Part shown: in pieces, positions 1-31,953 of the stretch
How the letters are laid out: every line of letters starts with the position of its first letter
Numbering within the stretch: position 1 is the first letter of the stretch
From: a virus
DNA: 31,953 nucleotides
Reading direction: 5' to 3' (one strand)
IMG/VR virus record: IMGVR_UViG_3300032677_000114
Coordinates: 1 to 31,953 of that record
Translations under genes and position numbers: made by a program
The notes under the pieces: generated by a model
Database searches by the model: none
Told to the model about the DNA's origin: nothing
What the model saw: only the letters and a program-made list of their open reading frames with translations

Positions 1-203
1 CTAATCAGGCGGATTTGGCCATGATGCAAGCTCAAGGGCAAGGGCAGCCGCAAGGTCAGGGTCAACCGCAGCCGCAAGGCCAGCCGCAGCCACAGGGCCA
101 GAGCGCTATGCCAGATTTAAATGGAGTGCGCCAAGCACCAGATGGTAAACACTACGTTCCTGATCCTAATCGGCCAGGAAAATATTTGAGAGTGGAGATG
201 TAA
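1..203 (+). CDS. C-terminal fragment, probable portal protein (5' end outside window)
   Basis: The frame is open from the first bases of the window to a TAA at 201-203, so this is the end of a longer gene and not a 62-residue protein; the TTG at 15 has no ribosome binding site. The visible part is a low-complexity Gln/Pro/Gly tail of repeated PQGQ units, followed by a compact end containing APDGKHYVPDPNRPGKYLRV. Its place directly before the scaffold and P22-type coat genes, where podoviruses put the portal, and the resemblance of this tail to portal C-termini I know from such phages, suggest portal. No catalytic or structural core is visible, so the call is inference. It ends one base before the next ATG. 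Confidence 0.5.
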   Translation, partial: NQADLAMMQAQGQGQPQGQGQPQPQGQPQPQGQSAMPDLNGVRQAPDGKHYVPDPNRPGKYLRVEM

Positions 204-204
204 A

Positions 205-1686
205 ATGCAGCTAACCCCAGTTGATCATGACCCTTTTGACTCAGTTGATTATTCTGATCCGAGACTTGTTCCAACTGGAACTCCTATGCAAGCATACGGC
301 TCTACCGTGGTTCATCCACAAGCACAGCCTCCAGTTGCTGCCCCTCCACCTTACGATTTTGGTGCAGGGGTAGCTAATGAGTTAGGAAGTGGGATAAGTG
401 CAGCGGCTAAAGGTGCTTGGAATTATTTGACAACCAAGCATGATAATCCGCTAAATTATCCTACACAAGCAATGGGTGCTTTAAAGCTTTTACAAGAGGC
501 TCAAAAAATTCCTGGCCAGACAGTACAGCCTTATGTAGATATTGTTCATGGAGCATATACGAATAATTTTGAAGAAGGTGGTCGTGGTATTGTAGGAGCT
601 GCACTTAATGAAGTTCCATTTGGGGGCGCAATAAAAGCATTAGGTGGGGCTAAACTTGCCGCTATGCTTACCCCTGCATCCAGAACTTGGAGCAGAGAAG
701 CGGCAGCAACCGCCAAAGACATGCTAGCCAGTGGCGCTTCGGCGGATGAAATTGCAAAAGCAACCGGATTGGCATTTAATGCTGAAGGTAAACTTTTTGG
801 GCATATTCCAGAAGATAATACAATTTGGAATTTGGACCCAAACAAAGGGCAAAAAACTTGGAGTGATGTTTACCAAAACCCTGAATTTACCAAAGCATAT
901 CCACAGCTTTTAAACAAGCCTTTTGAGTGGAGATATGACTCAAATCCAGGGAATATGGGTACTTATGATACTTCTACAGGTAAAATAACTATGAACCCTA
1001 ATGGTTATGGTTCTAGTTCTGTGCCTCAATATGTCGATATAATGAGCCATGAGATAAACCACGGAGTACAATCTATCAGTGGTATGCAAAATGGGACTAA
1101 TACCAAAGATCCAGATTTAATACATTTTGCACAAAATTTGCAAGCTGGAAAAGATGATTTAGCTCAAAAAATGTCAGATAAGCTAGCGCAAGAGCGATCT
1201 GATTATTTAAGTGCACAACTAAAAGCTAATCCTAACTTATCAATAATGCAAGCTTTTATTAATTTTGAAAAACAAAATCCTGAAAAATTTGAGTTTTTAG
1301 ATAAATTACAAAATTTGGATTTTAATAATTTTAGAGTTTATCAAAAAACAGCAGGAGAAGCGGGATCTCGCGGTTTTGGTGAAGATGCTAAAAACGCTTA
1401 CATGAGACAAGTAAATTCCGCATGGGAGCAAACATTGCCTCCAAATATGTCAAATTTTCAAAAATCTGTTATGGAATATCAAAGGCCGTATAAAAATGTT
1501 CCGCCTCAGCAGCCAGTTAATAAAATTATATCAACTCCTAATGAAATACAAACCGGTGATCCATATAGTTCAGATATAAATTTAGTTTTGACTGGAAGAA
1601 GCCCACCATTAAATGCCCTAGAGTTAGGATTAACTGATCCTAAAAAAGGGATTGATGTAATCAATAGTTTGCTTTCTACAAAATAA
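205..1686 (+). CDS. Polyvalent-type protein with LPD-like domain and HExxH metallopeptidase motif
   Basis: 493 residues. Residues about 173-210 have the G-x-S-x-x-E-I...TG...dGk...I-x-D pattern of the large polyvalent protein-associated (LPD) domains of phages and conjugative elements. Residues 281-289 read SHEINHGVQ, an HExxH zinc site (H282, E283, H286). Around residue 385, GEAGSR matches the GE-x-x-R motif that supplies the third ligand in the same families, so catalysis is plausible. The N-terminal 140 residues are Pro/Ala/Gly-rich. The second half (about 900-1690) is conspicuously more AT-rich than the flanking genes, suggesting a later arrival. It lies between portal and scaffold, one base after the previous stop. 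Roles could be an injected effector or virion maturation; neither is shown. Confidence 0.7.
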   Translation: MQLTPVDHDPFDSVDYSDPRLVPTGTPMQAYGSTVVHPQAQPPVAAPPPYDFGAGVANELGSGISAAAKGAWNYLTTKHDNPLNYPTQAMGALKLLQEAQKIPGQTVQPYVDIVHGAYTNNFEEGGRGIVGAALNEVPFGGAIKALGGAKLAAMLTPASRTWSREAAATAKDMLASGASADEIAKATGLAFNAEGKLFGHIPEDNTIWNLDPNKGQKTWSDVYQNPEFTKAYPQLLNKPFEWRYDSNPGNMGTYDTSTGKITMNPNGYGSSSVPQYVDIMSHEINHGVQSISGMQNGTNTKDPDLIHFAQNLQAGKDDLAQKMSDKLAQERSDYLSAQLKANPNLSIMQAFINFEKQNPEKFEFLDKLQNLDFNNFRVYQKTAGEAGSRGFGEDAKNAYMRQVNSAWEQTLPPNMSNFQKSVMEYQRPYKNVPPQQPVNKIISTPNEIQTGDPYSSDINLVLTGRSPPLNALELGLTDPKKGIDVINSLLSTK

Positions 1687-1696
1687 GGAGTTTAAA

Positions 1697-2014
1697 ATGT
1701 CCGGACAAAACAACATACATTGCCATTTCCTAGTCAAAAAGACTGCTATGGATATGGCGAGGGAGGTGTATGATATGTACGCTAGCTACTCAAACGAGTT
1801 CTACAAAGAGAACAAAAATCAGGAGTCTTATGCCCAGTCATCTTGGCATCTTTTCTTAGAGCCTGCTCGAGCCACATTAGCAAAGTTGCTTACTACTCCG
1901 ATAGACGAGAGCTTGAAAAATGACATACATCATGCCTTAATCCAAGACAATGCTTTGCGATCTGGGAGAAGTGAGCGCATAGCAAAATTATACGAACGGA
2001 GTACCGGACAATGA
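1697..2014 (+). CDS. Hypothetical protein, 105 aa
   Basis: I do not recognise this family. The protein is polar and probably mostly helical, with a His/Cys cluster near the start (NIHCHFL) and no signal peptide or membrane segment. An AGGAGT ribosome binding site lies just upstream of the ATG. Its TGA overlaps the ATG of the scaffold gene in an ATGA arrangement, so translation is probably coupled to scaffold and a role in head assembly is the natural guess, from position only. Confidence 0.75.
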   Translation: MSGQNNIHCHFLVKKTAMDMAREVYDMYASYSNEFYKENKNQESYAQSSWHLFLEPARATLAKLLTTPIDESLKNDIHHALIQDNALRSGRSERIAKLYERSTGQ

Positions 2015-2790
2015 ACTGGAATAAAATTCAGCCCCTTTGGGCACTTGAAGATGGTCAAGGAACTGGCACTGAGCCTTCGGCAGAGCCTTCGGCAGAACCT
2101 GAGGTAGAACCTGCTGCTGAGCCTGAGCCAGAGCCCAAACCACAACCTGCTCCAAATGGAGTAGTAAAACGTATTGATCAGCTTACACGCGAAAAATACG
2201 AACTTCAGGATCGACTGCAAAAAGCCGAAACTGAACGAGCAAGAATGGAAAGCCAGTTAAAACTTAACAAAGTTCTTAAACTGGATGGAGATCAACCTCC
2301 GGTGCCAGCAGATTTAGACGCCGAGATCGAGCGGCGGGCTAAAGAAAAACTTAAAGTTGAAATGGCTCAGCAAGCTGAAGTTGCTTTCAACAATGAGTGT
2401 AATAAAATTGCGGCTCAGGGCAAAACTCAGTTTAATGACTTTGATGAGTCCCTTGCTAACATAAATACTCGCCTCGGCGGAATGAGCAGGGAATTTATGG
2501 AAGCCTTGATTGAGTCCGGCAAGGGTGCAGAGATTATCAATACCCTTGGTAAAGACTGGGAAAAAGCAACAGAGATTTTAGCTATGCCACCGATCAAGCA
2601 AGCGGTGGCCGTAGCAAAACTAGCGGCTCAGTTTGATCGGCCAGCAACTACAGCTTTGTCAAAGGCTCCTGCTCCGATTGAGCCAAAGGTGGGTGGTAGA
2701 GCGAAGGCCGAACCAAGACTAGATGACCCAAATTTGTCTATGGCAGAATGGGCTAAACTTCGCAGCCAAACTAGAGGCGGCAAAAAATAG
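2011..2790 (+). CDS. Scaffolding protein
   Basis: 259 residues, highly charged. Residues about 20-48 are a repetitive Glu/Pro run (EPSAEPSAEP, encoded by a 12-base direct repeat). A coiled-coil heptad region follows from about 52 to 90 (QLTREKYELQDRLQKAETER), then more helix, and a basic C-terminus ending in RGGKK. An acidic/coiled-coil body with a basic tail, placed directly before the coat gene, is the usual make-up of podovirus scaffolds, whose C-terminus binds coat during procapsid assembly. It starts inside the stop of the preceding gene (ATGA). Sequence similarity between scaffolds is weak, so the call rests on composition and position. Confidence 0.8.
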   Translation: MNWNKIQPLWALEDGQGTGTEPSAEPSAEPEVEPAAEPEPEPKPQPAPNGVVKRIDQLTREKYELQDRLQKAETERARMESQLKLNKVLKLDGDQPPVPADLDAEIERRAKEKLKVEMAQQAEVAFNNECNKIAAQGKTQFNDFDESLANINTRLGGMSREFMEALIESGKGAEIINTLGKDWEKATEILAMPPIKQAVAVAKLAAQFDRPATTALSKAPAPIEPKVGGRAKAEPRLDDPNLSMAEWAKLRSQTRGGKK

Positions 2791-2913
2791 TCGATCATAA
2801 GACGTTCTTATGCAAGCTTGACACTAACTGAGGACTCAAGCACCTCATCTTGTTTTTGGTCAATGTCCAAGTTCTTTGACCAGAATTTATCATTTACCAA
2901 TTAGGAGATTTTA
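2791..2913 (+). promoter_or_regulatory. Coat leader with three small hairpins
   Basis: The 123 bases between scaffold and coat hold three inverted repeats: CATAAGA/TCTTATG (2796-2802 and 2806-2812, 3-base loop), TGAGG/CCTCA (2829-2833 and 2843-2847), and TGGTCAA/TTGACCA (2857-2863 and 2876-2882). None is followed by a T-run, so they do not look like terminators. The coat ribosome binding site (TAGGAGAT) follows the last one. RNA processing or mRNA stabilisation would fit a highly expressed coat gene. No convincing -35/-10 pair was found. Confidence 0.5.
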
Positions 2914-4128
2914 ATGTCAAACGCACTTTTAAGCATTAACATGATCACCCGTGAGGCGATCATGCTGTGGCGCAACTCAAACGAGTTTATCCGTAATATC
3001 AACATGCAGTATGATGACTCTTTTGCACGTTCTGGCGGCAAAATTGGTCAGGCACTGCGTATCCGTCTGCCGAACGATTATACCGTTCGTACTGGTCCAG
3101 CAGCTTCTCCACAGGACACCACTGAAACCAGCACAACCTTGGTTGTGTCTACTCAGAAGGGTGTTGACATTGAGTTTAACTCCGTTGAACGTACAATGAC
3201 CTTGGATGACTTCTCGGCTCGTGTGCTGGCTCCCATGGTGAACAACCTTGCTGGTGCTGTTGCAGCAGACGTTATGGGCGGCGCTGAAGGTGGTATCTCA
3301 AACTTTACAGCAAACTTGGATGCAAGCGGCAACGTTTTGAGCCCTCGTCTTGTGGACTTTTTGACTGCTGGTGCGATTTTGGACTTGCGCTCTGCTCCCC
3401 GCAAAGGCCGCAAGATCATCCTCGATCCAATCACCATGGCTCGCAGCGTCAGCACCCTGACCGGCTTGCTTAATCCTTCGGATACGATCTCGAAGCAGTA
3501 CGAAACTGGCATGATTGAAAAATCTGTCAATTTTGAGTTCTTCATGGATCAGACAGTTATTAAGCACAATACTGGTGCTTTCGTGACTGCTCCGACTGTG
3601 GCTGGTGCAAACCAGACTGGCAACAGCTTGACTGTCAGCGCACTGAGCGGCCCGCTCAACATTGGTGACATTATCACCATTGCAAACGTGAACGCAGTCA
3701 ACCGTATTACCAAGCAAAGCACCATGCAGGCTGCCCAGTTTGTTATTACTGCCGCTGCTGCCACTGGCGCAACTTCACTTTCCATCTACCCAGCAATCGT
3801 TCCTCCGATTGGCGGCAACCCAGTTCAGTATCAGACCACAGACTCGTCGCCAGTTAACGGCGCTCAGATCTCAGTTGTGACACCTACTGGCTCCGCTTAT
3901 CGTAAGAACATTGCGTATGCTCCTGAAGCTGTGACTTTGGCCACTGCTGACCTTGAGTTGCCAAAGGGTGTGCATGAAGCTGCTCGTGAGCAGTTTGATG
4001 GGATCTCGATGCGTATGGTGTCGGCTTACAACATCACCAACGACGAGTTTATTACTCGTCTGGACGTTCTTTACGGCTACCTTTGGGTTCGTCCTGAATG
4101 GGCAGTTGCCGTGGGTGACGCGATCTAA
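2914..4128 (+). CDS. Major capsid protein, P22 coat (gp5) family
   Basis: 404 residues, close to the size of P22-type coat proteins. It has the family layout: an N-terminal arm (MSNALLSINMITREAIMLW), a region reading RTGPAASPQDTTETSTTLVV followed by VDIEFNSVERTMTLDDFS, a helical spine with DFLTAGAILDLRSAPRKGRKIILDP, an Ig-like inserted domain around 235-330, and a C-terminal DVLYGYLWVRPEWAV. It forms the icosahedral shell around the scaffold. Codon choice here is visibly more biased, with more C-ending codons and a higher GC content, than in neighbouring genes, as expected for the most highly made protein. A strong ribosome binding site precedes it and a strong terminator follows it. Confidence 0.93.
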   Translation: MSNALLSINMITREAIMLWRNSNEFIRNINMQYDDSFARSGGKIGQALRIRLPNDYTVRTGPAASPQDTTETSTTLVVSTQKGVDIEFNSVERTMTLDDFSARVLAPMVNNLAGAVAADVMGGAEGGISNFTANLDASGNVLSPRLVDFLTAGAILDLRSAPRKGRKIILDPITMARSVSTLTGLLNPSDTISKQYETGMIEKSVNFEFFMDQTVIKHNTGAFVTAPTVAGANQTGNSLTVSALSGPLNIGDIITIANVNAVNRITKQSTMQAAQFVITAAAATGATSLSIYPAIVPPIGGNPVQYQTTDSSPVNGAQISVVTPTGSAYRKNIAYAPEAVTLATADLELPKGVHEAAREQFDGISMRMVSAYNITNDEFITRLDVLYGYLWVRPEWAVAVGDAI

Positions 4129-4137
4129 CTTTAGTGT

Positions 4138-4163
4138 GAGGGGGCTTAGTCCCCCTCTTTTTT
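4138..4163 (+). terminator. Rho-independent terminator after coat
   Basis: A perfect 7-bp GC-rich stem, GAGGGGG (4138-4144) with CCCCCTC (4151-4157), a 6-base loop and then six T. It lies 10 bases after the coat stop and before the next ribosome binding site, so coat mRNA would be partly separated from downstream tail genes. Confidence 0.92.
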
Positions 4164-4178
4164 ACTGCGGAGGCAAAA

Positions 4179-4484
4179 ATGAGTGGTTATAAAGGCGTTT
4201 ACGCTAAGATAAATTTTCCCCCTTACAAGTTTTCAGAATTTCCAAAAGCAGTTAAAAACTGGGATGGTAAGACTGTTATTGTAAATAATCAGCGAGAAGA
4301 ACTGGCGCATATTGCATCCCAGCCTGACGCTGAGCCTGATCCGGTTTTGGTGGAAAAGAACAATTTGGCAGAACAGTTGGCAAAACAGACTGTTGAAATG
4401 GAAGCAATGAAAAAGCAACTGGCAGATTTGCTGGCTGCTCAAGCACCAAAAGCCGAGGCCAGAGAAATGGTCAAGTTAAAGTGA
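4179..4484 (+). CDS. Hypothetical head-region protein, 101 aa
   Basis: A short protein between coat and the gp4-like gene. The N-terminal half has aromatic/proline-rich segments (INFPPYKFSEFPKAV, then KTVIVNN). The C-terminal half is a probable coiled coil (LVEKNNLAEQLAKQTVEMEAMKKQLADLLAAQ) ending in a basic stretch. GCGGAGG is a strong ribosome binding site just downstream of the coat terminator. The position suggests a head or head-tail joining accessory protein, but I recognise no family. Confidence 0.75.
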   Translation: MSGYKGVYAKINFPPYKFSEFPKAVKNWDGKTVIVNNQREELAHIASQPDAEPDPVLVEKNNLAEQLAKQTVEMEAMKKQLADLLAAQAPKAEAREMVKLK

Positions 4485-4492
4485 GGTAAATT

Positions 4493-5221
4493 ATGGCACT
4501 TCCAACGGCGACAGCTTTAGACATCATTAACGAAGCTTTTCGTGATGTGGGCATTAAGGGGACTGGTAGAAACCTTACAGCAGAAGATATATCTACTGGG
4601 CTGCGCCGTTTGAATTGGCTGATTTCCCAGTGGAACCAGAAAAAAATCTTCATCTACCACATGGTAGAGTTGTCTTTGACCTCCACTGGTGCGCTAAGTT
4701 ATACTTGCGGACCAGGTGGAGATTTTCCATTTGTAGATGCCCCTAGGAAAATGGACTCGGCTTTTGTCAGACTTATCAATTCCGGTATTCCGGTAGATAG
4801 GTCTTTGGGCATTATTCAGTCTAAAGAGGACTATAACCGCATTAGCTTAAAAAGCATGGGCACGATACCAAGCTGGGTTTATCTGGATGAAAATTTTCCA
4901 GTTGCTACGGTTTACTTTTGGCCTGTTCCTGTGGCAAATATTTACGAACTTCACATTTCAGTGCCTATGGTACTGGCAACATTTCCCACCCCTGCTACGG
5001 CAGTTAGCTTGCCGCCTGAATATTTTGCAGCCCTTCAATATGCTTTAGCGCTTAGGATATGCTCGGCGTATAGGATTGAAGCCAGCAAAGAACTTATTTT
5101 CTTGGCAAGGGACGCAGAAAACACGCTTGTAAAAGCAAATTACAAGCAACAGTTGTTGAGGATGCCACAAGGACTTGTTCGTGATGGTGTTTACAACATT
5201 TATACAGACAGCTTTAACTAG
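4493..5221 (+). CDS. Head completion / DNA stabilisation protein, P22 gp4-like
   Basis: 242 residues. The N-terminal helical segment (TALDIINEAFRDVGI, then LRRLNWLISQWNQKKIFIY) and the later beta region with IPSWVYLDENFPVATVYFWPVP and a helical C-terminus (PPEYFAALQYALALRICSAYRIEASKEL broken over residues about 175-205) are typical of the P22 gp4-type adaptor. These proteins add to the portal ring after packaging and receive the tail. It is followed closely by a small beta protein and then a gp10-like gene, the P22-like order. Confidence 0.82.
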   Translation: MALPTATALDIINEAFRDVGIKGTGRNLTAEDISTGLRRLNWLISQWNQKKIFIYHMVELSLTSTGALSYTCGPGGDFPFVDAPRKMDSAFVRLINSGIPVDRSLGIIQSKEDYNRISLKSMGTIPSWVYLDENFPVATVYFWPVPVANIYELHISVPMVLATFPTPATAVSLPPEYFAALQYALALRICSAYRIEASKELIFLARDAENTLVKANYKQQLLRMPQGLVRDGVYNIYTDSFN

Positions 5222-5232
5222 GAGTAGAGAAT

Positions 5233-5637
5233 ATGGTAGCTTCTGCAATTTATAACCCTAATAACTTTGAGAATGGTTATCGTCTGATTGACGGAACCAA
5301 GCTTAATGATCGGATTGGTAATCCACTAGCCACAGCACAGTATGGCATTATTGCTACTGCCGGTGGTGGGCAAGCAAATGCGTATCAGCTTAATGCTACG
5401 TTTTCTAAAGTAGCAACGGTGGCTACAACTGGAGACAGTGTAATTTTGCCTAAAGCTAATATTGGTGACTCCGGTTCCATTGCAAATGCTGGTGCAAACG
5501 CACTTCAGCTTTTTGGTCAGACCGGTGACTTCATAAACTCAACTGCTGGTGCAACCGGTATTTCAGTTGCTTCTGGCAAAAACTTGTATTATTTCTGTGC
5601 ACAGGCAGGTTACTGGTCAATCGTCTTGTCGGCTTAA
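5233..5637 (+). CDS. Small beta-rich virion protein (decoration-type domain)
   Basis: 134 residues. The second half has the pattern GDSVILPKANIGDSGSIANAG, then ALQLFGQTGDFINS, ending with a W-S-I-V-L strand. I know this repeat-like beta domain from many podovirus head regions, where it is generally left as hypothetical or called decoration. It may be displayed on the virion. Ribosome binding site is AGGAGT. It lies between gp4-like and gp10-like genes. Confidence 0.7.
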   Translation: MVASAIYNPNNFENGYRLIDGTKLNDRIGNPLATAQYGIIATAGGGQANAYQLNATFSKVATVATTGDSVILPKANIGDSGSIANAGANALQLFGQTGDFINSTAGATGISVASGKNLYYFCAQAGYWSIVLSA

Positions 5638-5652
5638 TAAAGGAGTAGGCTG

Positions 5653-7128
5653 GTGAAACTTCCTCTTATCGGCGGTAGTTATACTGCAAGATCACTTTTA
5701 GCAAATGCCCAAAGGTGCTTGAATTTATATCCTGAGAAGAACCCAGAAGGAGCACCAGCCCCCTACACTTATTATCCAACTCCAGGACTTACAAAACTTG
5801 CACAAGGACCATTAGCTGGTTTTCGCGGCCTTTATACGGCTTCGACAGGCCAGCTTTTTGGCGCTCTAGGACCGTATCTTTACTATATTGACTCGTCTTG
5901 GGAGTTTATTCAAGTCGGGCAAATAGCGGATTATTTGACTCCAGTGCAAATGAAAGACAATGGCATCAGTTTGGTGCTGGTGGATGGGACAACAGTTGGC
6001 TATCAGGTAACTTTGTCTACCTTAGCTTTTTCTACCATTACCGATCCAAATTTTTTGGGCTCAACTCGAATAGATTATTTGGACACTTTCTTGCTGTTTA
6101 ATCAGCCTGGAACTCCAATTTTTTACTCCTCACTAAGCAATGAGGTGGCATTTGATCCGCTTTACATTGTTTCGAAAACAGGAGGCCCAGATGATATTGT
6201 GGGCTTAATTGTGGTGCATGGGGATATATGGCTTCTTGGTACCCAGACAAGTGAGGTCTGGAATGACGTGGGCAATCCTAATTTTCCCTTCGCACAAATT
6301 CATGGATCATTGCTAAATCATGGCTGTGCCGCCCCGTATTCGGTGGCTACCTATGACATAATGCTTTTTTGGGTAGGTCAGAACCGATACGGCCAAAAGA
6401 CTATTATGATGGGTATGCCCTATCGAGCACAAAAAATCTCCACCTTTGCCATGGATGCAGAAATTCAAAATTATTCCACTGTGGCAGATGCGATTGGATT
6501 TGTGCTGGAAATTGATGGACATGCCTTTTATCGAGTAAATTTTCCGACAGCAGACAAAACTTGGGTTTACGACATTACAGAGCATCTTTGGCATGAAGAA
6601 TGTTGGCTGGACAATAATGGTGTAGAGCACAGGCATCGGGCGCAGTGCGGAGTTCAAGCTTATGGAAGTGTGGTAGTAGGGGATTGGCAAACTGGCACTC
6701 TCTATCTTTGGGACACCAATAATTACACGGACAATGGAACTCAAATTGTACGGCGCAGAGGTTTCTCTCATATTGTGAACGAGAATAAACGAGTAGTTTA
6801 TAATCAATTTACAGCCGATGCGGAAGTTGGAACGGAAGTAACTGCATTGGCAGTTGCTCCTGATTTTAACTTGGATTTCAGTGCGGATTTTGGACCAAAA
6901 GTGGTGTCAATTCAGCCGACTATGTATCTCAGATTTAGTGATACAAAAGGGGTAACTTGGAGTGATGCAATTGAGCAGACCATAGGGCAAAGTGGGGATT
7001 ATTTGGAAATTCCAACTTGGTGGAACCTTGGTATGGCTCGAGATCGGGTGTTTGAACTTTTTTGGTCAGTTCCGGCTAAAGTGGCTCTTCAAGGTGCTTT
7101 TATTGAAATAACTCCAGGACGTAACTGA
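5653..7128 (+). CDS. Packaged DNA stabilisation protein, P22 gp10-like
   Basis: 491 residues, close to P22 gp10. It opens with the family signature MKLPLIGGSYTARSLLANAQ followed by RCLNLYPEKNPEG and YTYYPTPGL; later segments DYLDTFLLFNQPGTPIFYSS, GDIWLLGTQTSEVWNDVGN and FWVGQNRYGQKTIMM are also family-like. The protein forms the head-tail channel below gp4 and plugs DNA. The start is GTG at 5653, with AGGAG ten bases upstream; no ATG fits. Its stop shares a base with the next start. Confidence 0.87.
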   Translation: MKLPLIGGSYTARSLLANAQRCLNLYPEKNPEGAPAPYTYYPTPGLTKLAQGPLAGFRGLYTASTGQLFGALGPYLYYIDSSWEFIQVGQIADYLTPVQMKDNGISLVLVDGTTVGYQVTLSTLAFSTITDPNFLGSTRIDYLDTFLLFNQPGTPIFYSSLSNEVAFDPLYIVSKTGGPDDIVGLIVVHGDIWLLGTQTSEVWNDVGNPNFPFAQIHGSLLNHGCAAPYSVATYDIMLFWVGQNRYGQKTIMMGMPYRAQKISTFAMDAEIQNYSTVADAIGFVLEIDGHAFYRVNFPTADKTWVYDITEHLWHEECWLDNNGVEHRHRAQCGVQAYGSVVVGDWQTGTLYLWDTNNYTDNGTQIVRRRGFSHIVNENKRVVYNQFTADAEVGTEVTALAVAPDFNLDFSADFGPKVVSIQPTMYLRFSDTKGVTWSDAIEQTIGQSGDYLEIPTWWNLGMARDRVFELFWSVPAKVALQGAFIEITPGRN

Positions 7129-7460
7129 TGGCAAATACTTTTCCAAACTACAACATGCCATTTACACTTCCCGATGGCACAGTAAATCCACTTTGGAGAA
7201 ATTTTCTTCAAGGAGTTTACACAGCTACAAATCCAGGGCAACCGACTGTAGTGCAAGCTACCGGCTCCCCTTTAGTTTTTCAACCTAAAAGTGCTGGCAC
7301 ACTTTATGTTATTGGCGGATCAGTTTCTGCATTAATTATTCAGCGTGCCGACACTATTGTGCATACTCAGGCAGCTAATGCCGGATTTCGTATAGCCTTG
7401 GGTGATACTGTAACCGTGACTTACAGTGTTGCTCCTACAATGACATTTATGCCAGGATAG
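7128..7460 (+). CDS. Small virion-associated protein, 110 aa
   Basis: The C-terminal 60 residues form a compact beta domain (SAGTLYVIGGSVSALIIQRADT, split over two strands, then GDTVTVTYSVAPTMTFMPG) that I recognise from many podovirus tail regions as a conserved but uncharacterised module. The ATG overlaps the previous stop by one base (TGATGG context), so it is translationally coupled to the gp10-like gene. A structural or tail accessory role is inferred from location. Confidence 0.75.
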   Translation: MANTFPNYNMPFTLPDGTVNPLWRNFLQGVYTATNPGQPTVVQATGSPLVFQPKSAGTLYVIGGSVSALIIQRADTIVHTQAANAGFRIALGDTVTVTYSVAPTMTFMPG

Positions 7461-7473
7461 AGGAGTTTGGGAG

Positions 7474-8088
7474 ATGAATAATTTTTTGATGATGGGGCAG
7501 CTGGACACGCTCCCTCTTTTAGCATCGGTAACTCGGCAAGGGCACCTTTGGGGTCAATACAGAATAATGGAGCACATACGTGGTGATTGGGAACTTACTG
7601 ATATTGTTCTTAGGCATAATAAGTTTAATGAAGGGCAAAGTTACTTGATGTCGGTTTACGGTGAACTGGTGGTGGAGAATTATCCAGCACGAGCACTTTT
7701 GCCGGAAGTAAACTCTCTGATCCAGACTTTGGTCGGGCGGGTGAGTGGAGAGCATCTTGGGCGAGTTGCCATTCATAAACTTGATGCAGGAAAAAAGCAA
7801 AGTGACTTCTTTGAAAAACTTGAAGATGTGCAAGATTTGTATGTCGGCAAAAAACTGCATGATGATTATTATGACTCGTATATTGTGGTGCTTCAAGGGG
7901 ATGTTGGAGTGGCGATGGAAAGTGGTGGGGAAATTATTTATCCGCCAGTTAGTTCAGTGTGGTGGGTAAATAGAAAAGCACAGCTTGCGGTGAGTAATTT
8001 GACTGCCAATCCTCTTATTTGGCTTTCAATCGACATTGCCTCTCCCAAAGAAATTTACACCCCAAACTGGAGTCAACTTGATGTCTGA
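7474..8088 (+). CDS. Cupin-like protein (possible Asp/Asn hydroxylase relative)
   Basis: 204 residues. The C-terminal half looks like a double-stranded beta-helix: GRVAIHKLDAGKKQ, KKLHDDYYDSYIVVLQGDVGV, an SSVWWVNRKAQLAVSN strand and a final WLSIDI. In aspartyl/asparaginyl hydroxylase-type phage proteins this region binds iron through H-x-D plus a distal His; here only HDD is visible and the distal His appears replaced (AQLAVSN), so iron binding is doubtful. Its last eight bases overlap the GNAT gene, suggesting the two act together. Family assignment is tentative. Confidence 0.55.
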   Translation: MNNFLMMGQLDTLPLLASVTRQGHLWGQYRIMEHIRGDWELTDIVLRHNKFNEGQSYLMSVYGELVVENYPARALLPEVNSLIQTLVGRVSGEHLGRVAIHKLDAGKKQSDFFEKLEDVQDLYVGKKLHDDYYDSYIVVLQGDVGVAMESGGEIIYPPVSSVWWVNRKAQLAVSNLTANPLIWLSIDIASPKEIYTPNWSQLDV

Positions 8089-8545
8089 CATATCTTTTCA
8101 GCTTGAAACTTGGGATACCTTTCTAAGAGACTCTCAAGAACTCTGGAAAGAACATTATCAGATAATTGCTCAGGATAAGAGCATGAAAATGGAGCCAGAC
8201 ATCCCATCTTATGACTTTTTATTTAAGAGGGGGCAGCTTCAGATATTGACTGCCAGAGAAGCTGGGCGCATGATCGGCTATACTTTGATGGTGGTTAGAG
8301 CCCACATGCACTATGCTAGCACTCTTTGTGGATTTGAAGATGCCTATTATCTCGAGTTGGCCTCAAGAGCCAAAGGCAGAATTGGCATTAAGCTGATTAA
8401 AGAAACTGAGAAATGGCTAACTTTGCGTGGGGTTAAAAGAGTTTTTTGGCATACCAAGGTTGAAGAAGATTTAAACTTGGATAAACTTTTTGCCCACCTT
8501 GGTTACTCCCACTCGGATAACATTCACACTAAAAGACTAGGATAA
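8081..8545 (+). CDS. GNAT-family N-acetyltransferase
   Basis: 154 residues from the ATG at 8081 (MSDISFQLETW), which has GGAG 8-9 bases upstream; the frame is open further left but only inside the preceding gene. Features of the GNAT fold include REAGRMIGYTLMVVR (strand 4), YYLELASRAKGRIGIKLIKETEKWL (strand 4 end and the acetyl-CoA loop region, R-x-K-G-R-I-G) and GVKRVFWHT, with a final LFAHLGYSHSDNIHTK where GNAT proteins have FxxxGF. The substrate is unknown; such genes recur in podovirus tail regions and may modify virion proteins or host targets. Confidence 0.8.
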   Translation: MSDISFQLETWDTFLRDSQELWKEHYQIIAQDKSMKMEPDIPSYDFLFKRGQLQILTAREAGRMIGYTLMVVRAHMHYASTLCGFEDAYYLELASRAKGRIGIKLIKETEKWLTLRGVKRVFWHTKVEEDLNLDKLFAHLGYSHSDNIHTKRLG

Positions 8546-8549
8546 ACAA

Positions 8550-9305
8550 ATGGGTATCGGATCAATTATTGGAGCTGGCGCCAGTTTATTTGGGTCTTTG
8601 AGTGCATCAAATGCCCAGTCAAATGCGGCAGCAGCAGCGCAAGCTGAGCAAATGCAGATGTTTAATACGACTCAGGCAAACCTGAAACCGTATATGACGG
8701 CTGGTGTTGGTGCAACAAATATGCTGACAAATGCGTTGCCGAGTCTTACCGCACCTTTTCAGCCTACCATGCAGCAGTTAGAAAACACTCCAGGTTATCA
8801 GTTTACACTCAATCAGGGGTTGCAGGGAGTGCAAAACTCGTATGCGGCTCAAGGTTTGGCAAATTCTGGTGCGGCTCTTAAAGGAGCAGGGCAGTATGCT
8901 ACCGGCTTGGCAAGTAACACTTTTCAAACTCAGTTTGCCAATAACCTTGCGACAAATCAGCAAGCATATAATATGCTGGTTGGCACAGCAGGAATTGGTG
9001 AAAATGCGGCGGCTGGTGTTGGTAATGCTGCTACAACTACAGGATCAAATATTGCCAATTCCATTATGCAGGGCGGTACTGCCCAGGCTGCGGGGTATAT
9101 GGGCGCAGCTGGTGCAATTAACAGCGGCCTTCAGGGTTATTATGGTAGTGGTATTGCAGCAGGAGCTAACGGCCTAAATGCTAACAATTATGGTTTGATG
9201 GGGCTTTTGAATGGATCAGTTAATAATCCAGGTTTAACTGGCAATTATGGACTGAATAGTGCGGAAATGGGACTGATACATAGTCCTGGAGTTCCAGGTG
9301 GTTAA
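8550..9305 (+). CDS. DNA ejection protein, P22 gp7-like
   Basis: 251 residues, rich in Gly, Ala, Asn and Gln. An N-terminal hydrophobic/glycine segment (IGSIIGAGASLFGSLSASNA) is followed by a helix with NAAAAAQAEQMQMFNTTQANLKPY and by TPGYQFTLNQGLQGVQNSYA plus GLANSGAALKG, a motif typical of podovirus ejection/internal virion proteins. These travel with the DNA into the cell. It starts the run of three genes in the position of P22 7-20-16. Confidence 0.78.
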   Translation: MGIGSIIGAGASLFGSLSASNAQSNAAAAAQAEQMQMFNTTQANLKPYMTAGVGATNMLTNALPSLTAPFQPTMQQLENTPGYQFTLNQGLQGVQNSYAAQGLANSGAALKGAGQYATGLASNTFQTQFANNLATNQQAYNMLVGTAGIGENAAAGVGNAATTTGSNIANSIMQGGTAQAAGYMGAAGAINSGLQGYYGSGIAAGANGLNANNYGLMGLLNGSVNNPGLTGNYGLNSAEMGLIHSPGVPGG

Positions 9306-9333
9306 ACTTTTGTAAGAAATTTGGAGATATAAG

Positions 9334-11031
9334 ATGCCTAACGGACTTGACACAAGCATGTATGAACCTTTGATTGCCCAAAATCAGGCACCAAATTTTT
9401 TGGCAATGGCAGCTCAAGGACAGGAAATGCAGGTCCGTAGGCAGAGTATGGCTGCACAAGCGCAAGCAATGCAAGCGCAGCAAATTGAAATACAAAATGC
9501 TAAAGCTTTGCAAGCTGCTGGTGCTGTTATTCAGGCGGCGACTGGCCCAGATGGGACAGTGGATTATAATAAAGCGATTGCAGGACTTGCTTCAAATCCA
9601 GATGTTGCCTCTGTAGCAGGCGCTGCTATTAGAAATATTTTGGAAACAAAGCAAGTAGATGCTAGCACAGTTTCCATGATGTTGGATAATAACAGCAAAC
9701 AAATGAATATTTTAGGGCAAGCTGCTCAATCAGTTTTGACCGATGCCAAAGCAAATAATCAGGGATTGGTGACTGCGGAAGCGTTTGTTGGAGCAGCAAA
9801 AACTGCTTTGGAAAACAAGGTGATTACTCCAGCTCAGTTTGCAGCTTATGCTCAGGAGGCACATACTTTGTCTCCGCAAGATTTGACTCGTGTCACCAAA
9901 AGGATTGCAGATCAAGCAATGGGAGTGCAAACTCAAATTGATACTTATCGCCCTACGATTGAAAGCTTGAATACAGGGGCAGCTAATGTTCTTCGTACGA
10001 TAGACAAAGGCACTGGTGCGTCTACAATTACCGCCGTTACGCCTATGTATCTACCTCCTGTAAATGTTATTGATCCAAGAACTGGTGCACCAATGATTGT
10101 GCCTTTAAGTGCAGCAGGGCTTAATCCGCCTATGCCACCTCTTGGGCCGCAGCCTTCGCCATTCGGCGTTAATGGGCCTCAAGCGCCAGCAAGTGCTCCT
10201 GTGGGTGCTCCTGTTAATCCTGCTGAAGCACCTTACCTGCCTAATGCTGTTATAGCCAAACCTTTGCCAGGCTCTCAGCCTGCATTTCCAGGAGAAGCGC
10301 AAGGGGGCCAGTCCGGTGGCCCTGCTTCTCCCGCGCCTGGGACTGCTCCTCCCCAGTCTCAGGCGCAACCTCCGGCTGCTGCTGCGGCAGATAAAACATT
10401 AACAGATTTGCAAAATAAAACAGGACTTGGGCCTTTGGAAAAATCCAATGTGGACTCAATAATTAAATACAAAGACTCGGTTAATGAAAAAGTTTTAGGC
10501 TATCAAGCGCTTAGTCAGCAAATTGCTAATGCTCAAGATATCTTGCAGAAATTTAAAACTGGCGCAGGAACAAGTGGCAGAGTTGATCTTGCACAGCTTG
10601 TTCAAGCTTTGCCTTTGACGCAGATCGGTGTTGATCCAGCTACAGTTAAAAGTATTCAAGATACCATTATGAATAATCCTGATGGGCTTGCTAATGCTCA
10701 AATTTTAAAAAACATCTTTACGTCAATGTCCACTCAGAGCGTGAAAGGCGATTTTGGCGGTCAAAGCCGAGTTTCACAAGACGAGTGGAAAGGTTATCAA
10801 ACCAACATGGCTCATATTGATAGTGATCCAAATGCTGTGCAAAAGATTTTGGGTAACTATAAAGCTATGATTGAACTTGCTAATATTCAGCAAACTCACA
10901 TGGACAATTATATTGCAGAGAATGGGATCAAGGCCACGCCAAAATCCATTCAGTCAGACTGGGAAAATTGGGCTAATAGCAATGAAAAGATGCTTCATGC
11001 TTATATTCACAGAAATGACACTCAACAGTAA
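9334..11031 (+). CDS. Ejection (internal virion) protein, gp20-like position
   Basis: 565 residues. The N-terminal 70 residues are Gln/Ala/Met-rich helix (VRRQSMAAQAQAMQAQQIEI). Residues about 265-350 are a Pro/Ala/Gly linker (PASAPVGAPVNPAEAPYLPN and similar), and the rest is helical. There is no catalytic motif. Size, composition and place between the gp7-like and transglycosylase genes match the second ejection protein of P22-like phages. Ribosome binding site is TGGAGAT. No sequence signature proves the role. Confidence 0.65.
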   Translation: MPNGLDTSMYEPLIAQNQAPNFLAMAAQGQEMQVRRQSMAAQAQAMQAQQIEIQNAKALQAAGAVIQAATGPDGTVDYNKAIAGLASNPDVASVAGAAIRNILETKQVDASTVSMMLDNNSKQMNILGQAAQSVLTDAKANNQGLVTAEAFVGAAKTALENKVITPAQFAAYAQEAHTLSPQDLTRVTKRIADQAMGVQTQIDTYRPTIESLNTGAANVLRTIDKGTGASTITAVTPMYLPPVNVIDPRTGAPMIVPLSAAGLNPPMPPLGPQPSPFGVNGPQAPASAPVGAPVNPAEAPYLPNAVIAKPLPGSQPAFPGEAQGGQSGGPASPAPGTAPPQSQAQPPAAAAADKTLTDLQNKTGLGPLEKSNVDSIIKYKDSVNEKVLGYQALSQQIANAQDILQKFKTGAGTSGRVDLAQLVQALPLTQIGVDPATVKSIQDTIMNNPDGLANAQILKNIFTSMSTQSVKGDFGGQSRVSQDEWKGYQTNMAHIDSDPNAVQKILGNYKAMIELANIQQTHMDNYIAENGIKATPKSIQSDWENWANSNEKMLHAYIHRNDTQQ

Positions 11032-11044
11032 GTAGGAGATAAAA

Positions 11045-13792
11045 ATGGCAGATTGGCGCGACTCACTTATTCCAACTGATTTTGCTAACAGTTATACTGC
11101 TGGGCAAAATTCAAATGGTTCCAGCATAACTGCGCCTTCTGCCCCTCCGACTGGAGTTCCGTCTGATATTTACAATATGGTGACTGCAACTGCGAAAAAA
11201 TACGGAGTTGATCCTCAGGTTGCATTGGGAGTTTTGCGAAATGAAAATCCAAAATTTGATGCTAAGGCTCAAAATCCTAATGCAAGCGCGGGTGGCCTTT
11301 ACCAAATGATTGACCGGACGTTTGGCAATTATGCCCCAAATGGAAACAAATACGATCCAGCTACAAACATTGATGCTGGTATCCAGTATATTCGTGACAA
11401 CACAAAAGCATTGCAAGATAAAGGATTGCCTGTAACTCCTGGCAACATTTACCTGTCTCATTTCTTTGGGGCAGGTGGTGCTGCTTCTGTGCTTAATAAT
11501 CCAAATGACTTGGTTTCTGCTCACCTTGATCCAGATGCCATTAAGGCCAATCCGTTTTTGGCAGGTAAAACTGGCAATGATATGACCCAGTGGGCTAGTT
11601 TGAAAATGGGTGGAACTGGGTATGCTCCTTTTGCATCCGGTCAACCTGATGCTACGTTGATGGTGCCTCCGGCGGGTAATAGCACTGATTTTCGTGCTCA
11701 GATGCTCAAAGATATTACTAATAAAGCTGCGGCGGCTAAACTTGCTCAAATGAGTGCTCAAGCACCTATGAACCAAGAAATTGCTCAGTCACAAGCACAG
11801 TTGGCAGCAAAAGCAGGTCAGCCAGTTGGGCCTGTTATGGCAGTAAAACCTGAGCCAACTGCAATACCTTCGGTAGGAGGCGCTAGTCCTTCGACAGGAA
11901 CTAATCTTGGGCCTACGACTCCTCAGTATGTTGTAGCTACAAAAAATTTAGGGCGAGGTTCACCTCAAGTTGTAATGTCTTATGATGAATATCTTAATCG
12001 AGGTGGTGCAGATAATCCTTATATTTCAAATGCTCGTGCGTATGATCCAAATCAGGCCAATTATGGTGCTGGTAATGCGTTTGTGCGTGGGATAACTTTA
12101 GGACTTGATCAAGGTAATGCTACCCCAACATATCAAGGAATAAGCCCTGATGAGCGACAAGCATTGCAAGAAGCCCAAACACAGGCTCAAACTCAAGCTC
12201 GTTCAACATATCAAACTGAACATCCTTGGGCTAATTTTGGCGCACAAACAGCAGGTAACTTGCTTTCTTTAGTTCCTGCAACAGAAGCGGTTGGTGGTTT
12301 ACTGGGTAGTGCGGCTCTTAAAGGCGTCAATGCCTTGGCTCCAGAAGCAGGCCCGATGGCTTCAAGTGCATTAGATTTTCTTAGTGGTCAAGGTGGAAAA
12401 GTTTTAGATGCAGCCGGTAAAATGCGCCTTCCCTCAGGTTGGGGTCCTTGGGCTACTAATGTGGCTTCTCGGGCAGCTAGTGGAGCATTGGTTGGCGGAG
12501 CACAAGGTGCAGCTAATATCAATTTGACTGGTGGCACACTTGGTGAAAATATTCTTACCGGAGCCGGACTTGGCGCAGGACTTTCAACAGTGCTTGGTGG
12601 GGCAGGTGATCTAGTTAAAAAGCTGTTTCTTCCGACGATTGCAAAAATTGATACTGAAGTGGCACGAACTGCGGCAGCAGCCAAAGACCTTGGTGTTGAT
12701 GTTCCGGTTGAGAATTTAATGGGTAAAACTGCACCTCCAGCTAGTGCTGCAAATGCGGCTTTGCAATACACTAAAGCTTTAGGAAATCAACTTGATGTTG
12801 ATGCTGCTGTAGCTAACAGTACAAAATTTCCTAATGCAGATCCGACTCGCCTTACTGGCCCTACCTTGGGTGCGATTAAGGAAAATTTGCAAAAAACTTT
12901 TGACACTTTGGCTCCACAATTATCCATTGATCCTGCGGTGAATTTAAGTCCAACTGGCGTGCTCTCAAAGTTGAATGATATGTATAGTCAGACTTCATCG
13001 GGAGATACGACTGCAAGAACTGCTGTGGCAAAAACTGTTTTAGGCATCATGGGCGATATGGTGGATATGACAGTTAAACAGCCTAAAGTTATGAGTGGTG
13101 AAGCATATCAAGCATTAACTAGTGCTGGCGGGCCGGTTTCAAAATTGATTGATAGTGCTGATCCGCTGACAAGTAAGCTTGGTGTGCAACTGAAAGCTAT
13201 TTTGGATGACGGTGTGCAAGAGTCACTGAAAGATAATCCAGAACTTTTTCAAGCATTTTCTAAGGCAAAAAATCAGTGGAAATTGTTGCAGACTATTAAG
13301 CCAGTTGCGGATAACTCTGTTTCAGGGGTGGTAAATCCTAAAGAAGCTGCAAATGCGATTAGTAATGGGTATGATAGTTTTGGCTGGGGCAAGTCAAGCG
13401 ATGTGGAACAGTTAGCAAAAACTGGACAAATTTTGTCCACACCAGCTAAAGCATCCGGCAATTACTTTACAGAACATCCAGTTAGAACTGGTCTTTTGGC
13501 TGGGGCTGGTGGTGTAGGAGCTTATGAAGCCCTGCCTTACCTTGGCTCAATGGCTCACATGGCAGCAGAACATCCGGCGTTATCCGTTCCTGCTGCATTG
13601 TTGGGAGCCGCCTCGCTTGGGTCTAAAAATTTATTGTCAGGCACAACTGGATTTGCTAATAGGCTGATAAACACTTCGGCAGGAACAACATTGCCGGAAG
13701 GAGTGCTGGGTGGAGCCTATAATGGGCTTGAAAATCTTGGCAATTACGGCGCATTGGCTGGCACAGAATATCGCAATAATCAGCGTCAATAG
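11045..13792 (+). CDS. Ejection protein with lytic transglycosylase (SLT) domain
   Basis: 915 residues. Residues about 40-155 form an SLT domain: YNMVTATAKKYGVDPQVALGVLRNENPKFD (split), with E67 as the likely catalytic acid, then SAGGLYQMIDRTFGNY, AGIQYIRDN and GNIYLSHFFGAGGA. This cuts peptidoglycan locally to let the ejection channel pass. The middle and C-terminal regions have glycine/alanine-rich hydrophobic stretches (around 470-520 and 810-850) that could insert in membranes. It is the third gene of the ejection set and the largest protein in the window. Ribosome binding site is TAGGAGAT. Confidence 0.85.
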   Translation: MADWRDSLIPTDFANSYTAGQNSNGSSITAPSAPPTGVPSDIYNMVTATAKKYGVDPQVALGVLRNENPKFDAKAQNPNASAGGLYQMIDRTFGNYAPNGNKYDPATNIDAGIQYIRDNTKALQDKGLPVTPGNIYLSHFFGAGGAASVLNNPNDLVSAHLDPDAIKANPFLAGKTGNDMTQWASLKMGGTGYAPFASGQPDATLMVPPAGNSTDFRAQMLKDITNKAAAAKLAQMSAQAPMNQEIAQSQAQLAAKAGQPVGPVMAVKPEPTAIPSVGGASPSTGTNLGPTTPQYVVATKNLGRGSPQVVMSYDEYLNRGGADNPYISNARAYDPNQANYGAGNAFVRGITLGLDQGNATPTYQGISPDERQALQEAQTQAQTQARSTYQTEHPWANFGAQTAGNLLSLVPATEAVGGLLGSAALKGVNALAPEAGPMASSALDFLSGQGGKVLDAAGKMRLPSGWGPWATNVASRAASGALVGGAQGAANINLTGGTLGENILTGAGLGAGLSTVLGGAGDLVKKLFLPTIAKIDTEVARTAAAAKDLGVDVPVENLMGKTAPPASAANAALQYTKALGNQLDVDAAVANSTKFPNADPTRLTGPTLGAIKENLQKTFDTLAPQLSIDPAVNLSPTGVLSKLNDMYSQTSSGDTTARTAVAKTVLGIMGDMVDMTVKQPKVMSGEAYQALTSAGGPVSKLIDSADPLTSKLGVQLKAILDDGVQESLKDNPELFQAFSKAKNQWKLLQTIKPVADNSVSGVVNPKEAANAISNGYDSFGWGKSSDVEQLAKTGQILSTPAKASGNYFTEHPVRTGLLAGAGGVGAYEALPYLGSMAHMAAEHPALSVPAALLGAASLGSKNLLSGTTGFANRLINTSAGTTLPEGVLGGAYNGLENLGNYGALAGTEYRNNQRQ

Positions 13793-13808
13793 ACGAACGG
13801 AGTTTCAA

Positions 13809-15500
13809 ATGCCTACACTTTTACCAAACGGCAAACAGCAGTTTTTTGACGGAAATGGCCAGCCCCTTGCGGCTGGTCTTGTTTATTTCTATATTCCGAA
13901 TACCAATACTTTGAAAAATACTTGGCAAGACCCGTCTGGGGTAACGCTGAATAGTAACCCTGTTCAGCTAGACTCAAATGGTGAGGCGATTATTTACGGC
14001 TCAGGATCGTATCGGCAGATTTTGAAGGACTCACTTGGCAACACCATTTGGGATCAGTTGACTGCGGATACTTCCAGTCTTGGTGATAGCTGGGCGGGCA
14101 ATTCTAGTGGTTCGGCAAATTTGCAGACAATTAGTGCCCCAAGTTTTTCATCTCAGGCCGGTCAAAAAATTTGGTTTATTACAGAGTTTACTAACACTGG
14201 GCCAACTTCTCTTGTGGTTAGCAATTTGCCTCCGATCCCGATTATCAAGTCTACTCCGCTTGGCCCTGTGCCTCTTACTGGCGGAGAACTGGTTACAGGT
14301 GATTTGGTAGGTGTAGCATATGACATAAATACCAGTGCATTTCAGTTGATTAATCCTGCTCCGCAGAGCAATACGACTTTTACTATTGTGTCGGCAGCAA
14401 CGACAGACATTGGTTCTGGAAGTAGCAATGTGGTTAGTATTACTGGCACAACTACGATTACTTCCCTTGGTACATCTGCTGATGCTTGGAACCCGATTTT
14501 TTATGTGACATTTACCGGCGCATTGGTGCTGACGTATAATGCCATTAGTTTAATTTTGCCAAGTGGGGCAAGTATTACAACTGCAGCAGGTGACTCAGCA
14601 ACATTTCAGTATCTTGGGGCAGGAAATTGGAAATGCTTGGCTTATACCCCTGCAAACGGATTGCCTATTGTATCATCAAACGTAGGAGATTTTAGAAACA
14701 GATTTATCAATCCGACTTTTTTGGTAGATCAGCGAAATAAAGGCGCTTCACAGACGATTACAGCAGGAACTCCAGCATATACCGTAGATCGGTGGCTTGC
14801 TTCTTGCTCAGGCGCAAACGTAACAGGGCAAAGGACTGCTTACGGATTTTATCAATTTACCGGTGCAGCAAGTGTTACAGCTATAGGTTTTGCTCAAAGA
14901 ATTGAAGCCGTAAATTCGTACGATATGGCAGGTAAAACTTGCACATTGTCGGCGTATATTGCAAATTCAGTTTTGACAACTGTAACTTGGACTGCATATT
15001 ATGCTACTACAACAGATAACTTTTCCGCACTTACCCAAATTGCTACTGGAACATTTACTGTAAGTGCAACATCGACAAGGTATTCAGCTTCATTTGCTGT
15101 GCCTTTGGCAGCTACTACTGGAATACAAATTAGTTTTTCAGTTGGAGCGCAGACAAGTGGAACTTGGGTTATTTCAAATCCGCAATTTGAAATAGGAGCT
15201 GCTGCTTCTGCATTTGAGCAACGGCCTATTCAGTATGAATTGCCACAATGCCAAAGATATTATGAAGTTTTGCAAAATATTATCAATATTCCTCAAAATC
15301 AAGTATCAGGCAATTATTTTTACACTGGAGTAACTTGGGCATATAAAGCTACTAAACGCATAACACCTACTGTAACGCTTGCAAGTGGGTCAATAGGTAC
15401 TGTTAATCAATCGGGTGTGGACAGCGTTACTATATGGGCAAATCCAAACGTATCAGGTACGATTGTAAATCCAAACTCAACTGCCAGTTCAGAACTTTAG
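13809..15500 (+). CDS. Tail fibre / receptor-binding protein
   Basis: 563 residues from the ATG at 13809, chosen because ACGGAG precedes it and MPTLLPNGKQQFFDGNGQPL is the standard opening of a large family of phage fibre proteins; an open extension to 13710 lies inside the upstream gene. The N-terminal module (LAAGLVYFYIPNTNTLKNTW, DSNGEAIIYGSGSYRQIL) is the virion-binding part. A repetitive Ser/Thr/Gly beta region follows. From about 300 a second module with NRFINPTFLVDQRNKGASQT and TVDRWLAS, then FEQRPIQYELPQCQRYYE, is a carbohydrate-binding-like fibre end seen in other phages. It should determine host range. Confidence 0.85.
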   Translation: MPTLLPNGKQQFFDGNGQPLAAGLVYFYIPNTNTLKNTWQDPSGVTLNSNPVQLDSNGEAIIYGSGSYRQILKDSLGNTIWDQLTADTSSLGDSWAGNSSGSANLQTISAPSFSSQAGQKIWFITEFTNTGPTSLVVSNLPPIPIIKSTPLGPVPLTGGELVTGDLVGVAYDINTSAFQLINPAPQSNTTFTIVSAATTDIGSGSSNVVSITGTTTITSLGTSADAWNPIFYVTFTGALVLTYNAISLILPSGASITTAAGDSATFQYLGAGNWKCLAYTPANGLPIVSSNVGDFRNRFINPTFLVDQRNKGASQTITAGTPAYTVDRWLASCSGANVTGQRTAYGFYQFTGAASVTAIGFAQRIEAVNSYDMAGKTCTLSAYIANSVLTTVTWTAYYATTTDNFSALTQIATGTFTVSATSTRYSASFAVPLAATTGIQISFSVGAQTSGTWVISNPQFEIGAAASAFEQRPIQYELPQCQRYYEVLQNIINIPQNQVSGNYFYTGVTWAYKATKRITPTVTLASGSIGTVNQSGVDSVTIWANPNVSGTIVNPNSTASSEL

Positions 15501-15509
15501 GAGGACTAA

Positions 15510-15686
15510 ATGATTTATGTATCTGCTGTTTGGGGAAATGCCGAACATACTCTTATTACAGCAACAATGGCAAATGGAACATTAAGTTTTATTCCAGTTG
15601 AGCCGTTAAATGTTGATTATCAAAATTTTGAAAAACAAGGGCTCACAATCGGCCCTTATGTTGACCCATTTGCTATAGGAGCCTAA
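15510..15686 (+). CDS. Small protein, 58 aa, fibre-adjacent
   Basis: A short gene with a very strong ribosome binding site (TAGGAGGA at 15498-15505, partly inside the fibre stop). The protein begins MIYVSAVWGNAEHTLITATM and ends VDPFAIGA, with no membrane segment. It is packed between fibre and endolysin with one base to the next ATG. Small genes of this kind after fibres can be fibre partners or lysis-linked; I do not recognise the family. Confidence 0.75.
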   Translation: MIYVSAVWGNAEHTLITATMANGTLSFIPVEPLNVDYQNFEKQGLTIGPYVDPFAIGA

Positions 15687-15687
15687 A

Positions 15688-16206
15688 ATGCAACAAAATT
15701 GGGATTTGGCTCTAAGCGAGACTCTTAAGATCGAAGGGGGTTATGTGAATGATCCCCAAGACTCGGGCGGCCCTACGGACAAAGGAATTACGCAGCGAGT
15801 GTTTGATGCGTATAGGGCAACTCAACATCAGCCGGAAGAATGGATCAAGCGAATTACTCCGGCAGAGGTTAGCAATATTTATAAAATTCAGTATGCTCAG
15901 GCGATAAAGTTTGATGAGATTCCTAGCGGGCTGGATTACACTCTTTTTGATGAGGCGGTTAATTCTGGGCCTCATCAAGCCATTGTAACCTTGCAGGAAG
16001 TTCTTGGTGTCAAGGTGGATGGTAAACTTGGTGTCATGACTATGGAAGCGCTCCTAAAGGCGGATAAAGGCAAGATTATTAAAGCTTATGCAACCAATCG
16101 CCTAGGTTTTCTTTCTCGTCTAAGGTCGTTTAAGAGGTTTGGCAAAGGCTGGACAAAACGTGTGAGAGCCGTTGAAGCTCTTAGTTTGAAATTAAATGGA
16201 GGTTAA
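15688..16206 (+). CDS. Endolysin, GH108-type muramidase
   Basis: 172 residues. The N-terminus carries the GH108 signature: KIEGGYVNDPQDSGGPTDKG with E16 of EGGY as catalytic residue, followed by GIT. SGLDYTLFDEAVNSGPHQAI and a C-terminal region (LGVKVDGKLGVMTMEAL, RLRSFKRFGKGWTKRV) match the family's peptidoglycan-binding end. It cuts the glycan strands at the end of infection. There is no signal peptide, so release depends on the holin encoded next. The ATG follows the previous stop by one base with AGGAG upstream. Confidence 0.9.
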   Translation: MQQNWDLALSETLKIEGGYVNDPQDSGGPTDKGITQRVFDAYRATQHQPEEWIKRITPAEVSNIYKIQYAQAIKFDEIPSGLDYTLFDEAVNSGPHQAIVTLQEVLGVKVDGKLGVMTMEALLKADKGKIIKAYATNRLGFLSRLRSFKRFGKGWTKRVRAVEALSLKLNGG

Positions 16207-16207
16207 G

Positions 16208-16390
16208 ATGAAAGGTTATAAAACTTTGCTTTTTAACGGCTTTGTTGCCGTTGGTGGTGCGGCTCTTACATTTGTGGCCGGTGTAGACTGGACACAGTAT
16301 GTCAGCCCACAAAATGCAATTATCATTGTTACGATTGCAAACATGGTTTTGCGCTTAGCAACTACTACCCCAGTCGGCCAAAAAGCCTAG
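16208..16390 (+). CDS. Holin-like small membrane protein
   Basis: 60 residues from the ATG at 16208, which has GGAGG directly upstream; an in-frame ATG at 16196 lies within the endolysin and lacks a site. Two hydrophobic segments, about 7-25 (LLFNGFVAVGGAALTFVAGV) and 36-52 (NAIIIVTIANMVLRLA), are separated by DWTQYVSP, and the end TTTPVGQKA is one I associate with phage holin-like proteins. The position after the endolysin supports a holin role that releases endolysin to the wall. Confidence 0.75.
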   Translation: MKGYKTLLFNGFVAVGGAALTFVAGVDWTQYVSPQNAIIIVTIANMVLRLATTTPVGQKA

Positions 16391-16405
16391 CAAAAGGAGG
16401 CTCAA

Positions 16406-16627
16406 ATGCCTGCATGGATTATACCTGTATTGGATTTTGCCAAGAGTCTTTTGAGCCTTTTTGTTAGCGTAAAGACCTATGATGCAGGAGCAAACAGTCA
16501 AGCTTTAGCAGACTTAAAAGTGGAGCAATCTAATGTCACATCTATTTTGGAAACTAAAGCATCTGCTTCTGCTGAGTTTGATGCTGCCTCTGGGGGCTTG
16601 CCAGTCGACGCAAAGCGCAGGGACTAA
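16406..16627 (+). CDS. Probable inner-membrane spanin (i-spanin-like)
   Basis: 73 residues with an N-terminal hydrophobic segment (WIIPVLDFAKSLLSLFVSV), then a polar helix with QALADLKVEQSNVTSIL, ending in DAKRRD. A membrane anchor followed by a periplasmic helix, and an out-of-frame lipoprotein gene starting inside it, is the Rz/Rz1 arrangement. It is shorter than most i-spanins, and the hydrophobic segment contains an Asp and a Lys, so it could instead be another holin-like protein. AGGAGG precedes the ATG. Confidence 0.55.
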   Translation: MPAWIIPVLDFAKSLLSLFVSVKTYDAGANSQALADLKVEQSNVTSILETKASASAEFDAASGGLPVDAKRRD

Positions 16628-16748
16628 CTTAGGGCTTTGTGCGGCTCTTAGTGGTGAGGATTTGAGAGTGTCCTCACGGAATGACAAAGAGTCAAATAAA
16701 ACTCTTTATGATTTACAGAAAATTCAAGCCAAAGAATGTGGGGGCTAA
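16533..16748 (+). CDS. Outer-membrane spanin-like lipoprotein (Rz1-type)
   Basis: 71 residues. The first 23 form a lipoprotein signal: positive start, hydrophobic LLLLSLMLPLGAC with Cys23 as the lipidation site (lipobox LGAC). The remainder is short and polar. Its ATG lies 95 bases inside the preceding gene in another frame, with GGAG upstream, the classic overlapping spanin layout. Spanin pairs fuse inner and outer membranes at lysis, which is why a Gram-negative host is inferred. Confidence 0.72.
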   Translation: MSHLFWKLKHLLLLSLMLPLGACQSTQSAGTNLGLCAALSGEDLRVSSRNDKESNKTLYDLQKIQAKECGG

Positions 16749-16749
16749 T

Positions 16750-16986
16750 ATGGAAGTGCAGTGGACGATAAACTTAGGTCAGATCGGAGAGTTGCTTATC
16801 GTGGCGTTTACCTTCCTTGGCGGGATTGTAACGGTTTCAGGCAAGGTTAGCACCTTGGAGAAAACTCAAGAAGGTATTCAGCGAGAACTTGAAAAACTTA
16901 CTTTGGTACTGGTGCAACAGGCAGGAATGTCTGCGAGATTAGATGGATTGCAAAGAGAAATGGACTCTCTTAAAGGACAGGGATAG
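16750..16986 (+). CDS. Membrane-anchored coiled-coil protein, 78 aa
   Basis: It begins MEVQWTINLGQIGELLIVAF, with one hydrophobic segment continuing to about residue 30 (TFLGGIVTVSG). A coiled coil follows (VSTLEKTQEGIQRELEKL, then MSARLDGLQREMDSLKGQG). It starts one base after the previous stop with a G-run as its ribosome binding site. The topology, one anchor and a long helix, would also suit an i-spanin or an antiholin, so spanin roles among these three genes may be shuffled. It is the last gene of the rightward block. Confidence 0.7.
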   Translation: MEVQWTINLGQIGELLIVAFTFLGGIVTVSGKVSTLEKTQEGIQRELEKLTLVLVQQAGMSARLDGLQREMDSLKGQG

Positions 16987-16990
16987 GCTG

Positions 16991-17020
16991 GTTCCACTTC
17001 TTGATTTTCAAACATGGAAC
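16991..17020. repeat. Interrupted palindrome between converging operons
   Basis: GTTCCA (16991-16996) and TGGAAC (17015-17020) enclose an inner TTGA-TTT-TCAA. The right part, TTGATTTTCAAACATGGAAC, differs only slightly from TTGATTATCAAACGTGGAAC at 28132-28151. It fills the 33 bases between the stops of the + and - blocks. It could act as a two-way terminator or a protein site; there is no T-run on either strand. Confidence 0.6.
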
Positions 17021-17367
17021 TATTTATCTTCCTCTATTAAATCTTCTTTCAGTCTATCAATAGGACTTAGCTCTTCCAAGCCGATTGTGAATGGAAAACG
17101 ACTTAAAGTCATATCCATTTCGCATGAAGGCTGGTGAAAGCTAAGTCCTTTTTTTATGCCCTGAAAGGTCATTGGAAGTTCACAATAAGCACAATGACCT
17201 TTGAGTTCCAGCATCTTGACTTTAGAGTCATGAAAATCTACAAAATTGGCATAGAAGGTGTAGGAACCGTGGGGACAGGCGGCGGAAGCCGTAGGTCTAC
17301 TCGAGGCCGTGAGAGTTTTTGGGGCGAGGAGTGTAGGTTTGGGTTCCTGCCATTCTACTGATGACAT
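17020..17367 (-). CDS. Small zinc-ribbon protein, 115 aa
   Basis: Starting at the ATG at 17367 (MSSVEWQEPK), the protein has a Pro/Thr/Ser-rich lead, then CPHGSYTFYANFVDFHDSKV and LKGHCAYCELPMTFQG, giving zinc ligands C31, H33, C59 and C62. This C-x-H...C-x2-C arrangement with the FVDxHDxKVKMLEL segment is one I know from other phage genomes as an uncharacterised family. Its first 71 bases overlap the ATPase gene in another frame, and the ribosome binding site is weak, so the exact start is uncertain. It is the last gene of the leftward block. Confidence 0.75.
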   Translation of the reverse strand: MSSVEWQEPKPTLLAPKTLTASSRPTASAACPHGSYTFYANFVDFHDSKVKMLELKGHCAYCELPMTFQGIKKGLSFHQPSCEMDMTLSRFPFTIGLEELSPIDRLKEDLIEEDK

Positions 17368-18943
17368 TGGATCGTTCAGCAATTTCGATGACTCTATGGA
17401 TTTTTTCACTTGGAACTCGCTGGGAAAGAAAGTTGATGATACGAGACTCGTGTACAGGCTTTTTATCCTTAACCCAAATCTGCCACATAAAGAAGTGCAT
17501 TTCTTGAATAACTTGACCATCGGACTTGGATACCATTTCCTTAAAGATGTCTGGCATGGTGGCCTCGGCTGCTAAAAGCCAGTCCTTGGCCCGAGTCAGG
17601 TCGAGAAGGGTGATGCGAAGCTTAGGACTTCGGCTCATCGCAGAGATCATACAAAGCTTAAGGATGTGAAGAATACGTCTGCCGTTATAGTGGGTTAGCT
17701 TGGAGTGCTCGGGCACAGGATCACATCCGCCCAGATACCAACGTTCGATTTCTTTGGCTGCATCTTCATCCCATTGGAAAGCCCCGACCCTTTCGCTCAT
17801 TGCCCCTAAGCTTTCCGCTAGAGCCTTAAATTCCTCCTGCCTGTTCTCGCCCTTGCCGAAAAGCGGCACATGCTTACCGGTGCCGGAATAGACCATGATG
17901 AGCCGTGAGGTGGTGCCCATTGACCAAGCTTCCTCAGGCAAGGTAGCAGCCAAATATCCAGGCTGAGTAGCCGCAAGGATAACTAGCTGCGGATTGCAAA
18001 TGTCTATTGACCTAGCCATGGTGCGGCGTTCTTCTCGATATGACTTAGGATTGTCATATACATAGTTGAGAACGGAGAGGAACTCTAGGTCATGGCTAGG
18101 GACTAGCACCCCGAACTCAGATGCGGCGATGAGCATAGTGTGGTATTCAATCAGGCTTTTGTCTGGAGCCAAAAGTTTCCTGTCTGCCTTCATCAAGGAG
18201 TCGATGAGGCTGGCCTTGGTGACGTTGTTGGGAGCGACATGAAACTTTTGGGCATTAGCATACCAGAGTTGCTCAACCGGATTGATGGCCTGTGTATTAT
18301 GAATTACGGTAAAGTCATCCAGCAAAAATTGACGATCTTGGTCAACTTCAATTCCCCACCAGCGGCCTTGTGAAGCCAGTGAAATATTAAAGCCTACATT
18401 TGTAACGTCTTTTCTTTTAGGCAGCGAGAGTGCAAAATCTTTTACCCCAACTCTCCAAAGTTTCCACTCAGCTTTTTTCGTATTTGACCATTTAAGCCAA
18501 TTCAAGACTGTGACTGTGCAAATTTCTCCTCGGTTAGGATTTTTGCTCTTGCGTAAGGAGAGGATATGCTCTCCATTGCAAAGCCATGATCTGCCTTTGG
18601 TCGGAGTTACCTTATAGAGTTGACCTTCACCTGGAGCTGTGGCAATGACTGTACGAGATTTACCATCTGGGCCGATCAGCAAATCTCCGACTTTGACGGT
18701 TTCAATAGGCACAGCTTTACCGTCATAGGTAAGCACATGCTCTCCGTAAGCAAGGCACTTACCCACAGCTGGCGGGGCTACTAAGAGAGTGAAAAGATTG
18801 GGAAAAAGCACACTTCTACTTGTTTCTACCCATACCCGCCTTTCAAGGGCTCCACTTATTGCGGTGATGCCACTCCAGAGCCGAAAAATGTCTGGAGACG
18901 GAACTCCGTCTGTGTATTTCATAAATGAGTCAATCCAGTCCAC
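17297..18943 (-). CDS. P-loop helicase/primase-type ATPase interrupted by a mini-intein
   Basis: 548 codons, of which residues 63-216 are an intein; the spliced protein would be 394 residues. The N-extein (DWIDSFMKYTDGVPSPDIFRLW, split; LERRVW; SVLFPNLFTLLV) and C-extein (FHVAPNNVTKASLIDSL, LIAASEFGVLVPSHDLEFLS, LVILAATQPGYLAATLPEEAW) match a phage replication ATPase family related to DUF3987 helicase/primase proteins. Joining the exteins restores the Walker A motif APPAVGK-T, so the unspliced protein should be inactive. It lies downstream of the polymerase gene, fitting replication. The exact helicase activity is not proven. Confidence 0.82.
   Translation of the reverse strand: MDWIDSFMKYTDGVPSPDIFRLWSGITAISGALERRVWVETSRSVLFPNLFTLLVAPPAVGKCLAYGEHVLTYDGKAVPIETVKVGDLLIGPDGKSRTVIATAPGEGQLYKVTPTKGRSWLCNGEHILSLRKSKNPNRGEICTVTVLNWLKWSNTKKAEWKLWRVGVKDFALSLPKRKDVTNVGFNISLASQGRWWGIEVDQDRQFLLDDFTVIHNTQAINPVEQLWYANAQKFHVAPNNVTKASLIDSLMKADRKLLAPDKSLIEYHTMLIAASEFGVLVPSHDLEFLSVLNYVYDNPKSYREERRTMARSIDICNPQLVILAATQPGYLAATLPEEAWSMGTTSRLIMVYSGTGKHVPLFGKGENRQEEFKALAESLGAMSERVGAFQWDEDAAKEIERWYLGGCDPVPEHSKLTHYNGRRILHILKLCMISAMSRSPKLRITLLDLTRAKDWLLAAEATMPDIFKEMVSKSDGQVIQEMHFFMWQIWVKDKKPVHESRIINFLSQRVPSEKIHRVIEIAERSNVISRMAGTQTYTPRPKNSHGLE
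18296..18757 (-). other. Mini-intein, 154 aa, in Walker A motif
   Basis: It begins with Cys (CLAYGEHVLTYDGKAVPIET, block A) and continues with VKVGDLLIGPDGKSRTV; block B reads WLCNGEHILSL; block F WWGIEVDQDRQFLLDDFTV; block G VIHN. The terminal His-Asn is followed by Thr as the +1 extein nucleophile. All residues for class 1 protein splicing are present (Cys1, block B His, penultimate His, Asn154, +1 Thr). There is no room for, or trace of, a LAGLIDADG or HNH homing endonuclease. The insertion lies between Lys and Thr of GK-T. Confidence 0.95.
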
Positions 18944-18957
18944 AGGAGTATTCTTTC

Positions 18958-20433
18958 TTAAAGAATGCGGTTGAGGGAGGTAGTGCGCTTGCGCTCATCC
19001 TTGCCCTTGTATTTCATTAAGCCTTCGGGATTGGCTGGGCTATAATTGCCCCAATTCCAGCCAACTTTTGCTTCACCTGGCACTATCAAGGTTCGGCCAT
19101 TGTGGTGAAGTGGAGTCTCGATTAAGCTTAATGCTTTGGAAATAATCCATCCTTCATCCTCCTCTTTGTATTGGAAATAAACTGCGTCATGGACTTGGGC
19201 AGTCAAACGGATCGAGTCCCCTAAGGTATGCCAGATACGCCACAGGGCCAAGTTAAGCCGGTCTCCGGTAGCGCTCTGCGGTGCATAGGCAATGGCCTCG
19301 CGAAGCGTGGTGTCATCGTTTGGTCGCCCAAAGAAGTGGCGAGTACGGCCAAAAACTGTTGTAACCTTTTGAGAGACTTGAAGTTGCTCTGCAACCCAGC
19401 GGTGATACTTCGGTATGCCCTGAAAAGCTTTAAAATAGTTCCGTTGAAAATTCTCCGCAATATAGGTTTCGATCTTAGCATGGCGAGCCATGGTAGGGGG
19501 CAAGCCTCTATAGTTTGACCCGTGGCCTAGCTTTTTGGCCATATCACGATATGAGTACTCACGATAGAATACCGAGTCTGCAATGGCTCGATCCTCCTTT
19601 TTATCTCCTGTCCATTTTAACTCAGGCCAAGCATACTTGCAAACCAAAGTATGCAAGTCTCCAGCGTAACAGGCGTCAAGATAAGTCCAATCATCGAAAA
19701 GAACTCCACAAAGCCAGCCGACCTCACGGCTTTCTGCTTGCTCAAGGTCGATGCCGCAGAGTTTCCAGCCAGGATCGGCGATAAAGATATTGCGAAGCTT
19801 TGGGGCGATGTTTTGCAGATTGGTGCCGGTGCCGGTGGAACTAGAACTTGAACTCCACCTAGCAGTTTCGGTGCCTGCGATGTTGTAACTTGTACGCATC
19901 CTGCCGTCATAATCTACCTCGGTCTGTAGGACACTGAGCTGCTTGCCAATGTCTCGGATTGCGAGAATGGTTCGGATGATAGGACGGGCTATAAAGTAGA
20001 GTTCTAGGGTTTCAAGAGCTTCACGGTCGGTGGAAAGTTTGCGTACCCCTTTTTTGCTCGTCCAGACCTCAGGAAGCTTCATGGCCTCGTAGAAGAATTT
20101 TATAAGTTGGGTGGGGGAGCGTGGATTGAGGGGTTTGCCCCAGACTGCAACTGCAAACTCATCCAGCACCTCTTGGAGAAAAAGGATTTTCTCCTCACAC
20201 TCCTTGATGGAGTTCTGCGCCGAGATCTTGTCTATAAGAAAACCTCTTTGCATCATTTCCAAAGCAGGGGCTTGGAGAGCAAGAGCGAAATTATAGACTT
20301 GGGGATTGACCGGATGGAGGGATTTAAGTTCCCTGAGAACTTCCAGGGTAATGCAGCAATCTAAACCGTTATAGACTTGGTGAGACTCATCTTTGGTCGC
20401 AGGGGCATAAGTCGAGGTTTTAATTACCGGCAT
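18958..20433 (-). CDS. DNA polymerase I family, polymerase part (split gene, second half)
   Basis: 491 residues. It begins at the end of the exonuclease domain: Exo III is YNGLD (Y21, D25). The polymerase domain has motif A GIDLEQAESREVGW (D229), motif B RDMAKKLGHGSNYRG (R296, K300, Y308) and motif C QVHDAVYF (H415, D416; Ala replaces the usual Glu after Asp). There is thus no complete proofreading domain in this chain: Exo I and II are in the gene at 21005-22045. AGAGG upstream of the ATG and a 14-base overlap with the preceding gene indicate separate translation. The first 16 residues (MPVIKTSTYAPATKDE) look unlike a family N-terminus. Confidence 0.9.
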   Translation of the reverse strand: MPVIKTSTYAPATKDESHQVYNGLDCCITLEVLRELKSLHPVNPQVYNFALALQAPALEMMQRGFLIDKISAQNSIKECEEKILFLQEVLDEFAVAVWGKPLNPRSPTQLIKFFYEAMKLPEVWTSKKGVRKLSTDREALETLELYFIARPIIRTILAIRDIGKQLSVLQTEVDYDGRMRTSYNIAGTETARWSSSSSSTGTGTNLQNIAPKLRNIFIADPGWKLCGIDLEQAESREVGWLCGVLFDDWTYLDACYAGDLHTLVCKYAWPELKWTGDKKEDRAIADSVFYREYSYRDMAKKLGHGSNYRGLPPTMARHAKIETYIAENFQRNYFKAFQGIPKYHRWVAEQLQVSQKVTTVFGRTRHFFGRPNDDTTLREAIAYAPQSATGDRLNLALWRIWHTLGDSIRLTAQVHDAVYFQYKEEDEGWIISKALSLIETPLHHNGRTLIVPGEAKVGWNWGNYSPANPEGLMKYKGKDERKRTTSLNRIL

Positions 20434-20830
20434 TTTGGCCTCTTTTTGCAGCTTGAAAAGTTTTTAGATATTTGCGAAACTCAGTTAAATTTGCCACCTT
20501 GATAATGTCGGGGTGGTGCTGCCAAGTTCCGAAGTCCTTATGGTTTCCGATCAGGACAACTGGAAGTCCCAGACATAGGGCATAGCCAACTTCAACCAAA
20601 GCCCCTCTAAGCTGATCATTTTCATGAGCGTAAACTGCAACTAAATCTGCACTTTCAATATCTTCAAAATCCTCAACCCAAAACTCGCGGGCATTGGCTG
20701 GAGTTTCCTGAGTTTTATTTGCCCAATGTTTAATCCACCTCGCATGGATATAAATTTCCTTCCACCTATCGTGAAGGTCAAGCCAAAACCAGCCCAGTGG
20801 GATTTTGGAAGCAGGGTAAACTCGTAACAT
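20420..20830 (-). CDS. Nucleoside 2-deoxyribosyltransferase-like protein
   Basis: 136 residues from the ATG at 20830, which has a strong AGGAG site; the open frame further upstream is not needed. Family features are MLRVYPASKI (first strand), WIKHWANK, DIESADLVAVYAHENDQLRG (D-x-x-x-x-AD) and GALVEVGYALCLGLPVVLIG, with the Glu of VEVG in the place of the catalytic Glu. These enzymes move or remove bases from deoxynucleosides; some relatives in phages are nucleotide-pool enzymes and the fold is close to TIR. It sits between the two halves of the DNA polymerase. Confidence 0.8.
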   Translation of the reverse strand: MLRVYPASKIPLGWFWLDLHDRWKEIYIHARWIKHWANKTQETPANAREFWVEDFEDIESADLVAVYAHENDQLRGALVEVGYALCLGLPVVLIGNHKDFGTWQHHPDIIKVANLTEFRKYLKTFQAAKRGQNAGN

Positions 20831-21004
20831 GGTATCTCCTAGGACGATCAGAATATGAGATAAAGGAAAGGAAAGCAAGGCCATAATTTGACACACATTT
20901 GAGGCGTGGCGGCAAAGTATGGGAAGGGATAGGCAATCATACATGGGATAAAAGATGCCCGCCCATGACCTTCTAATGGCCTTGGTGGAACTAGGACTAA
21001 AATC
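20831..21004 (-). other. Non-coding, probably structured leader inside the split polymerase locus
   Basis: 174 bases between the stop of the glycosylase/exonuclease gene and the ATG of the deoxyribosyltransferase-like gene. CAAGGCCAT (20876-20884) and ATGGCCTTG (20976-20984) form a perfect 9-bp stem around 91 bases, which contain a second repeat CATGGG/CCCATG (20942-20947, 20962-20967). Just after the upstream stop, - strand TAGGAT-TTTA-GTCCTA can fold into a hairpin. GTCCTAG recurs next to the AGGAG site of the downstream gene. I could not recognise a riboswitch or a complete group I intron core. Confidence 0.5.
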
Positions 21005-22045
21005 CTATTCATCCTTCTTGAGCGTGGTTTTGCGATAAGTGTTCTTCCATGACGACTCGTTGGTGTAGATGGAGCCAAGGAAGCCAAGACCTTTTTGCAA
21101 CTCTGGGTAAAGGGCATGGTGAAGCAGCATAGTGTCCTCAGTGCAATTTTGAATTTTAAGGCCCATTCGGAGGATGTACTGGAGATCATAGAGGCCGTTC
21201 TGGAATACCTTGGGGATAGGAGAGCTTAAAAGGGTTTCGACGAAATTCCAAGCATCAAGCTCAAGGTCAGGGGTAGGCCAATAGGATTTGCCGGAGTAAT
21301 CTACAAAGGGAATTACCATGGCTTTTGTGGGGCTGGAAGCAAAACCGATGCAAGTGATTTGGCCTAGGCGAGTTTCAATGTCCACACCGAGGTATAATGC
21401 TGAGGAATTTTCTTGCCACCATTCGAGCATTTCCTCAAAGCTGGGGCTAATGAGGATTTCCCTTTCCGGTCTGCGGATTTCAGGAAAATGACGCTCCCTT
21501 TCCGCTTTCATCAAATCCGTTATCACGATTACTCGAAGTGCCCAGTTACGCATAACTGCGGCTGGGTTATAGGTGGGAAGGACTTTGAGGTCATCGACTA
21601 GGGTAGAGTAGGCTACGGTGCCTCGAAGGGAGCCGATGCCGCTGGAATTGAGGAGTGCCCAGCAAGCCGTATTGCCTAAGGCCAAGGTAAGGTTAGGCTT
21701 TACGATCTGGAGTTCTTGCTGGAGTCTTGCAACTTCGCCCAAGAGTTCTGGCTTGATATACTTGCCCATGCCGTAAGGCGGCATTGGGTAGCCAAGGCCA
21801 GCTTCCTTCTTATTGACACAGATTTTCTCAATATCTCCTTGCGGAGGTTTAAAGTTAAAAACACTGGTTAAAAAGCACTCACTTCTCGAGATCCCCGCCT
21901 CGGCTAACATACGGGTAAGTTCTTGGCCGGAACTGCCCATGAAAGGCAGCTTGGTCATTTCTTCCTGATCTCCCCATGCTTCGCCGACTATGGCGATCCG
22001 AGCATTTCGCGGGCCGTTAGTGGAGTAGAAGGGAGCTGAGGTCAT
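21005..22045 (-). CDS. Uracil-DNA glycosylase domain fused to 3'-5' exonuclease half (split DNA polymerase, first half)
   Basis: 346 residues. Residues 15-180 are a family 4-like UDG domain: VGEAWGDQEE (21-29), PFMGSSGQELTRML (34-47), LGNTACWALL (123-132), YNPAAVMRN (159-167). The N-terminal Cys pair for the Fe-S cluster is absent and the usual HPA is NPA, so glycosylase activity may be altered or lost. Residues 217-346 begin a DnaQ-like exonuclease: Exo I GVDIETR (D222, E224), Exo II FQNGLYDLQYILRM (N283, D287), then EDTMLLHH and GFLGSIYTNESSWK. It stops with KKDE before Exo III. SPO1-like and many phage polymerases have this UDG-exo-pol order in one chain. Starts in an ATGA overlap. Confidence 0.88.
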   Translation of the reverse strand: MTSAPFYSTNGPRNARIAIVGEAWGDQEEMTKLPFMGSSGQELTRMLAEAGISRSECFLTSVFNFKPPQGDIEKICVNKKEAGLGYPMPPYGMGKYIKPELLGEVARLQQELQIVKPNLTLALGNTACWALLNSSGIGSLRGTVAYSTLVDDLKVLPTYNPAAVMRNWALRVIVITDLMKAERERHFPEIRRPEREILISPSFEEMLEWWQENSSALYLGVDIETRLGQITCIGFASSPTKAMVIPFVDYSGKSYWPTPDLELDAWNFVETLLSSPIPKVFQNGLYDLQYILRMGLKIQNCTEDTMLLHHALYPELQKGLGFLGSIYTNESSWKNTYRKTTLKKDE

Positions 22046-22431
22046 TCTGAGCGTTCACTTTGGTTAAGGTCAAAAAGATCAGGTAGCTTAATTTGGGTCT
22101 CCCTTTCTTCCAGCATACACTTGAAAAGTAAGAGATAGACGATGATGTCATCGCAGCGAGAAGCTAGGGTTTCCAGTCGCTTAATGCCGGTGATCCCTGC
22201 CCGCATATCTTGCTCGTATTGCATGAGGGCGTCCCAGTGCTTGGCGGCATATATTCTCCAGATGGTTTCCATGGGAAGGCCGGTGGCATTAGCATGGCGG
22301 CGGAAATTGCCCAGCCGATCACCAGTTCCGGCATATTCACGGCCTTTAAGTTCACCCAAAGCTTTGAGTTGGGTAATGGTGTCTTTGACGATCTCATTGT
22401 AACGCTTGATAGGAAAATGTGGCTTGGTCAT
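22042..22431 (-). CDS. Conserved phage hypothetical protein, 129 aa
   Basis: Mostly helical, with the pattern LKGREYAGTGDRLGNFRRHA, then WRIYAAKHWDALMQYEQDMR and RCDDIIVYLLLFKCMLEER. The aKHWDal and R-x-DDiivYllLfk motifs recur in other phage replication regions as I know them, and recall MazG-like or nucleotide-modification-associated helical proteins, but I cannot place it firmly. It overlaps both neighbours by four bases (ATGA), between the ParB-methyltransferase and the glycosylase/polymerase gene, hinting at nucleotide or genome metabolism. Confidence 0.72.
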   Translation of the reverse strand: MTKPHFPIKRYNEIVKDTITQLKALGELKGREYAGTGDRLGNFRRHANATGLPMETIWRIYAAKHWDALMQYEQDMRAGITGIKRLETLASRCDDIIVYLLLFKCMLEERETQIKLPDLFDLNQSERSE

Positions 22432-23825
22432 TTTGAAAGTCTCCGGAGGGCTTGTGCTTGTTTAAAACTTCTTAAGGCATTAGTGTAGTGTTCAGGGGAA
22501 ATTTCTAAGCCAAGAACTTGCTTTGCGCCTAGTTGATCTGCGGCATGAAGGGCGTTGCCGCTGCCACATGTTGGGTCAAGCATCCGTGTGTTTTCGTCCA
22601 CGAACATAGACATGAAAGACTTGAGCATCGCAATGTTTTTGGCAGAATTATGATTGGTTTTGTCGGTAGGGGCAGAGTAGGAATTGGAGACCGATCTGAG
22701 AATGTAGCGATCTTCGCGACTGGCGATAAGACAAGTTTCGTATATTCGGCGTGGCCCACGCTTGGGATCAGGCAAGATGCCAACATTGTCACTCTTAGTC
22801 CAGATAAGAGGGAATTTTTGAACTTGAAGGCTTGGTGCATGGGTAGCAAAGAACTCGAGAGTTTCATGATAGTGCTCCATTGAAAACCAGAACATAAGAT
22901 GAGCCGATGGGCTCATTAGCTTGTCTAAGTTTTTGCATAGGCAACCGAGGAGAGTCCAATAGACATCTGGGGAGTCGGAATACTGCTCCCAACGCTGGCT
23001 GCCACTCATCTTTCCTGCGTTATAGTTGACTCCATAGGGGAAATCGCAATGGATGAAATTGAAGGGCTGGCCAGTGTAAGCTTCTGTCCACTCAAGAAAA
23101 TTCACGTTCAAGATTGGGTCTGGAGAAGGCTCGGTTGGGGACGAAGCTGCGGCACGGGCTGGGGCATAGGTGTCTTTGGCGGGCTTTGGAGAGCCTTCGG
23201 TCTGATCCTCACTTTCCGGTGCCTCATTTCCTTCTTCTCGCTTTGGTGGGTCGCTAAGTTCATCCCCAAAAGTAACTGTGGCATTGATGATGTCGCTGAG
23301 GGCATCTCCGGTAGCCCGTTGGTCAACTCGACTAAGGATATTGTAAGCAACTCGATAGGAAGTAGCTTCGCTGATCCGAGGATTGTCGATGTCGCGAGCA
23401 ACTCGCAAAATGGAACTAAGAAGTCCTGTGCCGAGGCCGAGGGCATCAGCGGTCTTGCTTTGACTCCAATCCGGCTGGAGGGAGTAGAGATCATGAATGG
23501 CGGAATAGGCTGTTACAAGGTCACGCCAATCAAGGTCGCTGCGTTTGACGTTTTCCTCTAACTCAATAATTTGGGCTTCGATAGGATCGAGGTCCTCGAG
23601 ATACCGGCATGGAATGTCGAAAAGGCCAGCGGCTTTGGAAGCCTCAAACCTACGTTCACCAGCCACTAGCACGTTGTCTTTGGTGATGATAATAGGGTTC
23701 AGGACTCCTCGCTTAGAAACCGAGTCCACAAGGTTGCTCACGTCGATTACTTTTCGCTGACGTTCCTCCCTCAACACCTTGATCTCGGTGAGGGGTATGC
23801 GTTGAAATTCTTGCTGGCTAGCCAT
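22428..23825 (-). CDS. ParB-domain / DNA methyltransferase fusion
   Basis: 465 residues. Residues about 8-170 are ParB/Srx-like: IPLTEIKVLREERQRK, GVLNPIIITKDNVLVAGERRFEA (split; GERR 56-59), a helix-turn-helix region around 115-145 (WSQSKTADALGLGTGLLSSIL). Residues 190-236 are an acidic then Ala/Pro/Ser linker. Residues 237-465 are an amino-methyltransferase in beta order: motif IV CDFPYG (260-264; a DPPY variant) precedes motif I DPTCGSGNAL (417-426), with GLEIS (439-443) as motif II. It probably methylates adenine N6 or cytosine N4 in phage DNA. Four- and one-base overlaps tie it to its neighbours. Confidence 0.88.
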   Translation of the reverse strand: MASQQEFQRIPLTEIKVLREERQRKVIDVSNLVDSVSKRGVLNPIIITKDNVLVAGERRFEASKAAGLFDIPCRYLEDLDPIEAQIIELEENVKRSDLDWRDLVTAYSAIHDLYSLQPDWSQSKTADALGLGTGLLSSILRVARDIDNPRISEATSYRVAYNILSRVDQRATGDALSDIINATVTFGDELSDPPKREEGNEAPESEDQTEGSPKPAKDTYAPARAAASSPTEPSPDPILNVNFLEWTEAYTGQPFNFIHCDFPYGVNYNAGKMSGSQRWEQYSDSPDVYWTLLGCLCKNLDKLMSPSAHLMFWFSMEHYHETLEFFATHAPSLQVQKFPLIWTKSDNVGILPDPKRGPRRIYETCLIASREDRYILRSVSNSYSAPTDKTNHNSAKNIAMLKSFMSMFVDENTRMLDPTCGSGNALHAADQLGAKQVLGLEISPEHYTNALRSFKQAQALRRLSK

Positions 23826-24046
23826 TAGTAAATTTCCTTTAGTCGGGAACAGATGGACTCGATGGTTTCTTTTTTGGTCATGTTTGGGAGTTTACGAGCC
23901 AAGGTAAATTCCTCGTCTATGACACGAAGAACTTGCATGTGAACGCGATACATAGACTCGCGCCGCATAAACTCATCAATATTTTCTTGAGTAACCGGAA
24001 AGTAAGCATCAAGGCTTACGTTATAGATTTGAGGCATTTCAGACAT
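23825..24046 (-). CDS. Hypothetical protein, 73 aa
   Basis: It begins MSEMPQIYNVSLDAYFPVTQ, and the rest is predicted helical and charged (NIDEFMRRESMYRVHMQVL; KKETIESICSRLKEIY). The ATG has AAAGGAG upstream, placed just past the terminator at 24061-24092. Its stop shares a base with the start of the ParB-methyltransferase gene, so the two are probably co-translated. I do not recognise a family. Confidence 0.72.
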   Translation of the reverse strand: MSEMPQIYNVSLDAYFPVTQENIDEFMRRESMYRVHMQVLRVIDEEFTLARKLPNMTKKETIESICSRLKEIY

Positions 24047-24060
24047 GATAGACTCCTTTC

Positions 24061-24092
24061 AAAAGGAAAAAGGGAGAGCCGAAGCCCTCCCT
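24061..24092 (-). terminator. UUCG-loop rho-independent terminator
   Basis: On the - strand AGGGAGGGC-TTCG-GCTCTCCCT makes a 9-bp stem (one G-T pair), followed by TTTTTCCTTTT. It lies between the DUF669-like gene and the next gene of the same operon, so it would dampen rather than end the operon. Confidence 0.9.
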
Positions 24093-24112
24093 CTCCCTAG
24101 TACAAGCTAGGC

Positions 24113-24550
24113 TTAGTTATCACCTTTAACATTCTTCACGTCAATGTATGGAGGTGCAGTTGGATCAGTTGGGTTCAGGCGATGGCCGATTTCCATAATG
24201 ACTGCTTTGGAAATAGCCTCTGGAAGAGTTTCACCAAAAGTCCGGCCTGTGGTGTTGATGCCAAGGGTCTCAAGGAACTCCTTGAGACGATATTCAGCAT
24301 CTGCCGTGAGATAAAAGTCTGTTGTCGGAGACTTCCTGCTCAAATCCACGTCCTGCATATCTTCGGCTGCAATGTCCTCACCAGCAGCCTGAAGGGTGAA
24401 GGTGAACTGAACAAGAGGGGTTTGCTTCTGACGAGATGCTTTGAACTCATAGCCCTTGATCATGCCATGGTAGGTGCCCTGTGGCAGCGGAGGAGGACGC
24501 TTTACGGTGTCAAGAGGCTTGTTAAGGATTGATGAAAAATCAGTTGCCAT
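24113..24550 (-). CDS. Putative ssDNA-binding protein, DUF669-like
   Basis: 145 residues. MATDFSSILNKPLDTVKRPP is followed by LPQGTYHGMIKGYEFK, then TPLVQFTFTLQAAGEDI, DFYLTADAEYRLKEFLETLG and GRTFGETLPEAISKAVIMEI, which could form a beta-barrel core as in DUF669/SSB-like phage proteins. It is encoded right after the Sak4-like ATPase; a single-strand-binding partner is usual in such recombination modules. Its own strong terminator suggests high expression. The function is inferred from context and pattern. Confidence 0.6.
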   Translation of the reverse strand: MATDFSSILNKPLDTVKRPPPLPQGTYHGMIKGYEFKASRQKQTPLVQFTFTLQAAGEDIAAEDMQDVDLSRKSPTTDFYLTADAEYRLKEFLETLGINTTGRTFGETLPEAISKAVIMEIGHRLNPTDPTAPPYIDVKNVKGDN

Positions 24551-24643
24551 TGTGTTTTGCTCCAGTTAAAGGTCGAAATTGACCGTGGTTTGGACTGTCT
24601 TTCCAGTCTGTCACAAGATCAGGGTTTGGCCCTGACCAAAGGT
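24551..24643 (-). promoter_or_regulatory. Leader of the DUF669-like gene with inverted repeats
   Basis: The 93 bases upstream of the DUF669-like gene contain TCAGGG/CCCTGA (24619-24624, 24630-24635) and GGTC/GACC (24571-24574, 24581-24584), neither followed by T. A hairpin here may set mRNA ends or stability. I found no good -35/-10 pair. Confidence 0.35.
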
Positions 24644-25477
24644 CTAGGTTCTAACTGCCTTAAAGTAATCCGCAAGGCCAGTGGCAAGAGGATAGCTAGG
24701 AAGCACCTTTAGGGGATTGGTATTTTTCATATCAATCTGGCCATTAGAACTTGTAAAAATCTTTCGTGAATTAGCGCCGACTCCGTCCGACCGAGCCATA
24801 AGCATGGTGTTGAAGTATCGTGCTACTTTAGGGGGAAGCGCCTTGCCGAGGGCGGAAGGGTATCCTCGCTGGGGGCCGTTATCTTCCCCCTGCCATGTAA
24901 CGTGACAGTTGAGTATCACGTTGCATTTCGTCTCCTTGTCTTTGATAAGTTCAAGGAACTGTTCGACTTGGGCTTGTGCATCACCCCAGTCGGACTGGAA
25001 GGGTTTGGAACCTAGCCGACCATTCATGGCTAGGGTCAAATTAAGGGCTGCGTTACACATGCCGGTAAAAGAGTCGATGACTAGGACATCATTTGGGCCC
25101 CAGTTACGAAGTGGGCCTAAGTCCACTGCAAGGGCTCCGGTCTCGTCTTTTTCCTGCCAGTTGTCAAGAAGCTTTAAAGCCTTTTGCCAGCTATCGGCTT
25201 TTTTAGGAACTGCCTTGCCGCCGACATGACGCATTTCCTCGGTCAGAGTGACGTAATAAAGCTCATCGGCGCACTTTGGATTAGCCTTAACGTAGGGGCT
25301 GGATGAGTCGGTTACAAAAGACTTAAGGACATCCAAGCCGTTGTCAAAGTCCATGATGCGGAGGGAATATCCGGCCTGAGCAAGGGAAGCGAGAGCCCCT
25401 GTTTTACCTGCGCCAGAGTCGCCCAAAAAGAGAAGTTTGGTGGATGTAGTGGACTGATGAGATTTGATAGAGGGCAT
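24644..25477 (-). CDS. RecA-like ATPase, Sak4-type recombinase
   Basis: 277 residues. Walker A is GDSGAGKT (19-26), followed by YSLRIMDFDNGLDVLKSF; Walker B is NDVLVIDSFTG; later NVILNCHVTW and GYPSALGKALPPKVARYFN resemble sensor regions of the AAA_24/Sak4 family. Sak4-like proteins are short RecA relatives that promote single-strand annealing or exchange in phage recombination and replication. A nuclease lies upstream and an SSB-like gene downstream, completing a recombination set. AAGGA precedes the ATG. Confidence 0.82.
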   Translation of the reverse strand: MPSIKSHQSTTSTKLLFLGDSGAGKTGALASLAQAGYSLRIMDFDNGLDVLKSFVTDSSSPYVKANPKCADELYYVTLTEEMRHVGGKAVPKKADSWQKALKLLDNWQEKDETGALAVDLGPLRNWGPNDVLVIDSFTGMCNAALNLTLAMNGRLGSKPFQSDWGDAQAQVEQFLELIKDKETKCNVILNCHVTWQGEDNGPQRGYPSALGKALPPKVARYFNTMLMARSDGVGANSRKIFTSSNGQIDMKNTNPLKVLPSYPLATGLADYFKAVRT

Positions 25478-25562
25478 TAGGAAATCCTTGACCAGATGAT
25501 AATAAGGAGGAGAAATATGCTAATGACTTGTATTACGACAGAAGATTTAATATATATTTGCA

Positions 25563-26564
25563 TCACACATCTCCTCGAACCTTAAGTGGGTCCCAAACTC
25601 GCTTAGCAAAATCTGCTTTAAGCCATTGCTCGCGGACTTGGGGAGATTTGGAACAAATGCCCCGAAAAGAGCATCCTCCGTAATTACCGCAGCTAGCTTC
25701 ATTCATGGGCCAAAAGTTAGCCTTGGCGTAGATTTCGGCTTGAAGGATATAAAATCCGATGGACTTGTAAAACTCATCTAGGCTGGCATCGCTGCGGGGG
25801 ATGGTTCCCCTGCGGAAGCGAGAAAAGGTCACGGCAACTTGCGCTCCGTCCACGATCAGCCCTTTGGTCATAATGCCATAGACGATCTTGGAACTCAGGA
25901 CATATATGCTGAATTGGTTGTGAGGAGTGAAAGATGCAAAAAACCTTTCGTCAATGGTGGACTTGGAAGTTTTCCGATCCACAACATAATACTCGTCGTT
26001 CAGGGTTGCCAGTCGGTCAAGGTGGCCGCAGATCATATATGGGCTACCCTCTGGACTTATGTAGTCAGTTTCGTAGCGAAAACTAAGCTCTACCGCAGGT
26101 TTCCCATTCGCCAATACCACGGTCTTAAGGGGATCATCTTCAAACTGATCCATGTACCAAACTACAGTCCGCACAAGGGTTTCGCGGTTTTTATACTGGT
26201 CGTCGGAAGTCCAAGGGCGTTGAAGTTTGCTGTCCCATGTAACCTCCATAACATGCTGGAGGGCGATCTCCATGGCCTCACGGTGACTTGCGCCCTTGCA
26301 TTTTGCGTGATCGTAGGCTTCAAGGGTGGAATGATAGTGAAGGCCGAAGATCAGATGGACGCTCAAGCGTCTGGATTGCCATCCTTCCACGATAGCTAGC
26401 TGATAGTATCTGGGGCAGGTTTTGAGGGCTCCAAGGGAAGTCGAGTCCCATGCGATTTGCAAGTTGGGCACCTTGGTGGAAAAGGAGGAGTTTACCGCAA
26501 GTTCACTCTTCGGTTTGGTAAGTTCCTGCAAAGTCGTCTGGGTAAGCGATGATGACTGGTTCAT
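25563..26564 (-). CDS. PD-(D/E)XK nuclease, Cas4/RecB-like
   Basis: Core motifs in order: LGALKTCPRYYQL (first Cys region), LHYHSTLEAYDHA, ICGHLDRL followed by YYVVDRKTSK (catalytic D...D-x-K), HNQFSIYVLSS (QxxxY motif), and a C-terminal CGNYGGCSFRGICS cluster that with the first Cys would bind Fe-S as in Cas4/AddB-type nucleases. It probably resects DNA ends for the Sak4-like recombinase. The start is unsure: the ATG at 26564 lies inside the upstream small gene, and a GTG or TTG just before VPNLQIAW could be the true start. Confidence 0.85.
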   Translation of the reverse strand: MNQSSSLTQTTLQELTKPKSELAVNSSFSTKVPNLQIAWDSTSLGALKTCPRYYQLAIVEGWQSRRLSVHLIFGLHYHSTLEAYDHAKCKGASHREAMEIALQHVMEVTWDSKLQRPWTSDDQYKNRETLVRTVVWYMDQFEDDPLKTVVLANGKPAVELSFRYETDYISPEGSPYMICGHLDRLATLNDEYYVVDRKTSKSTIDERFFASFTPHNQFSIYVLSSKIVYGIMTKGLIVDGAQVAVTFSRFRRGTIPRSDASLDEFYKSIGFYILQAEIYAKANFWPMNEASCGNYGGCSFRGICSKSPQVREQWLKADFAKRVWDPLKVRGDV

Positions 26565-26673
26565 TGGCTGTCTCGGCAAGTTTGATGAGATATTCAAGGG
26601 CAAGAAGCTGGGGGTTGTTGAACCAAGCGGCGGCTGCTGCTCGGCATATAGATTTGGCTTCGTCTCGGGTCAT
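26503..26673 (-). CDS. Small protein, 56 aa
   Basis: TTTAGGAG lies at the right distance before the ATG at 26673. The protein is helical with a poly-Ala stretch (MTRDEAKSICRAAAAAWFNN, then LEYLIKLAETANEPVIIAYP) and ends in TYQTEE. It overlaps the 5' extension of the nuclease frame, which argues for a later nuclease start. No family recognised. Confidence 0.65.
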   Translation of the reverse strand: MTRDEAKSICRAAAAAWFNNPQLLALEYLIKLAETANEPVIIAYPDDFAGTYQTEE

Positions 26674-26682
26674 TTGGCACTC

Positions 26683-26934
26683 CTAAAGGTCAAGGTCGTC
26701 AAAGGTAACTTCAACTGAACCTTTGACGGGTTTAGAAGCTTTTGGTGCCCCTTTACTTGCCCTAGGCGCTGATTTGGCCCCTGATGCTTCTGCCTGCTCC
26801 CATGCTTTGCGCTGGGCAATGAGTTTGTCAATGATGGTTCTACGATCTTGCTGGGTGTATTTGAGAGGGTCTTTGGAAAAGAGAGCTTCAAGGGATTGTG
26901 GATCAGCTTCGGAGAGTGGGGAGTCCTGAGTCAT
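26683..26934 (-). CDS. Hypothetical protein with basic linker and acidic tail, 83 aa
   Basis: The N-terminal half contains LFSKDPLKYTQQDRRTIIDK and LIAQRKAWEQA, a probable helix pair. A Lys/Ala/Ser/Pro stretch follows (KSAPRASKGAPKASKPVKG), and the protein ends in EVTFDDLDL. The acidic, aromatic tail resembles the protein-docking tails of SSB-like proteins, though that is only a resemblance. It starts two bases after the stop of the next gene upstream. Confidence 0.65.
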   Translation of the reverse strand: MTQDSPLSEADPQSLEALFSKDPLKYTQQDRRTIIDKLIAQRKAWEQAEASGAKSAPRASKGAPKASKPVKGSVEVTFDDLDL

Positions 26935-26936
26935 GA

Positions 26937-27143
26937 CTAGTCCTGTATGTCGAGGTCTACGTTAAGCTTGAGGGGCTTGGATGTTTTGCTAGCTTTTGCG
27001 TCGATCTGGGTAACGGCTCGGTGGACGATCTCCCTGACCGCACGACTAAAGCCAATAGTGTTGCCATAATAGGCTTTAAGTTTTTCTACATCTTCTGGAT
27101 GAAGAAGGATGTGAATTTTTTGTAACTTGTCAGTCTTGCTCAT
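26937..27143 (-). CDS. Ribbon-helix-helix-type small DNA-binding protein
   Basis: 68 residues from the ATG at 27143 (MSKTDKLQKI), which has AAAGGAG upstream; an earlier in-frame ATG lacks a site. KIHILLHPEDVEKLKAYYGN, followed by FSRAVREIVHRAV, matches the strand-helix-helix layout of RHH regulators, in which the first strand contacts DNA. The tail (KPLKLNVDLDIQD) is acidic. It overlaps the previous gene by 14 bases. It could be the regulator that binds the repeats near 28.1 kb; that link is a guess. Confidence 0.65.
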   Translation of the reverse strand: MSKTDKLQKIHILLHPEDVEKLKAYYGNTIGFSRAVREIVHRAVTQIDAKASKTSKPLKLNVDLDIQD

Positions 27144-27345
27144 TTTTCTTTGCTCCTTTAACGATCCACATTTCACTCTCAGGGGAGTAAGGACTTCTGC
27201 GAAACTGAAGGATGTCCAAGTCTGGATCTCCAGTTTCCCTTCGTTTACTATACATTCTCATTTTGACCTTCTCGAAGTTAGAAACTGCGACAACGATCCC
27301 AAGGGGAGAATTTAGAGCTTGGTAAAGCAGTTCTATCTCGTCCAT
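27130..27345 (-). CDS. Hypothetical protein, 71 aa
   Basis: It begins MDEIELLYQALNSPLGIVVA and continues with VSNFEKVKMRMYSKRRETGD, DLDILQFRRSP, and SEMWIVKGAKKNEQD. The mixed helix/strand content could be a small nucleic-acid-binding fold, with a basic patch near KRR. It starts 8 bases after the 24-residue membrane peptide and overlaps the RHH gene by 14. The ribosome binding site (GAGGC) is modest. No family recognised. Confidence 0.65.
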   Translation of the reverse strand: MDEIELLYQALNSPLGIVVAVSNFEKVKMRMYSKRRETGDPDLDILQFRRSPYSPESEMWIVKGAKKNEQD

Positions 27346-27352
27346 TTTAGCC

Positions 27353-27427
27353 TCAATATCGGTCGATAAATTTCTTTACAGCAAGAAAAATTATGACCCA
27401 AAAGAAAATGTGAAAAAACGTAACCAT
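27353..27427 (-). CDS. Tiny single-span membrane peptide, 24 aa
   Basis: CTAGGAG sits seven bases before the ATG at 27427. The peptide is MVTFFHIFFWVIIFLAVKKF plus a four-residue IDRY tail: a complete transmembrane helix with a basic end facing the cytoplasm. It lies just after the UUCG terminator and leads into the next gene. The good site, clean hydrophobicity and tight packing support a real gene, but so short a frame could also arise by chance. Confidence 0.5.
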   Translation of the reverse strand: MVTFFHIFFWVIIFLAVKKFIDRY

Positions 27428-27442
27428 TGCCCACTCCTAGAG

Positions 27443-27468
27443 TAAAACAAGGGGCCGAAGCCCCTTGT
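27443..27468 (-). terminator. UUCG-loop terminator after solo gene
   Basis: On the - strand ACAAGGGGC-TTCG-GCCCCTTGT forms a perfect 9-bp stem, followed by TTTTA. It lies 21 bases after the stop of the gene at 27489-27986 and isolates that gene from the rest of the leftward operon. Confidence 0.93.
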
Positions 27469-27488
27469 ATCGTGGCCGTTAGGCTAGA

Positions 27489-27986
27489 TTAGTCAAAATC
27501 AATGGCAGAAGCTGCGACCGATTTCACTGCATGAATACGGCGGCGGGCTTCTTCGGTGATTTCTGGCTTGGAAGCCAACACACGGGCGATGAGTTCGTCC
27601 AGCTTGCCTTCGGCCAAAGACTTGACATCGATCTTCTTTGCACGAAGGGCACCCATGACCATCTCCTTGGCCAACTTGTGAGCTTCCTTCTGAACAGGAT
27701 CGACCGAAGCACGCTGGGTGCGAACGGAGAACTCATAGGTCTCCTCAAATTCCGCAAATTCTTTTTCCAGTTCAGCAACGATCTCGGAAGGCAGGAGGCC
27801 GTCAACTGCATGGGTATCAATGGCTTTCTTGACTTTGCCAGCAAAGTTATTGCGGAGATTTTCGCTAAGTGTCTGGTTCAGAGCCTTGGCTTCGCCTTCG
27901 GTCAGTGTGACGTGGCCAGCAACATAGCGGGCAGCATGTGAAAAGGTGATGCCCTGAATGGTGGTGGACAGCATAGGATGCGACAT
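27489..27986 (-). CDS. Unknown 165-aa protein in its own transcription unit
   Basis: The start at 27986 (MSHPMLSTTI) is chosen over an ATG nine codons upstream because AGAGGAA lies directly before it. The protein has a short strand region (QGITFSHAARYVAGHVTLTE), then long charged helices (NQTLSENLRNNFAGKVKKAI; SEIVAELEKEFAEFEETYEF; EITEEARRRIHAVKSV) and an acidic SAIDFD end. No family is certain. A consensus promoter upstream and a perfect terminator downstream make it the only visible single-gene unit of the window. Codons look more C-ending than its neighbours, so it is probably abundant: a DNA-binding or host-takeover protein are options. Confidence 0.8.
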   Translation of the reverse strand: MSHPMLSTTIQGITFSHAARYVAGHVTLTEGEAKALNQTLSENLRNNFAGKVKKAIDTHAVDGLLPSEIVAELEKEFAEFEETYEFSVRTQRASVDPVQKEAHKLAKEMVMGALRAKKIDVKSLAEGKLDELIARVLASKPEITEEARRRIHAVKSVAASAIDFD

Positions 27987-28046
27987 TTTATATTCCTCTC
28001 TTGTGGGCGACATGCCCGAATGAATTGTGTCAATATGACAATATGC

Positions 28047-28075
28047 ACATTATGGATAGTCACACGTTTTGTCAA
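28047..28075 (-). promoter_or_regulatory. Sigma70-type promoter for the solo gene
   Basis: On the - strand TTGACA (28070-28075) is a perfect -35, with 17 bases to TAATGT (28047-28052) as the -10. Transcription would start near 28040, about 55 bases before the ATG. TGTCA/TGACA (28029-28033, 28037-28041) just downstream of the -10 could be an operator. Confidence 0.75.
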
Positions 28076-28083
28076 TGCCTATT

Positions 28084-28156
28084 GTGGAATAATGATAGTT
28101 CCATGGGTGGAATTATCACTCGTCCCATGGTTTGATTATCAAACGTGGAACCAGTG
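28084..28156. repeat. Iteron-like repeats and nested palindromes
   Basis: Three imperfect units of about 23-26 bases start near 28084, 28107 and 28130: GTGGAATAATGATA..., GTGGAATTATCACT..., and GTTTGATTATCAAAC..., the first two ending in CCATGG and the third in GTGG. Within them lie the inverted repeat CCATGGG/CCCATGG (28101-28107, 28124-28130) and a perfect 15-base palindrome GTTTGATTATCAAAC (28130-28144). GTTCCA (28098) and TGGAAC (28146) pair around the whole. The region is AT-rich and sits upstream of the promoter. It could be an operator array or replication origin. Confidence 0.65.
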
Positions 28157-28164
28157 GTTTTATT

Positions 28165-28524
28165 TTAATCCAGACCTAGGGCAGCCATAAGGTCAGTTAG
28201 GTTTTCTTCGGGCATTAGGGAGGGCTTGGAAACTTGACGATGTGCCCAAAGTTGAGGAGCCCAGTCAAAATGATCAAAGAGGAACTTTTCTGGGTTTTCC
28301 AGCCACATGTGATAATGAAATCCCAAGTTAGTTACCAATATTTTGAGATCTCGCCAAGCATAGGAGTTGGAAGATATTTGTAACATAAACTTGATCCATA
28401 TATACTTTTCTTCCTTCTCGTCTGGGATGATAACTGGGGTGTGGATAAGATTAGCTTGTACGCCCTCTGGCGTTAGGTAACGCTTGCCGAGACCTGAGTC
28501 TCTAAGGGGATGGTAATAGCTCAT
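28165..28524 (-). CDS. Hypothetical protein, 119 aa
   Basis: It begins MSYYHPLRDSGLGKRYLTPE, and contains EKYIWIKFMLQISSNSYAWR, HYHMWLENPEKFLFDHFDW and a final NLTDLMAALGLD that resembles a short acidic docking helix. Aromatic content is high. CGGAG lies ten bases before the ATG, six bases after the stop of the GHKL-like gene. No family is recognised. It is the last gene before the repeat/promoter region. Confidence 0.7.
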   Translation of the reverse strand: MSYYHPLRDSGLGKRYLTPEGVQANLIHTPVIIPDEKEEKYIWIKFMLQISSNSYAWRDLKILVTNLGFHYHMWLENPEKFLFDHFDWAPQLWAHRQVSKPSLMPEENLTDLMAALGLD

Positions 28525-28530
28525 GAGAGA

Positions 28531-29703
28531 TTACTCCGTAATTTTGGAAATAAGTTGCTCAAAAAGGAAATTTTGAAACCGGATCGAGGCATCCTCCATG
28601 CCAAACTCGAGATGGAAGTATTCCTCAAGAAGGGCGTGGAGGAGCAAAAATCGAGACTCAAATACCTCTGGGGTTAAGTAAATTTTTCCTTCAAGGGCGC
28701 GAGCGAGAATGTGCTCACCAAGGGTTTCGACTAGGATAATATCCTGATAGATCTCGTAGCCAGCCTTGGCTAAGAGCTTGAGGGCCGCTTCCTGCATCGT
28801 GGTTTCCTGCGGGGAGTATTTAAGCAGTTTAAACTGCTTGCCAAGTTCCTTCCTTGCCTTATAGAAAGATGCTCGAGCGTTGGGCGAGAGGGCTTTGGGA
28901 AAAGCTTGCTCAAGATACTCGACCGCATTGCAGAAATCTTCGCTTGGAGTTCCCCAAATCTCCTCAAAACGCTTGTTTTCAAAAGAATTTTCATTCGAGA
29001 GGGCTTTTACTACGAGATCCTTAGGGAAAGCTTTGGTAAGGGTTTCGGTAAGAAGGTGGTAAAATCTCCAAGGAGCATAAAGGGTTCGATCTTCGGTAAG
29101 CTGGGTGGCAGCTAAAATATTGTAAGTGAAAGTGGTGACGTAATCTGGAGAATATACTCCAATGCCTTTGTAGTAGATTGGAGTGTTGCCGCCTTCATAG
29201 ACTTCAATAATAGAGTTGCTCCATAAGAGTTTTTTCTTAGGGTCAAGGAGGAAGTCATAACGGTGGGTATGAACTCGGTCAAAGAGTTCCCCATTGATGA
29301 GGATATAGGTGTTGGAGTTTTCAATGTTGATTGACTCGGCATCAGAGATTTCTCCTTGCTCATCCATGGTGTTTGACCAAAGTTCCCGATAGGCATTTTG
29401 GAGGTTCCAGTTTTTGCCCAGTTCCGTGGTAAAAGGAAGATCGGACAAGTACTCACCCGCCTTCCAGAGTTGAATGGACTCAAAATTCTTGTTACGAAAC
29501 TGGATCGGGGCGGTTTTGATTTCATAAGAGACATTGTCGGAGATGATATGGATGCTTTGCTCCTCCCGCATGAGCACTGCAATGGCGTATTTGAGCCCAG
29601 TGCCGAAGTAGCCTATGGCTCCAGAGTTGGGCTTGGAGTTCACGCCAAAGAGAGTGATGGAACGGAAGTCGAAAGTGGTGGGGGTGATGAAGGTAACTGT
29701 CAT
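28531..29703 (-). CDS. GHKL-like ATPase with C-terminal EEYFH motif
   Basis: 390 residues from the ATG at 29703 (AAGGAG site). GYFGTGLKYAIAVL (31-44) resembles the G box of GHKL ATPases and YRELWSNTMDE (105-115; E107, N111, D114) the N box, but the G box precedes the N box, a permuted order. At 360-364, LLEEYFHLEFGMED resembles the HExxH helix of zinc peptidases with Glu in place of the first His. I know this two-part layout from other phages, where it is uncharacterised. It may remodel a host protein; substrate unknown. Confidence 0.65.
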   Translation of the reverse strand: MTVTFITPTTFDFRSITLFGVNSKPNSGAIGYFGTGLKYAIAVLMREEQSIHIISDNVSYEIKTAPIQFRNKNFESIQLWKAGEYLSDLPFTTELGKNWNLQNAYRELWSNTMDEQGEISDAESINIENSNTYILINGELFDRVHTHRYDFLLDPKKKLLWSNSIIEVYEGGNTPIYYKGIGVYSPDYVTTFTYNILAATQLTEDRTLYAPWRFYHLLTETLTKAFPKDLVVKALSNENSFENKRFEEIWGTPSEDFCNAVEYLEQAFPKALSPNARASFYKARKELGKQFKLLKYSPQETTMQEAALKLLAKAGYEIYQDIILVETLGEHILARALEGKIYLTPEVFESRFLLLHALLEEYFHLEFGMEDASIRFQNFLFEQLISKITE

Positions 29704-29713
29704 AATGGGCTCC

Positions 29714-29848
29714 TTAGATGTTGTTTTTGAATTTGACGAAGGCGATGGCAGCAATAAAGGTTATAGTTTCGTGGAAAAAGAAGTGGGAAAGTACGACTGC
29801 TACGGTGGTAAAAGCTATGTCTATGAGAAGATCATGGTCATCATACAT
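29714..29848 (-). CDS. Small membrane protein, 44 aa
   Basis: ATAGGAG, overlapping the helicase stop, precedes the ATG at 29848. The protein starts MYDDHDLLID, then two hydrophobic segments (IAFTTVAVVLSHFFF and TITFIAAIAFVKF) make a likely hairpin in the membrane, ending KNNI. Its stop leads straight into the ribosome binding site of the next gene. Early phage genes of this type are often host-directed or superinfection-related, but no function can be assigned. Confidence 0.65.
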   Translation of the reverse strand: MYDDHDLLIDIAFTTVAVVLSHFFFHETITFIAAIAFVKFKNNI

Positions 29849-29857
29849 GTTTGGCTC

Positions 29858-31402
29858 CTATTGAAAATCTTCAACTGTGGCTTGAATAAGGGTTTCTTTT
29901 GCTCGTGTTTCTATCACATATTTAAGGTTCATTTCTTGCTGTAATTGGCTCATGTCTCCTCTGTCTGCGGCCTTGCGGGCGTGTTTGGAAGGAAGTCTCC
30001 AAGGGTCAAGATGGACTACCAAGTCCCATTCCATGCCCTTGGCTCTGTGTCCGGTGGATAGGGTTATTTGGCCTGTAGAACGATCAAAAAGGTCTCTTAG
30101 AGCCTTGCGTAGGTCATCCGCACATTCAACCCCTTCGGCCTCTATGACTGCCAATAGGCACTCGCCCCTATCCTTGATCCCTGCTACCTTGGCAGCCTTG
30201 TCATTGGCCTGAGCCAGTTGCACTTCCTTATCAATCCAATCTTGGATCAGGGTTATGCACTCGGCTTTAGGCATCTGGCCGTCCTTAAGGACCTTCTTGC
30301 TAAGGCTGATAAGCCCCTTGCCAATGTCTCTGCCTAGCATGTGGCAGGAGATGCGCTGGCGCAAAAGCTTGAAAGCCATGCTTAGGAGAGGGGCATTATT
30401 GCGGCATAGGAAAGCGCAGCTTTGCCCTGCCCGTAGTTCCTGCTCCACCCTAGCCCACGTCCAAGGCTGCGGGTTTTCTTTGGAGTTCCAAGGCAGGAAC
30501 TGACCAATCTTTGCTGTAGCCCAAGCGGTAAAACCTGGGGCATGGTTTTGCTGGCGTTCGACAATGACCTGAGGGCAGCGAAAAGTGGTGGCCAGAGGCA
30601 GGTCAATCCACTCTTTGCGAAGGGCACGAAGCTTGCCCATGCTAGTTGAGTCAGCCCCGCGAAAAGCATAGATGGCTTGCTTGGGGTCTCCGACGACGAT
30701 GAGCCGACCGGAGGCACAACGTTTGATCTGGAGATGGTTGAGGGGGCTCAGGTCTTGAGCCTCATCGACCAACACTAAGCCGTAACGAGGATACTGGCCG
30801 CCGAACAGGGTGGAGAGATAGATTTGGTCGTCGAAGGAGATAACTGGCTTGGCGGGATCGAGGCCTAGCTTGATGGACTCGACAAGGATTGCTCTGGCTA
30901 GGTCATAGTTTTCATACGGCACAGCCAAAATATCTTCACCTATCGCAGCCCATGCGGCAGGTGTGTCCTCGACCAGTCCTTTCCACGGGAAAGCCGAGGG
31001 CACGAGACCTTGGTTCATTGCAGCAGTCACGATCTGCCGAGTGTTGTCCCAGAGTTCACCATCATCTTGGGCCTCGGTAAGCTTAATGTACTTGGTTACT
31101 AGCTTGCCTAGCTTACCTTCGTCCACCTCCGGAAACTTACCAAGGGCTTTGGCAAGGGCTGCGTGGCCGAGGCCATTGAAGGTTTTGATCTGGAAGTTGG
31201 ATGGAAATCTTTTTTCCAGTTCTTTTTTGATCTTCACGTTGAAGGCCAAGCCGAGAGCGGGGGCTGGCGGCAGGGCATGAGCGATAAGCTCAAGGGTGGT
31301 GGACTTGGCGCATCCCGCATACGCCGTGACCATGAGGGAGGTCGAGGAGTTCAGGGATGCGTCTAAGATAGCTTGCTGTTCTGGAGTAGGCTTGAAGGTC
31401 AT
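29858..31402 (-). CDS. SF1 helicase, UvrD/Rep-like
   Basis: 514 residues. Q-motif region FKPTPEQQAIL; Walker A TAYAGCAKSTT (26-36); TFNGLGHAAL (Ia region); motif II LVDEAQD; motif III GDPKQAIYAFRGA; motif IV TFRCP; motif V LSTGHRAKGMEWD; motif VI YVIETRAKETL. All helicase motifs are present in the usual order; it is shorter than UvrD because the 1B/2B insertions are reduced. It should unwind DNA in 3'-5' direction during replication or recombination. The ribosome binding site is weak. Confidence 0.9.
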   Translation of the reverse strand: MTFKPTPEQQAILDASLNSSTSLMVTAYAGCAKSTTLELIAHALPPAPALGLAFNVKIKKELEKRFPSNFQIKTFNGLGHAALAKALGKFPEVDEGKLGKLVTKYIKLTEAQDDGELWDNTRQIVTAAMNQGLVPSAFPWKGLVEDTPAAWAAIGEDILAVPYENYDLARAILVESIKLGLDPAKPVISFDDQIYLSTLFGGQYPRYGLVLVDEAQDLSPLNHLQIKRCASGRLIVVGDPKQAIYAFRGADSTSMGKLRALRKEWIDLPLATTFRCPQVIVERQQNHAPGFTAWATAKIGQFLPWNSKENPQPWTWARVEQELRAGQSCAFLCRNNAPLLSMAFKLLRQRISCHMLGRDIGKGLISLSKKVLKDGQMPKAECITLIQDWIDKEVQLAQANDKAAKVAGIKDRGECLLAVIEAEGVECADDLRKALRDLFDRSTGQITLSTGHRAKGMEWDLVVHLDPWRLPSKHARKAADRGDMSQLQQEMNLKYVIETRAKETLIQATVEDFQ

Positions 31403-31434
31403 AGGATAAATCCATTTAAGAGGTCAGAAGTAGG

Positions 31435-31665
31435 CTATTTGTCGGCCCAAAGCTTGTAGAGGTCAAGTAGCTTTGGATGCCACTTTTGCTGTAACTTGGC
31501 GTTGATGTAAATATGGCCTATGAAAACTGGGGCATCTGCTGGATACTTTCTTGCAGTAAGAAGCTTGTAGGTATCCGGCCATTTGTCCACGCGGTAGTTT
31601 TGCTCGAGAAGCCACGAGATAAACTGGTCTAGTGGCTCTTCTGGATCAAAAGGAATGTATCTCAT
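31435..31665 (-). CDS. Hypothetical protein, 76 aa
   Basis: It begins MRYIPFDPEEPLDQFISWLL and contains EQNYRVDKWPDTYKLLTARK, then DAPVFIGHIYINAKLQQKWH and a final LDLYKLWADK. A small mixed alpha/beta protein with a charged surface and no known motif. Its ATG overlaps the HIRAN gene stop (ATGA), so the two are probably co-translated. Confidence 0.7.
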   Translation of the reverse strand: MRYIPFDPEEPLDQFISWLLEQNYRVDKWPDTYKLLTARKYPADAPVFIGHIYINAKLQQKWHPKLLDLYKLWADK

Positions 31666-31953
31666 TCTGAGTCCTCGGTTAAGGTCACTTGCGGGGCTCC
31701 TTTCATATCAAAGCATAGGTAGCAAGGAAAGTCGGTGGTAAGGTCTGGGTATTGGGTAGCCAAGATTTTGGCCAACTCTACATTATGGGTCTTGGGGATG
31801 TAGCCAAGGTGCCACCATTCTGACTCCCTGATGGAGTCAAGGTCATGACCCATGCCCAGCGCCATGGCTTCCAAGGTTTCCTCGGACTCCTCAGGGATGC
31901 TGACTGACTGGAGAAAAACCGCAATAGCCCCAGAGTCATAGGGATTTTCAGGT
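31662..31953 (-). CDS. HIRAN-domain protein, C-terminal part (5' end outside window)
   Basis: The frame is open to the window edge. The visible part has ENPYDSGAIAVFL, the core of the HIRAN domain (N-P-x-D...AI-x-V), and WWHLGYIPKTHNVELAKILA, its second conserved part (lGYiP...A). HIRAN domains bind 3'-OH ends of single-stranded DNA in helicases such as HLTF, and stand-alone forms occur in phages. An unusual 25-residue insertion separates the two core parts. The C-terminus (FPCYLCFDMKGAPQ) has a Cys pair. Confidence 0.72.
   Translation of the reverse strand, partial: PENPYDSGAIAVFLQSVSIPEESEETLEAMALGMGHDLDSIRESEWWHLGYIPKTHNVELAKILATQYPDLTTDFPCYLCFDMKGAPQVTLTEDSE

Follow-up and report, generated by a model that had tools for sequence, protein, structure and literature searches.

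A mini-intein splitting Walker A in a phage replication-type ATPase very probably lost its endonuclease recently through one clean deletion

The boundary between the lysine and the threonine of the P-loop has been called a "classic" intein site (PMC5050341), and mini-inteins are thought to come from endonuclease loss after fixation, within the homing cycle (PMC8966425, PMC1654191). The intein analyzed here comes from a virus of bacteria and lies in a 31,953-nt stretch of DNA (IMG/VR record IMGVR_UViG_3300032677_000114), which we call the window. Like the mycobacteriophage TerL1-a inteins, it sits between the invariant Lys and Thr of a phage ATPase P-loop, with the difference that the TerL1-a host is the terminase large subunit (PMC5050341). 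Its nearest solved folds are the Cryptococcus Prp8 mini-inteins (6mx6 and 6mwy, 35% identity), which are also natural mini forms in a family with endonuclease-containing (HEN+) members and also carry a Cys ahead of block B. They differ in that they reside in a fungal spliceosome protein, have TxxH rather than NxxH in block B, and are 171 residues long. The PI-SceI (Sce VMA1) intein shares the Hom_end_hint family and the NxxH of block B, but it comprises 454 residues with an endonuclease. The VMA-a site that it occupies precedes the P-loop site by about 20 residues (PMC8966425). The inteins of JD001, Bas95, VSt10, Touem01, Vibrio 1.009, and 13VV501A belong to the same subfamily as ours, with NxxH and the K/T Walker A site (here and below, a slash within a motif marks the insertion point). 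That of 13VV501A is likewise endonuclease-free (147 residues), whereas the other five are full-length (332–351 residues), and all six hosts are helicases by annotation or resemblance, not DUF3987 ATPases. Overall, the window locus belongs to an already known kind, a mini-intein formed by endonuclease loss at a P-loop. What is useful here is how recent and clean that loss appears to have been.

The host gene (17297–18943, minus strand, GTG start) encodes a 548-residue precursor of a DUF3987-type phage ATPase, which comprises 394 residues without the intein. The N-extein (residues 1–62; 18758–18943, minus strand) ends in ...LVAPPAVGK, that is, Walker A through its Lys. The C-extein (residues 217–548; 17297–18295, minus strand, stop codon included) starts with TQAINPVEQ..., and its first Thr is both the +1 nucleophile and the Walker A Thr. 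The Pfam family PF13148 (DUF3987) matches the extein flanks with 36.3 bits against a cut-off of 27, and in PHROGs the protein resembles phrog_14296, "DNA primase" (E 5.5e-36). The adjoining upstream gene encodes a family A DNA polymerase (18958–20433, minus strand; Pfam and PHROGs), which places the ATPase in a replication context; the polymerase likewise stands beside the ATPase in a relative, Caulobacter phage Kuura. From the phrog_14296 annotation and the adjoining polymerase, the host is predicted to be a replication ATPase or primase-helicase, in line with the initial annotation of a mini-intein splitting the Walker A motif of such a protein. The polymerase itself is split in the window: the family A polymerase is separate from a UDG-like protein with a 3'-5' exonuclease (21005–22045, minus strand), the two pieces matching separate portions of phrog_17, and a nucleoside deoxyribosyltransferase-like gene (20420–20944, minus strand) sits between them. 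Farther along, a gene at 22428–23825 (minus strand) fuses a ParB N-terminal domain to an N6/N4 DNA methylase.

The mini-intein itself (CLAYGEH...DFTVIHN; 154 residues, precursor residues 63–216; 18296–18757, minus strand) splits PPAVGK/TQA exactly at the Lys/Thr boundary, as had been described, and the splicing domain read there from the letters proved complete. It has the class 1 nucleophile Cys1 in block A, N61-G-E-H64 in block B (within the class 1 pattern [T/N]xxH), and His153-Asn154 in block G, followed by the +1 Thr (VIHN/T). Hom_end_hint (PF05203) matches it with E 9e-17 (62.3 bits against a gathering score of 32.1). PF14890 (Intein_splicing) gave no match in the window record, because the intein matches PF05203 instead; a hit to NCBIfam intein_Nterm fell far under the cut-off and was discarded. 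By sequence, the nearest proteins in the PDB are again the Cryptococcus Prp8 mini-inteins (E 5.5e-14 over the full 1–154). An AlphaFold2 model built from an input alignment of 35 sequences (pLDDT 92.1, pTM 0.85) shows a HINT fold from end to end, with residues 1–154 aligning to the Prp8 intein. That intein is also the best structural match (VIA Z 22.7, 1.3 Å over 140 residues), and PI-SceI comes next. The Asn in place of the common Thr of block B is no defect, since NxxH is the rule in the subfamily (113 of the 116 inteins listed below) and also occurs in PI-SceI (PMC6805012). By these motifs and matches, we assign the window intein to class 1 (Cys1, His-Asn, +1 Thr) and to a phage P-loop branch among the VMA/Prp8-like (Hom_end_hint) inteins. 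In other respects its function in the cell would be that of an ordinary intein.

A search for relatives in IMG/VR returned three contigs. The first, L001 (3300020711_000042), is the same mini form, with one mismatch to the window over 8674 bp, outside the gene. The second, L002 (IMGVR_UViG_3300013093_003179), carries an ATPase gene 99% identical to that of the window, with a length of 2214 bp against 1647 bp. Gene, site, and splicing domain (99% identical) are shared, whereas the L002 intein has an additional 189-residue LAGLIDADG endonuclease part, giving 343 residues. Both LAGLIDADG motifs, FLGILLGDGDS and ILAGLIDSDGSY, are intact, and Pfam finds Hom_end (3.5e-10) as well as LAGLIDADG_3. By contrast, the Pfam scan of the window ORF found neither Hom_end nor the LAGLIDADG families, so that the endonuclease domain of a homing intein, stated earlier to be missing here, is absent from the window ORF and present in its 99%-identical counterpart. 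The third contig, L003 (54% identical), is intein-free with a plain PPAVGKS. The allele sample is small, with a single HEN+ contig; the two HEN- contigs, L001 and the window, are almost identical and may originate from one site.

Between the window gene and that of L002 we counted 21 substitutions outside a single in-frame gap of 567 bp (189 codons). The gap has one single set of best breakpoints. The corresponding scar in the window, where the 567 bp with the L002 endonuclease are missing, lies at 18431–18434 (minus strand), the junction falling anywhere in these four positions owing to a 3-bp GCA microhomology. At a random breakpoint, a microhomology of 3 bp would arise with a probability of 8%, and it does not prove any mechanism. 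The scar coincides with the sole low-confidence loop of the AlphaFold2 model (intein residues 109–114). We also considered whether the 567 bp had simply been dropped in assembly, as only metagenomic contigs stand behind both alleles. Nevertheless, an assembler would not collapse a repeat of just 3 bp, and the identical junction is present in L001 as well as in the window, both IMG/VR records, which makes an artefact exceedingly improbable. Divergence between the window and L002 is about 1%, except for two sharp peaks of 25.8% (around 15454–15704) and 6.4% (around 22204–22454); these suggest local recombination between the two viruses.

The alignment of the window with L002 by itself gives no direction. 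The general view is that inteins were invaded by endonucleases at some point, and the mini form might be ancestral, L002 having gained its endonuclease by insertion. The relatives speak otherwise. The L002 endonuclease aligns, at the same position, with those of the JD001, Bas95, Vibrio 1.009, VSt10, and Touem01 inteins. Two further records, 3300045781_000130 (L015/L017) and 3300006641_000048 (L018/L221), have full-length inteins in the same ATPase at the same site; they are the two next-nearest inteins there. The window and L002 pair as sisters in the ATPase tree, and the full-length L015 comes next (support 98). Since this extein sister is full-length and the L002 enzyme is homologous to and co-positioned with those of the relatives, the mini form reads as derived by a recent deletion. 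The endonuclease of L002 is also about as diverged from its relatives as the splicing domain is: amino acid identities to L017 and L018 are 57 and 52% for the endonuclease and 69 and 60% for the splicing domain, dS being saturated in these comparisons and endonuclease dN/dS uninformative, so that amino acid identity was used. Mini forms are, moreover, scattered over the intein tree (see below). Gain of the endonuclease is already strongly disfavored, and we consider it highly improbable. Very probably, then, the window copy lost its endonuclease domain recently through one clean 567-bp deletion. The HEN+ twin keeps both motifs intact, which argues against a long decay before the loss, at least in the lineage of L002.

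The full explanation that we favor, with a probability of about 0.9, is as follows. The ancestor would have occupied the same Walker A site as a full-length intein of the homing type. One in-frame 567-bp deletion across a 3-bp repeat would then have removed its LAGLIDADG domain while sparing the entire splicing domain. By excising itself, the remaining mini-intein would turn the precursor with its interrupted Walker A into a normal 394-residue ATPase. The mini allele would no longer be able to home; it should also be protected from the HEN+ endonuclease, provided that the L002 enzyme is active, because the target site is still interrupted.

Splicing in this explanation draws on the substitution pattern of the exteins. 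Between the window and L002 the exteins differ by 17 changes, 16 synonymous and one replacement (dN 0.001, dS 0.063), against 12.4 replacements expected among 17 random extein changes; some of these substitutions may antedate the deletion, and extein constraint gives no date for it. Judging from this pattern, the ATPase is under strong purifying selection. With Walker A broken by the intein, the ATPase could work only after splicing, and the pattern suggests a functional ATPase and hence splicing. The spliced protein has its Walker A restored (PPAVGKT), in keeping with the GK[ST] of most homologues, and until splicing the intein probably blocks ATP binding, leaving the precursor inactive. Removal of the endonuclease can harm splicing in some inteins (PMC8966425), and this precedent of artificial deletions would fit a dying allele, one that lost splicing with the deletion in a virus that copes with an inactive ATPase. 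Such an allele is very unlikely given that all catalytic splicing residues are kept, that the high-confidence AlphaFold2 model shows a complete splicing domain, that the extein is almost free of replacement changes (1 of 17), and that natural minis of the same size occur in seven other phage proteins. Continued self-excision after the deletion remains our preferred reading.

Querying IMG/VR with five aligned ATPases gave 69 loci. The resulting ATPase tree has 68 members including phage Kuura, of which 64 are intein-free and four carry an intein, in the mini form once and in the full-length form three times. Once spliced, the protein (394 residues) can be aligned over its whole length, junction included, with L003, Kuura, and about 60 more homologues that lack the intein and have the same length. 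In several DUF3987 relatives of the alignment, Walker A lacks its Ser/Thr (GKF, GKD, GKN, GKG, or GKH), suggesting altered or lost nucleotide binding in these proteins. An empty-site allele of the window virus was not found in IMG/VR with a wobble-degenerate pattern, and a DNA-level search of phage records gave no match. A scan of genome contigs confirmed no ATPase relative and hence supplied no prophage copies. A search of the literature consulted for inteins together with DUF3987 found no paper.

With 64 of 68 relatives intein-free, the ATPase family does not require the intein, which is not fixed there but sporadic. The initial annotation had taken the element to be either fixed or kept for control of replication. 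Neither option found support: a 99%-identical virus has the HEN+ form, and we found no sign of control. A mini-intein kept as a post-translational switch, delaying the replication ATPase through redox, metal, or ssDNA sensing, would fit the interruption of Walker A itself. Other helicase inteins are described as responding to stress (PMC6195587), and Cys60 of the window intein, beside block B, corresponds in the alignment to Cys61 of the Cne Prp8 intein, which is stress-responsive. Yet nothing in the window sequence demands regulation and the intein is missing from most relatives. In Prp8, copper inhibition does not stem from Cys61, and C1 and C61 lie too far apart to form a disulfide (PMC6805012), a precedent that leaves control by a Cys1–Cys60 disulfide unsupported. 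Regulation of splicing is a minor possibility, and we regard a switch as unlikely. The observation made from the letters is confirmed, while its interpretation is partly supported.

Globally, the window intein belongs to a larger branch, for which we collected 116 distinct inteins (the best 80 of each of two alignment-based scans, plus phage records); since loci were chosen for the presence of two conserved peptides and then ordered by score, the proportions given here are no census. Among these 116 listed inteins all but one are inserted in Walker A, 80 at GK/x and 35 at G/xGK; Cys1 is present in 115, the block B His in 116, and the block B Asn in 113. A Cys ahead of block B (position 60) occurs in 29 of the 80 GK/x inteins and in none of the 35 G/xGK inteins. 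A Pfam scan of ten branch hosts turned up, among others, DUF3987, SF2 helicases, Terminase_3, and DnaB. On a quick tree of 153 columns the insertion site of the listed inteins switches 4 times, against 30 in shuffles, so that intein lineages hold the exact site while switching proteins. By these comparisons, this is a Walker-A-specialized phage intein branch that spans unrelated P-loop families. In Vibrio phage 13VV501A, the helicase (L005:2953–5463) apparently has two small inteins in one protein, one of 147 residues in Walker A (GK/T) and a second-looking one in the DEAH box (DE/C...VVVHN/CHH).

Lengths among the 116 listed inteins are bimodal: 8 are mini forms (146–158 residues) and 108 are full-length (318–360 residues), with none between. 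Intermediates are likewise absent among the fungal Prp8 inteins (PMC1508164). The mini forms of the listed set require 7 changes on the tree, at least 4 of them forced by well-supported branches. The 7 other mini forms lie at Walker A sites of other phage proteins, and the endonuclease-free P-loop intein of the window is accordingly less special than had been supposed. A second fairly recent pair is formed by L101 (mini) and L082 (full-length), with about 88% DNA identity downstream of the gap, in the C-terminal part; the position of the endonuclease deletion in L101 almost coincides with that in the window. Taken together, the 7 changes, the lack of intermediates, and this pair indicate that endonuclease loss recurs in the branch and seems to proceed in a single step.

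More tentatively, and at somewhat less than even odds, the branch may repeatedly lose an intact-looking endonuclease by one clean excision while HEN+ forms still circulate in near-identical viruses. The stage of slow decay would then be skipped, and HEN- alleles would act as cutting-resistant competitors within one phage population. The window and L001 on one side and L002 on the other form a near-isogenic natural HEN-/HEN+ pair, separated by one 567-bp indel with a visible scar and accompanied by intein-free homologues. With such a pair one can test directly whether one-step loss of an intact endonuclease leaves splicing unharmed, and how HEN+ and HEN- alleles compete.

Follow-up and report, generated by a model that had tools for sequence, protein, structure and literature searches.

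Results

Division of the polymerase between two chains

A family A DNA polymerase of phages is encoded by two separate genes, the break falling inside the 3'-5' exonuclease, between motifs Exo II and Exo III. The products are very probably two independently translated subunits of a stably fractured enzyme, which complete one proofreading site in trans. The features below are numbered on the window, the whole stretch of 31,953 nucleotides that was analysed, which is a phage contig.

21005..22045, (-) strand: N chain, 346 aa, with the UDG domain, Exo I and Exo II
21374..21382, (-) strand: Exo I (D222 to E224) of the N chain; D and E conserved among relatives
21185..21187, (-) strand: catalytic D287 of Exo II (motif FQNGLYD), N chain
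21005..21019, (-) strand: N-chain tail KKDE and stop, AAGAAGGATGAATAG; purine-rich, end point shared by 86 loci
20434..21004, (-) strand: gap of 571 nt, from N-chain stop to C-chain start
20420..20830, (-) strand: deoxyribosyltransferase-like gene, 136 aa; PF05014 below cut-off; phrog_7995
18958..20433, (-) strand: C chain, 491 aa, with a 20-residue head, Exo III and the thumb, fingers and palm of a family A polymerase
20374..20433, (-) strand: C-chain head, MPVIKTSTYAPATKDESHQV, the 20 residues preceding Exo III
20359..20373, (-) strand: Exo III, YNGLD (Y21, D25), C chain; aligned with Klenow Y497/D501

In Pfam, the N chain matched the UDG family PF03167 (1.3e-20; 74.3 bits against a curated threshold of 24.3), with type-4 UDGs among the nearest solved structures of this domain, as well as DNA_pol_A_exo1 (PF01612), also above cut-off. 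The C chain matched DNA_pol_A (PF00476; 2.7e-33; 115.9 bits against 34.3), and the polymerase motif aspartates were kept at nearly all of the 86 loci described below (82 for motif A and 80 for motif C), the rest being mostly gaps from truncated loci. The N and C chains aligned to positions 478-798 and 809-1234, respectively, of phrog_17, the single PHROG DNA-polymerase profile; as these stretches are consecutive, the two chains correspond to successive parts of one protein. Alignment of the C-chain profile with the Klenow fragment (1kln) began at chain position 173. Counting from a Klenow start at residue 324, Y21 and D25 of the window would be the equivalents of E. coli Y497 and D501, and since the match opens at Tyr497, the cut lies between Exo II and Exo III.

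The three motifs of a DEDD-type exonuclease, Exo I (DxE), Exo II (Nx(2-3)YD) and Exo III (YxxxD), were all present and were spread over the two chains. Instead of the single ORF of a one-chain UDG-exonuclease-polymerase, the window has a stop, a gap and a new start. The first-pass annotation had placed D222, E224 and D287 at the end of the UDG-bearing chain and YNGLD from residue 21 of the polymerase chain, leaving neither chain with a full proofreading motif set, and this was borne out by comparison with relatives, in which all the corresponding columns, including those of Y21 and D25, are invariant.

Conservation of the split among relatives

IMG/VR was searched by profile, once with each chain as the query, and 80 loci were returned in either case. 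Such searches are independent of the split, so that one-chain members were equally findable. Among the loci with both junction ends present and distinct junction peptides (n = 86), the split was observed in the same loop in every case. N chains ended 12-17 residues past a conserved WK (in the context ...EasWK...), their last residues before the stop being KKDE, KRDE or similar, and C chains opened with a head of 17-28 residues resembling MPIIxTxEL. The cultured Caulobacter phage Kuura exhibited the same split arrangement. At one locus (L044), the same protein was divided into three cistrons by a second break, which separates the exonuclease from UDG; a free 136-aa gene there has Exo I and Exo II, and successive cistrons all overlap at a start or stop codon. 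Moreover, the C chains of L098 and L099 carried an insert of about 285 aa, for which no Pfam match was found. A pattern search of genome contigs recovered no relatives, and hence no link to a host.

A second search, in which one-chain relatives were used as the query, returned 91 loci, 81 of which had a single full-length frame. In a 104-row tree, the split rows (61 out of 61) were all located on one side of a branch with an SH-aLRT of 100; Kuura was the first, basal branch of this clade, whose sister clade consists of one-chain UDG-exonuclease-polymerase enzymes. No refusion of the two chains was seen among the clade members examined. The earlier view of a single chain as the normal state thus holds for the sister clade but not for the clade of the window, in which all members examined are split. 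In the one-chain relatives, the loop from WK to Exo III varied in length (16-23 residues), as expected of a site that tolerates a break.

Exonuclease motifs, C-chain head and selection

Wherever the column was filled, the exonuclease residues were invariant: both acidic residues of Exo I in 84/84 relatives and the Exo II aspartate in 85/85, with Y and D of Exo III each in 86/86. The C-chain head, an addition that is absent from the one-chain relatives compared, followed the motif M-P-I-[IV]-x-T-x-E-L, with T in 81 and L in 71 of the 86 loci. All three regions analysed were under purifying selection, with dN/dS values, estimated from six independent pairs and, for the head, from a small number of codons, of 0.087 for the exonuclease part of the N chain, 0.114 for the head and 0.104 for the polymerase.

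A reading in which the N chain serves only as a UDG, with a dead or structural exonuclease, and the C chain polymerises without proofreading is improbable. The exonuclease is known here from its sequence, and loss of this activity has been described in some phage PolA variants, such as divPolA1 (PMC11348598); however, the five exonuclease residues are invariant wherever aligned across the 86 loci, the dN/dS of this part of the N chain is low, and at L044 the exonuclease piece persists as a gene of its own, free of UDG. A dead enzyme would be unlikely to keep its residues on two separately translated chains, which indicates that the exonuclease has not decayed. Both circumstances named beforehand as fatal to the split, a degenerate exonuclease and an assembly error joining two genomes, can therefore be set aside. 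Although the window is a metagenomic contig, an assembly or sequencing error has a negligible probability: the junction recurred in three other assemblies, with 901/901 identical positions in L001 and in L005/L091 (one contig) and 893/901 in L002, which excludes misassembly, and the split was also found in cultured Kuura and at 86 distinct loci.

Whether the halves meet as proteins or through a spliced mRNA had also been left undecided, and the evidence strongly supports trans assembly. A self-splicing group I or group II intron with an ORF, yielding a one-chain polymerase from spliced mRNA, is very unlikely. Introns are known in phage DNA polymerase genes, and a PolA split in OM43 phages was tentatively explained in this way (PMC10580990); in the window, AAGGATGA and AAAGATGA, one close to either end of the gap, bear a superficial likeness to a repeat. 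However, no intron RNA was detected by Rfam, either in the window stretch up to an E-value of 5, where the one hit was a chance snoRNA outside the gap, or at gathering scores in 14 loci. Moreover, gap length across the 86 loci ranged from -4 nt to 4,643 nt. In L161 stop and start overlap (-4 nt; GACGAATGAAAG), and the gaps of L138 and L082 measure 2 nt each, leaving no room for an insert. In many relatives the gap contents are unrelated, and the head, which splicing would need to eliminate, is conserved and evolves under purifying selection. This range of lengths, with its changing cargo, rules out splicing as a general explanation. L161 and L082 sit within the clade beside relatives with gaps of 330 nt (L149) and 1,235 nt (L081), which implies that the gap gains and loses material with no change in the two chains. 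Ligation into one protein by split-intein halves on both chains is extremely unlikely, in spite of a phage MIJ3 PolB that is split with an intein (PMC6892783) and a Hint-domain insert detected by Pfam in the neighbouring helicase/primase of the window. Neither polymerase chain matched Hint, whereas that neighbouring ORF did, and the tail past WK and the head are too short for intein halves.

Translation signals at the junction

The N-chain tail was characterized by the pattern K-[KR]-D-[ED] (K in 84 and D in 76 of the 86 loci), encoded by purine-rich DNA (AAGARRGAY). Arginine in this tail was encoded by AGR in 25 of 42 codons, versus 20% in the rest of the chain. This excess suggests a ribosome-binding role, and the tail probably doubles as the ribosome-binding site of the next cistron. 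A docking peptide was also considered for the tail and was not retained, as the AGR bias makes it likely that conservation reflects, at least partly, a ribosome-binding sequence; the fixed end point of the N chain seems better accounted for by ribosome binding than by docking. In the window, GAGG is present upstream of the C-chain start. A Shine-Dalgarno core preceded 30 of the 86 C-chain starts, about twice the background (17% of background ATGs); that only 30 starts have such a core counts against independent translation.

Gap genes in the window and across the clade

A single annotatable gene was found inside the 571-nt gap of the window. Its likely start is the ATG at 20830, with AGGAG upstream, and not the one at 20944, and its last 14 nt are shared with the start of the C chain (ATGCCGGTAATTAA). 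The first-pass annotation had called it deoxyribosyltransferase-like. Its position in the gap stands, and homologues occupy three other gaps (L056, L070 and L076), but the family call is weak, with a PF05014 score of 24.6 bits (2.9e-5) against a cut-off of 28.8. The three homologues lend this call some support, as they have the conserved positions of the window gene, including Glu E80, so that, judging by its sequence, the product may still act as a nucleoside 2-deoxyribosyltransferase.

Across the clade, nearly all gap ORFs of at least 55 aa were on the coding strand. Deoxyribosyltransferase-like genes, counted as DUF7768, DUF1937 and the type found in the window and grouped only by Pfam and PHROG names, were present in 39 of the 86 gaps and absent from the roughly 612 kb of flanking DNA examined; DUF7220 was found in 22 gaps and no flank, and MazG-like genes in 7 gaps and 1 flank, although chance figures for gap versus flank disregard shared ancestry and are indicative only. 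Profile comparison did not reveal a significant link between the three deoxyribosyltransferase-like kinds, which were thus not treated as one family. The DUF7768 family had eight copies in 26 whole records, all eight in the gap by coordinate conversion. Genes for ribonucleotide reductase, DNA ligase, a YfbR-like nucleotidase and HAD proteins each occurred in one or two gaps. MazG and DUF7220 also adjoin the polymerase around one-chain relatives, and the gap therefore seems to recruit the usual neighbours of the polymerase. Together with the UDG domain, the gap enzymes may help to keep the nucleotide pool clean.

Predicted structure of the two chains together

To model both chains together, we used a relative (L157) whose 180-nt gap is in frame, and read its stops as serine, so that the gap served as a linker. 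This read-through is a modelling device applied to the single chain of a relative, and AlphaFold already knows the PolA fold. The resulting model (44 rows) had a pLDDT of 87 and a pTM of 0.83, and was disordered only at residues 330-395, the linker region, and in the last 11 residues. Across both chains it superimposed on Klenow 324-928 (1kln) with a Z of 30.1 and an rmsd of 3.4 Å over 553 residues. A control model built from 20 split members only gave a pLDDT of 81.6 and a pTM of 0.75, with a Z of 28.3 and an rmsd of 2.9 over 552 against 1kln. In both models, the head appeared as a short strand at 400-403. These predictions suggest that the chains could form a Klenow-like heterodimer with a shared proofreading site.

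Discussion

The usual view is that a proofreading polymerase needs its exonuclease and polymerase on the same polypeptide, or else as subunits that are whole domains. In the arrangement proposed here, two cistrons of one operon would encode the polymerase, with the break in a loop at the protein surface that connects Exo II to Exo III. One subunit would contribute UDG, Exo I and Exo II and the other the Exo III helix and the polymerase; after independent translation, they would associate into an enzyme resembling Klenow, in which the 3'-5' proofreading site would combine three acidic residues from the N chain with the tyrosine and aspartate of the C chain. The break would have occurred a single time, in an ancestor common to this large clade of phages, and the space between the cistrons would since then have hosted other small genes, above all those of the nucleotide pool such as deoxyribosyltransferase-like ones, with the gap gene of the window as an example.

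How the split arose is a separate matter. Insertion of a homing endonuclease, as proposed for nrdA, gene 60 and gene 43 of T4-like phages, with the present gap genes having replaced the endonuclease, is a possible origin that we consider doubtful. Split T4-type genes provide a documented precedent (PMC2988022), and HNH genes were found in 7 gaps; however, they are about as numerous outside the gap (8), the gap being the smaller space, and neither of the two short unannotated gap genes of basal Kuura has been called an endonuclease. The gap of the window has the deoxyribosyltransferase-like ORF and no homing endonuclease. In addition, in a member of the one-chain clade (L205) the same loop is interrupted by an in-frame TAA, beyond which lies a new ATG with a suitably spaced GGAGG (GGAGGATAACCCATG). 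Unless this is a sequencing error, a split can start without any insertion, and an endonuclease is not needed. Such an insertion concerns the origin only and is compatible with the two-subunit enzyme. Breaks also occurred elsewhere, just past Exo III in MW202554 and within the polymerase domain in Vibrio phage vB_VspS_VS-ABTNL-3. A present benefit of the split, with UDG-exonuclease as a dissociable fidelity module, regulated in dose or attachment independently of the polymerase, and the deoxyribosyltransferase-like enzymes of the gap belonging to the same machine and cleaning the nucleotide pool at the replisome, is a speculative and rather unlikely proposal.

A deep clade, which includes the cultured phage Kuura, thus appears to have kept a divided active site since one ancestral event. 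The split makes it possible to ask whether the supply of subunits tunes fidelity, and offers a natural site for engineering a two-part proofreading polymerase. It is also a warning for annotation, as genes labelled 'hypothetical protein' in phages of this clade are half of a replicase. The gap as a preferred home of deoxyribosyltransferase-like genes raises a second question.

Fractured phage polymerase genes are already known, and it is this large split group that appears to be undescribed: no description was found in the literature searched, whose coverage left out most subscription journals, and neither of two PolA surveys mentions it, nor does a polymerase-swapping survey. In Kuura, gp29 and gp26 (OQ067476) have the same split with two small genes in the gap; their annotations say no more than 'hypothetical protein' and 'DNA polymerase', and the split was left unmentioned (PMC9959647). 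UDG, exonuclease and polymerase in one chain have been described for Pseudomonas phage PaBG (PMC7412058). One-chain phage enzymes, such as that of Microcystis phage Mel-JY34 (MW202489), have the same domains, order and catalytic motifs as here, with full-length homology, and a DUF3987 gene comes after the polymerase both in Mel-JY34 and in the window. Where these enzymes have the 16-23-residue loop, the split clade has a stop codon and a gap, after which the C chain opens with a new head of 17-28 residues.

The PolA of OM43 phages MEP401 and MEP402, for which the authors guessed an intron (PMC10580990), and that of vB_VspS_VS-ABTNL-3 are likewise family A polymerases encoded by two ORFs that flank a small gene, but they are cut inside the polymerase domain, unlike those of the window's clade. 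The family B polymerase 43A/43B of Aeromonas phages 25 and 44RR and the nrdA product of Aeh1 are also phage replication enzymes in two polypeptides with other DNA between their genes, and their parts co-purify or work together (PMC2988022). The 43A/43B split concerns family B and few phages, whereas the present one concerns family A and a whole deep clade; in contrast to both 43A/43B and nrdA, the cut here lies inside the proofreading site and the genes in the gap change.

Other splits and insertions in the polymerase

Besides the two-chain arrangement, other forms of polymerase division were observed. One related phage locus (L044, 3941-7509) exhibited three polymerase cistrons, encoding the UDG (247 aa), Exo I-II (136 aa), and Exo III-polymerase, respectively; their starts and stops overlap and small genes are interspersed. 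In L205, a relative with a one-chain UDG-exonuclease-polymerase, an in-frame stop was found at ~3240-3255, within the same surface loop between Exo II and Exo III where the split clade is cut, and was followed by a new ATG after GGAGG (GGAGGATAACCCATG); this stop and restart possibly corresponds to an independent split or to a sequencing error. PolA was cut at other positions in two other phages:

L168 (MW202554), 728-3365: further PolA split, after Exo III
L011 (MF497422), 873-4007: further PolA split, inside the polymerase domain

The C chains of loci L098 and L099 contained about 285 additional residues within the polymerase domain. This segment, for which a Pfam search returned no match, may be an intein or a large insertion.

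Edges of the gap and neighbouring genes

In five split loci (L003, L013, L039, L066, and L094), the final gap gene encoded a DUF7220 small protein, immediately upstream of the C chain; several one-chain relatives also carried a DUF7220 gene just upstream of the whole polymerase gene. Three further features of the window were considered:

21012-20848 (-): hydrophobic reading frame of 54 codons, starting at an ATG within the N-chain tail
22428-23825 (-): fusion protein combining a ParB N-terminal domain with an N6/N4 DNA methyltransferase
17297-18943 (-): DUF3987 helicase/primase, adjoining the polymerase

Starts at -8, like that of the hydrophobic frame, were present in many relatives and may have arisen by chance. 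A ParB-like or methyltransferase gene was also located close to the polymerase in several related phages. In the helicase/primase, the Walker A motif was interrupted by a Hint-domain (intein-like) insert (PPAVGKC...VIHNTQ); the homologue in the related locus L004 (6549-7781) exhibited GKSV without interruption.
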